56,998 nucleotides of DNA, taken from positions 1-56,998 of the forward strand of contig CACKAJ010000005.1 in assembly GCA_902598125.1 (NCBI GenBank). The letters run 5' to 3'. Below the pieces are notes generated by a model. That model was given only the letters and a program-made list of their open reading frames with translations, made no database searches and had not been told where the DNA came from. Below are positions 1-56,998 of the stretch, one piece after another (the stretch's first letter is position 1; each line of letters opens with the position of its first letter). A program made the translations under genes and the position numbers. Source of the DNA: an uncultured Pelagibacteraceae bacterium (GTDB lineage: Bacteria; Pseudomonadota; Alphaproteobacteria; Pelagibacterales; Pelagibacteraceae).

Positions 1-1
1 G

Positions 2-709
2 TATACAGAGATTTCACCCCCTTTAATTGTAAACGAAGACGTAATGTTTGGTACAGGTCAACTACCAAAATTTGAAGAGGATCAATTTGAAATAAAATTT
101 AATAACACTGACCAAAGAAAATTTTTAATACCTACCGCTGAAGTAGTTTTAACCAATTTAGTTAGGAAATCGATAATTAAAAAAGATTTATTACCAAAAA
201 GATTTGTAGCTTCAACACCTTGTTTTAGAAAAGAGGCAGGAAGCTATGGAAAAGATACAAAAGGGATGATTAGACAACATCAATTTTATAAAGTTGAACT
301 TGTAAGCATAGTTGAACCAAATAAATGCCCAGAGGAATTGGAGCGAATGTTAAGTTGCGCTGAGAGTATTCTTGAAAAATTAGAGATTCCTTATCAAGTA
401 GTACTACTTTCTTCTGGAGATATGGGTTTTAGTGCTGAAAAAACTTACGATATCGAGGCATGGATCCCATCAGAAGACAAGTTTAGAGAAATATCAAGCT
501 GTTCTTCTTGTGGAACTTTTCAAGCCAGAAGAATGGGAGCAAAATATAAATCTGATAATGGAAATGAATTTGTTGGAACACTAAATGGATCTGGCTTAGC
601 TGTTGGAAGGCTAATGATATCTTTACTAGAGAACAATCAAAATGAGGATGGCTCAATTAATATCCCAAATGTATTAAAAAAATACATGAATAATCTAGAA
701 AAAATTTAA
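2..709 (+). CDS. serS: Seryl-tRNA synthetase, C-terminal part (5' truncated by window)
   Basis: This enzyme charges tRNA-Ser with serine in the cytoplasm. The reading frame is open from base 2 with no start, so the N-terminal coiled-coil arm and the beginning of the class II core lie outside the window. What remains is the catalytic core: [15 protein letters not shown] near the left edge, the motif 2 region with [21 protein letters not shown], and the C-terminal motif 3 segment [17 protein letters not shown], all strongly diagnostic of bacterial SerRS. The internal ATG at 44 is not the start, because the upstream codons ([14 protein letters not shown]) continue the conserved SerRS sequence. 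It is followed by yajC after 47 bases on the same strand. Confidence 0.97.
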
Positions 710-756
710 TTATAATTTACTTGTTTATCTAAAGTTTTTCATATAATTGTTCTCTC

Positions 757-1041
757 ATGAGTGGACAAGGAATAGCGCAGTTTATACCATTAATACTAAT
801 CTTTGTAATTTTTTATTTCTTTCTAATAAGACCTCAGCAAAAAAGAGTTAAAGATCATAAAGCTATGGTTGAGTCTTTAAAAAGAGGCGACGAAGTTATA
901 ACGTCAGGCGGTATAATAGGTATTGTTGATCGGGTAATGGAAGATGATCGTATTGAAGTTACAATAGGAGAAAGTACAAAAGTTCAAATAATAAGGTCTA
1001 CAATCACAAGTTTACTAAAAAAAGAAGAAGTAAAAAAATAA
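757..1041 (+). CDS. yajC: Preprotein translocase subunit YajC
   Basis: YajC is the small membrane partner of the SecDF complex, which assists SecYEG during protein export across the inner membrane. The 94-residue protein has a single N-terminal membrane segment (about residues 8-25) followed by the hallmark FFLIRPQQKRVKDH and a basic cytoplasmic domain with the GDEVITSGGIIG motif. Length is normal for the family. It starts the yajC-secD-secF block, with secD nine bases downstream, so the three are very probably co-transcribed and act together. Confidence 0.96.
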   Translation: MSGQGIAQFIPLILIFVIFYFFLIRPQQKRVKDHKAMVESLKRGDEVITSGGIIGIVDRVMEDDRIEVTIGESTKVQIIRSTITSLLKKEEVKK

Positions 1042-1050
1042 TTCTTTTTC

Positions 1051-2595
1051 GTGTTAAATTTTTCTAAAATAAACGTTCTTATCATTTATTCGCTATTTAT
1101 ATTTATAGCTATATTTGCAGTTCTAAATTTTCAAAATGATGATGAACAATATATAAAAAAGAAAATTAATTTAGGATTAGATTTACAGGGAGGTTCGTAT
1201 TTACTCTTAGAGATAAATTCTGATAGTCTTGTTCAGGAAAAAATTCAATCTAAAGTTATACCTATAAAAAAATTACTTAGAGATAATGGAATAAATTTTA
1301 GTAATTTTAAAATTAATGATAATAACCTTTCTTTATCTTTAGATAATATTGAGAAATTTGATTTATTATTTAATTCAAGAAAAGATAACCTTGTTAATCC
1401 TTATATCGATAATTACAGATCTTTTGAACTAGAATATAAAAAGATAAATTCTGACCAAATAGAAATATCTTTTTCAAAGTTTGGATTATTAACTATTAAC
1501 AATTCAGCTTTAAAGCAATCTATAGAAATAGTCAGACGTAGAATAGATGATGTGGGTACTAAAGAACCAACAATTCTTCAAAGAGGTGAAAAAAGAATAC
1601 TTGTAGAGCTCCCGGGATTGAAAGACCCAGAAAGAATAAAATCTCTTTTAGGTAAAACGGCTCAATTAAATTTTAGACTTGTATCAGATAACAAAGAATT
1701 TGGAACAGATGAGTTAATTTCCGAAAATGGAGAAAAACTTAATATTAGCAAAAGAATAATAATGAGTGGCGAAAATCTTATAGATGCTCAACCAAGTATT
1801 CAAAATCAAAATAATGAACCAACTGTATCTTTTACTTTGGATAGATTGGGAGCACAAAAATTTGGAAGAGCAACTAGTGATAATGTTGGAAAAAGATTAG
1901 CTATTGTTCTAGATGGTGAAATTGTAAGTGCCCCAAATATTAATGAACCAATTACCTCTGGTAATGGAATGATTTCGGGAAATTTTACTTTCCAAGAAGC
2001 AACAGATTTAGCATTATTACTTAGATCCGGGGCTTTGCCTACACCATTAATTGTAGTAGAGGAGAGAACAGTAGGACCAGATTTAGGAGAAGACTCAATA
2101 AAGTCTGGCATTACATCTTTAATAGTTGGATTTATTTTAGTTATCTTGTTCATGCTATATAAATACAAATTATTTGGATTAATTGCTAATACAGCTCTAA
2201 TTGCAAATCTATTAATGTTAATAGGTGTTCTTACAATTTTAGAGGCAACACTAACATTACCTGGTATCGCTGGAATTATCTTAACTGTAGGCATGGCTGT
2301 TGATGCTAATGTTTTAATTTTTGAAAGAATAAAAGAGGAATTAAAAACAGAAAAATCAATAATTCATGCGTTTGACTCGGGTTATTCAAGAGCAAAAATA
2401 ACAGTTTTAGATGCAAATATAACAACTTTAATTGCTGCAATTATTTTATTTGCTTTTGGTTCAGGCCCAGTCAAAGGCTTCGCTATTACTTTAGGAATTG
2501 GAATTATTACAACACTTTTCACTGCATATTTTTTAGCAAGACACCTTACTTCATTAGTGGTTTTAAACACAAAAAATAAAGAGATTAATATTTAA
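1051..2595 (+). CDS. secD: Protein translocase subunit SecD
   Basis: SecD is an RND-superfamily inner membrane protein that, with SecF, uses the proton gradient to pull proteins to the periplasmic side after SecYEG translocation. The 514-residue sequence has an N-terminal membrane segment (about residues 8-26), the motif LGLDLQGGSYLLLE, a large periplasmic region, and a C-terminal membrane bundle beginning around VGPDLGEDSIKSG, with GMAVDANVLIFERIKEE in the conserved position. The start is GTG at 1051, nine bases after the yajC stop; no clear Shine-Dalgarno is visible there. The stop overlaps the secF start by one base (TAATG), indicating translational coupling. Confidence 0.97.
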   Translation: MLNFSKINVLIIYSLFIFIAIFAVLNFQNDDEQYIKKKINLGLDLQGGSYLLLEINSDSLVQEKIQSKVIPIKKLLRDNGINFSNFKINDNNLSLSLDNIEKFDLLFNSRKDNLVNPYIDNYRSFELEYKKINSDQIEISFSKFGLLTINNSALKQSIEIVRRRIDDVGTKEPTILQRGEKRILVELPGLKDPERIKSLLGKTAQLNFRLVSDNKEFGTDELISENGEKLNISKRIIMSGENLIDAQPSIQNQNNEPTVSFTLDRLGAQKFGRATSDNVGKRLAIVLDGEIVSAPNINEPITSGNGMISGNFTFQEATDLALLLRSGALPTPLIVVEERTVGPDLGEDSIKSGITSLIVGFILVILFMLYKYKLFGLIANTALIANLLMLIGVLTILEATLTLPGIAGIILTVGMAVDANVLIFERIKEELKTEKSIIHAFDSGYSRAKITVLDANITTLIAAIILFAFGSGPVKGFAITLGIGIITTLFTAYFLARHLTSLVVLNTKNKEINI

Positions 2596-3491
2596 TGACA
2601 AATTTCAATTTTTCATCAAAATTTAAGCATGCTAATATTTTCTCAGTAATTCTATTTTTTATAAGTATTATTTTGATTGCATTTAAAGGTTTAAATTATG
2701 GAATTGATTTTAAGGGGGGCACACTTATTGAATTAAGATCAAACAATACTGAAGCCTCATCAATCAGAGATGTTCTTAAAAATATGGATTTAGGAGATGT
2801 TAATGTAAAAAAATTTGGTAAAGAAGGTGATTTTTTAATAAAATTTGAAGAAAAGGGAGATAACAACAAATTAATTCCGGAAATTAAAAAAAATCTATCC
2901 GATAATTTAAATTCTGATGTTAACTTTAGAAGAGTAGAAAATGTAGGTCCAAAAGTAAGTGCAGAATTATTGCAATCCGGTATTATTGCTATCTCATTGT
3001 CATTAGCCGCAATGCTTTTTTACATTTGGGTAAGATTTGAATGGCAATTTAGCATAGGCTCTATCATAGCATTATTTCACGATGTAATAATAACTCTTGG
3101 TATTTTTTCACTTTTATCCTTAGAGATAAATCTTTCAATAATTGCCGCTGTTTTAACTATTGTTGGCTATTCAATGAATGATACTGTAGTAATATATGAT
3201 AGAATAAGAGAAAATCTAGGCAAATTTCATAAATTAGATATTAGAGATATAGCAAATTTATCAATTAACGAAACTTTAGCACGAACAATTATTACATCTG
3301 TTACTACTTTATTAGCATTATTTTCAATATTTATTTTAGGTGGTGAAATTTTAAGAGGATTTTCTTTTGCTATGATTTTAGGTGTTTTAATAGGCACATA
3401 TTCATCTATATTTGTAGCTTCACCAATTTTAAAATATTTTAAAGTAAGCTATAAAACCATAGAAAAAGAAGAAGAAAAAATAGTTCCTTAG
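2595..3491 (+). CDS. secF: Protein translocase subunit SecF
   Basis: SecF pairs with SecD in the proton-driven export accessory complex of the inner membrane. The 298 residues contain the SecF signatures GIDFKGGTLIELR near the N-terminus, the periplasmic domain, and VGYSMNDTVVIYDRIREN in the membrane bundle. Length is typical. The start codon overlaps the secD stop. The gene ends one base before the stop of the convergent gene on the other strand (3493), so there is no room for a separate terminator; transcription must stop inside a neighbour or run through. Confidence 0.97.
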   Translation: MTNFNFSSKFKHANIFSVILFFISIILIAFKGLNYGIDFKGGTLIELRSNNTEASSIRDVLKNMDLGDVNVKKFGKEGDFLIKFEEKGDNNKLIPEIKKNLSDNLNSDVNFRRVENVGPKVSAELLQSGIIAISLSLAAMLFYIWVRFEWQFSIGSIIALFHDVIITLGIFSLLSLEINLSIIAAVLTIVGYSMNDTVVIYDRIRENLGKFHKLDIRDIANLSINETLARTIITSVTTLLALFSIFILGGEILRGFSFAMILGVLIGTYSSIFVASPILKYFKVSYKTIEKEEEKIVP

Positions 3492-3492
3492 A

Positions 3493-4095
3493 TCAATAAA
3501 GATTCTGAGCTGCCACCATTGATAATAACATTGGTAAAGACAGAAGCGTATTTGTTCTCGAAAATAACATTGCAGTTTTAGCTGAAGCAGCTTTTACTTC
3601 TGGGGAAACCTCAACCATTCCGAGAGCTTTCTTTTGATTAGGCCAGATTACAAACCAAACATTATAGGCCATTATTAACCCTAACCACATACCAATACCT
3701 ATTGCAGTATTTTTGCCTCCAGATCCATCAAGACCTAAAATCATTGCGCTATGAACATATCCATTTAACCATGCTAAAATTAATCCAGATATAACCGTAA
3801 TAGCTGCTGCCCATCTAAAATAAAATAGTGCCGCTGGAGCAATTACTTTACCTATTGCTGGTTTTTGTTCATCTGGAATTTTAGGCATATTTGGGATCTG
3901 AACAAAATTGAAATACCATAGTAAACCTATCCACATAATTGCAACAACAACGTGAATGAATCTAAACAACCAGCTCCAAAATATTGTATCAAAAGCAAAA
4001 CCATCACCAAAGAAATGTAGACCTAAGAATAATAATATTGCTATACCTAGAGAAAGGTGAATAGTTTTTGAGAGCGATTGTAATATACTTGTCAT
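3493..4095 (-). CDS. Urate-hydroxylase (PuuD) N-terminal-like membrane protein
   Basis: An integral membrane protein of 200 residues with about five or six hydrophobic segments. It resembles the membrane domain (Pfam urate oxidase N-terminal, DUF989) that in PuuD is followed by a cytochrome c domain. Here the protein ends after the membrane part with no CxxCH heme motif, so only the membrane module is present. Recognisable parts are FRFIHVVVAIMWIGLLWYFNF, with a histidine in the membrane, FRWAAAITVISGLILAW and YNVWFVIWPNQKKALG. The role of the standalone form is not established and urate oxidation should not be assumed. It lies in the same direction as uvrA, 27 bases downstream of it. Confidence 0.75.
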   Translation of the reverse strand: MTSILQSLSKTIHLSLGIAILLFLGLHFFGDGFAFDTIFWSWLFRFIHVVVAIMWIGLLWYFNFVQIPNMPKIPDEQKPAIGKVIAPAALFYFRWAAAITVISGLILAWLNGYVHSAMILGLDGSGGKNTAIGIGMWLGLIMAYNVWFVIWPNQKKALGMVEVSPEVKAASAKTAMLFSRTNTLLSLPMLLSMVAAQNLY

Positions 4096-4122
4096 GATTC
4101 CTTTATAACATACTTTTCAATT

Positions 4123-7002
4123 TCAGGCAGTTTTTTTCATAGGATTTTCACCCATAATTTCCTTAATAAATTTGCCTGTGTAACTTTCTTTGACTCTAGA
4201 AACTTTTTCGGGTGTACCTTCAGCAATAATTTTTCCTCCATTTATACCCCCCTCAGGACCCATATCAATTATATGGTCAGCTGTTTTGATGACATCTAAA
4301 TTATGCTCTATTACAACTACCGTATTTCCAGTATTTGCGAATGCTTGGAGAATTTCTAATAATTTTTTTATATCGTGCGAATGCAATCCAGTTGTGGGTT
4401 CATCTAGTATATATAAAGTCCTTCCAGTTGGTCTTTTTGATAGCTCTTTTGCTAATTTAATTCTTTGAGCTTCACCACCGGATAACGTTGTAGCTTGTTG
4501 ACCTATTTTCATATAACCAAGACCGACATGTTTTAGTGTTATTAATTTTGATCTTATTGATTGTATGTTCTCAAAAAACTCACATCCCTCTTCAACAGTC
4601 ATGTCTAGAACGTCTGCAATATTCTTATTTTTGAACCTAATTTCTAATGTTTCCCTATTATATCTTGCTCCTTTACATGTATCACAAGGAATAAATACAT
4701 CAGGTAAAAAATGCATTTCATAGGTTATAACTCCATCACCTTCACATGTTTCACATCTCCCACCTTTTACATTAAAAGAATACCTGCCAACTTTGTATCC
4801 TCTTGCTTTAGACTCGGGTAATCCCGCAAACCATTCCCTAATAGGACCAAAGGCACCTGTGTAAGTAGCAGGGTTAGATCTAGGCGTTCTTCCAATAGGG
4901 GATTGATCAATGTCTATTATTTTGTCTATCAATTCAGTTCCTTTAAAACCAGTGAAAGCTTTTGGAACTTTGCGACTTTTATTTTTATTTAACATTAAAT
5001 TGAATGCATTATACAAAGTATGTAAAATTAAAGTTGATTTTCCACTACCGGAAACACCTGTAACACAAGTAAAAGTTCCAACTGGAATTTTCAAATTAAC
5101 TTTTTTTAAATTGTTTCCACTTGCTCCATTTATTTCAATAAACCTTCCATTCTTTGCAGATCTTCTTTTTTTGGGAATTGCTATAAATTTTTTTCCAGAT
5201 AAATAGTCACCAGTTATACTTTTTTCATTAGAAATAATTTCTTTGACAGTTCCATTTGCTACTATTTGTCCACCATTTAATCCGGCCTCAGGTCCAATAT
5301 CTATTATGTGATCTGAATTCTCCATTGTTTCAATATCATGCTCAACCACAATAACAGTATTTCCTAAATCTCTTAATTTTTTAAGTGCTTTGATTAATTT
5401 TTTATTATCTCTTTGATGCAAACCTATTGAAGGTTCATCTAACACATACAAAACACCTGTTAGTCCTGAACCAATTTGAGAAGCCAGTCTTATTCTTTGC
5501 GCTTCCCCTCCAGACAAAGTACCTGACTCTCTTGATAAAGTTAAATAATTTAAACCAACATTTAAAAGAAAGTTAAGTCTTTCATTAATTTCTTTTAGAA
5601 TATGTTGAGCTATTTTGTTTTCACGTTCAGTTAAAACATTTTGTAAATTTTCAAACCATTTTTGAGCCTCATCAATTGATTTTTCTGTAACCTCACTAAT
5701 ATTTAATGAATTAATTTTTACACAAAGAGCCTCATCTTTCAGTCTCATCCCTTTGCATTTTTCACATGCAGTCTCACTTTGATACTGAGATATTTCTTCT
5801 CGTTTCCATTCACTGTCAGTTTCTAAATATCGTCTTTCAAGGTTGTTAACTACACCTTCAAATGTTTTTTTAGTAGTATAAGCCTCATATCCATCATCAT
5901 ATGAAAATTTAATTTCTTCTTCATCTGAACCGTATAAAATTACATCTTGAATTTTCTTTGGAATTTTTCTCCATGCATCTGTCATTGATATTTTATAATG
6001 TTTAGCAATTGATACTAAAGTTTGTGCATAATAAAGGGAGGTTGATTTAGCCCAAGGTTCAATAACTCCATCTTGAAGACTTTTTTTTGGATCCGAGACA
6101 ACCAGGTTTGGGTCAACATTAAGATTGTGTCCTATTCCCTCACATTCTTCGCATGCACCATAAGGAGAGTTAAAAGAAAAAAGTCTTGGTTCAATTTCTT
6201 CAATAGTGAAGCCACTTTCTGGACATGAAAATTTTGAAGAAAAAGTTATAGTTTCTCGTTTTCTGAATTTTTTCGGTAAAGTTTCATTTTCATACTCGAC
6301 CACTAGTAATCCATTAGACAAATTTACCGCAGTTTCAACACTATCAGCCAATCTATTTCCGAGACTAGAATTTAGAATTACTCTATCAACAATTATAGAA
6401 ATTTCATGTTTGAGTTTTTTATTTAAATTCGGAAATTCATCAATATTAAGATATTTTCCATCTACTTTAATTTTTGAGAAACCACGTTTTTTATAATTTA
6501 AAATTTCTTTTTTATATTCACCTTTTCTTCCTCGAACTATTGGAGCAAGAAGATAAATCGTACTATCCTTTGGCAACTTTTTAATTTTATCAACCATTTC
6601 ACTTATTGGCTGTGAAACGATAGGCTTTCCGGTGAATGGGGAATAGGGAATTCCAACACGAGCAAATAAAACCCTCATGTAATCATAAATTTCGGTCACT
6701 GTTGCTACTGTCGACCTTGGATTTTTTGAAGTATTTTTTTGCTCTATCGATATGGCTGGGCTTAAGCCCTCGATTAAATCCACTTTAGGTTTTTTCATTT
6801 TATCCAAAAATTGTCTTGCGTAAGAAGAAAGACTTTCTACGTATCTTCTTTGTCCTTCCGCATAAATTGTATCAAAAGCTAAAGATGATTTTCCTGATCC
6901 AGAAAGACCTGTAATAACAACTAATTTCTCTTTTGGGATTTCAAGAGAAACATTTTTTAAGTTGTGTTCTTTAGCGCCTTTTACAACGATTTTTTTCAAC
7001 AT
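4123..7002 (-). CDS. uvrA: Excinuclease ABC subunit A
   Basis: UvrA is the damage-recognition ATPase of nucleotide excision repair; it loads UvrB onto distorted DNA. The 959 residues carry two ABC ATPase cores with Walker [10 protein letters not shown] (residues 32-40) and GVSGSGKST in the second half, two LSGGEAQR signatures, and zinc-module cysteine pairs (CEECEG, CEKCKG, CETCEG, CDTCKG). Length is standard. A plausible Shine-Dalgarno AAGGA sits about seven bases before the ATG. It diverges from ssb across a 100-base gap, the same head-to-head pairing as in many proteobacteria, where the pair is damage inducible. Confidence 0.98.
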
Positions 7003-7041
7003 ATTTTTTCCTTAAAATAACATACACCTTATAATTATTAG

Positions 7042-7060
7042 TTAATTATGATATAATTAA
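7042..7060. promoter_or_regulatory. Palindrome with a -10-like hexamer between uvrA and ssb
   Basis: An exact inverted repeat, TTAATTAT-GAT-ATAATTAA (arms 7042-7049 and 7053-7060), lies in the 100-base divergent gap and contains TATAAT at 7052-7057, a good -10 hexamer for ssb. The matching -35 position (TTATAA at 7029-7034) is weak. No alphaproteobacterial LexA box of the GTTC-N7-GTTC form is present in the gap. A regulatory role is inferred from position and symmetry only; short AT-only palindromes arise easily in DNA of this composition. Confidence 0.4.
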
Positions 7061-7102
7061 TCACATTTATAAATAAATAATCAAAATTTATTCAAAATTA
7101 TT

Positions 7103-7561
7103 ATGGCTGGAAGTTTAAATAAAGTACAATTAATAGGTCGTTTAGGCGCAGACCCTGAAATTAAGCAAATGGTAAATGGAAAAAGTGTTGCTAGGCTTAG
7201 CATAGCTACCAGTCAAAGCTGGAAAGATAAATCAAGTGGAGAGAGAAAAGAAAAAACTGAGTGGCATAGAGTCGTAATTTTCAATGAAGGATTAGTAAAC
7301 GTTGTTCAGCAATATGTTAAAAAGGGAGCTAATGTTTACGTAGAAGGTCAATTGAGCACAAGAAAATGGAAAGACGAAACATCTGGCCAGGACAAATACT
7401 CTACAGAAATAGTGCTTCAAGGGTATAACTCAAGTTTAACTATGTTAGATAGTAGAGCAAACAGCAATAGCTCAAATCTTGTTTCTGAAAACAAAAGCTC
7501 ACTTCCAAATGAAAACCTAAATCAAGACAGCTCTGATTTAGATGATGAAATTCCCTTTTAA
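7103..7561 (+). CDS. ssb: Single-stranded DNA-binding protein
   Basis: SSB coats single-stranded DNA in replication, repair and recombination and recruits partner proteins through its acidic tail. The 152-residue protein begins with the OB fold (SLNKVQLIGRLGADPEIKQM, then WHRVVIFNE and VYVEGQLSTRKW), has a low-complexity Asn/Ser-rich linker from about residue 115, and ends in the canonical acidic tip DLDDEIPF, which docks partners. Length is slightly short but normal for compact genomes. It is followed by gyrA after five bases, so they are probably co-transcribed. Confidence 0.97.
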   Translation: MAGSLNKVQLIGRLGADPEIKQMVNGKSVARLSIATSQSWKDKSSGERKEKTEWHRVVIFNEGLVNVVQQYVKKGANVYVEGQLSTRKWKDETSGQDKYSTEIVLQGYNSSLTMLDSRANSNSSNLVSENKSSLPNENLNQDSSDLDDEIPF

Positions 7562-7566
7562 TTTTC

Positions 7567-10140
7567 ATGGAAAAAAATATCGTAGAGAATAATAAGTCAT
7601 TTAAACCTATTTATGTCCAAGATGAAATGAGTTCATCTTATCTATCTTACGCAATGAGCGTAATCGTAAGTAGAGCTTTGCCTGATGTAAGAGATGGATT
7701 AAAGCCTGTTCATAGGAGAATAATATACGCAATGTATAAAGGGGGATATGATTGGTCTAAACCTTTCAGAAAATCCGCTCGTATTGTTGGAGATGTAATT
7801 GGTAAATATCATCCTCATGGAGATCAGTCAGTTTATGATGCCTTAGTAAGATTAGTTCAAGATTTTTCAATGAGCGTACCGTTAATCACCGGACAAGGTA
7901 ACTTTGGATCAATCGATGGAGATCCACCTGCTGCGATGAGATACACAGAGACTAAACTAGGTAAAATTGCTCAACATTTAACGGAAGATTTAGAAAAAAA
8001 TACTGTTGCTTACAGAAGTAATTATGATGAGACAGAAAAAGAGCCTGAAGTCTTACCATCACAATATCCAAATATTCTAGTTAATGGAGCCGGTGGGATA
8101 GCTGTTGGTATGGCAACAAGTATACCTCCACATAATTTAGGAGAAATAATTAATGCAACAATCGCTTATATAAACAATAAAGAAATAACTATTAGTCAAT
8201 TAATGAAACATGTGCCTGGCCCTGATTTTCCTACAGGTGGTGTAATAATTGGAAAAGACATAATTAAACAAGGTTATAATAAAGGGAGAGGGTCATTTAA
8301 AATAAGAGGAGAAATAGATCTTGAAGAAAAAAAAGGTGGGAGAGAAACTTTAATTATTAAGTCAATACCTTATCAAGTAAATAAATCTATTTTAATCGAA
8401 AAAATTGCACAACTTGTTCGTGATAAAAAGATTGAAGGAATTAGAGACATAAGAGATGAGTCAAACAGAGAAGGAATTCGTGTAGTTATTGAACTTAGGA
8501 AAGCTGTAGAACCAGAAACAATAAGAAGACAATTGTATAAACTTACAAATATCGAGAGTTCTTTTGGTTTTAATACATTAGCAATTGTTAATAACAAACC
8601 AAAAATTTTAAATTTAAAAGAATTTATCTCAGAATTTTTGAAATTTAGAGAGATCACTGTAATTAAAAGAGTAAAGTTTGATTTAAAAAAAGCTGAAGAA
8701 AGAGCTCATATTTTAATTGGTTTAGCCACGGCGGTAGAAAATATCGATGAAATAATAAAAATTATTAAAAATTCAAAAAATACAGAAATTGCTAAGAAAA
8801 ATTTATTAACAAAAAAATGGAAGATAAAAAAAAGTACAAAACTTATATCTTTAATTGAAAAGAAAAAAAATGTTTCTAATTATTCTCTATCTATAGAACA
8901 AGTAGATGCAATTCTAGAATTAAGACTTCAAAAACTTACAGCATACGGTATTGGAGAGATAGAAAGTGAAATTAATAAATTAGCTGAATTAATTGTTGAA
9001 TATAATAAGCTTATTAATTCAAAAAAAGAACTTTATAAATTAATTGAGAAAGAATTGGAAAAAATTAAAGATAAGTTTGCAACACCGAGAAAAACTCAAA
9101 TTATAGATGCTGTACTAAATTACAACATTGAAGAAACGATTCAAAAAGAGTCAGTTGTAATAAGTATAACAAATCAAGGTTATATTAAGCGAAGTCCTTT
9201 GAGCTCACTTAAAGCTCAAAAAAGAGGTGGAAAAGGTAAAACTGGAATTTCGACAAGAGAGGAAGATTTTGTTGTTCAAATATTTACTGCTAATACCCAC
9301 ACACCAGTTTTGTTTTTTTCAACGCAAGGGTTGGTTTATAAAATTAAGGCTCATAAAATACCTGAGGGCACTGCAGCGTCTAAGGGAAAATCTATATTTA
9401 ATATTCTTCCATTAAAAAGTCACCACTCAATAAGCTCAATTATGCCGTTACCCGAAGATGAATCCGAGTGGAAAAATTTAATGGTTGTTTTCGCGACATC
9501 AAAAGGAAATATAAGAAAAAATACTTTAGAAGATTTTGTCAATATCAATAATAGTGGAAAAATTGCAATGAAATTAGATCAAGATGATAGGATTATAGGA
9601 GTAAAGATTTGTAGAGATGATCAAGATATATTGTTAAGTACACAATTTGGAAAGTGTATTAGGTTTAAATCAAAAAAACTTAGATTATTTAAAGGAAGAT
9701 CTTCAAAAGGAATTAAAGGAATGCAATTAAATGAAAAGGATAAAGTTATATCTTTATCTATTTTGGATAATACAAGTATTGATACCAAAACAATAAATAA
9801 AGATAAAAAAATCAAAGGCGGAGTAGACAAATTTATTTTATCTGTTTCAGAAAACGGTTACGGTAAAAGATCTTCATATTTAGACTACAGAGTTACTAAT
9901 AGAGGAGGTAAAGGTATAATTGGAATTATAAATTCACCTAGAAATGGAAATATATCATCATCATTAGTGGTAAGCGAGTCAGATGAGATAATATTATCTA
10001 CAGACAAGGGTAGTATTATGCGTTGCGCTGTCAAAGAGATTAGAGTTGCTGGAAGAAACACTCAAGGAGTGAGGATTAAAAAGTTATCTGGTAATGAAAA
10101 AGTAGTTTCCGTTATTAAAATTGAGGATAATATTCAATAA
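7567..10140 (+). CDS. gyrA: DNA gyrase subunit A
   Basis: GyrA cuts and rejoins DNA in the ATP-dependent supercoiling reaction with GyrB. The 857 residues show the N-terminal winged-helix domain (YAMSVIVSRALPDVRDGLKP), the active-site tyrosine in AAMRYTE (Tyr126), a long coiled coil, and a C-terminal beta-propeller whose GyrA box reads QKRGGKG, which favours GyrA over ParC. In the quinolone-determining loop the sequence is HGDQSVYD, so the residue equivalent to E. coli Ser83 is Gln87 while Asp91 keeps the E. coli Asp87 identity. It lies between ssb and coaD with gaps of five and two bases. Confidence 0.97.
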   Translation: MEKNIVENNKSFKPIYVQDEMSSSYLSYAMSVIVSRALPDVRDGLKPVHRRIIYAMYKGGYDWSKPFRKSARIVGDVIGKYHPHGDQSVYDALVRLVQDFSMSVPLITGQGNFGSIDGDPPAAMRYTETKLGKIAQHLTEDLEKNTVAYRSNYDETEKEPEVLPSQYPNILVNGAGGIAVGMATSIPPHNLGEIINATIAYINNKEITISQLMKHVPGPDFPTGGVIIGKDIIKQGYNKGRGSFKIRGEIDLEEKKGGRETLIIKSIPYQVNKSILIEKIAQLVRDKKIEGIRDIRDESNREGIRVVIELRKAVEPETIRRQLYKLTNIESSFGFNTLAIVNNKPKILNLKEFISEFLKFREITVIKRVKFDLKKAEERAHILIGLATAVENIDEIIKIIKNSKNTEIAKKNLLTKKWKIKKSTKLISLIEKKKNVSNYSLSIEQVDAILELRLQKLTAYGIGEIESEINKLAELIVEYNKLINSKKELYKLIEKELEKIKDKFATPRKTQIIDAVLNYNIEETIQKESVVISITNQGYIKRSPLSSLKAQKRGGKGKTGISTREEDFVVQIFTANTHTPVLFFSTQGLVYKIKAHKIPEGTAASKGKSIFNILPLKSHHSISSIMPLPEDESEWKNLMVVFATSKGNIRKNTLEDFVNINNSGKIAMKLDQDDRIIGVKICRDDQDILLSTQFGKCIRFKSKKLRLFKGRSSKGIKGMQLNEKDKVISLSILDNTSIDTKTINKDKKIKGGVDKFILSVSENGYGKRSSYLDYRVTNRGGKGIIGIINSPRNGNISSSLVVSESDEIILSTDKGSIMRCAVKEIRVAGRNTQGVRIKKLSGNEKVVSVIKIEDNIQ

Positions 10141-10142
10141 AA

Positions 10143-10631
10143 ATGAAAACTGCTATTTATCCAGGAACTTTTGATCCAATTACTTATGGCCATATAGATG
10201 TTATAAAGAAATCTTTAAATATTTTTGATAAATTAATAGTAGCCACTACTGATAATAACAATAAAAGTTATCACTTTTCTATCGAAGATAGATTAGATAT
10301 TATTAATGTTTCTTTATTCAAAGACTTAAAGTTAAATAGAAAAAAGATACAAGTAATAGCTTTCGAAAATTTAACAATTGATTTATGTAATAAATATAAA
10401 GCGAATGTAATTATTAGAGGTTTACGCGCGGTATCAGATTTTGAGTATGAATTTCAGCTAGCCGGTATGAATAAAAAATTAAATCCAAAAATTGAAACAA
10501 TGTTTTTAATGTCAGACGTTGAAAATCAAATTATTTCATCAAAATTTGTTAAAGAAATAGCAAGTCTAGGGGGAAATATTAATAGATTTGTAACAAAGTC
10601 AACAGTTAAAGTTCTTAAAAATAAACTTTGA
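10143..10631 (+). CDS. coaD: Phosphopantetheine adenylyltransferase
   Basis: CoaD transfers AMP from ATP to 4'-phosphopantetheine, the penultimate step of coenzyme A synthesis, in the cytoplasm. The 162 residues match the family in length and motifs: YPGTFDPITYGHIDVI carries the nucleotidyltransferase (T/H)xGH signature (here TYGH), IRGLRAVSDFEYEFQ is the family hallmark, and ISSKFVKEIASLGGN is the C-terminal ISS motif. The stop codon TGA overlaps the ATG of the following cyclophilin gene (TGATG). Confidence 0.97.
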   Translation: MKTAIYPGTFDPITYGHIDVIKKSLNIFDKLIVATTDNNNKSYHFSIEDRLDIINVSLFKDLKLNRKKIQVIAFENLTIDLCNKYKANVIIRGLRAVSDFEYEFQLAGMNKKLNPKIETMFLMSDVENQIISSKFVKEIASLGGNINRFVTKSTVKVLKNKL

Positions 10632-11188
10632 TGAAAAAAATTACCTATTTATTTATTATTATTTTTAGTTTAGTAACTAACATTACTTTAGCACAAAATA
10701 ATATTATGATTTTAAAATTAACATATGGAGAAGTAGAGATAGAGCTCTATCCAGGGAAAGCCCCTAATCACGTAAAAAGATTTATAGAATTATCAGATAG
10801 CGGTAAATATGATGGAGTTGTTTTTCATAGAGTTATAGATGGTTTTATGGCGCAAACAGGTGACGTAAAATTTGGAAATTCAAATAGTCCGGACTTTAAT
10901 TTATCTTTAGCAGGAACAGGAGGATCCGAACTTCCAAATCTTAAAGCTGAGTTTACCGACGTTGCTCATACGAGAGGAACACTTTCAGCTGCAAGGTCTG
11001 CTGATCCTGATAGTGCAAATAGTCAATTTTTTATATGTTTTGACTCCGCACCTCATTTAGACAGACAATATTCAGCTTTTGGTAAAGTAGTTAAAGGAAT
11101 GGAATATATTGATATGATTAAAAAAGGAGATCCAAATAGTGGCTCTGTTCCCAATCCTGATAAAATAATTTCTCTAAGATCAAAATAG
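10631..11188 (+). CDS. Peptidyl-prolyl cis-trans isomerase, cyclophilin type, exported
   Basis: A cyclophilin-fold isomerase that speeds proline isomerisation during folding. An N-terminal signal peptide (KKITYLFIIIFSLV ending near LAQ) predicts export to the periplasm. The catalytic core shows VVFHRVIDGFMAQTGD (with the catalytic Arg), ARSADPDSANSQFFICF and the C-terminal YSAFGKVVKGMEYID. A TTG three bases upstream would add one extra residue, but the ATG at 10631, overlapping the coaD stop, is the natural start. The next gene, tgt, starts six bases after the stop. Confidence 0.93.
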   Translation: MKKITYLFIIIFSLVTNITLAQNNIMILKLTYGEVEIELYPGKAPNHVKRFIELSDSGKYDGVVFHRVIDGFMAQTGDVKFGNSNSPDFNLSLAGTGGSELPNLKAEFTDVAHTRGTLSAARSADPDSANSQFFICFDSAPHLDRQYSAFGKVVKGMEYIDMIKKGDPNSGSVPNPDKIISLRSK

Positions 11189-11194
11189 TATTTA

Positions 11195-12310
11195 ATGTCC
11201 GTTAAAGAATTTTCTTTTGAGTTAATTGCTCAAGACGATAAAGCTAGATTAGGAACTATTTTAACGCCAAGAGGTCTTATAGATACACCAACTTTTATGC
11301 CGGTTGGCACCCAAGGAACTGTAAAGGGAGTATTAACAGACAATCTCATTAAAACAGGAACTCAAGTTATTTTAGGAAATACTTATCATTTACTATTAAG
11401 ACCTGGTGTTAAAGTGCTTAATAATTTCAAAGGTCTACATAATTTTATGAATTGGCAAAGACCAATTTTAACAGACTCTGGTGGATATCAAATTATGTCT
11501 TTATCAAAATTCAATAAAATAGATAAAAAAGTAGGAGCAATTTTTAACTCTCATTTAGATGGAAAAAAAATTATCTTAAGTCCAGAAAAAAGTATTCAAG
11601 TACAGAAATCTATAAATTCAGACATAATTATGGTTTTGGATGAATGCCCAAAAATGACAACTAATAAAAAAATCCTATCTAATGCGATAGATGTTTCTAC
11701 AAATTGGGCTAAAAGAAGCAAAATTGAATTTGGTAATGATAAATCTAAAGCCTTATTTGGTATCGCTCAAGGAGGTCTTTACAAAGATTTAAGAATAGAA
11801 AGTATTCAAAAATTAATTGAAATTGATTTTAACGGTTACGCAATGGGAGGTTTGGCTGTAGGCGAAAAAAAAATAGATATGTTAAAGATTTTAAATGAAA
11901 CCACTGATTACCTGCCTAAAAATAAACCAAGATATTTAATGGGTGTTGGCACTCCTTCAGACATTTTGGGTGCAGTAAATGAGGGAATTGACATGTTTGA
12001 TTGTGTTATGCCAACAAGAGCTGGAAGAACAGGGTTAGCATTCACATGGGCTGGCAAGATAAATTTAAAAAATTCAAAATACCAAAATGACACATCTCCA
12101 TTAGACGATAAATGTGAAGTAGGGAATTTAAATAAATACTCTAAAAGCTATCTTCAACATTTGATCAAATCTAACGAAATGCTGGCTTCAATGCTAATTT
12201 CACTACATAATCTATATTTTTACCAACAATTTATGCGCGAAATAAGAAAAAATATCAAAAATAATACATTTCGCATATTTTTTAAAAAATATATAAATTT
12301 TTTTGATTAA
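11195..12310 (+). CDS. tgt: tRNA-guanine transglycosylase with altered zinc site
   Basis: Tgt swaps guanine at position 34 of GUN-anticodon tRNAs for the queuosine precursor preQ1. The 371 residues cover the whole TIM-barrel family: TFMPVGTQGTVKG, the active-site DSGGYQIMSL, GIAQGGLYKDLR, and DCVMPTRAGRTGLAFT with the RNA-binding and nucleophile region. The C-terminal zinc motif is abnormal: the family CxCxxC appears as Cys307-Glu-Val309-Gly-Asn-Leu312, while the distal ligand His338 keeps its usual spacing of 31. Two of four zinc ligands are therefore replaced. The surrounding sequence aligns well with the E. coli enzyme, so this is substitution and not truncation. Confidence 0.94.
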   Translation: MSVKEFSFELIAQDDKARLGTILTPRGLIDTPTFMPVGTQGTVKGVLTDNLIKTGTQVILGNTYHLLLRPGVKVLNNFKGLHNFMNWQRPILTDSGGYQIMSLSKFNKIDKKVGAIFNSHLDGKKIILSPEKSIQVQKSINSDIIMVLDECPKMTTNKKILSNAIDVSTNWAKRSKIEFGNDKSKALFGIAQGGLYKDLRIESIQKLIEIDFNGYAMGGLAVGEKKIDMLKILNETTDYLPKNKPRYLMGVGTPSDILGAVNEGIDMFDCVMPTRAGRTGLAFTWAGKINLKNSKYQNDTSPLDDKCEVGNLNKYSKSYLQHLIKSNEMLASMLISLHNLYFYQQFMREIRKNIKNNTFRIFFKKYINFFD

Positions 12311-12355
12311 ATATTTGAAATTTTATCGATTAGAATATAAAAGATCAATTTTTAA

Positions 12356-12431
12356 GGGCCCTTAGCTCAGTTGGTAGAGCACCTCCCTTTTAAGGAGGGT
12401 GTCGATGGTTCGAGTCCATCAGGGCTCACCA
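12356..12431 (+). tRNA. tRNA-Lys (UUU)
   Basis: A 76-base cloverleaf. The acceptor stem GGGCCCU pairs with AGGGCUC (one G-U), followed by discriminator A and an encoded CCA. The D arm is GCTC...GAGC, the anticodon stem CCTCC/GGAGG encloses the loop CTTTTAA with anticodon TTT, and the T arm GATGG-TTCGAGT-CCATC is perfect. It lies 45 bases after tgt and ends four bases before the convergent protease gene. Confidence 0.98.
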
Positions 12432-12435
12432 ATAA

Positions 12436-13269
12436 TTAAGTTTTTATTGGTGGATATTTAACAATTACTTCGTCTATCCAGTTTTTTAGGTTTTCAATTC
12501 TTTGCTTGCTGCTCGGATGAGTGCTTAAAAATACAGGCATCTCTTTACCTTTTTTATTTGCTGCCATTCTCTCCCATAATTTAACTGACTCTTTTATATT
12601 ATAACCAGATAAGGAAGAAAAAATTAGACCCAAGTAGTCAGCTTCAGACTCCTGTTTTCTTCCGAATGGATTCATAATACCCAATTTAAAAATATCTAAA
12701 CCAGTATTTTGTCCCACAGTATTTCTAGTTCTATTAATTGCTCCTCCTAAAAAAATATCAGCTACAGTAGTGCCTAGATTAATAGTCATAGCATGACTCA
12801 TCCTTTCTAGTGAGTGTCTAGCTACTGCATGTGCAATTTCATGGCCCATTACAATTGAAAGGGCATCGGTATTTTTAGTAATTTTTAATAAACCCGTATA
12901 TACAGCTATTTTGCCACCAGGCATACACCATGCGTTAACTATTTTGTCGTTATCTACCAAAATATAATCCCATTCAAAATTTTTTGTAGGATCATCTTTA
13001 TTTTGTTTGTTGAAAAAATTGCTAACGGAATACTCCATTTTTTTTCCAATTTCTCTTACTTCTTTTAATTGAGATCCTTTAGTAATTAATTTTGCCTTTC
13101 TTTTAAATTCTTCATAAGCTGCTGATGCTTGATTGTTAATCCTTGCCTCTGGAATAATGCTTAACTGTTTTCTTTCTGTAATAGGGACGGTAGAGCAAGA
13201 TGGTAATATGAGTGAGCAGCAACTACACCCAAAATAGCCAAGAAATTTTCTTCTATTTATGTTATACAT
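12436..13269 (-). CDS. M48-family zinc metalloprotease, exported
   Basis: A membrane-associated or periplasmic peptidase, probably acting in envelope protein quality control. The N-terminus NRRKFLGYFG followed by a hydrophobic stretch resembles a twin-arginine signal, and LPSCS near residue 25 could be a lipobox. The catalytic motif GHEIAHAVARHSLERM supplies the HExxH zinc site, and ESEADYLGL contains the third, glutamate ligand, the M48 arrangement seen in LoiP/BepA/Oma1-like proteins. There is no TPR extension, so it is closer to the short LoiP/Oma1-like type. The gene diverges from the DUF502 gene with 90 bases between. Confidence 0.9.
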   Translation of the reverse strand: MYNINRRKFLGYFGCSCCSLILPSCSTVPITERKQLSIIPEARINNQASAAYEEFKRKAKLITKGSQLKEVREIGKKMEYSVSNFFNKQNKDDPTKNFEWDYILVDNDKIVNAWCMPGGKIAVYTGLLKITKNTDALSIVMGHEIAHAVARHSLERMSHAMTINLGTTVADIFLGGAINRTRNTVGQNTGLDIFKLGIMNPFGRKQESEADYLGLIFSSLSGYNIKESVKLWERMAANKKGKEMPVFLSTHPSSKQRIENLKNWIDEVIVKYPPIKT

Positions 13270-13278
13270 ATTAGATTC

Positions 13279-13356
13279 ATGATTTTAAATAATAAATTAT
13301 TAATAGCAATTTTTATCTTAATAATCATCTTTATTGTTTACTCAAGTTATACTTAA
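13279..13356 (+). CDS. Candidate 25-residue single-span membrane peptide
   Basis: An ATG-to-TAA frame of 25 codons fills most of the 90-base divergent gap and ends three bases before the DUF502 start. The peptide is almost entirely Ile/Leu/Phe from residue 8 to 20 after a short Asn/Lys segment, so it would be a single membrane span. No Shine-Dalgarno is visible. In DNA this AT-rich, hydrophobic short frames are common by chance, so this is only a candidate; position directly ahead of a membrane protein gene is the reason to keep it. Confidence 0.25.
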   Translation: MILNNKLLIAIFILIIIFIVYSSYT

Positions 13357-13359
13357 TTT

Positions 13360-13974
13360 ATGACAAAACAAAATATTAAAAAATCACTTTTTTCAAAAAT
13401 TAGAAATAATTTTATAGCCGGAATTGTTGTTTTAATTCCTATTGGGATAACATTGTACTTAACTCTTTTTCTTATAAGAATTTCTGGAAAAATTATTCCT
13501 AGAGAGATTAACCCTAATAATTATTTACCATTTAACATACCTGGAGTTGAAATATTTATAGCTTTGGTAATTATTACATTTGTTGGATGGCTATCCCTAT
13601 CATTCCTTGGAAAAAAATTTATTGAAATCTTAAACAATATTTTAAAAAAAATACCTATACTAAGAACAATTTATTCAGCAATTGGTCAAATGACGGAAAG
13701 TTTTACCAATACAGACAATAAACAAAAAAGTGTAGTGTTACTAGAATATCCTAGAAAAGGTGTTTGGGCGGTAGGTTTCGCAACAAAAGAAAATACTGGA
13801 CTAATTAAAAATAAAATTAATGAAGATTTAATAAATGTATTTGTTCCCACAACACCAAACCCAACAAGTGGTTTTTTATTAATGGTACCTAAAAAGGACC
13901 TTATATTTTTAGAAGTTTCATTCGAACAAGCTTCGAAATTTATAGTTTCCGCTGGTACAACTAATATTGATTAA
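13360..13974 (+). CDS. DUF502-family integral membrane protein
   Basis: A 204-residue protein of the DUF502 family, which is widespread in proteobacteria and has no firmly known biochemical role. Two membrane segments are clear, at about residues 18-38 (GIVVLIPIGITLYLTLFLI) and 60-85 (IFIALVIITFVGWLSLSFLG). They are followed by the family features IPILRTIYSAIGQMTESF, VVLLEYPRKGVWAVGFAT and the C-terminal FVPTTPNPTSGFLLMVPK. Its 3' end overlaps the convergent recG stop by four bases. No function should be assigned beyond an inner membrane location. Confidence 0.9.
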   Translation: MTKQNIKKSLFSKIRNNFIAGIVVLIPIGITLYLTLFLIRISGKIIPREINPNNYLPFNIPGVEIFIALVIITFVGWLSLSFLGKKFIEILNNILKKIPILRTIYSAIGQMTESFTNTDNKQKSVVLLEYPRKGVWAVGFATKENTGLIKNKINEDLINVFVPTTPNPTSGFLLMVPKKDLIFLEVSFEQASKFIVSAGTTNID

Positions 13975-16016
13975 ATTTCATTTATATTAATAATTTCAGC
14001 TTTATCAAAAAGTTTTAAAAGAAAAGAGTATTTTTTTTCATTAACTTCGTTAGAAATATTTTTTACATAATTTTCAGCTAATTTAAAGAGATCTTCATGA
14101 TTAACGGGGTCAGCAAATCTAAAATTTTTGATACCACTTTGTTGATATCCTATTAGGTCTCCAAACCCCCTTAATTTAAGATCTTCCTCTGCAATAAAAA
14201 AACCATCATCTGAGTCTTTTAAAATTTTTATTCTCTTTACGGCGTTTTTACTTAAACCATCTTTAAAAAGCAAAATACATGTTCCTTGCTTTTCTCCTCT
14301 ACCAACTCTACCTCTTAATTGATGTAATTGAGCAAGACCAAATTTATTTGCGTTTTCAATTATTATTAGATTTGCATTTGGAAAATCAATACCGACTTCT
14401 ATTACAGTGGTAGAAACTAAAATTGATATTTTCTTTTCTAAAAAATTTTTTAAAATTTTATGTTTTTCATTTTTTTCTAAATTACCATGAATAAGGCCTA
14501 CTTTATTTTTAAATTTATTTTCAATTATTTCAAATTTCTTTTTAGCTGATGAATAATCTAAAAAAGCAGATTTTTCTATTAAAGGACATACCCAAAAAAC
14601 TTGATTACCAATTTCTATTTGTTTTTTTATGAATGGCCAAAGTTCATTAATTTTTTTTTCTGGCTTACTCAAAGTTATTATCTTCTTTCTTTTTAAAGGC
14701 TTCTCACTAATTTTAGAAATATCCATGTCACCATATAAAGACATCATCATTGTTCTTGGTATTGGAGTTGCAGACATTAATAACACATCACATTCATTAC
14801 CACCTTTTTTTGCAAGTTCGCTTCTTTGTTTTACACCAAATTTATGTTGTTCATCAATAACTACCAAACCAAGTTTTTTAAAATTAATTTTTTTTTGAAA
14901 CAACGCATGAGTTCCAATTAATAAATTAGTTTTACCATTAGCTATATTCGTAAGAATTTTTTTCCTATCTTTATAATCTGTTTTTCCTGTTAAAAATTCG
15001 ATTTTGATATCTTTACTTCTCAAAACTTTTTTTGACAGCTCAAAATGTTGCTTAGCAAGTATTTCTGTAGGACCCATAAGAGCGCATTGGTATCCACTTT
15101 TCAAAACATTTACAATTGCCAGCAATGAGACAATCGTTTTTCCTGAACCTACGTCTCCCTGAATAATTCTAAACATTCTATTTTCACTCATTAAGTCTTT
15201 ATTTATTTCATCCAAAACGACTTTTTGACTATTTGTTAATTCAAACGGTAATTTTTTTATTATTGTATCAGAATATTTTTTATCTAATTTTTTAGGTATT
15301 TTTTTTTTTCTAATCCTTTTTCTATTTTCAGATAAAATTAAAAAATTAGCACATAATTCATCAAAAACTATTCTTCTGAAGCTACTTGAATTATTATCTT
15401 GAGAGTCTTTAGAATTATGTAATTTTGTAATACTTTCGTTCCATCCCATTAAATTATTTTCATCAATAAAATTTTTGTTTAACCAATCATCTATAATTGG
15501 TATATTTTTAATAATCTGTTCACTTATTGATCGATATTTTTTTTCATTAATTCCTTTTGTTAAATTGTATTTTGGAATACTTTTAACAACATAATCTTGA
15601 TTTTCTAATTTTGTTACATAATCTGGGTTAGTAATTTGATATTTCTTATTAAAATAATTAACTTTTCCACTTATTATAATCCAACTATTAATTGGAAATA
15701 ATTTTCTTAAATATCCTTCGCGACTATTAAAATATACAATGTCAATTTTTCCAGTTTCATCTTCACATATAATCTTATTAGGTAAGTTTCTTATTCTTGG
15801 GAAATTCAGTTTTTTTACTTTTACTTTTATAGACTGAATTTTTCCAACTTCTAATTCATTTAGTTTATATATTTTTGATCTATCTGTCTCCGAATAGGGT
15901 AAATTTAAGATAATATCTTTAATCTTTTCAATCTTTCTTTTTTTTAAATATTTTGATAATTGAGGGCCAACCCCTTTTATTTTATTAATCTCATTAAATA
16001 TAAAATCTTTTTTCAT
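13971..16016 (-). CDS. recG: ATP-dependent DNA helicase RecG
   Basis: RecG remodels stalled replication forks and branches Holliday junctions. The N-terminal wedge domain (KGVGPQLSKYLKKR, then an OB fold in the first third) precedes a superfamily 2 helicase core: Walker A GDVGSGKT, the DEQH box VVIDEQHKFG, MSATPIPRT, and the C-terminal LRGRVGRG and RGFGDLIGYQQSG. I place the start at the ATG at 16016 (MKKDFIFNEI), giving 681 residues. A 19-residue upstream extension exists but would overlap the divergent sdhE start and adds an unrelated hydrophobic stretch. The remaining divergent gap is only 28 bases. Confidence 0.96.
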   Translation of the reverse strand: MKKDFIFNEINKIKGVGPQLSKYLKKRKIEKIKDIILNLPYSETDRSKIYKLNELEVGKIQSIKVKVKKLNFPRIRNLPNKIICEDETGKIDIVYFNSREGYLRKLFPINSWIIISGKVNYFNKKYQITNPDYVTKLENQDYVVKSIPKYNLTKGINEKKYRSISEQIIKNIPIIDDWLNKNFIDENNLMGWNESITKLHNSKDSQDNNSSSFRRIVFDELCANFLILSENRKRIRKKKIPKKLDKKYSDTIIKKLPFELTNSQKVVLDEINKDLMSENRMFRIIQGDVGSGKTIVSLLAIVNVLKSGYQCALMGPTEILAKQHFELSKKVLRSKDIKIEFLTGKTDYKDRKKILTNIANGKTNLLIGTHALFQKKINFKKLGLVVIDEQHKFGVKQRSELAKKGGNECDVLLMSATPIPRTMMMSLYGDMDISKISEKPLKRKKIITLSKPEKKINELWPFIKKQIEIGNQVFWVCPLIEKSAFLDYSSAKKKFEIIENKFKNKVGLIHGNLEKNEKHKILKNFLEKKISILVSTTVIEVGIDFPNANLIIIENANKFGLAQLHQLRGRVGRGEKQGTCILLFKDGLSKNAVKRIKILKDSDDGFFIAEEDLKLRGFGDLIGYQQSGIKNFRFADPVNHEDLFKLAENYVKNISNEVNEKKYSFLLKLFDKAEIININEI

Positions 16017-16044
16017 TAAATGGTTAAAATATGTATAGTATAAT

Positions 16045-16305
16045 ATGATGGACAATAAATTAGAAATATTCAAAAAAAAATTAATTTATCGTGCAGGTTA
16101 CAGGGGAACAAAAGAAATGGATATATTATTGAGTTCTTTTGTTAATAAATATATTGATTCTTTTGACGAAAATTTTTTAATTGAGTTAGAAAAATTCCTT
16201 AATTATGAGGACGAAATAATATTAAATTTTTACAACAAAGGTATTGCTGAGAAAAAAATTGACAAAAATAGAGTTTCAAAAATATTCAAAAGTTTTAAAT
16301 TATAA
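16045..16305 (+). CDS. sdhE: SdhE/DUF339 flavinylation factor
   Basis: A small helical protein (86 residues) that helps attach FAD covalently to the succinate dehydrogenase flavoprotein. The signature RGxxE appears as YRGTKEMD around residue 20, preceded by the typical KKLIYRAGYRG. The start may be either of two adjacent ATG codons (16045 or 16048). It is divergent from recG, the usual alphaproteobacterial neighbour. Its stop codon ends exactly where the 3' end of the convergent tRNA-Ser begins, leaving zero spacer. Confidence 0.9.
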   Translation: MMDNKLEIFKKKLIYRAGYRGTKEMDILLSSFVNKYIDSFDENFLIELEKFLNYEDEIILNFYNKGIAEKKIDKNRVSKIFKSFKL

Positions 16306-16395
16306 TGGCGGAGAGGGTGGGATTCGAACCCACGAACGAGTTGCCCCGTTGCTGGTTTTCAAGACCAGTGCTTTCAACCGCTCAGCCACCTCTCC
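16306..16395 (-). tRNA. tRNA-Ser (UGA)
   Basis: A 90-base class II tRNA with a long variable arm. Read on the reverse strand, the acceptor GGAGAGG pairs with CCTCTCC, the discriminator is G, and CCA is encoded. The anticodon stem CTGGT/ACCAG holds the loop with anticodon TGA. The extended variable arm and perfect T arm are as expected for serine. The 3' end abuts the sdhE stop codon directly. Confidence 0.98.
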
Positions 16396-16486
16396 TTGAA
16401 ATTAAATAAGGTTCTTTAATACTATCAAAGACACTAAATAACAATAATTATTAGTATTTTGTTAAACTAGTTAATACTTATTAATT

Positions 16487-17497
16487 ATGATAATTAATAA
16501 AATGATCAAATTAATTTTTAAATCAATCTTAATCTCTGCCCTTATGACTGTCCATAGCTTTGCGTTAGATGACTTTCAACAATGGGTAAAGAGATTTGAG
16601 ACTAGAGCTATTAAATCAGGAATTTCAGAAAAAGTTGTTAAAGAAATCATGTCAGAGGCTAAATTTTTACCAAAAGTTATTGAGTATGATCGTTACCAAC
16701 CAGAATTTTATGAAGATACATTTACCTATATTAAAAAAAGAACCTCAAATCGTAAAGTAAAAGAAGGTATTAAACTTTATAAGAAAGAAAAATCAATAAT
16801 AGAGATTGTCGAAAAAGATTTTAATGTAGAAAAAGAGCTTTTGCTTGCCTTGATGGGTATAGAAACAAATTTTGGAAAATATTTAGGAAAAATGGATATA
16901 ATATCTTCTTTAGCGACATTAAGTTTTGATAAAAGAAGAAGTGAATTTTTTACAGAAGAGTTATTAATTTTATTAAGACTTGTAGATAAAAAAATAATTG
17001 ATAAAAATATCTTATACGGTTCTTGGGCTGGTGCTTTTGGTAACTTTCAATTTATGCCAAGAACTATAAGAAATTATGCTATTGATTATAATAAAAATAA
17101 AACAATAGAGTTAAAAAATATAGAAGATTCTTTTGCATCAGCAGCTAATTATTTAAAAACAATAGGATGGAAAAAAAATGAACCATGTTTTTTTCAAATT
17201 GAACTTAAAGATAACATCCCAAAAAAATATCTTAATTCTTCAGCAAGAAATATAAAAAATAAAAAAAAAATAAGTTATTTAAAGAGATATATAAAAGATA
17301 TGGGTAATTTGAATCTTAATGGAAACTTGAAAGCAGCAATTATTATTCCTGATAAAGATATTATTCCTGGAGCTGAAACTTTATCACCTGCTTATATAAT
17401 ATTTGAAAATTACGAAAAAATTTTGAATTGGAATAGGTCCTTAAGATTTGCTTTAGCTGTATGTACACTAAAAGAGAATTTTAAAAATGAAATTTAA
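16487..17497 (+). CDS. Lytic murein transglycosylase, MltB family
   Basis: An exported enzyme that cleaves peptidoglycan glycan strands with formation of 1,6-anhydro ends. A signal peptide spans about residues 5-27 (ending near SFA). The MltB/SLT_2 catalytic region includes LLALMGIETNFGKYLGKMD, with the catalytic glutamate in IETNFG, and the signature GSWAGAFGNFQFMPRTI, then DSFASAANYLKTIGW. The 336-residue length is close to MltB without the C-terminal peptidoglycan-binding domain. It overlaps the next gene by 11 bases and begins the cell-wall part of the forward run. Confidence 0.92.
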   Translation: MIINKMIKLIFKSILISALMTVHSFALDDFQQWVKRFETRAIKSGISEKVVKEIMSEAKFLPKVIEYDRYQPEFYEDTFTYIKKRTSNRKVKEGIKLYKKEKSIIEIVEKDFNVEKELLLALMGIETNFGKYLGKMDIISSLATLSFDKRRSEFFTEELLILLRLVDKKIIDKNILYGSWAGAFGNFQFMPRTIRNYAIDYNKNKTIELKNIEDSFASAANYLKTIGWKKNEPCFFQIELKDNIPKKYLNSSARNIKNKKKISYLKRYIKDMGNLNLNGNLKAAIIIPDKDIIPGAETLSPAYIIFENYEKILNWNRSLRFALAVCTLKENFKNEI

Positions 17498-18224
17498 GTT
17501 AATTATTTTATCTTTAATAGTTTTATCTTGTTCACCTAACATAAATACTAAAAATGTTAAAAAATCATATATGGCCAAAGGATTTGCTTATATTTATAAT
17601 GATAATGATTTTAAAAATAGAGTTATAGGAGGAAAACTTAATAATAATATTATGCAAATCTCTCACCAAAATTTGAGAACAGGTACATTAATAAAGATTA
17701 CAAATCCTAAAAATAATGAGTCAATTGTTGCTAAAAACGTAAAACGAATAAAATACCCAGAATTTTATAAAATCCTTATAACCGAACCTGTTGCATACAA
17801 ATTAAATTTAGATCCTAATTTACCCATATTAGAAATTCTTGAAGTAAAAAAAAATAAATCTTTTGTTGCTGAAAAAGCAAAAATATATAATGAAGAAAAA
17901 AAGATTTCTTCAAAAGCTCCAGTTGCATCTGTAAAGATTTCAAATATTTCTAAAAATAAATCTAACAAAAAAAAAATAACTAAAGATAAAATATATATAT
18001 TAGTTGCTTCTCTTTATTCAGAAAAAACTGCTAAATTTTTGAAACAAAGAATCGTTCAAGAAATTACGAATTTTGATAATAAAAAATTGAAAATAAAAAA
18101 AATTAACAATAAAGAAACACAAGTTATTTCGGGTCCATATAACTCTGTCAATTTACTTAAAAATGATTACATTATGCTAAAAAGTTTTGGATTCGAAGAA
18201 TTGGATATTTTTATCAATGAATAA
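17487..18224 (+). CDS. RlpA-like lipoprotein with SPOR domain, catalytic Asp replaced
   Basis: A putative outer-membrane lipoprotein of 245 residues: signal peptide with lipobox IVLSC (Cys15), a degenerate RlpA double-psi barrel (about residues 28-115), a lysine-rich linker, and a C-terminal SPOR domain (about 170-245) that binds denuded septal glycan. Genuine RlpA is a lytic transglycosylase with a catalytic His and Asp. Here His60 is kept (ISHQNLRTGTLIKITN) but the VNDRGPF motif has become NVKRIKYPEF, with Lys86 where Asp should be. It may therefore be a non-catalytic septal glycan binder. It precedes dac, as in many alphaproteobacteria. Confidence 0.8.
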   Translation: MKFKLIILSLIVLSCSPNINTKNVKKSYMAKGFAYIYNDNDFKNRVIGGKLNNNIMQISHQNLRTGTLIKITNPKNNESIVAKNVKRIKYPEFYKILITEPVAYKLNLDPNLPILEILEVKKNKSFVAEKAKIYNEEKKISSKAPVASVKISNISKNKSNKKKITKDKIYILVASLYSEKTAKFLKQRIVQEITNFDNKKLKIKKINNKETQVISGPYNSVNLLKNDYIMLKSFGFEELDIFINE

Positions 18225-19365
18225 ATTAATAGTTTTTATAGTTTTTATTTTAAATATTTGCACAAACATTGTTGCTAATCCAAATTTGCAGGCTCGGACA
18301 GGTATATTAGTAGATTATCATTCTGATAAAATATTATTTGAATTAGATCCAGACGCACAAATTTATCCTGCTTCGATGACTAAAATTATGACTTCGATTA
18401 TAGCTTTTGATTTAATTAAAAATAATAAATTATCTCTTGATGATATGTTTTCAGTTTCAGAAAATGCTTGGAGATTATCCCAAGCAGGTTATTCATCTAT
18501 GTTTATTATGATAAACGATCAAGTTTCAGTAGAAGATCTTTTAAAAGGGATAATTATAGCATCTGGTAATGATGCTTGTGTGGCTTTAGCTGAGGGAATA
18601 GCCGGTTCAGAGGAAAATTTTGCTGATATGATGAATGAAAAAGCTGGCGAAATTGGCATGACATCAACAAATTTTACAAATGCATCTGGTATAAATGACC
18701 CAGACAATGTTTCAACAGCAAGAGACATAGCCTTAATGTCAAAGTATCTTATAAAAAATTATCCAATTTTTTATGAGATATTTGCTGAAAAAGATTTCAC
18801 TTGGGATAGGACTGGTGGCGAACCAATTAAACAAGGTAACCGTAATCCTTTACTTTATAAAAACGTTGGTGTTGACGGTGTAAAAACAGGCTACTTGGCA
18901 GTTGAGAAATATTCCTTAGCTAGCTCAATGAAAAAGAAAGATAGGAGATTAATAGCAGTTGCATCTGGTTTTAATACAAAGAATTTGAGAAGTTCCGAGT
19001 CTCTTAAATTACTTAATTGGGGATTTAGAAATACAAACACCTTTGAAATTTCAAAAAAAGATGAGACAACTTTTGAATTAGACACTTGGTTAGGTACAAA
19101 AAACAAAATTAAAGCTACAACTAAAGAAGATTTTTATGTTACGATAAATAAAAAAGACATAACTCATTTAAATGTTTTATTAGATTATAGTGGACCGATT
19201 TCAGCTCCAATAGACAAGGGCACCAAGATCGCCAAAATAATCGTGACTAAAAAAAACGAGATTATTAAAGAATTGCCATTATATGCAGCTGAAGATCTAA
19301 AAAAAGTTAATTTTTTTAAAAGTCTACTTACATCTTTAAATTATTTGATTTGGGGAGATGTATAA
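18217..19365 (+). CDS. dacC: D-alanyl-D-alanine carboxypeptidase (class A low-mass PBP)
   Basis: This periplasmic enzyme trims the terminal D-Ala of peptidoglycan pentapeptides. I choose the ATG at 18217, which gives a signal peptide directly (residues 1-20, cleavage near VAN) and overlaps the rlpA-like stop by eight bases; a TTG 30 bases upstream would only add a non-signal leader. Catalytic motifs are SMTK (Ser53, Lys56), SGN in IIIASGNDAC, and KTG in GVDGVKTGYL. A DacA-type C-terminal beta domain and a short amphipathic tail (NFFKSLLTSLNYLIW), probably a membrane anchor, complete the protein. The dacC/dacA paralogue choice is uncertain. Confidence 0.93.
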   Translation: MNKLIVFIVFILNICTNIVANPNLQARTGILVDYHSDKILFELDPDAQIYPASMTKIMTSIIAFDLIKNNKLSLDDMFSVSENAWRLSQAGYSSMFIMINDQVSVEDLLKGIIIASGNDACVALAEGIAGSEENFADMMNEKAGEIGMTSTNFTNASGINDPDNVSTARDIALMSKYLIKNYPIFYEIFAEKDFTWDRTGGEPIKQGNRNPLLYKNVGVDGVKTGYLAVEKYSLASSMKKKDRRLIAVASGFNTKNLRSSESLKLLNWGFRNTNTFEISKKDETTFELDTWLGTKNKIKATTKEDFYVTINKKDITHLNVLLDYSGPISAPIDKGTKIAKIIVTKKNEIIKELPLYAAEDLKKVNFFKSLLTSLNYLIWGDV

Positions 19366-20002
19366 AAAGAAACCTTTTTTCATTGTTTTTGAAGGAGTAG
19401 AGGGATGCGGAAAATCCTTTCAAAGCAAAAAGCTTTTCAAAAATTTAAAAAAAAAAAGAGTCAGCACAATACTAACTAGAGAACCTGGCGGAACTAAAAG
19501 TTCAGAATTAATAAGAAATTTAATTTTAAAAGATTATTTTAATAAAAATAATAAAGAAAAATTTGATAAATATACTGATACCCTTTTATACTTAGCTGCC
19601 AGAAATGAGCACATTAAAAACAAGATTAAGCCGGCTCTTTTAAAAAAAAAAGTTGTTATATGCGATAGATTTACAGACTCTACTTTAGCCTATCAAGTAT
19701 ATGGCAAAAAAGTTGATTTAAATTTTATAAACAATATACATAAAATAATATTAGGTAATTTAAAGCCGAATTTAGTTTTTATTTTAAAAGTTTCAAAAAA
19801 ATCATCTATGAATAGACTTAAAAAACGAAAATCAAAAAATAGGTATGATAATTTCCCTCAATCATTTTATAATAAAGCTCAAAAATCTTTTCTTAAATTA
19901 GCAAAAAATAAGAAAAATTATTTTGTTCTAGACTCTTCGTTAAATAATAATTCTCTCGAAAAAAAAATCTTCAATATAGTAAATAAATATTTATTTGTTT
20001 GA
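19358..20002 (+). CDS. tmk: Thymidylate kinase
   Basis: Tmk phosphorylates dTMP to dTDP with ATP in the DNA precursor pathway. The 214 residues contain the P-loop FEGVEGCGKSFQSKK, the substrate-binding TREPGGTKSSELIR, and the DRF motif ICDRFTDSTLAYQVYG. The ATG at 19358 overlaps the preceding dac gene by eight bases, and the stop overlaps the holB start (TGATG). Length and motif order are standard for bacterial Tmk. Confidence 0.95.
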   Translation: MYKKKPFFIVFEGVEGCGKSFQSKKLFKNLKKKRVSTILTREPGGTKSSELIRNLILKDYFNKNNKEKFDKYTDTLLYLAARNEHIKNKIKPALLKKKVVICDRFTDSTLAYQVYGKKVDLNFINNIHKIILGNLKPNLVFILKVSKKSSMNRLKKRKSKNRYDNFPQSFYNKAQKSFLKLAKNKKNYFVLDSSLNNNSLEKKIFNIVNKYLFV

Positions 20003-20937
20003 TGGAATATCCAAAATACTTTTATCCTAAATATTCGTTAAATTTATATGGCTTAGAAAAAGATTTTAGTTTTTTAACCTCTCTCTATTCAAATAAAAAG
20101 TTACCAAAAATATTAATGCTCACGGGATCAAAAGGTAGTGGTAAATCTACTTTGATTAATCATTTACTTTTTTCTATTTTTGATGAAAAAAATTATAACA
20201 GTAATCAGTTTAGTTTATTAGAGTCTTCGATTTTATTTAAACAATTTACAAATAATATTTTTCAAAATATTTTATACATTCACGGAACAAACTTTAAATC
20301 TGTTAAAGTTGAAGATATAAGAAATCTTAAATCCATAATTTTTCAATCTTGTATTAATAAAAAAGAAAGATTTATAATTTTCGATGACATAGAATTGTTT
20401 AATACAAACAGCCTTAATGCTTTATTAAAGATAATTGAGGAACCAGATAAAAATAATTATTTTATTTTTATTAATAATAAGACAAAACCTTTAATTGATA
20501 CAATTCGATCAAGATCTATTGAATTTAAGATTATTCTTAGCGAGAAAAATAGAATTGCCATTATTGAAAAATTAGTTAAATTTTATGATATAAAAACTAT
20601 TCTAGATCCAGCATCATCTCAATTAACACCTGGAAATTTCATAAAATTCAATTACATATGCAATGAATATAACATTCAGATAAATAATGATTTTATAGAA
20701 AATTTAACTTTACTGCTTAACTTATACAAAAAAAATAAAAACTCTCTTTTTATTGACTTAACTTTTTATTTAGCAGAGTTTTATTTTAAAAGTATAAAAA
20801 ATGATGGCACCGTCAAAAGTAATAAAATTTACGAGATTAAAGCTTTCATTTTAGAAAACTTAAATAAATATATTACATTCAATCTTAGTCAAAATTCATT
20901 TATTAATGCTATAAATAACAAAATAAAACATGGTTAA
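20002..20937 (+). CDS. holB: DNA polymerase III delta-prime-like clamp-loader subunit
   Basis: Part of the clamp loader that opens the beta sliding clamp. The N-terminal AAA+ region has a P-loop [14 protein letters not shown], the FIIFDDIELFNTNSLNALLKIIEEP segment typical of delta-prime/DnaX proteins, and IRSRSIEFKI with the conserved SRC-like motif (SRS here). The cysteine zinc module seen in many delta-prime proteins is not apparent. The start is the ATG overlapping the tmk stop; a TTG just before it would add one residue. The tmk-holB-metG-tatD order supports the assignment. It overlaps metG by eight bases. Confidence 0.88.
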   Translation: MEYPKYFYPKYSLNLYGLEKDFSFLTSLYSNKKLPKILMLTGSKGSGKSTLINHLLFSIFDEKNYNSNQFSLLESSILFKQFTNNIFQNILYIHGTNFKSVKVEDIRNLKSIIFQSCINKKERFIIFDDIELFNTNSLNALLKIIEEPDKNNYFIFINNKTKPLIDTIRSRSIEFKIILSEKNRIAIIEKLVKFYDIKTILDPASSQLTPGNFIKFNYICNEYNIQINNDFIENLTLLLNLYKKNKNSLFIDLTFYLAEFYFKSIKNDGTVKSNKIYEIKAFILENLNKYITFNLSQNSFINAINNKIKHG

Positions 20938-22471
20938 AAATTTTTATATAACTACACCAATTTATTATCCATCTGGTAAGCCTCATATGGGGCACGCATA
21001 CTCTAGCATTGTAGCAGATATATTTGCTAGATTTAAAAGATTGGAAGGTTACGATGTTCTTTTTCTAACTGGAACGGATGAGCATGGACAAAAAATTCAA
21101 AAAGAAGCAAAGAAAAATAATAAAGATCCAAAGCTTTTTTGTGATGAATTATCAGAAACATTCAGATCATTAACAAAAACATTAAATTTATCAAATAACG
21201 ATTTCATAAGAACAACAGAAAAAAGACATCATAAATCAGTCGTTGAGATATGGAACAGACTTGTGAAGTCAGGAGATATTTATTTAGATAAATATAGCGG
21301 GTGGTATTCAGTATCAGACGAAGCATTTTATGATGATGATGAAATAGAAAATATTAATGGTAACAAAATATCAAAATCTTCAGGTTCTCCAGTTGAATGG
21401 GTTGAAGAAGAGTCATATTTTTTTAAATTATCGGCATGGTCAAAAAAACTTACAGAATTTTATAAAAAAAATCCAAATTTTATTCTTCCCACATCTAGAA
21501 AAAATGAAGTTGTTAAATTTGTTGAAAAGGGTTTAAAGGATTTATCTATAAGTAGAACATCTTTCACATGGGGAATACCTGTTCCTAAAAATGAAAAGCA
21601 TGTAATATATGTTTGGTTAGATGCTCTAACAAATTACATTAGCGCATTAAATTTTCCTAATACAGAGGACAATAAATATAAAAATTTTTGGCCTGCAGAT
21701 GTTCATATTATCGGCAAGGATATTTTAAGGTTTCATGCCGTGTTTTGGCCTGCATTTTTATTGGCAGCAAAGTTACCTTTGCCTAAAAGAGTTTTTGGAC
21801 ATGGTTGGATACTTTCTGAAGATAAAAAAATGTCAAAATCTCTTGGAAATATTTTAGATCCTCTAGAAATTATTGATAAATATGGAATTGACCAGTTAAG
21901 ATACTATCTAGTTAAGGAGGTTTCACTTGGAAACGATGGATCAATTTCGTTAGAAAATTTAAAAAATTGTATTAATAATGATTTAGCTAATAATTATGGA
22001 AATCTTTGTCAAAGAGTCTTTTCTTTTATCAAAAAGAATTGTGGAAATAAGATACCATTAAGTTCGAAATTAAATGAATCTGATAAACAACTTTTAAATA
22101 ATTTAAGAAATAGCTTACCAAAGCTAATATCATTAATGGATAATCAAGAATTAAATGAGTATATTAAAGTAGTTGTAGGTTTTTCTTTCGAAGCAAATAA
22201 ATATTTTAATGACTCAGAGCCGTGGACAGAGAAAAAAAAGGATCCAGAAAGAATGAATGCCATATTATTTACTATTGTAGAACAAATAAAAAATATTAGT
22301 ATATTACTAAATCCTATAATTCCTAAGGCAACTAATAAAGTTCTATCTATGATTAACATTTCAGAACAAAATATAAGTATTGATAAAATTAAAGATGACA
22401 AAATTATTAAAAATAAAAAAGAATTAGGTAATTTAGAAATATTATTTACTAAAATTGAAGATGATAATTGA
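20930..22471 (+). CDS. metG: Methionyl-tRNA synthetase
   Basis: A class I synthetase charging tRNA-Met and initiator tRNA. The 513 residues carry the HIGH-type motif in GKPHMGHAYSSIVAD, LTGTDEHGQKIQ, and the KMSKS loop as EDKKMSKSLGN. The zinc-knuckle cysteines of the E. coli-type enzyme are absent in the connective region (YSGWYSVSDEAFY), and there is no C-terminal tRNA-binding domain, both as in the shorter alphaproteobacterial MetRS class. The end overlaps tatD by 11 bases. Confidence 0.96.
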   Translation: MVKNFYITTPIYYPSGKPHMGHAYSSIVADIFARFKRLEGYDVLFLTGTDEHGQKIQKEAKKNNKDPKLFCDELSETFRSLTKTLNLSNNDFIRTTEKRHHKSVVEIWNRLVKSGDIYLDKYSGWYSVSDEAFYDDDEIENINGNKISKSSGSPVEWVEEESYFFKLSAWSKKLTEFYKKNPNFILPTSRKNEVVKFVEKGLKDLSISRTSFTWGIPVPKNEKHVIYVWLDALTNYISALNFPNTEDNKYKNFWPADVHIIGKDILRFHAVFWPAFLLAAKLPLPKRVFGHGWILSEDKKMSKSLGNILDPLEIIDKYGIDQLRYYLVKEVSLGNDGSISLENLKNCINNDLANNYGNLCQRVFSFIKKNCGNKIPLSSKLNESDKQLLNNLRNSLPKLISLMDNQELNEYIKVVVGFSFEANKYFNDSEPWTEKKKDPERMNAILFTIVEQIKNISILLNPIIPKATNKVLSMINISEQNISIDKIKDDKIIKNKKELGNLEILFTKIEDDN

Positions 22472-23237
22472 TTCCCACTGCCATTTAAATTATGAGCCAA
22501 TGTCTAATTCTCTAAAAGAGACTATTGAGAGAGCTAATAAAGATGGAGTAAAGTATCTACTAACAATTTCGACAGAGGACAAAAGTTATAATAAAATTCT
22601 TAATATTATATCAAAAAACGAATGTGTTTTTGGATCTTATGGCATTCATCCCCATGAAGCAAAAAACCATCAATTTATTAAGTCTGAAGATATAATTGAA
22701 AAAACCAAACTTAATAAAAAAATAATTGGAATAGGAGAGAGCGGACTTGATTTCTATTATAATTATTCAGATAAAAAAGATCAGATTAAATGTTTTGAGG
22801 AACATATAATCGCTGCACAAAACACAAAACTTCCGTTAATTGTTCATACGAGAAATGCAGAAGTTGAAACTTTAGAAATACTAAAAAATAAATTAAAGAA
22901 AAAAAATTTTAAAATTTTAATACATTGTTTCACTGGATCAAAAAATTTTGCATTTAAATTACTAGATCTTGGGGCTTATATTTCAGCAAGTGGTGTTGTT
23001 ACTTTTAAAAAATCTCAAGATTTAGCTAATACATTTAAAGAGATACCAAATGATAGAATATTGGTTGAAACAGACTCACCTTATTTAGCTCCAGTTCCGC
23101 TAAGAGGAAAGCCGAATGAACCCAGTTACATAATTCATACTGTTAAGTTTTTATCTCAATTGAAGAATCTTTCATTTAAAGATTTTTCAAATATTACTAC
23201 TAATAATTTTTTTAATTTATTTGGTAAACTTAATTGA
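22461..23237 (+). CDS. tatD: TatD-family metal-dependent DNase/hydrolase
   Basis: A TIM-barrel metallohydrolase of the TatD/YcfH family; members show 3'-5' DNase activity, although the physiological role in this lineage is not known. MIIDSHCHLNYEP provides the first His pair, GIGESGLDFYY the Glu, LPLIVHTRNAE and LIHCFTGS further metal ligands, and LVETDSPYLAPVPLRGK the final Asp. I take the ATG at 22461; a TTG six bases upstream also keeps frame. It is the usual partner downstream of metG and overlaps it. Confidence 0.94.
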   Translation: MIIDSHCHLNYEPMSNSLKETIERANKDGVKYLLTISTEDKSYNKILNIISKNECVFGSYGIHPHEAKNHQFIKSEDIIEKTKLNKKIIGIGESGLDFYYNYSDKKDQIKCFEEHIIAAQNTKLPLIVHTRNAEVETLEILKNKLKKKNFKILIHCFTGSKNFAFKLLDLGAYISASGVVTFKKSQDLANTFKEIPNDRILVETDSPYLAPVPLRGKPNEPSYIIHTVKFLSQLKNLSFKDFSNITTNNFFNLFGKLN

Positions 23238-24001
23238 AAAATAAATTTACTATTTTAGGATGCGGTAGTTCTTTAGGTTCACCTTGGATTACTAATTACT
23301 CAGCAAATTTAAAAAGGAATCCAAAAAATATTAGAACTAGATGTTGTGCTCATATTCAGAAAGGTAATCTCTCAATTCTCATAGACACATCACCCGATAT
23401 TAAAAGTCAATTTTTAAGAAATAAGATTAAAACTCTAGATGCAATTATTTATACTCATGAACATGCAGATCAAACTACAGGAATTTTTGAAATGCGACCT
23501 TTTTTTTGGAAAAATAAAAAAAAGATTCCAATTTACGGTTCCCCAAGGACAATACGTGAATTAAGAGATAAATACGCTTTTTGTTTTAAACAAAGACATG
23601 GTTATAAGCCAATTATGAATACTAATATTGTGAAAAAAAAATTTACAATTCTCAATAGAAAGAACAAAATTGAAATTGAGCCTCTTGAAGTTTCACATGG
23701 AATGATTAAAGCTACTGGTTATTTATTCGAAAAAATTGCCTATGTAAGTGATTGTAACAAAATTAGTGATAAAGTTTCTAAAAAGTTAATGAACTTAGAT
23801 TTTTTGATTATAGACTGTTTAAGAAAAAATAAACATCCATCTCATTTTAATTACGATGATGCTATTGATTTCGTAAAATTTGTTAAGCCTAAAAAAACAA
23901 TATTAACAAATTTACATGTAGATTTAGACTATTTTAATCTTAAGAAGAAATTACCAAAAAATATTATACCTGCCTTTGATGGTTTAAGTTTTAATTTTTA
24001 A
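23234..24001 (+). CDS. MBL-fold metallohydrolase, PhnP-like
   Basis: A metallo-beta-lactamase-fold protein of 255 residues related to PhnP-type phosphodiesterases. The N-terminus FTILGCGSSLGSP is the family opening, ILIDTSPDIKSQFL precedes the metal motif TYTHEHADQTTG-like segment (here IYTHEHADQTTG), and ISDCN-like VSDCNK and LTNLHVDLDY provide later ligands. No ATG is available before the conserved start, so translation must begin at TTG 23234, overlapping the tatD stop. The substrate is unknown. Its 3' end overlaps the convergent gpx gene by 11 bases. Confidence 0.88.
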   Translation: MKNKFTILGCGSSLGSPWITNYSANLKRNPKNIRTRCCAHIQKGNLSILIDTSPDIKSQFLRNKIKTLDAIIYTHEHADQTTGIFEMRPFFWKNKKKIPIYGSPRTIRELRDKYAFCFKQRHGYKPIMNTNIVKKKFTILNRKNKIEIEPLEVSHGMIKATGYLFEKIAYVSDCNKISDKVSKKLMNLDFLIIDCLRKNKHPSHFNYDDAIDFVKFVKPKKTILTNLHVDLDYFNLKKKLPKNIIPAFDGLSFNF

Positions 24002-24539
24002 TTTCTTTTTCAATTAAATTAATAAATCTTTGTGATGATGGTTTAGTAATCGATGAAAAAGTATTTGCAACTTTTCCATCTTTACCAATAATAATTTTGT
24101 GGAAATTCCATTTTGGTATTGCACTTTTACCGTAATTCTCTTTTGCCCAATTAAAAAAAGGATGAGCATTTTTACCGATTACGTCAATTTTCTCAGTCAT
24201 TGGAAAATCTATATTAAAATTAGTCTCACAAAAATCTTTTATTTCTTTATTTGATCCAGGCTCCTGTTTGAAATTATTAGTTGGAACTCCGATAACTACT
24301 ACATTTCTATCTTTATAATTTGACCAAAGGGACTGTAAATCTTCATATTGATTTGTAAAACCACATCTTGAGGCAACATTCACCACAACGATAACTTTAT
24401 TCTCATATTCCTTAAGACTAATTAAATTTCCCTCAATTCCATTAAATTTAAATTCATAAGCCAATTTATCATAAGCTGCATTTCCTTTGCTAAAAAAACT
24501 AAACATTATTAAAAATATAATAAGTACTTTTTTCATCAT
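23991..24539 (-). CDS. Glutathione peroxidase-family thiol peroxidase, exported
   Basis: A peroxidase of the GPx family that reduces hydroperoxides, using thioredoxin or glutathione. A signal peptide (KKVLIIFLIMFSFFSKGNA) predicts a periplasmic location, which is less usual for this family. The catalytic cysteine is in VNVASRCGFTNQYEDL, with cysteine in place of selenocysteine; the Gln/Trp partners appear in VGVPTNNFKQEPGSN and IPKWNFHKI. The length of 182 equals the core plus signal. The start overlaps the upstream nifU-like gene (ATGA). Confidence 0.9.
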   Translation of the reverse strand: MMKKVLIIFLIMFSFFSKGNAAYDKLAYEFKFNGIEGNLISLKEYENKVIVVVNVASRCGFTNQYEDLQSLWSNYKDRNVVVIGVPTNNFKQEPGSNKEIKDFCETNFNIDFPMTEKIDVIGKNAHPFFNWAKENYGKSAIPKWNFHKIIIGKDGKVANTFSSITKPSSQRFINLIEKEIKN

Positions 24540-24937
24540 TTTAAAGCTTTTAACACTGCATCAATAGGTAAATAAATACAATTTATCCTATTTAAATTAT
24601 CTTTATTTATTAAAAACCTAAATTCTTTAAATTTTTTTGGAAAAGTAAATTTCAAGTCTTTTAAGGATATATTTTTAAGTTTATTTAATTCTTCTTTAAT
24701 AGTCTTTATTGGAAGATTTTTTATTTTTTTAGACAACAGACTAGCAGATGCTTCACATAATACACATGATTCAGTTTCATACTTCATAGAATTAATTTTA
24801 GAATTTTTTTGAATTAATTCAACTTTGATTAAATCTCCACACATTGAATTTTTTTTTGTAGATCTAAAAGTATATTTATTTGTTAAACCCACATTTGAGG
24901 TATTTGAAGCAAATTTAATTATTTGATTTGAAATCAT
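24536..24937 (-). CDS. NifU/IscU-like iron-sulfur scaffold protein
   Basis: A 133-residue protein resembling the IscU/NifU N-terminal scaffold on which Fe-S clusters are assembled. The three conserved cysteines are in NSMCGDLIKVEL, ESCVLCEASASLLSK and LNRINCIYLP, matching the scaffold spacing. The neighbouring genes are gpx and nhaA and not suf or isc genes, so its place in Fe-S assembly is inferred from motifs alone. It overlaps nhaA and gpx by four bases each (ATGA), so the three form one reverse operon. Confidence 0.82.
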   Translation of the reverse strand: MISNQIIKFASNTSNVGLTNKYTFRSTKKNSMCGDLIKVELIQKNSKINSMKYETESCVLCEASASLLSKKIKNLPIKTIKEELNKLKNISLKDLKFTFPKKFKEFRFLINKDNLNRINCIYLPIDAVLKALK

Positions 24938-26106
24938 TTTTTTGAGAATAATAATAATAAAACGTAACCAAAAACAGTTGAAAGCAATGAACCTGCTAGT
25001 ACACCAATTTTTACTCCATCAATGTATTGCATATCGTTAGCAAATGCTAAATTTCCAACAAACAAACTCATTGTAAAACCTATCCCTGTTAAAATTGAAA
25101 CTGCATACAATGCTGGCCAGGTTGAATTATTAGGTTTGTCTGCAATTTTTAGTTTTATTGATAAATAGGACAAAACGAAAACTCCAATTTGTTTTCCAAA
25201 AAATAGTCCTAAAACAATTCCTAGTGGAACTGGATTTAAAAGAGTTGCAAAAGTTAAACCTTCTAGCGAAACACCTGCATTTGCAAATGCAAATATTGGC
25301 ATTATTCCAAAAGCCACATAAGGTGAAAGACCATGTTCTAATTTCAACAATAAAGAATTTTTGTTATTTTTGATGTTGTGGGGAATTGTTAACGCTAAAA
25401 GGACTCCTGCAATAGTTGCATGAATACCAGACTGATGAGTAAAGTCCCACAAAAAAATTCCAACTATTAAATATGGTAAAAAATTATTTATCTTAAATTT
25501 ATTTAATCCAATCAAAACTATTACAGATAACAACATTAATACCAAGTAAATAGATTGAATATTTCCAGAATAAAAGAAGGCTATAATAACAATCGCTCCT
25601 AAATCATCTATAATTGCTAAGGCCGTTAAAAAAACTTTTAAAGAAATAGGAACTCTTTTTCCTAACAATGATAATACACCTAGAGAAAAGGCAATGTCGG
25701 TTGCTGATGGAATAGCCCATCCATTTAATGTTGTACTATTAGAGTAATTAATAAATATATAGAATAGAGCGGGTACAACCATACCTCCTACAGCACCGAT
25801 TATAGGTAATAATGCTTGTTTAGGATTTGATAATTCACCTTGTAAAAATTCTCTTTTAATTTCTAAAGAAACAAAAAAGAAAAAAATTGCCATCAAGACA
25901 TCATTTATCCAGTGCAAAACACTTAATTTAAGACCGAAGCTATCTGTTCCAAGTGTTACATATTTTTTTAAAATTGAAAAATATTCATCACTATATGAAC
26001 CGTTACTTATAACTAATGCTAGTATAGCTGCTACCAAAAGCATAATTCCAGAGGACGCTTCTAATTTAAAAAATTCTCTAAATGGTTTAGTTATATGCTG
26101 GATCAT
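24934..26106 (-). CDS. nhaA: Na+/H+ antiporter NhaA
   Basis: An inner membrane sodium-proton antiporter that controls cytoplasmic sodium and pH, fitting a marine lifestyle. The 390 residues form about 12 hydrophobic segments. Family motifs include FFFVSLEIKREFLQGEL near segment 2, WAIPSATDIAFSLGVLSLLGKRVP, and the ion-binding Asp pair in LTALAIIDDLGAIVIIA. It is the first gene of the nhaA-nifU-gpx reverse operon; its start lies 73 bases from the divergent tRNA-Pro. Confidence 0.97.
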   Translation of the reverse strand: MIQHITKPFREFFKLEASSGIMLLVAAILALVISNGSYSDEYFSILKKYVTLGTDSFGLKLSVLHWINDVLMAIFFFFVSLEIKREFLQGELSNPKQALLPIIGAVGGMVVPALFYIFINYSNSTTLNGWAIPSATDIAFSLGVLSLLGKRVPISLKVFLTALAIIDDLGAIVIIAFFYSGNIQSIYLVLMLLSVIVLIGLNKFKINNFLPYLIVGIFLWDFTHQSGIHATIAGVLLALTIPHNIKNNKNSLLLKLEHGLSPYVAFGIMPIFAFANAGVSLEGLTFATLLNPVPLGIVLGLFFGKQIGVFVLSYLSIKLKIADKPNNSTWPALYAVSILTGIGFTMSLFVGNLAFANDMQYIDGVKIGVLAGSLLSTVFGYVLLLLFSKK

Positions 26107-26179
26107 AGTTACTATTTACTTGTATAGCGGTTATCTTTCAATTGCCAAAAAGGCATATTTAACCTATAAAACAGACGAT

Positions 26180-26256
<77 letters not shown>

Positions 26257-26264
26257 TTATAACT

Positions 26265-26549
26265 ATGAAAAAAGCTAAAATTTACATACCTACTAAAACT
26301 GCAATGCAATCGGGTAGGGGAAAACTTAAAAAATGGGTTTTGAAATTTGAAACAAAAGACCCTTCTATAAATCCATTAATGGGCTGGGAAACTTCAACTG
26401 ACACACTTGAAGAGGTTATTTTAAAATTTTCTACAAAAGAACAAGCTATAGAATATGCAAAAAAAAATAATATTTCATTTAAAGTTATTGAACCAAAAAA
26501 GAAGGATTTTGTTATAAAATCTTATGCAGATAACTTTCTTAAAAACTAA
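26265..26549 (+). CDS. NADH dehydrogenase accessory subunit, NDUFS4-like
   Basis: A 94-residue homologue of the mitochondrial NDUFS4/AQDQ subunit, a peripheral part of respiratory complex I that stabilises the NADH-oxidising arm in alphaproteobacteria and mitochondria. Diagnostic features are KIYIPTKTAMQSGRGK, KKWVLKFE, NPLMGWETSTDTLEEVILKF and the FSTKEQAIEYAKKNN segment. It stands apart from the nuo operon, between tRNA-Pro and a transporter-like gene two bases downstream, as is common for this subunit. Confidence 0.93.
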   Translation: MKKAKIYIPTKTAMQSGRGKLKKWVLKFETKDPSINPLMGWETSTDTLEEVILKFSTKEQAIEYAKKNNISFKVIEPKKKDFVIKSYADNFLKN

Positions 26550-26551
26550 TT

Positions 26552-27556
26552 ATGTGGCGTAGTTATTTTACTGAGAGAAAGTGGTTACTTTGGTCTTGGG
26601 GTGGATTTGCTTTCATAATCTTATCTCTTCTTGCTCAAACTTATATAGATGTAAAAATTAATGAATGGTACAAAGGTTTTTATGATCTTTTACAAAAAGC
26701 TCCAGAAAGAGAATTATCCGAATTTTATGATGGGATAGCTCTATTTATGAAATTAGCTATTCCATATGTAATTATCTATACAGTAACAAATTATTTTACA
26801 AGATTATGGGCTTTTAGATGGAGGGAAGCAATGACATTTTCTTATATGCCTTACTGGAGAGCAGTTGATGCAAAAGTTGAAGGTGCTTCTCAACGTATCC
26901 AAGAAGACGCGATGAATTTTGCTAAAATTGTTGAAAGCTTAGGTTTACAAATTGTACGAGCAATTATGTTATTAATTGCCTTTCTTCCAATACTTTGGGG
27001 TCTTTCATCAAATGTTGTAATTCCTTTTTTTAAAGATATTTCGGGATCACTCGTATGGGTTTCATTAGTAGCTAGCTTGGGTGGTCTGATTATAAGTTGG
27101 ATTGTAGGTATTAAACTGCCTGGTCTTGAATATAACAATCAAAAAGTAGAAGCTGCTTTTAGAAAAGAATTAGTTTATGGAGAGGATGATAGGAGAAATT
27201 ATGCTCAAGCTCCATCTATTTTACAATTATTTACAGGTATAAAATTCAATTACCATAGGCTCTTCCTGCATTATGGATATTTTGACCTTTGGCTGATTAT
27301 GTATAACCAAACTATGATAATTGTACCTTATTTGTTAATGGGTCCAGGTTTATTTACTGGGGCAATGACTTTAGGTGTTTTAATTCAAACATCGAGCGCA
27401 TTTAGGGAAGTACAAAGTAGTTTTTCACTATTCTTACAAAACTGGACTAGAATTACTGAATTGAGATCAATCCATAAACGTTTGATGGAATTTGAAGAGG
27501 CTATTAACTTTAAAAATAAGTTGAGAAAACCAAGGAAATCTGATGTAAGAGCTTAA
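26552..27556 (+). CDS. SbmA/BacA-like inner membrane protein
   Basis: A multi-spanning protein of 334 residues of the SbmA/BacA-like family, whose studied members use the proton gradient to import peptides. Evidence includes the opening WRSYFTERKWLLWSW, the INEWYKGFYDLLQKA segment, RLWAFRWREAMTFSYMPYWR, the family-specific EGASQRIQEDAMNFA (the BacA region GADQRIQED), and FTGIKFNYHRLFLHYGYFDLWL. No ATPase domain is present. It is somewhat shorter than BacA (about 420). It overlaps the next gene by one base (TAATG). The substrate is unknown. Confidence 0.85.
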   Translation: MWRSYFTERKWLLWSWGGFAFIILSLLAQTYIDVKINEWYKGFYDLLQKAPERELSEFYDGIALFMKLAIPYVIIYTVTNYFTRLWAFRWREAMTFSYMPYWRAVDAKVEGASQRIQEDAMNFAKIVESLGLQIVRAIMLLIAFLPILWGLSSNVVIPFFKDISGSLVWVSLVASLGGLIISWIVGIKLPGLEYNNQKVEAAFRKELVYGEDDRRNYAQAPSILQLFTGIKFNYHRLFLHYGYFDLWLIMYNQTMIIVPYLLMGPGLFTGAMTLGVLIQTSSAFREVQSSFSLFLQNWTRITELRSIHKRLMEFEEAINFKNKLRKPRKSDVRA

Positions 27557-28455
27557 TGGAGCTCTACCTCAAATTAATAGATGTAATATTTCCTGTATTC
27601 TTTGTTATTGGAATAGGATTTTATTTAGGGAAAAAAGATCCAAATATAAATACCGATTTAATCACCAATTTTGCTGCGAATATTGGCTCACCAGCTATGA
27701 TATTTTATTCAATTACCACGACAGGGGTAACTCTAAGTATTTTTCTAGAATATTTTGTTTACTCTCTTATTATAATTAGTGCGTTTTCAATAGTAGGTAT
27801 TCTGTTTTTAATTATACTTAAAAAAGATTACATAAGTGAATTACCACCTCTAATCTTACCAAATACGGGGAACATAGGATTACCTCTTTGTTTATTTGCT
27901 TACGGAACTGCTGGGTTAGGTGTAGCTTCAGCTATTGCATCTGTTGTTATTCTTTTACACTTTACTATTGGAGTTTTATTAGCGAAAAAAAGCTTTTCAC
28001 TCAAAATATTAATTAAAAACATGCCAATTTATGGAATTTTAGTTTCTATATTATTTTTATACTTCGAATGGAGTGTTCCAGGTTATGTAGAAAACACAAC
28101 ATTTTTATTAACATATGCAACTATTTTTTTAATTTTAATGTCTCTTGGAATTGCTTTAGCTAAATTAAAAGTAGTTTCATGGACACATGCATCAATACTA
28201 GGGGCTGTTAGAGTAATTATTGGACCTCTAATAGGATTTGGATTAATTAAATTTTTTAATTTAAATGGTTTTGCTGCTGGAGTTCTTCTAATTCAATCTT
28301 GTATGCCAAGCGCCGTTCTAACTTATTTGGTTGGTTCAATGTACTCAGATAGAAGGGTAGTTGATAGCGTAGCAAGTGTTATTGTGACATCTACCGTTAT
28401 GTCTTTTATAACTATCCCAATTGTAGTTTATTTTAGTCTAAGATATTTTCAATAA
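27556..28455 (+). CDS. AEC-family (auxin efflux carrier-like) permease
   Basis: A 299-residue membrane protein with about ten hydrophobic segments in the two-bundle arrangement of AEC transporters. Recognisable sites are FPVFFVIGIGFYLGKK at the N-terminus, the first helix-break motif LPNTGNIGLPLCLFA, and a second near QSCMPSAVLTYLVGSMY. Family members move small carboxylates or amino-acid-related compounds, but the substrate cannot be told here. The stop codon is followed by the AT-rich gap and a perfect hairpin. Confidence 0.88.
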   Translation: MELYLKLIDVIFPVFFVIGIGFYLGKKDPNINTDLITNFAANIGSPAMIFYSITTTGVTLSIFLEYFVYSLIIISAFSIVGILFLIILKKDYISELPPLILPNTGNIGLPLCLFAYGTAGLGVASAIASVVILLHFTIGVLLAKKSFSLKILIKNMPIYGILVSILFLYFEWSVPGYVENTTFLLTYATIFLILMSLGIALAKLKVVSWTHASILGAVRVIIGPLIGFGLIKFFNLNGFAAGVLLIQSCMPSAVLTYLVGSMYSDRRVVDSVASVIVTSTVMSFITIPIVVYFSLRYFQ

Positions 28456-28509
28456 ATACAATAACTTATAATATATAATTAAAGTAATATATTAAGTAAT
28501 AAGTAAGTA

Positions 28510-28541
28510 TTATTTACATATTTTATAAAAAATGTAAATAA
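28510..28541. terminator. Perfect 10-bp inverted repeat downstream of the AEC permease
   Basis: TTATTTACAT (28510-28519) is exactly complementary to ATGTAAATAA (28532-28541), with a 12-base loop that can pair further (TTTT/AAAA). It lies 54 bases after the permease stop. The stem has almost no G-C pairs and no T run follows on the plus strand, so a classical intrinsic terminator is doubtful; a protein-binding or element-end palindrome is the alternative. Confidence 0.4.
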
Positions 28542-28867
28542 ACATTGAGAAATAAAGATTATTTGAGTTTAAAAAAGTAATAAACAAGTCCAAAGACGTG
28601 TTAAAAATTAAAATTTTATTAGAAAAACTCCTAAAATTAAAAGATTGAAAGGCCAAAATCCAACAAAATGAGGTGTATTAGACTGTTCTAAAAATAGCAA
28701 TAATCAATAATTCTACAAGCTTTGCGTGTACCGAATATAGCGTTTAAACGGCCGTAGAGGGTGTTTTTTTTGCAATCATTGGTTTTAGAGTACAACCGAC
28801 TGGTGTGTGGGTAAAAAATACAATGAAATAGGGGCTAATAGACCCGATCGCCCGTCAAATAACAATT
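28542..28867. other. Gene-free stretch with a 42% GC patch
   Basis: No convincing gene, tRNA or repeat array is visible between the permease and the alkyltransferase. The left part is nearly pure A/T (28461-28560 is 11% G+C by count), but 28741-28860 contains 51 G/C in 120 bases. That patch includes the palindromes CGTTTAAACG (28741-28750) and CGGCCG (28749-28754). On the reverse strand 28744-28854 is open for 36 codons between two stops and lacks a start at its left end. It could be a relic of a foreign gene, a structured RNA, or an element end. Confidence 0.45.
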
Positions 28868-29143
28868 CTAGAGGCTTATACCCTCTTTTTTAAGTAAAAA
28901 TCTCTTTGTTTTTATGCCTCCTTTGCCTGAATAGCCTCCAAGCGATCCGTCAGATCTTATAACTCTATGGCAAGGTATTTTGGGAGCATAGGGGTTTTTT
29001 CCTATAGCATTAGCCACAGCACGTGCAGCAAGCGGTTTTCCTATGGCTTTTGCCACTTGAGAGTAGGTTTTAACGCTTCCACGAGGTATTTTCGTCAAAT
29101 AGGCCCATACTTTCAGTTGAAATTTAGTACCTACTAGCTTCAT
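28868..29143 (-). CDS. Methylated-DNA-cysteine alkyltransferase, minimal form
   Basis: A 91-residue protein containing only the C-terminal active domain of O6-alkylguanine-DNA alkyltransferases. The helix-turn-helix region FQLKVWAYLTKIPRGSVKTYS and the arginine-finger stretch AARAVANAIGKNP precede the acceptor cysteine in IPCHRVI (Cys58), then GSLGGYSGKGG. The N-terminal domain of Ada/Ogt is missing. Retention of Cys argues for repair activity over an alkyltransferase-like (Trp-containing) protein. It overlaps the stop of the small upstream gene (TAATG) and opens the accessory region. Confidence 0.9.
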   Translation of the reverse strand: MKLVGTKFQLKVWAYLTKIPRGSVKTYSQVAKAIGKPLAARAVANAIGKNPYAPKIPCHRVIRSDGSLGGYSGKGGIKTKRFLLKKEGISL

Positions 29144-29334
29144 TAGTCAAAGATTAAGTAAATCGTTAGAGATAAGCCTACTATAAGGGCTATTATTAAG
29201 CCAATAGCTATCATTTTTTTGCCTTTTGAGCTTGAGTTAGTCCAGAAGTAGGAAATTCCATAAACAGCAGCTATAAATACTACTATAGGAAGTATAAATT
29301 TAATCATTATTTCTAAAATTATACGTATTGACAT
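29143..29334 (-). CDS. Small two-span membrane protein, unknown
   Basis: A 63-residue hydrophobic protein with two membrane segments (about residues 12-30 and 42-60) separated by a short polar loop, SSSKGKK. A second ATG at 29307 would give a 54-residue version beginning MIKFILPIVV, which also looks natural. I do not recognise a family. The stop overlaps the start of the alkyltransferase gene by one base, so the two are likely translated together. It diverges from the integrase gene, with the dyad repeat in between. Confidence 0.55.
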   Translation of the reverse strand: MSIRIILEIMIKFILPIVVFIAAVYGISYFWTNSSSKGKKMIAIGLIIALIVGLSLTIYLIFD

Positions 29335-29351
29335 CTAAAATCACTTAATAT

Positions 29352-29386
29352 ATTACTAATGATAATTAATTGTTATCAATAGTAAT
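29352..29386. repeat. 14-bp imperfect dyad with 7-base spacer ahead of the integrase
   Basis: ATTACTAATGATAA (29352-29365) and TTATCAATAGTAAT (29373-29386) are reverse complements at 13 of 14 positions, separated by TTAATTG. The right arm ends three bases before the integrase ATG, covering its translation-start region. Two arms of 11-14 bases around a 6-8 base spacer is the layout of tyrosine-recombinase core sites, but an autoregulatory operator would look the same. No second copy was noticed in the window. Confidence 0.5.
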
Positions 29387-29389
29387 TTT

Positions 29390-30343
29390 ATGAATGAGTT
29401 AGTAACAGATATAAAAAAGCTACATGATGAAACTTTAGAAAATTTAAAAAGTTCTAAAGCAAATAACACGCTGAGAGCGTATAAATCTGACTTTAGAGAT
29501 TTCGGGGCTTTTTGTGCAAAACATGGATTTAACTCAATTCCAACAGAACCTAAAGTTGTATCACTATACCTCACGCATCTTTCTACTAGCTCGAAAATAA
29601 GCACTTTAAGGCGAAGGTTAGTCTCTATAGGGGTGGTTCATAAGATAAAAGGTCATTATTTAGATACAAAGCACCCAGTTATTATTGAAAACTTAATGGG
29701 TATAAAAAGAAAAAAAGGAAGCATTCAAACAGGTAAAAAACCTATATTAATCAATCACTTAAAACAAATAATTAATGTAATAGATGAACAAAAAATAGAA
29801 AAAATTAAAAAATTGAGAAACAAAACTTTAATACTTATAGGATTTGGTGGAGGATTTAGACGTACAGAGCTAATTTCTATTGACCATGAGGACATAGATT
29901 TTGTTCAAGAGGGAGTAAAAATAACTGTTAAAAGATCTAAAACAGATCAATTCGGAGAAGGTATGACTAAAGGTCTACCCTATTTCTCTAATGAGAAATA
30001 TTGTCCAGTCATAAATTTGAAGAATTGGTTAACATTATCAAAAATAAAAACTGGCCCAATATTTAGAAGATTTGCAAAAGGATCTACTCTGACTGACCAC
30101 AGATTAACCGATCAATCTGTGGTCTTAATTATCAAAGATTGCTTAAAATTAGCTGGAATTGAAAATAAAAATTTTTCTGGCCATAGTTTAAGATCAGGAT
30201 TTGCGACAGTTGCTGCAGAGTCTGGAGCTGATGAAAGAAGTATAATGGCAATGACAGGTCATAAAACTACTCAAATGGTAAGAAGATATATAAGAGAAGC
30301 AAATATATTTAAAAATAATGCATTAAATAAGATAAAAATTTAA
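29390..30343 (+). CDS. Tyrosine recombinase / phage-type integrase
   Basis: A 317-residue site-specific recombinase. The N-terminal SAM-like core-binding domain (NNTLRAYKSDFRDFGAFC, about residues 25-105) is followed by the catalytic domain with Arg157 (GFRRTEL), a probable Lys184, the HxxR box HSLRSG (His265, Arg268), His291 (TGHKTTQMVRRY) and nucleophile Tyr300. All catalytic residues are present, so it should be active. It stands alone with no phage or conjugation genes nearby. It is followed after one base by an FkbM methyltransferase gene. It marks the region as mobile or formerly mobile; XerC/XerD identity is unlikely given its position and sequence. Confidence 0.93.
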   Translation: MNELVTDIKKLHDETLENLKSSKANNTLRAYKSDFRDFGAFCAKHGFNSIPTEPKVVSLYLTHLSTSSKISTLRRRLVSIGVVHKIKGHYLDTKHPVIIENLMGIKRKKGSIQTGKKPILINHLKQIINVIDEQKIEKIKKLRNKTLILIGFGGGFRRTELISIDHEDIDFVQEGVKITVKRSKTDQFGEGMTKGLPYFSNEKYCPVINLKNWLTLSKIKTGPIFRRFAKGSTLTDHRLTDQSVVLIIKDCLKLAGIENKNFSGHSLRSGFATVAAESGADERSIMAMTGHKTTQMVRRYIREANIFKNNALNKIKI

Positions 30344-30344
30344 A

Positions 30345-31097
30345 ATGAAAATTATAATTAAAGATTTAGAATTTTTTTTTAAAAAAATTTTTTTTTCTCA
30401 AAGTTATTTATTAAAAAAAAGATTAATCAGAGCAATTAATAAAAATTATGAAAAAGAACTTTCTTTAATCGATAGATTTGCTAATAAATCTAAAGATGCA
30501 TTAGATATTGGTGTTTATAGAGGTGTATATTCATTTAAATTATCGAAAAGTTTTAAAAAAGTTCATGCATTTGAACCAAATCCTCTACTATTCCCTTATT
30601 TAGATAAAAATTTAAAAAAAATTATCAATAATATTGATTTATATAATTTGGCTTTATCAGATAAGAAAGGAGACACAGAATTAAAATTGCCTAAAAGAAC
30701 TAAATCAATTTTCAAAGATAATATTGAAGAACTTTATCAATTAGGAGCAGCTTCTATACATCCTCAAAAAGATTTTAAAGAATTCAAAAAAATTCAAGTT
30801 AAGAAAAATAAATTAGATAATATTCCAATTAAAAATAATATTGGGTTTATAAAAATTGATGTCGAAGGCCATGAATTAGAGGTTATTAACGGAGCTATTG
30901 AAACAATAAAGAGGAATAAGCCTACCCTTTTAATTGAAATAGAAAGACGGCATAGCATGAGATCTGTAGAAGATACTATAAATCATATAAATAATTTAGG
31001 GTACAAAAGCTTCTTTGTGAAAAATGAAAATTTAATATCTACTGAAAATTTAAGTGATAAAAATTTGGAAAATAACTTTTTTTTTCTACCAAATTAA
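30345..31097 (+). CDS. FkbM-family SAM-dependent methyltransferase
   Basis: A 250-residue methyltransferase, probably modifying sugars of surface polysaccharides. The SAM-binding glycine-rich motif is altered but recognisable as ALDIGVYRGVYSFKLS, followed by KVHAFEPNPLLFPYL (motif II acidic end) and the FkbM signature GFIKIDVEGHELEVINGA. The C-terminus gives LLIEIERRHS. It begins one base after the integrase stop and converges with glycosyltransferase genes, which supports a role in lipopolysaccharide or glycan decoration. The precise acceptor is unknown. Confidence 0.88.
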   Translation: MKIIIKDLEFFFKKIFFSQSYLLKKRLIRAINKNYEKELSLIDRFANKSKDALDIGVYRGVYSFKLSKSFKKVHAFEPNPLLFPYLDKNLKKIINNIDLYNLALSDKKGDTELKLPKRTKSIFKDNIEELYQLGAASIHPQKDFKEFKKIQVKKNKLDNIPIKNNIGFIKIDVEGHELEVINGAIETIKRNKPTLLIEIERRHSMRSVEDTINHINNLGYKSFFVKNENLISTENLSDKNLENNFFFLPN

Positions 31098-31103
31098 ACA
31101 TCT

Positions 31104-31988
31104 TTAAATTAAATTTATAATTTCTTTCGATAGGATTTCAAATTTTTTTCTATTTATGCTGTTATAGTTTCTTAAGTGGCTAGTCCATTTATCGTATGGG
31201 TAAGAACTATCAATAATATCTATTTGTTTTATTTGATTTGCTGAAGCTATGTGGGTAATCCATCCATGACATGATATTAAAAGATCTGAGTGAAAAACTA
31301 TATTTTCAAGCTCCAGAAGTTCTTGATTTTCATACATTTTTACTTTGATAGGATTGATTTTAGGCTTAATTTGATTAAGTAAACTTAATTCTTTTTTTCC
31401 AGTCGTAATGATTAAATTTTTATCTTTTGAAGTTATATTATTTATAAAATTAATTATTTCGTCTTTGGAAGGTTCGATATTTACATATTTATTAATATAA
31501 TCCCTGTGAATCCATTTTTCATCGAAATGTAAGTGAATATAATTATCGAATGGAATTTTTACTGAAGAGTAATTTCTATCTTCTAAAAAATTTAATGATT
31601 TTTCATCAAATTTCATTTGAATTTGATTACAAATTTTTTTGATAATATCTATCTGTGTGTCAATTAAATTAGTTACACATGTAATTTTTATATTTGCATT
31701 TAAGAAATAAGATATAAATTTAGAACGATTCTTCCCATCGTGTATAATAATAGCATCGTATCTATCGTTCTTAAGTGTAAAAATAAGTTTAAGTTTAGAA
31801 ATAAAATTATTTTTTAAAATAAGTATTTTTTCAACAACCTTAAATGTTTTAGCGTAAAAATAATTTTTTTCAGATGCGATTAATGTAATTTTACTATCTG
31901 GAAAGTTAGTTTTTATAATTTTTATGAGCAATAATGAGAATAAGAAATCTCCTACTCTATCAGTTCGAAATATAAGAATATTTTTCAT
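31104..31988 (-). CDS. Heptosyltransferase-like (GT9) glycosyltransferase
   Basis: A 294-residue protein with the GT9 opening ILIFRTDRVGDFLFSLLLIKIIK, in which the RVGD segment is the family hallmark, and FPDSKITLIASEKN in the first Rossmann half. The second half contains LLISCHGWITHIASA, corresponding to the sugar-nucleotide site (usually GxSHxAxA-like). GT9 enzymes add heptose or related sugars to lipopolysaccharide core. The similarity in the second half is weak, so the donor cannot be named. It overlaps the next upstream gene by four bases. Confidence 0.75.
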   Translation of the reverse strand: MKNILIFRTDRVGDFLFSLLLIKIIKTNFPDSKITLIASEKNYFYAKTFKVVEKILILKNNFISKLKLIFTLKNDRYDAIIIHDGKNRSKFISYFLNANIKITCVTNLIDTQIDIIKKICNQIQMKFDEKSLNFLEDRNYSSVKIPFDNYIHLHFDEKWIHRDYINKYVNIEPSKDEIINFINNITSKDKNLIITTGKKELSLLNQIKPKINPIKVKMYENQELLELENIVFHSDLLISCHGWITHIASANQIKQIDIIDSSYPYDKWTSHLRNYNSINRKKFEILSKEIINLI

Positions 31989-34120
31989 TTTTCATGCCAA
32001 AAATATTTTTTATTTTTATTTATATCCAAAGTTTTATTAATTATAAACTCTGCAACTAATTCTGAATTAAAATATTTCATATATTTTTTTTTCCCATTTT
32101 TGGCAATTGATTTTCTTAATTTCTCATCTCTAGATATTTTTAAAATTTTTTCAGATAAATCGCTAACATTTTTATAAAAAACCATTTCTTTGTCAGAAAA
32201 AAAATTCTTATATTGAGTTTTTTCGTCAATTAAACAAACCAATCCATTCCCAACTATTTGAGTAATTCTATCACTGCTATAATATTTTATAGCTTTACCT
32301 CTACTTAAATTTAGTCCCATTTTTGCATTCTCAATGGTTTTAAAATAATGATCTGCCCAAATCGGTTGTATTTTGTTTATTCCATAGATATCAAATTTTA
32401 CGTCATCTGTAATTGATTGAAGCTCATTTAAAAAATTAATTCTATCGTCTATCTTTCCAGATTTTAATTTTCCTCTATGTACCCCATGGCTAAGTGCGAA
32501 AAAAACATCAACATTACATGATTTGTTAAAATTATTTAAAGTTTCAAATGAACTATCACTCGGATTTGGTATGTAATAGCAATTATCTTTTTTTTTCACA
32601 AAATTCAAAGCTTCAGGCGATGTTGTGAGAAAAGAAGCTTCCATTAAATCAACTTTATCCAATATTCTTTTTTTATTTCTATCAAAATCTGGACCATATT
32701 TATTCAAAGGATCTAGAAACCATTGTGCAAATTTTGTATTAGGATTGTCCTCTTTTAATTCATTAATTTGATCTCTAGATATAAGATCAGCATGACCTAT
32801 TACTATTAAATCTGGTTTGTAATTATAACATGTTTTTTTTAACTTATCGTTTAAAGTTTTAGCTCCTTTATAATCACTAAAAGATTTATAATATTTTTGA
32901 ACATCTCTATCACTAAAGCCTAGAACACTATGACCAAGTCTTATAAAGCCATTATTAATTCTTCTCCCAGTATTAAAAAAAAGTCTTCCATCTAATCTTT
33001 CATTAAAATTAGTAACATGCAATATTCTTAAAGATGTATTTGATTTTTTTATAAAAAATCTTTTTTCAAGATCTAACTTTTCAGATCTGTATTCATCAAT
33101 TTTGTTGGTAACAAACTGGTGAGTTAAATAAAAATTTTTAATTGAAAGTTTTTGTAGATCTTTTCTTTTGTTGGGATCATCTATAAGTTCTTGTATATTT
33201 TTGGTTAATTCTTTTATATTCAAATTGGTCATAATTTTAGCATCTGTAACAGTTTCGGGCAGCCCCCCTTTATTGGTAATGATAACTGCACATCCATTTG
33301 CTGAAGCCTCTAAACTTGTTCTTCCGAAAGGTTCTTCCCATCTTGAACACGCAACTGTAATACTGGTTTTCTTAAATATATTAATTACTTGATTATGTCT
33401 TTTAAAGCCCAGTATTTTTGCATTTTTATGATTCAGTGAAATTTTCTCTCTCTTTTCATCACCAATAATTAGAGCTTTCCATTTCTTATTTTTATCTAGA
33501 ATTTTTTTAATAGCTTTAGCAAAAACATCATATCCTTTAGCTCTATTTAATTTTCCTACAAAAGTAATCCATTTTTTTTTCTTATTTATGATTGAAATAT
33601 TGCTCTTAGATGCAGATTGGTAAAATATCAAAAGTTTGTTACTGTTTACAAATTTATTTTCTAATCCCTCTAAAAATCTTTTTTTTGACCATGCGCTATT
33701 AAATATTATTTTGTAACATATTTTTAATAGTGTTTTTCTTTCAGTAATAGTTTTTGATCCATCCATTGATAACGGATCATTATGAAAATATAAAGTTAGT
33801 ACCTTTTTTGTGCTTTTTTTATTTAAAATGTGAATGTAGCTCGGTCGATTATGAACTTCTATTATAGATGAATTGATTTTTTTTTCTAAATTTACAAATT
33901 TATTCACATATTTTTTTGTTTGACTAGAAAAAATATCTCTTTTTAGATCAATATTTAAATATTTAAGATTAAATTTTCTCTTATATTTTGTATTACCAAA
34001 AATTGTTATTCTATTTTTAAACTTACTATTTTTAGTAGTTTCATATACAAATAATGATACTGCACCTGGGTAGTCTGGTGAAAAATTTTCCTTATAAGGA
34101 AGTAATATTGAAATTTTCAT
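31985..34120 (-). CDS. Two-domain glycosyltransferase (GT4-type fused to CgeB-like)
   Basis: A 711-residue protein made of two GT-B modules. The first (about 1-370) is GT4-like: a donor-side block WITFVGKLNRAKGYDVFAKAI, KILGFKRHNQVINIFKK, and the acidic EPFGRTSLEASANGCAV-GGLPETV motif. The second (about 375-711) resembles the CgeB-like family: ILHVTNFNERLDGRLFF at its start, FAQWFLDPLNKYGPDFDRN in the middle, and NLSRGKAIKYYSSDRITQIVGNGL near the end. Such fusions usually build surface glycans by adding successive sugars. Its N-terminus overlaps the GIY-YIG gene by 29 bases. Donors and acceptors are unknown. Confidence 0.82.
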   Translation of the reverse strand: MKISILLPYKENFSPDYPGAVSLFVYETTKNSKFKNRITIFGNTKYKRKFNLKYLNIDLKRDIFSSQTKKYVNKFVNLEKKINSSIIEVHNRPSYIHILNKKSTKKVLTLYFHNDPLSMDGSKTITERKTLLKICYKIIFNSAWSKKRFLEGLENKFVNSNKLLIFYQSASKSNISIINKKKKWITFVGKLNRAKGYDVFAKAIKKILDKNKKWKALIIGDEKREKISLNHKNAKILGFKRHNQVINIFKKTSITVACSRWEEPFGRTSLEASANGCAVIITNKGGLPETVTDAKIMTNLNIKELTKNIQELIDDPNKRKDLQKLSIKNFYLTHQFVTNKIDEYRSEKLDLEKRFFIKKSNTSLRILHVTNFNERLDGRLFFNTGRRINNGFIRLGHSVLGFSDRDVQKYYKSFSDYKGAKTLNDKLKKTCYNYKPDLIVIGHADLISRDQINELKEDNPNTKFAQWFLDPLNKYGPDFDRNKKRILDKVDLMEASFLTTSPEALNFVKKKDNCYYIPNPSDSSFETLNNFNKSCNVDVFFALSHGVHRGKLKSGKIDDRINFLNELQSITDDVKFDIYGINKIQPIWADHYFKTIENAKMGLNLSRGKAIKYYSSDRITQIVGNGLVCLIDEKTQYKNFFSDKEMVFYKNVSDLSEKILKISRDEKLRKSIAKNGKKKYMKYFNSELVAEFIINKTLDINKNKKYFWHEK

Positions 34121-34355
34121 TTTTTAATTTATTTCTTAAACTTCTATTTTTCTTTATATAATATTCTCTAGAAATTGCCTCTTTTTTTGATTTAAATTTT
34201 TCTTTATAAATTAGTTTCCATTTTCTTCCTCTAGTAAATTTGGCTCCTTTACTCGAATTGTGTAAAATGATTCTTTTTTTCAAATCGCTTGTATAACCTA
34301 CATAAGTAACTGGTTTTTTTTCCTTAGATTTGAGCATATATACGTAATAGCTCAT
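34092..34355 (-). CDS. GIY-YIG domain protein (UPF0213/YhbQ-like)
   Basis: An 87-residue single-domain GIY-YIG protein. The two motif halves read YVYMLKS (for GIY) and TYVGYTSD (for YIG), followed by the conserved Arg in LKKRIILHN and a Glu in KKEAISREYYIKK. Proteins of this size are usually labelled UPF0213 and may be small structure-specific nucleases; their cellular role is unsettled. It lies upstream of, and overlaps, the long glycosyltransferase gene. Sporadic presence is typical of this family, in keeping with the accessory region. Confidence 0.88.
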   Translation of the reverse strand: MSYYVYMLKSKEKKPVTYVGYTSDLKKRIILHNSSKGAKFTRGRKWKLIYKEKFKSKKEAISREYYIKKNRSLRNKLKNENFNITSL

Positions 34356-34362
34356 TTAAAAA

Positions 34363-35154
34363 TCAATAACCTTTTCCAGCTTCTTTATTTTTATCTTTTT
34401 TAAGTTTGTTCAACGCTTCTTTTGAAGCAGTTGTCATGTATCGTTGGTCAGACCCAATGGTGACAAATTGGAAACCTTTCTTTACCATTTTTTCTGCATA
34501 TTCTGGTTTACCATTTTGTATTCCTGCAATAATGTTGTTTTTTTGTGCATGTTCTAAAATTTTCATTATAACTTTATAGACAGGATCATTTTCATGTTTG
34601 TCAAAACTCGGTTTTTCTCCAATAGCCAGACTTAAATCAGCAGGACCAATATATATTCCGTCTAAACCTGGTGTTTGCATTATTGTGTCTAGATTTTCTA
34701 AAGACTCTTTAGTTTCAATCATTGCAAATTTTAAAATTTCATTATTAGCCTCATCTGCGTAATCTTCACCTCCATACACTAGACCTCTAATTGGGCCGTA
34801 ACTACGGTAACCTTTTGGTGGATACATGCAAGCCTGTACAAATTTTTTGGCTTCATCTTTATTACTTACCATCGGACAGATAATTCCATATGCACCAGCA
34901 TCTAAAATTTTCATGATTTGTCCTGGTTCATTCCAATTAACTCTAACCATAGGTACAACGTCAGAAGTTGAAATACCTTGCAACATAGCTAAGGCATTTT
35001 GATAATCAACGATGCCATGTTGCATATCTATTGTAAGAGAGTCCCAATTTTGTTTTGACATTAACTCAGCTGTAAAAGAATTAGGAATTTGCAACCAACC
35101 ATTTACTGCAAATTTTCCTTGTTTAAATATTTCTTTTAATTTATTTTTTTTCAT
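34363..35154 (-). CDS. HpaI/HpcH-family class II aldolase
   Basis: A 263-residue metal-dependent aldolase of the HpaI family, which cleaves 2-keto-acid aldols and often yields pyruvate or a semialdehyde. Diagnostic regions are LTIDMQHGIVDYQNALAM, MVRVNWNEPGQIMKILDAGAYGI, the metal-site Glu in MIETKESLEN, and the Asp in GIYIGPADLSLAIG. Four-base overlap with the aldehyde dehydrogenase means the two are co-translated, so the semialdehyde product probably passes to that enzyme. Being beside iolD and iolE, it may act on a ring-opened inositol product; that is inference. Confidence 0.87.
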   Translation of the reverse strand: MKKNKLKEIFKQGKFAVNGWLQIPNSFTAELMSKQNWDSLTIDMQHGIVDYQNALAMLQGISTSDVVPMVRVNWNEPGQIMKILDAGAYGIICPMVSNKDEAKKFVQACMYPPKGYRSYGPIRGLVYGGEDYADEANNEILKFAMIETKESLENLDTIMQTPGLDGIYIGPADLSLAIGEKPSFDKHENDPVYKVIMKILEHAQKNNIIAGIQNGKPEYAEKMVKKGFQFVTIGSDQRYMTTASKEALNKLKKDKNKEAGKGY

Positions 35155-36596
35155 TCGTATGAAACACCGAAGTGGGTATATTTAATATTTAAATAATCTT
35201 TAATCGCCATAGAACCACCCTCTCTTCCATACCCGGTTTGCTTAATTCCACCGAAAGGTGCCTCTGCTACAGCTACAACAGGAGTATTTACAGCTACACA
35301 GCCTGTTTCTAGTTGTTCAGATGCTTTATTAGCCTTTTTTAAATCAGTTGTGTAAACATAACTACATAAACCTAGATCATTGTTGTTTGCTCTTTCCATC
35401 ACTTCATCAAAATTTTTAAAAGTTAAAATTGGAACTATTGGGCCAAATGGTTCCTCTTTCATAATAGTAAAGTTATCTTTTATATTATCAAATATTGTTG
35501 GTTCATAAAAATATCCTTTATTAAAATTCGCAGCTCTTTTCCCTCCAAGTAAAACCTTACCACCTTCTTTTTTTGTAGTTTCTACTAATTTTTCGACGCC
35601 TTCTAATCGTTGTTTTGTACATAAAGGACCAAGCAATGTATCTTTATCCATACCGTTTCCAATTTTAAGTTTTTTTGTTTTTTTAACCATTAAATTAGCA
35701 AATTCATCTTTTTTATTTTCGTGTATATAAAATCTATTAGGTGAAATACATACTTGCCCATTATTTCTAAATTTTGAGGTTATTGCCATATCAGTAACTT
35801 TATTTAAATCAACATCATCAAAAACTATAAAAGGCGAGTGACCACTTAACTCCATAGTTACTCTTTGTACTTTGTCTGCAGCTTGTTTTAAAATTAATTT
35901 ACCAACTCTTGTTGATCCGGTTATTGAAATTTTTTTTATTATATCTGACTTTATCAATTCTTCAGAAATGCCAGCCGGATCGCCTGATAATAAATTAACT
36001 ACTCCTGGAGGAACACCTGCCTCTCTGCAAATATCAACTATCTCCATCACACTGCCCGGTGTTATTACATCTGGTTTAACTATTACTGAGCATCCTGCTG
36101 CTAAAGCTGTTGAAATTTTTCTAGAAGCAAGGATAACTGGAAAATTCCATGGAACTAAGGCCGCTACAACACCTACAGGTTGATACATAACGTGTATTTG
36201 AGTATTTGGAAATCGACTTTGATTTATTTCTCCAAAAATTCTTTTAGTTTCCTCGGAATTCCACTCAAATATATCAGCCGCTCCACCTATTTCTCCTGGT
36301 CCCTCTGTTAATGGCTTCCCTACTTCAAGTGTTAACCATTTTGAGAGAACATCAACTCTTTTTCTTATTAAATCAGATATTCTTCTTATAATTTTAGATC
36401 TTTCCCAAGGGGATGTATTTTTCCAAATTTGTAAACCTTTTTCAGCTGATTTAAGAGCTTTTTGCACATCTGAACTATTTGCTTTTGACGCTTTCCCTAT
36501 TACTTCTTCAGTCGCAGGATTAATGACATCGTATGTTTCACCACTTGCTGACTTTTGCCACTTACCATTAATGAACTGTCCGTATTTATCGTACAT
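35151..36596 (-). CDS. NAD(P)-dependent aldehyde dehydrogenase, semialdehyde type
   Basis: A 481-residue aldehyde dehydrogenase, best matching the succinate-semialdehyde/lactaldehyde type. Visible motifs are VALVPWNFPVILASRK, ITGSTRVGKLI (Rossmann), the general-base Glu in VTMELSGHSPF, the catalytic Cys in NNGQVCISPNRFY, and EEPFGPIVPIL. It is not obviously the CoA-dependent methylmalonate-semialdehyde enzyme IolA. It diverges from iolD across 47 bases and overlaps the HpaI-type aldolase downstream, suggesting oxidation of the semialdehyde that the aldolase releases. Confidence 0.9.
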   Translation of the reverse strand: MYDKYGQFINGKWQKSASGETYDVINPATEEVIGKASKANSSDVQKALKSAEKGLQIWKNTSPWERSKIIRRISDLIRKRVDVLSKWLTLEVGKPLTEGPGEIGGAADIFEWNSEETKRIFGEINQSRFPNTQIHVMYQPVGVVAALVPWNFPVILASRKISTALAAGCSVIVKPDVITPGSVMEIVDICREAGVPPGVVNLLSGDPAGISEELIKSDIIKKISITGSTRVGKLILKQAADKVQRVTMELSGHSPFIVFDDVDLNKVTDMAITSKFRNNGQVCISPNRFYIHENKKDEFANLMVKKTKKLKIGNGMDKDTLLGPLCTKQRLEGVEKLVETTKKEGGKVLLGGKRAANFNKGYFYEPTIFDNIKDNFTIMKEEPFGPIVPILTFKNFDEVMERANNNDLGLCSYVYTTDLKKANKASEQLETGCVAVNTPVVAVAEAPFGGIKQTGYGREGGSMAIKDYLNIKYTHFGVSYE

Positions 36597-36643
36597 ATTG
36601 TTGTTGAATAAAGAATATTAATTAAATAGTTTATATTGAATTT
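36597..36643. promoter_or_regulatory. Divergent start region between the aldehyde dehydrogenase gene and iolD
   Basis: Only 47 bases separate the two divergent starts, so both promoters and any operator must lie here or inside the genes. TATATT at 36632-36637 is a possible -10 for iolD; if used, transcription would begin almost at the ATG, giving a leaderless message. No convincing -35 at standard spacing and no clear palindrome were found. Confidence 0.3.
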
Positions 36644-38488
36644 ATGAAAAACATTCAACTTACTTGTGCTCACGCTTTAGTTAAATTCCTGATTGCTCAA
36701 AAAACTCTTATAGAGGGAAAAAAAGAGCCCCTATTTCCAGGCGTGTTTGGAATTTTTGGTCATGGTAATGTTGCTTGTTTAGGTCAAGCACTTCAAGAAA
36801 ACCAAAAAAAGATTCCTACTTGGCGAGGACATCACGAGCAAAATATGGCACTAACAGGAATTGCTTACTCAAGAGCTAAGAGAAGAAAACAGATTTTTGT
36901 AGCAACTTCTTCAGTTGGACCTGGATCTACAAACATGATTACGGCAGCTGCTGTAGCAATGAGCAATCGACTTCCAATACTTTTTTTACCAGGTGATACA
37001 TTTGCAAATAGAATGCCGGATCCAGTATTGCAACAAGTTGAGCACTTTAATAATCCAGGTATAACTCAGAATGATGGGTTTAAACCTGTAGTGAGATATT
37101 TTGATAGAATTACAAGACCAGAACAAATCATTTCAAGTTTACAACAAGCTATTCAAATAATGTTAGATCCAGCAGATTGTGGTCCAGCATGCATTTCATT
37201 AAGTCAAGATGTTCAAGGTGAAGTTTATGATTATCCAGAGGAATTCTTTAAGGAAAGAGTTCATACGATTAGAAGACCTAGACCAGACGATTTTCAAATC
37301 AAAGAGTCAGCTGAGCTTATCAAAAAATCTAAGAAGCCAATTATCATTGCTGGTGGAGGGGTTTTTTATTCAGATGCTACAGATGAATTAAGCGATTTTG
37401 CAAAAAAACATAATATTCCTGTAACACAAACTGTAATGGGTTATTCATCTATAAAAAAAGATCATTCTCATTATTTAGGAACTATTGGTGGTTTAGGCGG
37501 AAGAGCTGCAAACAATTTAAGTAAAGAAACTGATACAGCGATTGCTATTGGAACTAAACTTGCAGATTTTACAACTGGATCTTGGGCTAATTTTGAAAAT
37601 CCTAATTTTAAATTAGTTTCTATCAATGCAGCAAGATTTGATGCAAATAAACACATGGCTCAAGCTGTAGTCGGTGATGCTAAAGTATCTTTGATAGAAC
37701 TATCACAAGCATTAGGAAATTGGAAAGCAGATGACAGCTGGTATAAGAAATCAAGAATAGAACTTAAAAATTGGGAAGCTTATGTTGAAAAAGAAAGTGG
37801 ACCAACTAACCAAAAACTTCCAAGCTACGCCCAAGTTATTGGAGCATGCTATAGAAATTCTGATCCTACTGATATAGCTGTTACTGCTGCAGGTGGGTTA
37901 GTTGGTGAAGTAATACAAGTATGGAAACCTAGAGAACTTAATACCCATGAGACAGAATGGGGTTTTAGTTGTATGGGTTATGAAATTTCTGGAGCACTTG
38001 GTATTAAAATGGCAAATCCAGAAAAAGAAGTAGTCTCATTTGTAGGAGATGGATCATATCTTCTTTATAATTCTGACATATATAGCTCTGTAATTACAAA
38101 CAATAAATTAATACTAATAGTTTGTGACAATGGCGGTCACGCTGTAATTAATAGATTACAATTATATAAAGGTGGTAAAGAATTTAATTGTTTACTAAAA
38201 AGTTCAAACGCTCCTAATTTGGTGCCTGTAGATTTCGCAGGTCATGCTAAGAGTATGGGTGCAGATGGAGAACATGTTAATTCAATTGCTGAATTAGAAG
38301 AGGCATTTAAAAGAGCAAAAAAATCAAGAAAAACATACGTAATTTCAATTCATACAGATGGATACCAATGGTTAGAAGGTTCAGCTTACTGGGAAAGCCC
38401 TACCCTCGGCATACCTACAACAGAAGAAAATAAAAAATCTCTTAAAGAACATCTTGAAGGTAAGAAAAAACAAAGAAAAGGTGTTTAA
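36644..38488 (+). CDS. iolD: 3D-(3,5/4)-trihydroxycyclohexane-1,2-dione hydrolase (IolD)
   Basis: IolD is a thiamine-diphosphate enzyme that opens the inositol-derived ring to 5-deoxy-glucuronate. The 614 residues show the family opening with PLFPGVFGIFGHGNVACLGQAL, the conserved Glu in WRGHHEQNMALTG, AGGGVFYSDA in the middle domain, and the diphosphate/Mg site VSFVGDGSYLLYNSD with VCDNGGHAVINRLQ. The GIFGHGNV and GHHEQNM strings are characteristic of IolD among TPP enzymes. It is followed after five bases by a Gfo/Idh dehydrogenase gene. It is the strongest marker for inositol use in this window. Confidence 0.95.
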   Translation: MKNIQLTCAHALVKFLIAQKTLIEGKKEPLFPGVFGIFGHGNVACLGQALQENQKKIPTWRGHHEQNMALTGIAYSRAKRRKQIFVATSSVGPGSTNMITAAAVAMSNRLPILFLPGDTFANRMPDPVLQQVEHFNNPGITQNDGFKPVVRYFDRITRPEQIISSLQQAIQIMLDPADCGPACISLSQDVQGEVYDYPEEFFKERVHTIRRPRPDDFQIKESAELIKKSKKPIIIAGGGVFYSDATDELSDFAKKHNIPVTQTVMGYSSIKKDHSHYLGTIGGLGGRAANNLSKETDTAIAIGTKLADFTTGSWANFENPNFKLVSINAARFDANKHMAQAVVGDAKVSLIELSQALGNWKADDSWYKKSRIELKNWEAYVEKESGPTNQKLPSYAQVIGACYRNSDPTDIAVTAAGGLVGEVIQVWKPRELNTHETEWGFSCMGYEISGALGIKMANPEKEVVSFVGDGSYLLYNSDIYSSVITNNKLILIVCDNGGHAVINRLQLYKGGKEFNCLLKSSNAPNLVPVDFAGHAKSMGADGEHVNSIAELEEAFKRAKKSRKTYVISIHTDGYQWLEGSAYWESPTLGIPTTEENKKSLKEHLEGKKKQRKGV

Positions 38489-38493
38489 AATTC

Positions 38494-39651
38494 ATGAAGA
38501 AAATTTTTAATGTAGGCCTGATAGGTTGTGGTCATATAGCCGAGACGTACTTTAGAGCACATAAGTATTTTAATAATTTTAAAATAATAAAATGTGCTGA
38601 TATCAACAACAAAGCTGCAATAAAATGTGCTAAAACAAATAAAATTAAATCTGTTTCAATTAAAGAATTGTTAAATGATAAAAATATTAAAGTAATTTTA
38701 AATTTAACAATTCCTTCAGCACATTATTCTGTTGCAAAACTCGCTCTTACACATGGTAAACATGTTTATTCGGAAAAACCTCTAGCTATAAATTTATCTG
38801 ATGGAATAAAATTAATTAAATTAGCAAGAAAAAAGAAATTGTACATTGGAAATGCTCCAGATACATTTTTAGGAGGTGGTATTCAGAAATCAAGAGAACT
38901 TTTAGATAAAAAAATTATTGGTAAGGTTAAATTTGGAAATGCCATCTTCGCATATCCAGGTGTGCAATCTTATCATCCAAATCCAGAGCCATGGTTTGCA
39001 AAAAGAGGTGGTGGACCTGTAATAGATATGGGGCCGTATTATTTAACTGCTTTAGTAAATTTATTAGGTCCTGCAAAGGAAGTTTTTAGTCAATCTGAAA
39101 AAGGTAAATCAAAGAGAGTTATTGGGATTGGTCCTAAGAAAGGTAAAAAGTTTAAAGTAGAATGTCCCACAACTTATTTTTCAACAATTAGATTTTTAAA
39201 TGGAACTATAATTAGACTGACACTCTCTTTCGATGTAATTTCACATTTAAGAAATCATATTGAATTATATGGTAATGAGGGATCAATGATTGTCCCTGAT
39301 CCAAATATGTTTGGTGGATCAGTTTTAATTAGTAAAAAATTAGGAAGTTCATGGAAAAATTTTAAGACAAATAAAATGACTCTTGGAAAAATCAATATTC
39401 GTTCACAAAGTTCTAGAGCCAACGAGTCACCTACTAACGCAAATTATAGAGGCGTGGGTTTGTCTGAAATGATAAGTTCTATTCAAAAGAAAAAATTACA
39501 TAAATGTAATGGAAATTTATCTTTACATGTGTTGAATATAATTGATGCAATACATAATTCTGCAAAACAAGGCAAAAAAGTTAAAATAAATCAATTATGT
39601 GCTCGACCCACAATTTTCTCTAAAAAAGAAATTAAGAGTATAATTAAATAA
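38494..39651 (+). CDS. Gfo/Idh/MocA-family oxidoreductase
   Basis: A 385-residue NAD(P)-dependent dehydrogenase for sugars or cyclitols. The Rossmann motif GLIGCGHIAETYFRAH is N-terminal, the catalytic Lys is in HVYSEKPLAI, and PVIDMGPYYLTALVNLLGPAKEV is typical of a subgroup acting on sugar-like substrates. It follows iolD directly and probably acts in the same pathway, perhaps on a different inositol isomer or epimer than the second Gfo/Idh gene at 43.6 kb. The 3' end overlaps the convergent ROK gene by eight bases. The substrate is not known. Confidence 0.85.
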   Translation: MKKIFNVGLIGCGHIAETYFRAHKYFNNFKIIKCADINNKAAIKCAKTNKIKSVSIKELLNDKNIKVILNLTIPSAHYSVAKLALTHGKHVYSEKPLAINLSDGIKLIKLARKKKLYIGNAPDTFLGGGIQKSRELLDKKIIGKVKFGNAIFAYPGVQSYHPNPEPWFAKRGGGPVIDMGPYYLTALVNLLGPAKEVFSQSEKGKSKRVIGIGPKKGKKFKVECPTTYFSTIRFLNGTIIRLTLSFDVISHLRNHIELYGNEGSMIVPDPNMFGGSVLISKKLGSSWKNFKTNKMTLGKINIRSQSSRANESPTNANYRGVGLSEMISSIQKKKLHKCNGNLSLHVLNIIDAIHNSAKQGKKVKINQLCARPTIFSKKEIKSIIK

Positions 39652-40546
39652 AGTTTTCTCTTCCTAATAATGCTGCACCTCGCACACCACTTGCGTCACC
39701 ATACAATGGTTTTAGAAAAATTGTTTTTAAATTTGGTTCGTTAATAAATTTTGATGTAATTTGTTTAATTTCATCTAAAAAATCAATTTCATTTGAAACT
39801 CCCCCACCGAAAACAATCGCATCTGGATCAATAGTAGTTATTATAACAACCAAGGCTCTAGCTAATTTTATTTTATAATCATTAATAAACTTAATAGCAT
39901 CTGTTTCATTTTTTTTGTAATTAAAAAAAATTTCTTTTGCTGTCATTTTTTTTTTAAAGGTTAATTGAAAATTTTTTTCTATAGATTTTCCAGAGAGAAA
40001 ACCCTCTATTCTATTAGAGAAATCTATTTTTTCCTCTGACTTTAAATTTTGAACTTTAATGTCTGGCATTTGATTTAAACTCCATTCACCACCTAAACCA
40101 TTTGAGCCAGAAATTATTTTTTTGTTTATTACTAATCCTCCTCCACATCCAGAACCAAGAATTATACCAAAAACAGTTTCATAATGGCTAGCAGAACCAT
40201 CAAATGCCTCAGATAAACAAAAACAATTTGCATCATTTTCTAAATAAATATTATTGCTAATTTTTTTCTTTAAATCTTTGATTAAATTTTTATCATTTAA
40301 CCAGAGTGAATTGTGAGCGTTTTTTATTAAACCTGTTGTTTTATCAGTCGCACCTGGGTGACAAATTCCTACATTCAAATTATTTTTATTTTTATTTTCG
40401 ATATTTTTAATAATTGAGATTATAGAAGTTATAGTTTCACTGTAGTTTTTTGGTGTTTCAATTCTATTTCGTAATAATTCTTTATTATTATTATCTAATA
40501 AAACGTACTCAATTTTTGTAGCCCCTAAATCTATACCAATTTGCAT
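39644..40546 (-). CDS. ROK-family sugar kinase lacking the zinc site
   Basis: A 300-residue kinase of the ROK family. The N-terminal ATP phosphate loop reads GIDLGATKIEYVLLD, the catalytic Asp is in YLENDANCFCLSEA (Asp105), and GIILGSGCGGGLVINKKI and VVIITTIDPDAIVFGGGVS complete the fold. The usual zinc-binding His and CxCGxxGCxE are missing: the His position in GEWGHN is Leu157 (GEWSLN), and no cysteine motif precedes EGFLSG. It is the downstream neighbour of a sugar ABC importer. The substrate may be an imported sugar or a deoxy-keto-gluconate intermediate of inositol breakdown. Confidence 0.87.
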   Translation of the reverse strand: MQIGIDLGATKIEYVLLDNNNKELLRNRIETPKNYSETITSIISIIKNIENKNKNNLNVGICHPGATDKTTGLIKNAHNSLWLNDKNLIKDLKKKISNNIYLENDANCFCLSEAFDGSASHYETVFGIILGSGCGGGLVINKKIISGSNGLGGEWSLNQMPDIKVQNLKSEEKIDFSNRIEGFLSGKSIEKNFQLTFKKKMTAKEIFFNYKKNETDAIKFINDYKIKLARALVVIITTIDPDAIVFGGGVSNEIDFLDEIKQITSKFINEPNLKTIFLKPLYGDASGVRGAALLGRENFI

Positions 40547-40548
40547 TT

Positions 40549-41340
40549 TTATGAGGAAATTCTATTCATTTCTTTTAGTTCAACTTCTAACTTATCAAGC
40601 TCTTCTCCACCTGCCATCATGCTTAAAAGTTTTTCTCTGGAAATATCTTTCTTTTCATATGTTCCTAAGCTTTTACCTCTATTAAGAACTGTGAAACTGT
40701 TTCCAACTGGATATGCGTGATGCACATTATGTGTTATTAAAATTACTGCTAAACCTTGTGATGCAGCTTTAACTATATATTTTAACACTACAGATGCTTG
40801 GTGAACACCTAATGCCGAAGTTGGCTCATCTAAAACCAAAACTTTTGCACCAAAATAGATAGCCCTACTTATTGCCAGACATTGCCTTTCACCACCTGAC
40901 ATAGTTCCTACCGCTTGTGATGGGTCTCTTACATCAATTCCTATTTGGCCCATTCTTTCTGCAGCAATTTTATTTGCCTTCTCTATATCAAAAGTTTTTA
41001 AAAAAGGAGGTCCTTTTAAAGGTTCTCTGCCCATGAAAAAATTTCTGGTAACACTCATCAAAGGCACTAAAGCTAAATCTTGATATACTGTAGCAATACC
41101 TATATCTAATGCATCTTTTGGACTATCGAAAACAATTTTTTTACCTTCAAATATAATTTCTCCCTCATCAGGTTTATGAACACCAGCGAGTGTTTTAATT
41201 AAAGTCGACTTACCAGCTCCATTATCACCCAATAAACACATAATCTCACCTTTTCGTAATTTCATAGTTACATCTTTTAGCGCAATGACTTTACCAAAAA
41301 ATTTACTAATATTGTTAAATTGAACTAGATAATCTGACAT
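40549..41340 (-). CDS. Sugar ABC importer, ATP-binding protein
   Basis: The energising subunit of a ribose/fructose-type (CUT2) importer, with one ABC domain (263 residues) in place of the double-domain RbsA form. Walker A is [14 protein letters not shown], the signature is [14 protein letters not shown], and Walker B is [15 protein letters not shown], followed by the switch His in [10 protein letters not shown]. The size is like FrcA. It starts one base inside the permease stop codon (overlap) and is followed after two bases by the ROK kinase, so substrate uptake and phosphorylation are likely coupled in one operon. Confidence 0.93.
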
Positions 41341-42467
41341 TACTTACTTTCTGTTACTTTTCTTCTTATGTAATTGTTGAATATTACAGCAATAAGCATC
41401 ATAGCTCCTAAAAAAACTTTAAACCAATCTGTGTCCACGTCTGTATAAAAAATACCCATAGATACAGTTCCAAAAATAATTGCTCCAAAAGCTGCGCCAA
41501 TAGCTGATCCATATCCTCCAGTAAGTAGACATCCTCCTACTACAGCAGCTGCGATTGCCTCTAATTCTTTCAAAGTTCCTCGCATAGTATCTGCTGATCC
41601 AGCATCTAAAACTTGTATAGTAGCAAAGATTGTTGCCGCTACTGCTGTACCAATAAATAAACTTATTTTAACTCTTCCTACTGGTACACCTACATTGTTC
41701 GCTCCATTTTTATCTCCGCCTGATGCAAATATCCAATTTCCGTATCTAGTTTTCATTAATATCCAGGTAGTTAAAATTGCTAATGCAATAAACCAAATAA
41801 CTGAAGGAGGAATGCCTGTAGCTAAGGGAGTACCATCTGTTCTTAAAGCAATTAAATTCATTGAACCTAGCCATGTAAAAACCCATTTAAATGAGTCTGT
41901 TGCAAATATCCAAGCTATTGGATCATTTTCAATTAAAACTCTTAGTCCAGGCACTTGTGTTCGCCCTGTGATTAACCTTGTTAAGGCTAAAGTGGCTCCT
42001 CTTAGAATAAACAACATTGCAAGTGTAACTATAAATGATGGTAAGCCAGTTCTGACAACAAGTATTCCATTAAAATAACCGACTAGAACTGCCATTGAAA
42101 AAGCAAATATAATACTCATCCATAAAGGCCAACCCCAATAGATTGCTGGGATAGCTATGCAGATTCCTGCGAAACCAATCATTGAACCGATTGATAAATC
42201 AAATTCTCCACCAATCATTAACATTGCTGCTGCGATAGCTATAATCCCAAGATTAGCTGATACATCCAAAAAATTTAAAATCCCGTAAGCACTGAACATA
42301 CCAGTATCACCAGCAACAATACCAAAAAAAATAAAAACTAAAATTGCTCCGCCGAGAGCTCCTAGTTCAGGTCTATTTAATAAAACTTTTAAATTTGAAA
42401 CTTTTTTAAGTCTTTCATCCTGATTAAAATCAGTTTTACTTTTTATACTTTTTGATTTTGTAGACAT
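41340..42467 (-). CDS. Sugar ABC importer, permease protein
   Basis: The membrane subunit of the same CUT2-type importer; 375 residues with about ten hydrophobic segments. Family sites are [21 protein letters not shown] near segment 2-3, the coupling-helix region [19 protein letters not shown], and [25 protein letters not shown]. It has a charged N-terminal extension of about 30 residues. It is separated from the binding-protein gene by a 58-base spacer that contains a strong hairpin. Confidence 0.93.
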
Positions 42468-42484
42468 AATAAAAACTTAAAAAG

Positions 42485-42514
42485 AAAGGCCTAGTGAGAA
42501 TTCACTAGGCCTTT
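42485..42514 (-). terminator. Perfect 13-bp hairpin between binding-protein and permease genes
   Basis: AAAGGCCTAGTGA (42485-42497) is perfectly complementary to TCACTAGGCCTTT (42502-42514) around a GAAT loop. In the reverse-strand transcript the stem is followed by a U-rich tract (CTTTCTTTTTAAG). Its position just after the binding-protein stop fits a partial terminator or a 3' mRNA-protecting stem, a common device to make more binding protein than membrane subunits. It is the strongest hairpin noticed in the window. Confidence 0.85.
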
Positions 42515-42525
42515 TGATATTTTTT

Positions 42526-43449
42526 TTATCTATAACCTTGAGCAGCCCATTTAATTACACTCTTAGCATTTTTAGGTGTAACAAAACCAGGTCCTGTCAT
42601 AACTACACCAGCTGGCATAGTTCCGTATCTCATATATTGAGAAAAGATAGCTATAGGTAAATAACCTTGTAAATACTGTTGTTGGTCAATTAAAAACTCA
42701 ACTTTTCCAGCAGCAGCAGCTTTAAGCATTCCTGGAGACATATCAAATGTTCCAAGTTTAACGCTTCCAACTTTACCAGCAGACTCTAATGCTTTAAGAG
42801 CAGCTTCACCTGCTAGACCAGCTCCTAAAGTAAGAATAGTGTCATATCCACCACCTAATTTAGCAGCTACAGCTTTTTGAATTTCAGTTGGGTCATTAGA
42901 TGTTCCTAATATTTCTACAGAACCTCCAAAACCTTTTTTGAAACCAGCACATCTTCTATCTAAAGCAACGTTACCAACTTCGTGGTTAACACATAATGCT
43001 TTTTTTCCACCAGCAGCTTTCATTTTTTGTCCGCCACCTACTCCTGCTTCAAATTCAGTTTGGCCTACGTGAGCACTAATTCCTAATTTCATGTAGTCAT
43101 CTGAACCAGAGTTCATAGATATTACTGGAATACCTGCAGATATTGCAGCTTTAACAGATTTACCTAAAGCGGCAGCATCTGGTAAAGTTATTACGATACC
43201 TTTTGGTTTTTGAGAAACAGCATTGTCAATTAGTTTTGCCATTTCAACCATGTCAAATGTTGCTGGAGCAGTATATTTGCAAGATACTTTCATATCTTTA
43301 CAAGCTTTATCTACACCATTTTTTGCAACTGACCAGAAAGGGTCATTAGCTTGCCCGTGTGACACAACAATAATATCAACCGCTAAAGCAGCAACTGATG
43401 TCATCGCCCATGTTAAAAGAGCAGCAATTGTTAAGTATACTTTTTTCAT
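42526..43449 (-). CDS. Sugar ABC importer, periplasmic substrate-binding protein
   Basis: A type I periplasmic binding protein of the ribose/sugar class (307 residues). It has a clear signal peptide (KKVYLTIAALLTWAM ending near ALA), then VVSHGQANDPFWSVAKNGVDKA, ITLPDAAALGKSVKAAISAGIPVISMNSG, and HVGQTEFEAGVGGG, all family features. The protein is richer in Ala and Gly and the DNA less AT-rich than its neighbours, a usual mark of high expression. The start has a strong Shine-Dalgarno, AGAGGG at 43455-43460. With iolD, iolE and iolG nearby, inositol is a plausible ligand, but this is not proved. Confidence 0.93.
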   Translation of the reverse strand: MKKVYLTIAALLTWAMTSVAALAVDIIVVSHGQANDPFWSVAKNGVDKACKDMKVSCKYTAPATFDMVEMAKLIDNAVSQKPKGIVITLPDAAALGKSVKAAISAGIPVISMNSGSDDYMKLGISAHVGQTEFEAGVGGGQKMKAAGGKKALCVNHEVGNVALDRRCAGFKKGFGGSVEILGTSNDPTEIQKAVAAKLGGGYDTILTLGAGLAGEAALKALESAGKVGSVKLGTFDMSPGMLKAAAAGKVEFLIDQQQYLQGYLPIAIFSQYMRYGTMPAGVVMTGPGFVTPKNAKSVIKWAAQGYR

Positions 43450-43563
43450 TATTTCCCTCTTGTTGTTAATTAATTTGTGCGCATTTAAACAAATTATAGA
43501 GGCAATATCAAAAAAAAATATTTTAGATACAACCTACAGTATATTTAAAAGTTATTATAGTTA
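43450..43563 (-). promoter_or_regulatory. Leader/promoter region of the ABC importer
   Basis: This 114-base gap is one of the longer non-coding spacers in the block. In reverse orientation it carries TATAAT in CTCTATAATTTG about 45 bases before the binding-protein ATG, without a good -35, and AGAGGG (43455-43460), the clearest Shine-Dalgarno in the window. A TGCGCA hexamer lies between TTTGT and ACAAA arms, 25-40 bases upstream of the start, and might be an operator half of a LacI-type site; this is weak. Confidence 0.4.
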
Positions 43564-44556
43564 TTAGACTTTAATTGTTTTTTTTAATTTTAAAGATTTA
43601 TATGCTGCATTTGCTAATTTTAAAGCAAGATAACCGTCTTCAAAAGTAGACCTAGATTTAATTTTATTTTTATGAAGAGAGATTAATTCTTTAAGTTGAA
43701 TATTGTATGCATCGTTATAACGCTCAATAAAAAAATTTAAAAAAGGTTTTTGAGAATTAGTTTGAGTTAAGTTAAATAACTCAGTAGAGTTTTCTTTTTT
43801 ATTACCTGAAATTAACATTCCTTTTTTACCAAATAATTCAACTCTTTGATCGTAACCAAAAGAACAATGTCTAGAATTAGTAATAACACAAATCACTCCT
43901 TTTTTTGATTTCATTGTAACAACTGCTAACTCATGATCTTTAATTCTTTTATAAAAAGGGACAAATGATGAGGTAAAGGCATGGATTTCATTTATCTCAT
44001 CATTTTCCAAGTAAAATCTACATAGATCGAAATCATGTATCATCATATCTCTAAAAATTCCTCCTGATGATTTTAAGTAAGAAATAGATGGTGGTGCAGG
44101 ATCTCTACTTGTAATTATAATTTTTTCTAACTTCCCAATTTTATTTTTATCTAAGTCTTTTTTTATTGAAAAATGTCCTGGATCGTATCTTCTATTAAAT
44201 CCTAATTGAATTTTAGGTTTGATTTTTTTTACTTTTCTTAAACTTTTTATTATTTTATTGATATTTAAGTCTAAAGGTTTCTCACAAAAAATTGTTTTTT
44301 TTCTTTTCATTCCTTCTTCGATAAATTTTATGTGAGTATTTGTAGGACTGGAGATAAAAATTATATCAACGTTTTTATCATTAAAGATTTTATTATAATT
44401 TTTTTCAATTTTACATCCATAAATTTTTTTCGCTTTATTGCTCAATTGGTCAATTTTTTCATATACATACAATAACTTTATTTCTTTATTTTTGGTTAGA
44501 TTTTCGGCATGCATTTGGCCAATTCTTCCAAATCCAAAAAGAGCTACATTGATCAT
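43564..44556 (-). CDS. iolG: Inositol 2-dehydrogenase-like oxidoreductase (IolG type)
   Basis: A Gfo/Idh-family dehydrogenase of 330 residues that most resembles inositol 2-dehydrogenase, which oxidises myo-inositol to scyllo-inosose with NAD. The Rossmann motif is NVALFGFGRIGQMHAENL, the catalytic Lys is in TIFCEKPLDLN, and the substrate-site segment GGIFRDMMIHDFDLCRFYL has the HDFDxxR pattern typical of IolG. NRRYDP after LGF is another family mark. It is divergent from iolE with 54 bases between. The exact cyclitol substrate is inferred. Confidence 0.85.
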   Translation of the reverse strand: MINVALFGFGRIGQMHAENLTKNKEIKLLYVYEKIDQLSNKAKKIYGCKIEKNYNKIFNDKNVDIIFISSPTNTHIKFIEEGMKRKKTIFCEKPLDLNINKIIKSLRKVKKIKPKIQLGFNRRYDPGHFSIKKDLDKNKIGKLEKIIITSRDPAPPSISYLKSSGGIFRDMMIHDFDLCRFYLENDEINEIHAFTSSFVPFYKRIKDHELAVVTMKSKKGVICVITNSRHCSFGYDQRVELFGKKGMLISGNKKENSTELFNLTQTNSQKPFLNFFIERYNDAYNIQLKELISLHKNKIKSRSTFEDGYLALKLANAAYKSLKLKKTIKV

Positions 44557-44610
44557 ATTTTTTGTATAAATTAATTAATTGTAATATAAACTTAGTACTT
44601 TATTAAAATT
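44557..44610. promoter_or_regulatory. Divergent region between iolG and iolE
   Basis: A 54-base spacer between divergent inositol genes. On the plus strand TTGTAT (44562-44567), 17 bases, then TATAAA (44585-44590) is an acceptable though weak promoter for iolE. A TTAATTAATT run sits in the middle. No recognisable operator for an IolR-type regulator was found, and no regulator gene is present in the block. Confidence 0.35.
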
Positions 44611-45510
44611 ATGTCTATAAAATTAGGAATAGCACCAATAGCATGGAGTAATGATGACATGCCAGAACTAGGAGGCGACACTACTTTAGAACAATGTTTA
44701 GCGGAGGCTAGTAAAGCTGGTTTTACAGGAATAGAGTCAGGAGGTAAATTTCCAAAAAATTCTAAAGAGTTATTACCTAAATTACAAAAAGAAAATTTAC
44801 AATTGTGCTCTGGTTGGTATGGGGCTCAGCTTTTAAAAAATACACCCTCAGAAGAATTTGAATTAATGCTTCCACAATTAACCCTTTTTAAAGATTGTGA
44901 CTCACCATGTATGGTTTTTGCAGAAGTTACTAATTCAATTCAAGGAGACCCTAAAACACCATTATCAAAACGACCAAAGTTGTCAGAGGATGAATGGGAA
45001 TTATTAATTTCTAGAATAAATGAAATTAGCAAAATGATGATGGATGAAGGAATGCCTCTTGCTTATCATCATCACATGGGAACTGTAATAGAAACAGAAA
45101 GAGAAACAAAAAGATTGATTGAAAATACAAATGACACAGTAAAACTTTTAATTGATACCGGTCACATGTTATTTGCTCAAGGTAATTCAATTAAACTTGC
45201 AGAAGATTTTAGTGAAAGATTAATTCATGTTCACTGTAAAGATATTCGTAAAGAAGTATTAGATAAATCTTTAAAAAATGACAGTACTTTTAGACAAGCA
45301 TTTTTAGATGGTGCATTCACAGTTCCTGGTGATGGATGCATTAATTACAAACCTTTCTTAGAGGTTTTACATAAAAAAAAATATGAAGGATGGTTAGTAG
45401 TTGAAGCAGAACAAGATCCAGCTAAAGCTAATCCATTTGAGTATGCAAAAATCGGTTTTAATTATTTAAGTAAAACAGCTAAAGAATGTGGTTTTGAAAT
45501 AATTAATTAA
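44611..45510 (+). CDS. iolE: Inosose dehydratase (IolE)
   Basis: IolE removes water from scyllo-inosose to give the diketone used by IolD. The 299 residues match the family: KLGIAPIAWSNDDMPELGG at the N-terminus, GFTGIESGGKFP, LQLCSGWYGAQLL, and metal-site residues in LAYHHHMGT, LLIDTGHM, LIHVHCKDIRKEVL and LVVEAEQDP. The HCKDIR string and the NDDMPELGG opening are specific for IolE within the xylose-isomerase-like TIM barrels. Its 3' end overlaps the convergent pilin-like gene by four bases. Confidence 0.95.
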   Translation: MSIKLGIAPIAWSNDDMPELGGDTTLEQCLAEASKAGFTGIESGGKFPKNSKELLPKLQKENLQLCSGWYGAQLLKNTPSEEFELMLPQLTLFKDCDSPCMVFAEVTNSIQGDPKTPLSKRPKLSEDEWELLISRINEISKMMMDEGMPLAYHHHMGTVIETERETKRLIENTNDTVKLLIDTGHMLFAQGNSIKLAEDFSERLIHVHCKDIRKEVLDKSLKNDSTFRQAFLDGAFTVPGDGCINYKPFLEVLHKKKYEGWLVVEAEQDPAKANPFEYAKIGFNYLSKTAKECGFEIIN

Positions 45511-46016
45511 CGATAAGCAGAAACAAGTTCATTATTACCAGCCGCAACACATGGTGATTTTACGCAAGTTCCAATAACCCATTCAGATCCTGCCTCTGAT
45601 TCAAAATTGCTTTCAGACACAAAAATTATCCCCTTGTCAGTGGATTGGCCAGCTTTACCTTCTGCTTGAATTCTAGGATCTTGCGAAGTTTGAATTAACG
45701 GCTTTTCAATTTTATATGGATTATTTAATTTAAAATTATCTAGGATATATTTTACTATATTTGATGAAGTCCAAGTTGAATTACAGTTTTCTCCCCAGGC
45801 AGTTTTTCCATTTTCGTTAGAACTACATTCGTTTACTTCATTATTAATAAATTCAACAACTGTTTTATGATTAAATTTTATGTCATTTGCTTTTTGAACA
45901 ACAGCAGAACGAGTTGACGCTGTCCAAATTAACATAATTATTACATACGTTAATGAACTTATAACTAATAATTCAAGAGGGCCAAAATTTTTTAATTTTC
46001 TGCTTAAATCTATCAT
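45507..46016 (-). CDS. Single-span exported protein, pseudopilin-like
   Basis: A 169-residue protein with one hydrophobic segment (about residues 12-32, GPLELLVISSLTYVIIMLIW) and a long polar remainder predicted outside the membrane. The N-terminal layout, with Glu two residues into the hydrophobic stretch, recalls type IV pilin-like proteins, though a proper GFTLIE cleavage site is absent. Four cysteines in the exported part (CSSNENGKTAWGENC and CVKSPC) could form two disulfides. I do not recognise a family. It overlaps the hydroxyacid dehydrogenase gene by four bases. Confidence 0.6.
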   Translation of the reverse strand: MIDLSRKLKNFGPLELLVISSLTYVIIMLIWTASTRSAVVQKANDIKFNHKTVVEFINNEVNECSSNENGKTAWGENCNSTWTSSNIVKYILDNFKLNNPYKIEKPLIQTSQDPRIQAEGKAGQSTDKGIIFVSESNFESEAGSEWVIGTCVKSPCVAAGNNELVSAYR

Positions 46017-46969
46017 GTTTTTACAATCATTGATTTATCCAATGTATTTTCAAAAAAATCAATAATATTTTTTGTTGTTTCAATAGCCATTCTTGATTTG
46101 CATTCATTAGTAAATGTTGCTGAATGAGGGCTGAGTAAAACTTTTTTATTATAAATTAAAGGATTATTTTTATCTATTGGTTCTTTTTCAAAAACATCTA
46201 ATCCTGCACCGAATATAATATTATTTTTTAGCGCTTTATCTAAATCAATTTCATTTATTATCCCGCCTCTTGACGTATTAATAATTACTGCATTTTTCTT
46301 CATTGATTTAATTTTTTCGTAATTGATCATATTTTTGGTTTTTTCTGTTAAAGGAATATGTAAAGAAAGATAATCACAATTTTTTAAACCTTCTTCTAAA
46401 TTTTCAATTTTATTTCCACCAAAATTTTTAATTACTTCTGCAGTTACAAATGGATCATAAACATTTACCTTCATATCAAAGCCTAAACATCTTTTTATAA
46501 GACTTTTCCCAATTCTCCCAAAACCAACAATAAACATTTCTTTATTGAATAACTCTAGTGTTTCAATTTTTGAGGCATTTTTTTTAAAATTTCCTAATCT
46601 GACTTCATTATCGTATTTATTAATACTTTTTGATATTGATAACATCATGTAAATAACATGCTCTGCTACAGCCACTGCATTAGCAGTCGCAGTAATTAAT
46701 AACGAAATATTTTTTTTTTTTATATAAGGAAGATCTACGTTGTCATAACCAACTCCATGTCTAGAAATAACTTTCAAATTCGGACAATGTTTTAGAATAT
46801 TCTCTTTAAGTTTAGATACTCTTAAAGTACATCCATCAAACTTAGGAAGTTTTTCAATTAGATTTTTCTCAGAAACATCTGTAATCAATTCATAATCGAA
46901 TTCTGAATTTTTTTCTAAAAGTTTTAATCCATCTTTATGAATTTGTTCTATAATGGCGATTTTTTTCAT
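46013..46969 (-). CDS. D-isomer-specific 2-hydroxyacid dehydrogenase (phosphoglycerate dehydrogenase-like)
   Basis: A 318-residue NAD-dependent dehydrogenase. It has the substrate-domain start VISRHGVGYDNVDL, the Rossmann loop FIVGFGRIGKSLIKR, and the catalytic Arg/Glu/His in NTSRGGIINE, GLDVFEKEP and LLSPHSATFTNE. It resembles SerA-type enzymes but lacks the C-terminal ACT domains, so it could serve serine synthesis or another 2-hydroxyacid. The ATG lies only seven bases after the 3' end of tRNA-Glu on the same strand, so once the tRNA is released its message would have almost no leader. Confidence 0.88.
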   Translation of the reverse strand: MKKIAIIEQIHKDGLKLLEKNSEFDYELITDVSEKNLIEKLPKFDGCTLRVSKLKENILKHCPNLKVISRHGVGYDNVDLPYIKKKNISLLITATANAVAVAEHVIYMMLSISKSINKYDNEVRLGNFKKNASKIETLELFNKEMFIVGFGRIGKSLIKRCLGFDMKVNVYDPFVTAEVIKNFGGNKIENLEEGLKNCDYLSLHIPLTEKTKNMINYEKIKSMKKNAVIINTSRGGIINEIDLDKALKNNIIFGAGLDVFEKEPIDKNNPLIYNKKVLLSPHSATFTNECKSRMAIETTKNIIDFFENTLDKSMIVKT

Positions 46970-46976
46970 ACATTGT

Positions 46977-47051
46977 TGGCGGTCCCAAGGGGAATCGAAC
47001 CCCTCTTTGTTGGATGAAAACCAACTGTCCTAACCGATAGACGATGGGACC
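46977..47051 (-). tRNA. tRNA-Glu (UUC)
   Basis: A 75-base cloverleaf on the reverse strand: acceptor GGTCCCA pairs with TGGGACC, discriminator G, encoded CCA; anticodon stem GTTGG/CCAAC encloses TTTTCAT with anticodon TTC; T arm GAGGG-type pairing with TTCGATT loop. Its first 22 bases are also the last 22 bases of the recJ reading frame, and the next gene's ATG is seven bases past the CCA. Confidence 0.98.
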
Positions 47052-48814
47052 GTATTTTTGAAAGTCTTATTAACAGAAATATCATCGATAATAAACTCTA
47101 CATTTGATTGCCCTTTCCACTCATTTAGGGATAATTTACCAGCAATATTAAATGATTTATTATTTTTTTTGAGTAGATAGCTTCCTAAGTCATTTTCTGT
47201 CGCATTAAAAGCTATAGACTTTATAGTGGAACCGTCTTCACCTATCAAAACTGATTTTACATGCTTTTCACCAACAATTTTTCCATTAATTGTTTTAACA
47301 TCCTCAATAATGAATTTTGGTTCTGGATTACCAGATCCAAATGGAGATAGTAATGCAATTTTATTATAAAATTCTAAGTTAACTGCAGATGGTGCAATAA
47401 TACTATCAAATAATAACGGTTTTTCACTTTTCAAATTTTCATTTATTCCTTTAAACTTCTTAAAAACAAATTCTTTAAAAATATTTATATTTTCAATTTT
47501 TATAGAAAATCCACCAGCCATTTTATGCCCTCCACCTTTTATTAAGATCTTTTTTTGAGAAGCAGCAATAATAACTGAACCAATATCAAAACCTACTATA
47601 GATCTTGCTGATGCTTTTCCGACATTTCCATCTAATGAAATTAATATAACTGGTTTATTGAATTTATCTTTTAATCTTGCAGCTACTATACCAATTACTC
47701 CTTCATGCCAATTTTTACCACTCATTACTAGTACAGGATCATTAAAATAATCCTTTGTTTTATTTAAAATTTTTTTTAAAAGATCTTTCTCAAGTATTTG
47801 TCTTTCGGTGTTGTATTGATTTAATTCAGAAGCTAATCTAAATGTATATTTAGGATCTTTATTTAATAATAAATTTGCTCCATGTGAGCATTTGCCAACT
47901 CGTCCACCTGCATTTATTCTAGGTCCCAACAAATAACCTAAATGATATATGGAAGGATTGCTCTCAATTTTGCATACCTCCCATAAAGTTTTTAAACCAA
48001 GATTTTTTTTTGATTTCATTATTTTTAATCCTTGCTTAACTATTGCTCTATTTAAACCTATTAAAGGAACAACATCACATACTGTACCTAGTGAAACTAA
48101 ATCAAGATAGTTAATCAAATTAGGTTCTTTAAAATTTTCTTGAATAAACCAACCAACATTTCTTAATTTTCTATTAAGTGAGACCAAAAACATAAAAGAA
48201 ACACCAGCTGCGCATAAGTATTGTAAATTTGATGTATCATCTAATCTATTAGGATTAACTATTGAAAAAGCCTTTGGTAAATTAATTTCTGATTGATGAT
48301 GGTCTAAAACAATAACATCAACTTTTTTTTCTCTTGCAAAATTTATTGCATCAAAAGATAAAGTTCCACAATCAACAGTAAAAATAATTTTCACTTTTTT
48401 ATCAATTAATTCTTGAAAACTTTTAATAGATGGTCCATATCCCTCTTTTTTTCTATCTGGTATATAAATTTCATAATCTATATTTAATTCAGAAAAATAA
48501 TTTCCAAGTAAAGCTGTTGAAGTAGCTCCATCAACATCATAATCACCAAAAATACCTATTTTTTCTTTTCTAATTATTGCTTCAACTGTTCTCTTTGATG
48601 ATTTCTCCATATCGATTAAGATATCTGGATTTGGTAAGAAATTTTTTATTGAAGGATTTAAAAAATAATTTATTTCATCTTTTTTAATTTTCCTTATTGA
48701 TAAAAGTTTTGATACAATTTCATCTAAAAAAAAGTTTTCTTTAAAAAAAATAAGGTCTTCTTCATTGTATTTTTTTAAAACCCAATTTTTACCATTTAAT
48801 GAAAGCAAGCTCAT
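47030..48814 (-). CDS. recJ: Single-stranded-DNA exonuclease RecJ
   Basis: RecJ is a 5'-3' exonuclease used in recombination and mismatch repair. The 594 residues show the DHH-phosphoesterase motifs: IGIFGDYDVDGATSTAL, IFTVDCGT, VIVLDHHQSE, and the DHHA1 half with VIGIVAARLKDKFNKPVI and GGGHKMAGGFSIK. A C-terminal OB fold closes the protein. The frame stays open into the downstream tRNA-Glu, and the stop TAG is in the tRNA D-loop (codons for TVPSSIG are tRNA sequence), so tRNA processing would cut off the stop codon. The start overlaps glpX by four bases. Confidence 0.96.
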   Translation of the reverse strand: MSLLSLNGKNWVLKKYNEEDLIFFKENFFLDEIVSKLLSIRKIKKDEINYFLNPSIKNFLPNPDILIDMEKSSKRTVEAIIRKEKIGIFGDYDVDGATSTALLGNYFSELNIDYEIYIPDRKKEGYGPSIKSFQELIDKKVKIIFTVDCGTLSFDAINFAREKKVDVIVLDHHQSEINLPKAFSIVNPNRLDDTSNLQYLCAAGVSFMFLVSLNRKLRNVGWFIQENFKEPNLINYLDLVSLGTVCDVVPLIGLNRAIVKQGLKIMKSKKNLGLKTLWEVCKIESNPSIYHLGYLLGPRINAGGRVGKCSHGANLLLNKDPKYTFRLASELNQYNTERQILEKDLLKKILNKTKDYFNDPVLVMSGKNWHEGVIGIVAARLKDKFNKPVILISLDGNVGKASARSIVGFDIGSVIIAASQKKILIKGGGHKMAGGFSIKIENINIFKEFVFKKFKGINENLKSEKPLLFDSIIAPSAVNLEFYNKIALLSPFGSGNPEPKFIIEDVKTINGKIVGEKHVKSVLIGEDGSTIKSIAFNATENDLGSYLLKKNNKSFNIAGKLSLNEWKGQSNVEFIIDDISVNKTFKNTVPSSIG

Positions 48815-49752
48815 TTATTATAAATATTAGTAATTGACTTAATTACTTTTTTACTTTTATGAAGAACAAAGGTGTTTACTTCGAACTCATTTCCTAAATC
48901 TAATACTCCCTTTGCTAAATCTCCAGATGTAACTCCTGTAGCACAAAAGATAACATCTCCTTTGACCATATCTTCTATATTATATTTCTTTTTAACATCA
49001 GTGATGCCAAGTTTTTTTGCTCTTACTTTTCCCTCTTCGTCTAATACTAATCGTCCTTGAATTTGACCTCCATAGCAAGAAAGAGCTGATGCAACAATCA
49101 CCCCTTCTGGTGCACCTCCTGTGCTATAATAAATATCATTTTTAGGATTTTCTCCAATTACACTTAAAGCTCCAGCAATATCGCCATCTGTTATATAATT
49201 AATATTCACATTCATTTTGTTAAGTGTTTCAATAATTTGATTATGTCTTTCTCTTTTAAGAACACATGCATTTAATTCTGATATTTCTTTATTTTTAGCC
49301 TTAGCTAATAATTTAATATTTTTTTCAACTCCATTATCAAGGTCCAATAAATTCTTGGGTAAATTTGAACCAATTACAATTTTTTCCATGTAGGTATCAG
49401 GAGCAGATAATAAGCCACCTTTTTCAGAAATAGCTAATACTGAAAAGGCGTTTGGTTCACCATTAGCAGTAAATTTTGTTCCTTCCAATGGATCAACTGC
49501 AATATCAAATTTTGGTCCATTAAGCGTTCCAAGTTTTTCTCCTATATAAAGCATTGGCGCTTCATCCATTTCACCTTCTCCAATAACAACTGTTCCTTCC
49601 ATATTAATTTTGTTAAGTTCACGTCTCATTGGATCAACGGCACCTTTATCAGCTGCAATTTTATCTTTTTTCCCAATAAACTTTGAAGCTCCAATCGCAG
49701 CTTTTTCTGTTACTTTTGTAAATAAATTTAAAAATTTTTTATCAATTGACAT
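48811..49752 (-). CDS. glpX: Fructose-1,6-bisphosphatase, class II (GlpX)
   Basis: GlpX hydrolyses fructose-1,6-bisphosphate to fructose-6-phosphate in gluconeogenesis. The 313 residues carry GEGEMDEAPMLYIGEKLG and DIAVDPLEGTKFTANGEPNA, the lithium-sensitive phosphatase metal site, then DGDIAGAL and STGGAPEGVIVASAL. Length is typical. It sits between hom and recJ, with a 4-base overlap to recJ and three bases after hom. Confidence 0.95.
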   Translation of the reverse strand: MSIDKKFLNLFTKVTEKAAIGASKFIGKKDKIAADKGAVDPMRRELNKINMEGTVVIGEGEMDEAPMLYIGEKLGTLNGPKFDIAVDPLEGTKFTANGEPNAFSVLAISEKGGLLSAPDTYMEKIVIGSNLPKNLLDLDNGVEKNIKLLAKAKNKEISELNACVLKRERHNQIIETLNKMNVNINYITDGDIAGALSVIGENPKNDIYYSTGGAPEGVIVASALSCYGGQIQGRLVLDEEGKVRAKKLGITDVKKKYNIEDMVKGDVIFCATGVTSGDLAKGVLDLGNEFEVNTFVLHKSKKVIKSITNIYNK

Positions 49753-49755
49753 GAA

Positions 49756-51039
49756 TCAATCGTCAATTCTTATCATTTTTGATTTATGTTTAACATAATT
49801 CTTTTTATCAACTTCTTTAAGAGTTTTATTTAAATATACGTCTTTCGCTTTATGAGTAATTATTATTATGGAAGATGAATTCTTATTTTTATGAGGGTTT
49901 TGTACTAATCTTTTAATTGAAACTTTATTCTTAGAAAAAATGTTAGTTATGTTTGATAAAACTCCAGATTTATCTTCAACTTCGAATCTTAAATATGCAG
50001 AAAAAAATCTATCATTTATGTTTTCAAAATTTAATTTTTTTCTTTCTTTATTAGAAAGTGAAAAAGGGAATTTAATGTTACCACGTAATATTGATGAGAT
50101 ATCAGATACTAGTGCTGAGGTAGTAGCTGCAGCACCTGCGCCCGCTCCTTGGATAATACTTTGACCTACCGGCTTACCATCAACAATAACAGCATTTAAC
50201 ACACCATCTATGCCTGCAACATATGAGTCTTTTTTTATTAACGTGGGATGTACTCTTTGATAAATTTTATTATTTATAGACTCTGCAAAACCTAAAAGTT
50301 TAATTTTATAACCTAGTTTGTTAGCATTATTTATATCTGTTTTGTCTATATTTTTAATTCCTTCAACGTAAATATTGTTGTTTAAAAATGAGTTAAAACA
50401 CAAAGAAGATAAAATCTTCAGTTTTGAAGCGACGTCGTCTCCATTTAGATCAGCTGACGGATTAGACTCAGCATAACCTAGATCTTTAGCATCATTTAAT
50501 ACTTCATTAAAATTTTTATTTTTTTTGTCCATAGTAGAAAGTATATAGTTTGAAGTGCCGTTAAAAATTCCATAAATTTTAGATATTCTGTTTGCAATAA
50601 GACCCTCTTTTAAAGATCTAATTATTGGAACACCACCACATACGGACGCTTCAAACTCAAGATTAACTTTATTTTTTTCTGCGATTCTTGAAAGTTTGTC
50701 TCCATATTTAGCAATTAAAGCTTTATTAGCAGTAACTACGTGTTTTTTATTTTTTAATGCTTCAAATACTAATTTTTTTGCAGGTCCTTCTGCACCACCA
50801 ATTAATTCTACAATTAAATCAATTTCACTAATTTTAGTAGAGTCAAGATAATTTTTTAGCCATTGTTTCTTTTTTATTTTTATTTTTCTTTTTTTACTTT
50901 TATTTTTGGCAGATACATATCTTACAAGAGGTACACAGTTATTTTTTTCAGTTAAAATTTTTCTATTATCATTAAGATATTTAAATAAATAACTGCCAAT
51001 GTTACCCAAACCAATTATTGCAATATTTAATTTTCTCAT
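49756..51039 (-). CDS. hom: Homoserine dehydrogenase
   Basis: This enzyme reduces aspartate semialdehyde to homoserine on the way to threonine and methionine. The 427 residues show the Rossmann start IAIIGLGNIGSYLFKYL, VTANKALIAKYGDKL, the family motif YGIFNGTSNYILSTM, DLGYAESNPSADLNGDDVASKL with catalytic residues, and a C-terminal ACT domain (DKSGVLSNITNIFSKN) likely for feedback control. It is monofunctional: no aspartokinase domain is fused. Confidence 0.96.
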   Translation of the reverse strand: MRKLNIAIIGLGNIGSYLFKYLNDNRKILTEKNNCVPLVRYVSAKNKSKKRKIKIKKKQWLKNYLDSTKISEIDLIVELIGGAEGPAKKLVFEALKNKKHVVTANKALIAKYGDKLSRIAEKNKVNLEFEASVCGGVPIIRSLKEGLIANRISKIYGIFNGTSNYILSTMDKKNKNFNEVLNDAKDLGYAESNPSADLNGDDVASKLKILSSLCFNSFLNNNIYVEGIKNIDKTDINNANKLGYKIKLLGFAESINNKIYQRVHPTLIKKDSYVAGIDGVLNAVIVDGKPVGQSIIQGAGAGAAATTSALVSDISSILRGNIKFPFSLSNKERKKLNFENINDRFFSAYLRFEVEDKSGVLSNITNIFSKNKVSIKRLVQNPHKNKNSSSIIIITHKAKDVYLNKTLKEVDKKNYVKHKSKMIRIDD

Positions 51040-51606
51040 TTATTGACGAACAGTTATATCAGGAAAACTCTTTTTTTTTCCTTCTTTTAACAAGTATTTT
51101 GATATTTCATCAATATTACATTTTTTTAATATTGTACAAACATCGATTACATCATTTTTTACTTTATTCAAATTTTTATTCTTTAAAATAGCTTTATCTT
51201 TATTTGAAACTTTTTTTCTATTTTTTTTAATTTTTTGTTTTTTTTCATTATTTTTAATTATTTTTTTTTCTACTTTGTAATCTTTTTTCTTCTTTTTTAA
51301 ATTTTTTTTAATTTCGATAACTTGTTCATTGGATAATGATTTTAATTCTTTAGAAGTTTTTTCCTTTTGAAGAATGTTAATCTTTTTATTACCAGTCAAA
51401 TCCCTATTAAGGTTTAGTTGAACCAAGTCAACTTCATTATCAATATTTTTATTTAAAATTTTTACCTCTAATGTAAGATTTTCTTGAAAAAATTGTTCTG
51501 CTTCAGCCTTATTTACACAGACATGGTCCCCACATATTAAAACTGTTTTAGGTTTACTACAATTCATTAAAAGTATTGATATAAAAATTAAAAATATAAT
51601 TTTCAT
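51040..51606 (-). CDS. Lysine-rich putative lipoprotein, unknown
   Basis: A 188-residue protein with a signal peptide and lipobox (FISILLMNCSKPK; Cys16). It has a short N-terminal module with CGDHVCVNKAEAEQFFQENL, a very lysine-rich middle (about residues 80-150) and a C-terminal segment containing a second cysteine pair, DVCTILKKCNID. The basic linker could contact nucleic acid, peptidoglycan teichoic-like polymers or simply span the periplasm. I recognise no family. It lies between argC and hom with a 4-base overlap to argC, so it is co-transcribed with amino acid genes. Confidence 0.7.
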   Translation of the reverse strand: MKIIFLIFISILLMNCSKPKTVLICGDHVCVNKAEAEQFFQENLTLEVKILNKNIDNEVDLVQLNLNRDLTGNKKINILQKEKTSKELKSLSNEQVIEIKKNLKKKKKDYKVEKKIIKNNEKKQKIKKNRKKVSNKDKAILKNKNLNKVKNDVIDVCTILKKCNIDEISKYLLKEGKKKSFPDITVRQ

Positions 51607-52640
51607 TTTAAACCTAAATTTTCTGGAAATCTAAATAAGACATTCATATTTTGAACTGCTTGCCCTGATGCTCCTTTGACAAGGTTATCAATTGCCGAAA
51701 ATATGATAAATTTATTTTTTACTCTTGTCTTACAAATTGAAATTTCACAATTATTAGTATTAAGAACATTGCCAGATCCTAATTCAGAATTTAGTTTTAA
51801 AATTTTTATAAACTTTGATTTTTTGTAAAATTTTACAAGAATATTTCTTAAAGATTTTCCAGAAACTCCTTTCTTTGAGTGAATGTAAATAGAAGTAAGA
51901 ATTCCTCTGAATGTTGGTAATAAATAAGGATTAAATGAAAAATTTATCTTTTTATTCGTATGTTTAAATAATTGCTGATCTATTTCACAAACATGTCTAT
52001 GATTGTTTGGACTATAACCAAATGTTGAAAAATATAAATTTTTATGTGTAAATTTTTTCTCAAAATTTTTTCCAGCTCCAGAATAGCCAGATTTTGAATC
52101 TATGGTCACATTTTTAATATCAAGGATGTTTTTTTTAATTAACGGTATCAATGGGATTTGAATAGAAGTTGGATAACAACCTGGGTTTGATATTATTCTA
52201 TAGTTTTTAATTTTTTTTCTATCAAGTTCTGGGATTGAATAGATAGTTTTTTTAATTAGTTTTTTAGCTTTGTGCTTAATATTATAATTGTTTTCATATA
52301 TCTTTGGATTTATTATTCTAAAATCTGCTGAAAGATCAATAAATTTTAATTTGTTGTATCTATTATAATATTTTGAGATTAATTTTTGAGCCTCCCCATT
52401 TGGAAGAGATAAAAAAACAACATCAAGATCTTTCCATATGATATTTTTAATGTGGGAAATTCTTGGTAATTTTTTTTTAATTCTTTTATCAAAAAAAATA
52501 ATATTTTTTCCAATTTTTTTCGTTGCACATAAATACCTTATATTAACTTGAGGATGTTTAGATAAAATGAACGTGAGATCTAAACCCGTGTATCCTGTTG
52601 CGCCAATTATAGCTATATTAATTTTGTTATCCTTAGACAT
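51603..52640 (-). CDS. argC: N-acetyl-gamma-glutamyl-phosphate reductase
   Basis: ArgC performs the NADPH-dependent third step of arginine synthesis. The 345 residues contain the nucleotide fold IAIIGATGYTGLDLTFIL, FLSLPNGEAQKLI, the catalytic cysteine in IISNPGCYPTSIQIPL, and SKSGYSGAGKNF. GHRHVCEI-like NNHRHVCEID gives the catalytic His. It follows rpsI after 44 bases in the reverse run, an alphaproteobacterial arrangement. Confidence 0.95.
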   Translation of the reverse strand: MSKDNKINIAIIGATGYTGLDLTFILSKHPQVNIRYLCATKKIGKNIIFFDKRIKKKLPRISHIKNIIWKDLDVVFLSLPNGEAQKLISKYYNRYNKLKFIDLSADFRIINPKIYENNYNIKHKAKKLIKKTIYSIPELDRKKIKNYRIISNPGCYPTSIQIPLIPLIKKNILDIKNVTIDSKSGYSGAGKNFEKKFTHKNLYFSTFGYSPNNHRHVCEIDQQLFKHTNKKINFSFNPYLLPTFRGILTSIYIHSKKGVSGKSLRNILVKFYKKSKFIKILKLNSELGSGNVLNTNNCEISICKTRVKNKFIIFSAIDNLVKGASGQAVQNMNVLFRFPENLGLK

Positions 52641-52684
52641 AATTTCTTATATCACCGTCTTCACTAATAGTTAAATTTAAATGA

Positions 52685-53128
52685 TTATCTTTTAGAAAAC
52701 TGGAAACTTCTTCTAGCTTTCCTGTGACCGTATTTTTTACGTTCCACAACTCTTGAGTCTCTGGTGGTAAGCTTGTCTTTTTTTAAAATTTTCTTTAAAT
52801 TTTCGTCGTGTGATATTAAAGCTTTTGAGATACCTAAAATAATTGCTCCTGCCTGGCCCGATAATCCCCCACCTTTAACAGAACATTTTACATCATAACT
52901 TGTTGCTACTGCAGAAATTTCTAAAGGTCTAGTAACGATAATTTGATGCACTGGTCTTTTAAAATATTCATTCATTTTTAAACCATTTACATGAATGTTT
53001 CCCGATCCTTTTTTAACCCAAACTTTTGCAATAGATCTTTTTCTTCTTCCTGTAGCATATTTACTATCTTTGAAATCTAATTTGATTTTTTTGGGTTTAT
53101 CAGAACTCTGTTGATTTGTTTGATCCAT
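52685..53128 (-). CDS. rpsI: 30S ribosomal protein S9
   Basis: S9 binds the 16S rRNA head, its C-terminal tail reaching the P-site tRNA. The 147 residues have a non-conserved N-terminal extension of about 20, then YATGRRKRSIAKVWVKKGSG, VKGGGLSGQAGAIILGISKAL and the basic tail VERKKYGHRKARRSFQFSKR, which is diagnostic. The start overlaps the rplM stop by one base, the normal rplM-rpsI pair. Confidence 0.97.
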   Translation of the reverse strand: MDQTNQQSSDKPKKIKLDFKDSKYATGRRKRSIAKVWVKKGSGNIHVNGLKMNEYFKRPVHQIIVTRPLEISAVATSYDVKCSVKGGGLSGQAGAIILGISKALISHDENLKKILKKDKLTTRDSRVVERKKYGHRKARRSFQFSKR

Positions 53129-53586
53129 TATCTAACAATGTTTTTTCTATTTAATTTATTAAAATCTATAATTTTTGGTTTTTGAATATCATGTGGGTGA
53201 TTATTTCCCGAATAAATCTTCAATTTTGTAAGTTGTTTTTTTGCCAGAGGTCCACCAGGTAACATTCTCTTCACAGCAAGTTTTAAAATTTGTTCAGTTT
53301 TGTTTTTTTCTTTCAGTGATAAAGGCGTTGATTCTTTTATTCCTCCTGGATGACCTGTGTGTCTATAATATTTTTTATTAATAAATTTCTTTCCAGTAAA
53401 TCTTATTTTATCTATGTTAGTGACTACCACGAAATCACCATTATCCATATGAGGGTTATAAGTAGGTTTATTTTTTCCTCTTAGTACTTTTGATATATAC
53501 GATGCCAATCTTCCAACAGCAATATCTTGTGCGTTGATAATATACCAATTTTTTTTAATATCTTTCTTTTTAATAAATGGAGTCAT
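53128..53586 (-). CDS. rplM: 50S ribosomal protein L13
   Basis: L13 is an early-assembly protein of the large subunit. I choose the ATG at 53586 (MTPFIKKKDIKKNWYIINA), which matches the usual L13 N-terminus and gives 152 residues; an ATG 21 bases upstream would add seven unconserved residues. Family motifs are VGRLASYISKVLRGKNKPTY, GDFVVVTNIDKIRFTGKK and RHTGHPGGIKE, then AVKRMLPGGPLAKKQLTKLKIY. It leads the long reverse run from rplM to the pilin-like gene. Confidence 0.96.
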   Translation of the reverse strand: MTPFIKKKDIKKNWYIINAQDIAVGRLASYISKVLRGKNKPTYNPHMDNGDFVVVTNIDKIRFTGKKFINKKYYRHTGHPGGIKESTPLSLKEKNKTEQILKLAVKRMLPGGPLAKKQLTKLKIYSGNNHPHDIQKPKIIDFNKLNRKNIVR

Positions 53587-53628
53587 AATAATGGGCGATA
53601 AATACAAAGAAAGAGATATAAAGTCAAT

Positions 53629-54654
53629 TTATTTAACTCTAAAATAATATAGATTTAATGCGCTTAAAACTAGCAGCACACTAGTGATTTGGTGTGTTGA
53701 AGCTAAATAAATATTTAGATTACTTATTAAAGTAAATATGCCTAATGTTGCTTGAACAAAAAGAAAGAATATTAATAGTCTAAGTGGTTCGTATAATTGT
53801 AAAAATTTTTTTTTATAAATAAAAATTGATAGAAAAATTACGTATAAAATGATTACATATGCTAAGTTACGATGATAAAATTGAACCAAAGAGTGATTAT
53901 TGAATTCAAATATTTTATTTGTATCTTCTAATAAAAGATCATTTGGAACAAAGCTATTTCCCATTAAAGGCCAGGTTTGATAAATTTGACCAGCGTCTAG
54001 GCCAGACACAAAGGCGCCTAAAATTATCTGAAAAAATATAAGTAAAATTAATATTTGAAATGGCAAATTATCATATGAAAAATAGAAAAAAACTTTATTT
54101 TTTTTTGATAAAATATTTTTTATTAACCAAAAAATTGATGAAATAATTATTATTGCAATAGTTAAATGTATAGATAATCTATAGTGGCTTACAGTTACAT
54201 CATCAATTAAACCACTCTTCACCATATACCACCCAACTATTCCTTGAATAACAATTAATATTAAAATTAAATAACAAATATTCATATATTTGCTCTCAAT
54301 TTTTTTTGAAAAATAAAAATAAATTGTAGGAATTAAAAAAAATATACCGATTAATCTAGCTAATACTCGATGGAAGTATTCCCAATAAAAGATTATTTTG
54401 AATTCTTCTAAAGTCATGTTGAAATTAATTAACTCAAATTGTGGAATTTTTTTATATTGTTCGAAGTAAAAATTCCATGTTGACTTATCTAAAGGTGGTA
54501 AAATTCCTCTAAATAATTCCCACTCGGTGATAGACAAACCCGAGTTAGTTAATCGTGTTAAACCTCCCACAATTATTATGAAAAATACAAGTATTAAGGA
54601 TATACTTAACCAATAAAGAAATAGTCTTTTAATTTTTTTGTCGTTAGCATACAT
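53629..54654 (-). CDS. ctaA: Heme A synthase (CtaA/COX15)
   Basis: CtaA oxidises the methyl group of heme O to give heme A for cytochrome c oxidase, in the inner membrane. The 341 residues have about eight membrane segments. Conserved His-bearing segments are visible: VGGLTRLTNSGLSITEWELFRGILPP, YWEYFHRVLARLIG, VSHYRLSIHLTIA, QFYHRNLAYVIIL and STHQITSVLL. The lengths and motif order match the alphaproteobacterial/mitochondrial type. It lies 42 bases from rplM and diverges from the chorismate mutase gene. Confidence 0.95.
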   Translation of the reverse strand: MYANDKKIKRLFLYWLSISLILVFFIIIVGGLTRLTNSGLSITEWELFRGILPPLDKSTWNFYFEQYKKIPQFELINFNMTLEEFKIIFYWEYFHRVLARLIGIFFLIPTIYFYFSKKIESKYMNICYLILILIVIQGIVGWYMVKSGLIDDVTVSHYRLSIHLTIAIIIISSIFWLIKNILSKKNKVFFYFSYDNLPFQILILLIFFQIILGAFVSGLDAGQIYQTWPLMGNSFVPNDLLLEDTNKIFEFNNHSLVQFYHRNLAYVIILYVIFLSIFIYKKKFLQLYEPLRLLIFFLFVQATLGIFTLISNLNIYLASTHQITSVLLVLSALNLYYFRVK

Positions 54655-54705
54655 TATTTGTAATATATATTTTAAATATATAACGTAAATTTAATTATTG
54701 TCGCG

Positions 54706-54987
54706 ATGATAAACAAACAAATACTAAGAATAAGAAAAGATCTAGATAAATTAGATAATAAACTATTAGAAATAATTAAAAAAAGAGTGATGCTTGTGGA
54801 TCTTGTTATTAAAAATAAAAAATACAAAAAAGACATTGTTGATAAAAAAAGAATTTCAGTAATACTTAAGAATATTTCAAAAAAATCCAGAGCAAAAAAA
54901 ATTGATCCAAAAGTTACTAACAGAATATGGAATTCAATGATTAAGGCGTTTATTGATTACGAGTACAGAAATTTTAAAAAAAAATAA
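54706..54987 (+). CDS. Chorismate mutase, AroQ type
   Basis: A 93-residue all-helical protein that converts chorismate to prephenate for phenylalanine and tyrosine synthesis. IRKDLDKLDNKLLEIIKKRVMLVDLVIKNK carries the conserved Arg, Asp and Leu heptads of the AroQ fold, DKKRISVILKNI the second helix with its Arg, and VTNRIWNSMIKAFIDYE the third. It stands alone, not fused to prephenate dehydratase. The stop codon directly abuts the convergent rpmG stop, with no spacer. Confidence 0.88.
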   Translation: MINKQILRIRKDLDKLDNKLLEIIKKRVMLVDLVIKNKKYKKDIVDKKRISVILKNISKKSRAKKIDPKVTNRIWNSMIKAFIDYEYRNFKKK

Positions 54988-55179
54988 TTATTTACTATGA
55001 GGCGGTAATTTTTTTTCAATAAAATATTCGTGTTTACGAGTGTTTGGATTGTATTTTTTCAATTTAAGTTTTTCCTTAGCCTTTTCACCTTTAGTGGGCT
55101 TTTTAGCATAATATATAAATTTACTATCAGGATTGCTTTCAGGAACCATCCTTACTTTGAGATGAGTTTTTTTTGCCAT
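54988..55179 (-). CDS. rpmG: 50S ribosomal protein L33
   Basis: L33 is a small E-site protein of the large subunit. The 63-residue sequence has the opening AKKTHLKVRMVPES, the tyrosine-rich strand FIYYAKKP and the hallmark LKLKKYNPNTRKHEYFIEKK. A C-terminal tail of about five residues, LPPHSK, is unusual. No zinc cysteine pairs are present, so it is the zinc-free form. The start lies inside the 3' end of merR, overlapping by 41 bases in another frame; this long overlap is accepted because the conserved L33 sequence begins right at the ATG. Confidence 0.92.
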   Translation of the reverse strand: MAKKTHLKVRMVPESNPDSKFIYYAKKPTKGEKAKEKLKLKKYNPNTRKHEYFIEKKLPPHSK

Positions 55180-55534
55180 AGTTTTTAAATCTTTTTATTT
55201 TTTCTAATAATTTTGTTGTTTTAAGCTTAATTTCCTTCTTATGATAGTCAGCTTTTAAACTATCTTGGTTGTAATCGTCAAGTTTATTGTTCATTTTAAG
55301 TAATTTTTTTACTCCAGAAATTGTCATGCGTTCGTCTTTAAGGAGAAATTTAATCATTTTTATAGTTTCTAACTGACTAACTGAATAGTATCTTTGATTA
55401 TTAATTTTTTTTGGTTTAATTTGTTTAAATTCTTTTTCCCAATATCTTAGTGTGTGGTTTTGTGGTTTGTTGGTTTTTGGATCAACTAAATCTAAAATTT
55501 TTGATATTTCTGAAATTTTAAAAAATTTTTCCAT
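55139..55534 (-). CDS. MerR-family transcriptional regulator
   Basis: A 131-residue DNA-binding protein. The winged helix-turn-helix is N-terminal (KFFKISEISKILDL, then NHTLRYWEKEFKQIKPKK and QRYYSVSQLETIKMIKFLL), close to the MerR subgroup that lies beside ihfA and plsX in alphaproteobacteria. There is no C-terminal metal or ligand domain, only a short lysine-rich helix. The target is unknown. It overlaps ihfA upstream by one base and rpmG downstream by 41 bases. Confidence 0.9.
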   Translation of the reverse strand: MEKFFKISEISKILDLVDPKTNKPQNHTLRYWEKEFKQIKPKKINNQRYYSVSQLETIKMIKFLLKDERMTISGVKKLLKMNNKLDDYNQDSLKADYHKKEIKLKTTKLLEKIKRFKNYGKKNSSQSKDGS

Positions 55535-55824
55535 TACTCTTGATTTAAACTATCCAATATTTTCTTTGAAGGTATAAAGCTTATTGATTTGCGAGATTTT
55601 ATTAGAAATTCTTCTTTTGTTTTTGGGTTTCTGCCTATTCTCTCTTTCTTATACAATAACTTAAATGAGCCAATATTTTTAACAATTAAATTATCTTTTT
55701 TAATATTTTGAATGATTATTGAAATTAAATCTTCTAATAATTTTTTTGAAAAACTTAAAGAATAACCTTTTTTAACACTAATTTGTTGTGAGATATGTAG
55801 TTTAGTAAGATTTTTCTTATTCAC
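55534..55824 (-). CDS. ihfA: Integration host factor-like HU-family protein
   Basis: A 96-residue nucleoid protein of the HU/IHF family that bends DNA. Typical features are LHISQQISVKKGYSLSFSKKLLEDLI (dimer helices), GSFKLLYKKERIGRNPKTKEE (the arm with the conserved RxGRNPKT) and SFIPSKKILDSLN at the end. IHF-alpha is favoured over HU by its place between plsX and merR. The first base region overlaps plsX by eight bases. Confidence 0.9.
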   Translation of the reverse strand: MNKKNLTKLHISQQISVKKGYSLSFSKKLLEDLISIIIQNIKKDNLIVKNIGSFKLLYKKERIGRNPKTKEEFLIKSRKSISFIPSKKILDSLNQE

Positions 55825-56851
55825 TGCTTAAATGATCTAAATTATTTTTAATTTGTTTCATCAAATCTCCTTTTATAATTCGATAACACAAATCTATTGA
55901 AAAAAAAAATCCAGTTGCATCAGTTCCGCCATGACTTTTAACAACAGGTCCATTTAAACCAAGAAAAATTGCGCCATTGTACTTTCGAGGATCAAGTTTA
56001 CTTTTAAATTTTTTAAGTGAAAAATAAGAAAAAATTAGTGATATTTTTGTAAAAAAATTTCTTGTTAAAGTTTCTTTTAAATTGTCAGTAATAAATTTTG
56101 CAGTTCCTTCTGCTGTTTTTAATGCTATATTTCCAGTAAATCCGTCTGTAACAATTACATTTGACTCTCCACTCATTATTGAATTTCCCTCAATATATCC
56201 ATTAAATATAAAATTATTATTCTTACTTAATAAGTTTAATTTTTTATATGCATTTTTTAATACTTCTGTTCCTTTAATTTCCTCAGAACCAATATTAAGT
56301 AGAGAAACTTTAGCAATATTCTCCGGAAATAATGATTTGTACAAAGCCGAACCTAATTCTGCAAAATCAATTAAATTTTTTTCGTCACATTCAATATTTG
56401 CGCCAAGATCAAGTACAACATTTAACCCTTCTTTATTAGGCCATAAACCCGCTAGAGCCGGCTTTGAAACTTTATCCATCATTTTTAATATCATGCGTGA
56501 AATAACTAATAAGACTCCAGTATTACCAGCTGATAAACTAATATCAGACTTTCCATCCAATTGAGACTTAATAGAATTCCACATGCTTGTATTTTTAGAA
56601 TTTTTTACAGCTGTTATTGGAGTTTCTTTATCTGAAACCACCGAGTCTGTATGAATTATTTCAATTAAATTAGATGAAACATTGTATTTATTTAATTTTT
56701 CTGTGATTTTGTTTTCATCACCATAGAGTTTAAGAATAAAATCGTCATTTTTATTATACTTTTTTAAAAAAAGACCCACTCCATTTATTGTTTTATCCGG
56801 TGAGTTATCTCCACCCATTGCATCAATTGCAATAGTAATTTTTTTTTTCAT
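55817..56851 (-). CDS. plsX: Phosphate acyltransferase PlsX
   Basis: PlsX makes acyl-phosphate from acyl-ACP as the first step of phospholipid synthesis through PlsY. The 344 residues begin with ITIAIDAMGGDNSP, the family signature, and continue with SLSAGNTGVLLVISRMIL, VVLDLGANIECD, NIGSEEIKGTEVLK, VIVTDGFTGNIALKTAEG and PVVKSHGGTDATGF. Length is standard. It follows rpmF after nine bases in the usual rpmF-plsX order. Confidence 0.97.
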   Translation of the reverse strand: MKKKITIAIDAMGGDNSPDKTINGVGLFLKKYNKNDDFILKLYGDENKITEKLNKYNVSSNLIEIIHTDSVVSDKETPITAVKNSKNTSMWNSIKSQLDGKSDISLSAGNTGVLLVISRMILKMMDKVSKPALAGLWPNKEGLNVVLDLGANIECDEKNLIDFAELGSALYKSLFPENIAKVSLLNIGSEEIKGTEVLKNAYKKLNLLSKNNNFIFNGYIEGNSIMSGESNVIVTDGFTGNIALKTAEGTAKFITDNLKETLTRNFFTKISLIFSYFSLKKFKSKLDPRKYNGAIFLGLNGPVVKSHGGTDATGFFFSIDLCYRIIKGDLMKQIKNNLDHLSSE

Positions 56852-56860
56852 TGAATAAAA

Positions 56861-56998
56861 TTAAATATCTAAAATCTTTTTTCCGTTGTAATAACCAGAT
56901 TTTAAATCTACATGATGAGAAAGTTTATATTCACCACTTTTTTTATCTTCTACTATATTTACAGAAGATAATTTATGATGAGATCTTCTCATTCTTTT
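56861..56998 (-). CDS. rpmF: 50S ribosomal protein L32, C-terminal part (start outside window)
   Basis: The reverse strand is open from the window edge to a TAA at 56861 (45 codons). The translated part begins [10 protein letters not shown] and continues with [20 protein letters not shown], which is the L32 pattern (KRRMRRSHDxL, then GxYxGKKI). Roughly the first 15 residues, with the start codon, lie beyond the right edge. Its place upstream of plsX is the common rpmF-plsX-fab arrangement. The zinc-binding cysteines of some L32 forms are absent in the visible part. Confidence 0.93.

Follow-up and report, generated by a model that had tools for sequence, protein, structure and literature searches.

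Single-recombinase dif systems are known from streptococci and lactococci (XerS/difSL) and from Helicobacter and Campylobacter (XerH/difH); in both, the site has inverted arms and lies near the gene. A dif beside the gene is regarded as a possible hallmark of such systems, FtsK serves both XerS and XerH, and the archaeal XerA works without FtsK (PMC5357621). The XerL/dif system of the Legionellales also has a single recombinase, and was described in a lineage first reported to be without dif/Xer; there the dyad lies near the terminus, and a copy is also present on the mobile element LME-1. The Legionellales provide a precedent for an overlooked single-recombinase system being found via a dif-bearing mobile element (PMC9765430). 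Pelagibacter ubique has no dif/Xer system according to Carnoy and Roten, who cite it as a case of dif/Xer loss during genome reduction in a free-living bacterium (PMC2731167). Among open-licence papers, covered mostly at the level of their titles, we found neither a SAR11 dif/Xer system nor a pelagiphage dif mimic.

The locus described here lies in a stretch of 56,998 nucleotides (the window) on a contig of a 1.02-Mb draft genome, and all 80 named loci nearest to it by recombinase belong to the Pelagibacteraceae (SAR11). A tyrosine recombinase gene is directly preceded by an inverted repeat (Table 1), and the arrangement resembles the systems above in having a single recombinase, a site near its gene and inverted arms, XerS, XerH and XerL being likened to it by description. 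There are also differences. The centre spans 7 bp in SAR11, as against 11 bp in difSL and 6-10 bp in difH (PMC5357621), and the enzymes are 304-318 residues long, as against 354-362 for XerS and XerH. The SAR11 site abuts the gene, whereas the neighbourhood of the Legionellales dif varies (PMC9765430). With XerC/XerD/dif the locus shares an AT-rich palindrome, inner ATAA/TTAT and the presence of the FtsK gamma domain, but there is one recombinase rather than two, the centre is 7 rather than 6 bp, and the enzyme falls outside the XerC/XerD group. The closest non-SAR11 relatives that we found are single tyrosine recombinases of plasmids (Alicyclobacillus, Paenibacillus, Protochlamydia, Iodobacter and others); unlike the SAR11 enzymes these are plasmid-borne and presumably serve multimer resolution, and the outer arms and centres of their sites differ. 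By analogy, the SAR11 system would work like XerS, XerH or XerL, while its descent looks different.

We consider it probable that the dyad and the recombinase form a single-recombinase chromosome-dimer-resolution module (dif plus recombinase) of SAR11; on this best reading, the module would stand where XerC/XerD/dif stand in other bacteria. We infer for it binding, cleavage, dimer resolution and control by FtsK. The inverted arms would be occupied by two recombinase protomers, which would contact GATAA/TTATC together with an outer part that differs between lineages. Synapsis of two sites on a chromosome dimer, followed by strand exchange across the asymmetric 7-bp centre, would yield monomers, with activation probably by the FtsK gamma domain, which is seen in most of these genomes.

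Table 1. Features of the recombinase locus, in window coordinates, and the related phage dyads
Feature	Position	Strand	Basis
Promoter-like TTGACA (29328-29333), 17 bp, TATTAC (29351-29356)	29328..29356	+	Consensus match; overlaps left arm
Left arm of dif-like site, ATTACTAATGATAA	29352..29365	+	Inner GATAA identical in 41/41 distinct 35-mers
Asymmetric central region TTAATTG, presumed strand-exchange region	29366..29372	+	Centre counts in 136 loci
Right arm, TTATCAATAGTAAT	29373..29386	+	Inner TTATC identical in 41/41 distinct 35-mers
Tyrosine recombinase, 317 aa	29390..30343	+	PF00589 E=2.8e-21; catalytic R, K, H265, R268, H291, Y300
Methylguanine-DNA methyltransferase-like protein, conserved upstream neighbour (context only)	28868..29143	-	PF01035; 60/60 full-length named loci
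Phage dyads of both SAR11 arm types, some tandem	Viral L128-L156, L281-L434; pelagiphage L185, L437, L440, L444		

The original prediction described a dyad with 14-base arms matching at 13 of 14 positions, a 7-base spacer and an end three bases upstream of the recombinase ATG (29390). This is confirmed at 29352-29386, which reads ATTACTAATGATAA / TTAATTG / TTATCAATAGTAAT with 13 of 14 arm pairs complementary, as is the asymmetry claimed for the spacer. Dyad symmetry alone is only modestly unusual, and proves little. Dyads of 13 of 14 with spacers of 3-12 number six in the window, a single hairpin accounting for three of these as alternative registers, whereas the 60 Markov-simulated windows hold 1.05 on average; with a spacer of 7 there is one against 0.13 expected from the same simulations. 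A single GATAA-N7-TTATC core is present in the 57-kb window. Elsewhere in the window a strong hairpin at 42484-42515 (GAAAGGCCTAGTGAGAATTCACTAGGCCTTTT), between two minus-strand genes, is terminator-like, and a 13-of-14 dyad at 28510-28541 (TTATTTACATATTTTATAAAAAATGTAAATAA), just past a gene ending at 28455, is probably a terminator.

The decisive point is comparative conservation, which raises the dyad far above chance. The prediction had been made to depend on conservation of the repeat beside homologous integrases, and GATAA-N7-TTATC is present upstream of the recombinase in all 136 orthologous SAR11 loci (the window; L010-L038 without L028; L040-L119; L157-L183), among which some genomes are counted twice, being present in two collections, and in which the sites were located by this same pattern. 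Four loci were dropped before this count: L028 (gene start missing), L002 and L003 (the window again) and L184 (weak match). In 124 loci the dyad stops 0-12 nt short of the ATG, in 11 it runs 1-5 nt beyond the alignment-inferred start, and in one it stops 56 nt before the start. The 136 loci reduce to 41 distinct 35-mers, and the centre is TTAATTG in 97 loci, TTAATGG in 31 and something else in eight. Across the 80 named loci, which were chosen as closest relatives, the mean majority-base frequency of the 35-bp block is 0.986, and that of flanking 20-bp blocks is 0.54, 0.73 and 0.84 upstream and 0.79 and 0.76 downstream.

Orthologues of about 51-66% identity mostly have the arms TTCCGATAA/TTATCGGAA, which replace ACTAAYGATAA/TTATCAATAGT. 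At arm position 7, 23 of the 41 distinct sites have A/A and 18 have T/T; at position 8, 18 have C/C. In divergent lineages the arms switch together while core and spacer stay, and such joint change of both arms is expected if one protein reads both. The proposal that the dyad is a tyrosine-recombinase crossover site is well supported.

Alignment to E. coli XerD, together with invariant columns, indicates that the R-K-H-R-H-Y active site is complete in the window protein. The K column is R in the two divergent SAR11 members shown in the XerD alignment. A structure model of the protein was unusable (mean pLDDT 38.4), and its alignment was shallow (29 sequences, 82-93% identical to the window).

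Could the dyad instead be only an operator, through which the recombinase represses itself, with recombination occurring elsewhere or not at all? We regard this as unlikely. The left arm does overlap the -10 part of a promoter match, TTGACA-N17-TAT, that is found in 107 of the 136 loci, and the dyad ends at the start codon. However, an asymmetric 7-bp centre is not something that an operator has to preserve, yet 128 of 136 loci retain TTAAT[TG]G; phages have dyads with these arms away from recombinase genes, before the terminase; and a dif beside the gene is characteristic of single-recombinase systems (PMC5357621). The autoregulatory operator put forward originally survives as a plausible side role: because the dyad overlaps the promoter match, the recombinase may also restrain its own transcription through it.

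If the dyad and recombinase are a dimer-resolution module, the presence of XerC/XerD-like proteins, the position of the site and the occurrence of FtsK are all of interest. All 11 single-contig genomes carry the recombinase orthologue, and eight of these are without any other PF00589 protein. The other three (G109, G136 and G227) have one further PF00589 frame of 345-450 residues, without XerC/XerD-like scores, and the PF00589 search of the 11 genomes gave no match of XerC/XerD strength (strongest E 6e-24). Among 24 genomes from another family of the order, 18 have exactly two PF00589 proteins, five have one and one has three, mostly at E 1e-39 to 1e-48, and the paired proteins are read as XerC and XerD; no match in the window's family is as strong. 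The distance from the GC-skew terminus to the site is 52 kb (3.9% of genome length) in G116, 28 kb (2.4%) in G105, 14 kb (1.1%) in G109, 17 kb (1.4%) in G110, 103 kb (7.0%) in G115 and 263 kb (20.1%) in G228, the skew being taken from sampled 20-kb stretches of these six single-contig genomes rather than from complete sequences. The weakly fitted genomes are G115 (p 0.205) and G228 (p 0.085), the latter being the genome with the distant site. In five of six genomes the site lies at most 7.0% from the fitted terminus (Fisher p 0.0015, with the sampled skew weak in two genomes). The FtsK gamma domain (PF09397) is found in 35 of 41 genomes, including that of the window.

In the phylogeny, ten SAR11 proteins form one group (100/100) among plasmid and viral recombinases, and a split (100/100) separates this group from the E. 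coli proteins XerC and XerD as well as from four members of another family of the order, with bootstrapping not fully settled. Five viral rows that were long or odd (L299, L315, L341, L349 and L387), present in another tree, were left out, as was the unannotated plasmid locus L506. The recombinase scores 74.7 bits against TIGR02225 (cut-off 329.6) and 64.6 bits against TIGR02224 (cut-off 335.15). Judged by tree and profile scores, neither of which indicates XerC/XerD orthology, the recombinase is not an Xer orthologue and is of the plasmid/phage recombinase type. Because it groups with plasmid and phage recombinases and not with XerC/XerD, the SAR11 system has the look of a plasmid-type resolvase recruited for a chromosomal job.

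Related recombinases are present in 2458 plasmid records at E 1e-8 or better, with up to 43% identity, while phage records gave seven weaker matches. Ten plasmid loci, drawn from the best 20 of the 2458 matching records, were inspected for upstream dyads. A GATAA-N6/7-TTATC dyad precedes the gene in five (Protochlamydia, Iodobacter, Hymenobacter, Sporosarcina and A. acidoterrestris), an imperfect dyad lies upstream in two (Aureimonas and Methylomonas), and no upstream dyad was found in three (Alicyclobacillus acidocaldarius, Paenibacillus and Salinibacter). Pairing extends to 12 of 12 in Protochlamydia, 11 in Iodobacter and 10 in Hymenobacter and Sporosarcina, and the dyads of Aureimonas and A. 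acidoterrestris are, by symmetry alone, no better than shuffled sequence. On the Protochlamydia plasmid pPNK (L501), perfect 12-bp arms (AACGTTCGATAA) flank a 7-bp centre 109-79 bp before the recombinase gene. Among 27 dyad-bearing viral loci of higher GC, a recombinase frame is present in 15 and absent from 12 on the piece seen, and in 12 of the 27 a possible start codon of the recombinase frame follows the dyad by 2-41 nt. By these comparisons, the gene-plus-site module is one that extends beyond SAR11.

The plasmid records, and the similar sites carried by phages, could also be taken to mean that the module is a resident recombination system used chiefly for something else, e.g. plasmid resolution or acting on phage DNA. 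We find this rather improbable, given chromosomal retention in streamlined genomes without XerC/XerD and the terminus-proximal position in five of six genomes (by sampled skew).

Copy number bears on whether the site belongs to a mobile element. The pattern CGATAATTAATKGTTATCG, with up to two mismatches, has a match in 121 of 143 family genomes (the window's own and others of about 90% completeness or more); 117 of the 121 have exactly one match and four show additional two-mismatch matches, while the reversed control matches six of the 143. With any centre and at most one mismatch, the ACTA-type site is found in 190 of 387 genomes and the TTCC-type site in 94 of 397, with a maximum of one per genome and no match to the reversed control in either scan. 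The recombinase is present in all 25 site-bearing genomes examined, and the orthologue is single copy per family genome and monophyletic in the tree. Among the 22 of 143 genomes without a pattern match, G183 and G216 do have gene and site; of the remaining 20, G113 has a weak partial recombinase match and 19 have no orthologue. Seventeen of these 20 are without any PF00589 match and three have only one frame, of 430-464 residues. The site-less drafts include G106, G111 and G113, at 96-99% completeness, and either the assemblies break at the locus or some lineages do without it.

The 143-, 387- and 397-genome scans revealed no bounding second site on any chromosome searched. The second copy that was to be looked for under the original prediction does exist in phages, none being found on host chromosomes, and two of the functions then suggested, the attachment core of an element and a switch that inverts or excises DNA, are not supported. 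Because only one site per genome was found and the upstream neighbourhood is fixed, an invertible switch or an island attachment site was rejected as an account of the dyad. An attachment site of an integrative element or genomic island in this region, which borders glycosyltransferase genes, with the gene as its integrase, is very improbable: the recombinase is of mobile-element type and some downstream genes vary (an FkbM gene in 10/60 loci and a heptosyltransferase-like gene in 7/60, but glycosyltransferase-like sequence in 54/60), yet the upstream neighbours are retained in 60/60 full-length loci, the single-copy orthologues form one tree group, and paired att sites were not found. A tRNA gene as attachment target was likewise set aside, the nearest (26180-26256) being about 3 kb off and without a link to the site. 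In HTCC1062, an integrase (SAR11_0551), possibly the orthologue, is listed in HVR2 (PMC2217521).

Turning to viruses, a scan of IMG/VR with TTCCGATAA-N7-TTATCGGAA returned at least 120 stretches, and the ACTA type 50; a single control, a composition-matched palindrome with G and C swapped, had no match. We collected 183 viral loci and dropped from the counts 17 without a strict site. Of the 139 low-GC loci taken with a strict site, near-duplicates included, 93 have a terminase; the dyad precedes it by 267-553 bp in 87 of these and stands elsewhere in six. Matches to the HTVC010P terminase at E 1e-10 or better were obtained for 94 of the 139, and median identity to the best named phage is 83%. 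A recombinase gene is present on three of the 139. Among cultured pelagiphages the dyad is clear in Greip, HTVC035P, HTVC100P and HTVC106P, marginal or partial in HTVC024P, HTVC034P, HTVC010P, HTVC204P, Skadi-4 and Lederberg, and not above background in HTVC203P, HTVC028P and a Methylophilales phage with a related terminase.

Both arm types may stand in tandem. An ACTA-type dyad (score at least 23 of 28) lies at most 110 bp away in 23 of 78 distinct TTCC contexts, and a TTCC-type dyad (at least 15 of 18) lies nearby in 21 of 38 ACTA contexts; with shuffled flanks there were no tandem partners for either. The arms of the phage sites match those of the host strictly, and the centre matches in part. 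The centres are related to the host's but mostly different: TTAANNG is found in 52 of 82 distinct low-GC TTCC contexts, and a common host centre in seven of the 82, always TTAATTG. Several phage isolates have 6-bp centres, and the centres of ACTA-type phage sites resemble the host's less.

These sites recall IMEX (the CTX, VGJ and TLC phages, GGI and LME-1), in that the phage has its own version of the host site, with a centre that partly differs, and the recombinase gene is absent on nearly all pelagiphage pieces seen. Unlike those of IMEX, the pelagiphage sites precede the terminase, sometimes combine the two arm types in tandem, and were not seen in integrated form. We found no phage integrated at the host site, and no genome with two TTCC-type (397 genomes) or two ACTA-type sites (387 genomes) at up to one mismatch, in a search for 7-bp centres between arms of one type. 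Pelagiphage-like terminase genes are present in eight of 397 SAR11 genomes (including G209 C1, G387 C9, G399 C8, G277 C7 and G166 C12), and the stretch around the gene in these eight host loci has no dyad above background. The G209 terminase is in a 399-kb contig and is probably that of a prophage; G166 C12 has a 430-aa recombinase frame of its own. Phage integration at the SAR11 dif is thus not supported by the double-site scans or by the terminase-positive host loci.

The most likely reading is that the phages use the host enzyme via their dyads, whether for processing of phage DNA or for transient integration. Processing is favoured over integration because the centres differ and lysogens are missing; the enzyme may act on the phages' own genomes, in concatemer or dimer processing. 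Tandem host arm specificities would let one phage suit hosts of either type. The joint proposal, that SAR11 dimers are resolved by a domesticated plasmid-type resolvase which HTVC010P-like pelagiphages recruit via dif mimics, is more tentative, and we would not quite give it an even chance.

SAR11 bacteria rank with the most abundant cells of the ocean. A conserved pair of site and recombinase would overturn the view of this group as lacking dif/Xer; if true, the dimer-resolution function was replaced rather than lost, by an enzyme from the plasmid world, and the dyad is a defined site open to testing.

Some further viral loci deserve mention. The only viral relative obtained from peptide patterns (L039) has a 352-aa integrase frame that matches over a short stretch only, and was set aside. 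A recombinase frame lies directly behind a TTCC- or ACTA-type dyad on a number of other viral contigs, mostly GC-rich (L299, L302, L306, L308, L313, L322, L324, L341, L348, L349, L390, L418 and L323). In L320 (positions 299-2697), two recombinase-like frames, both weak matches, are convergent, and one TTCCGATAA-N7-TTATCGGAA dyad lies between their ends.
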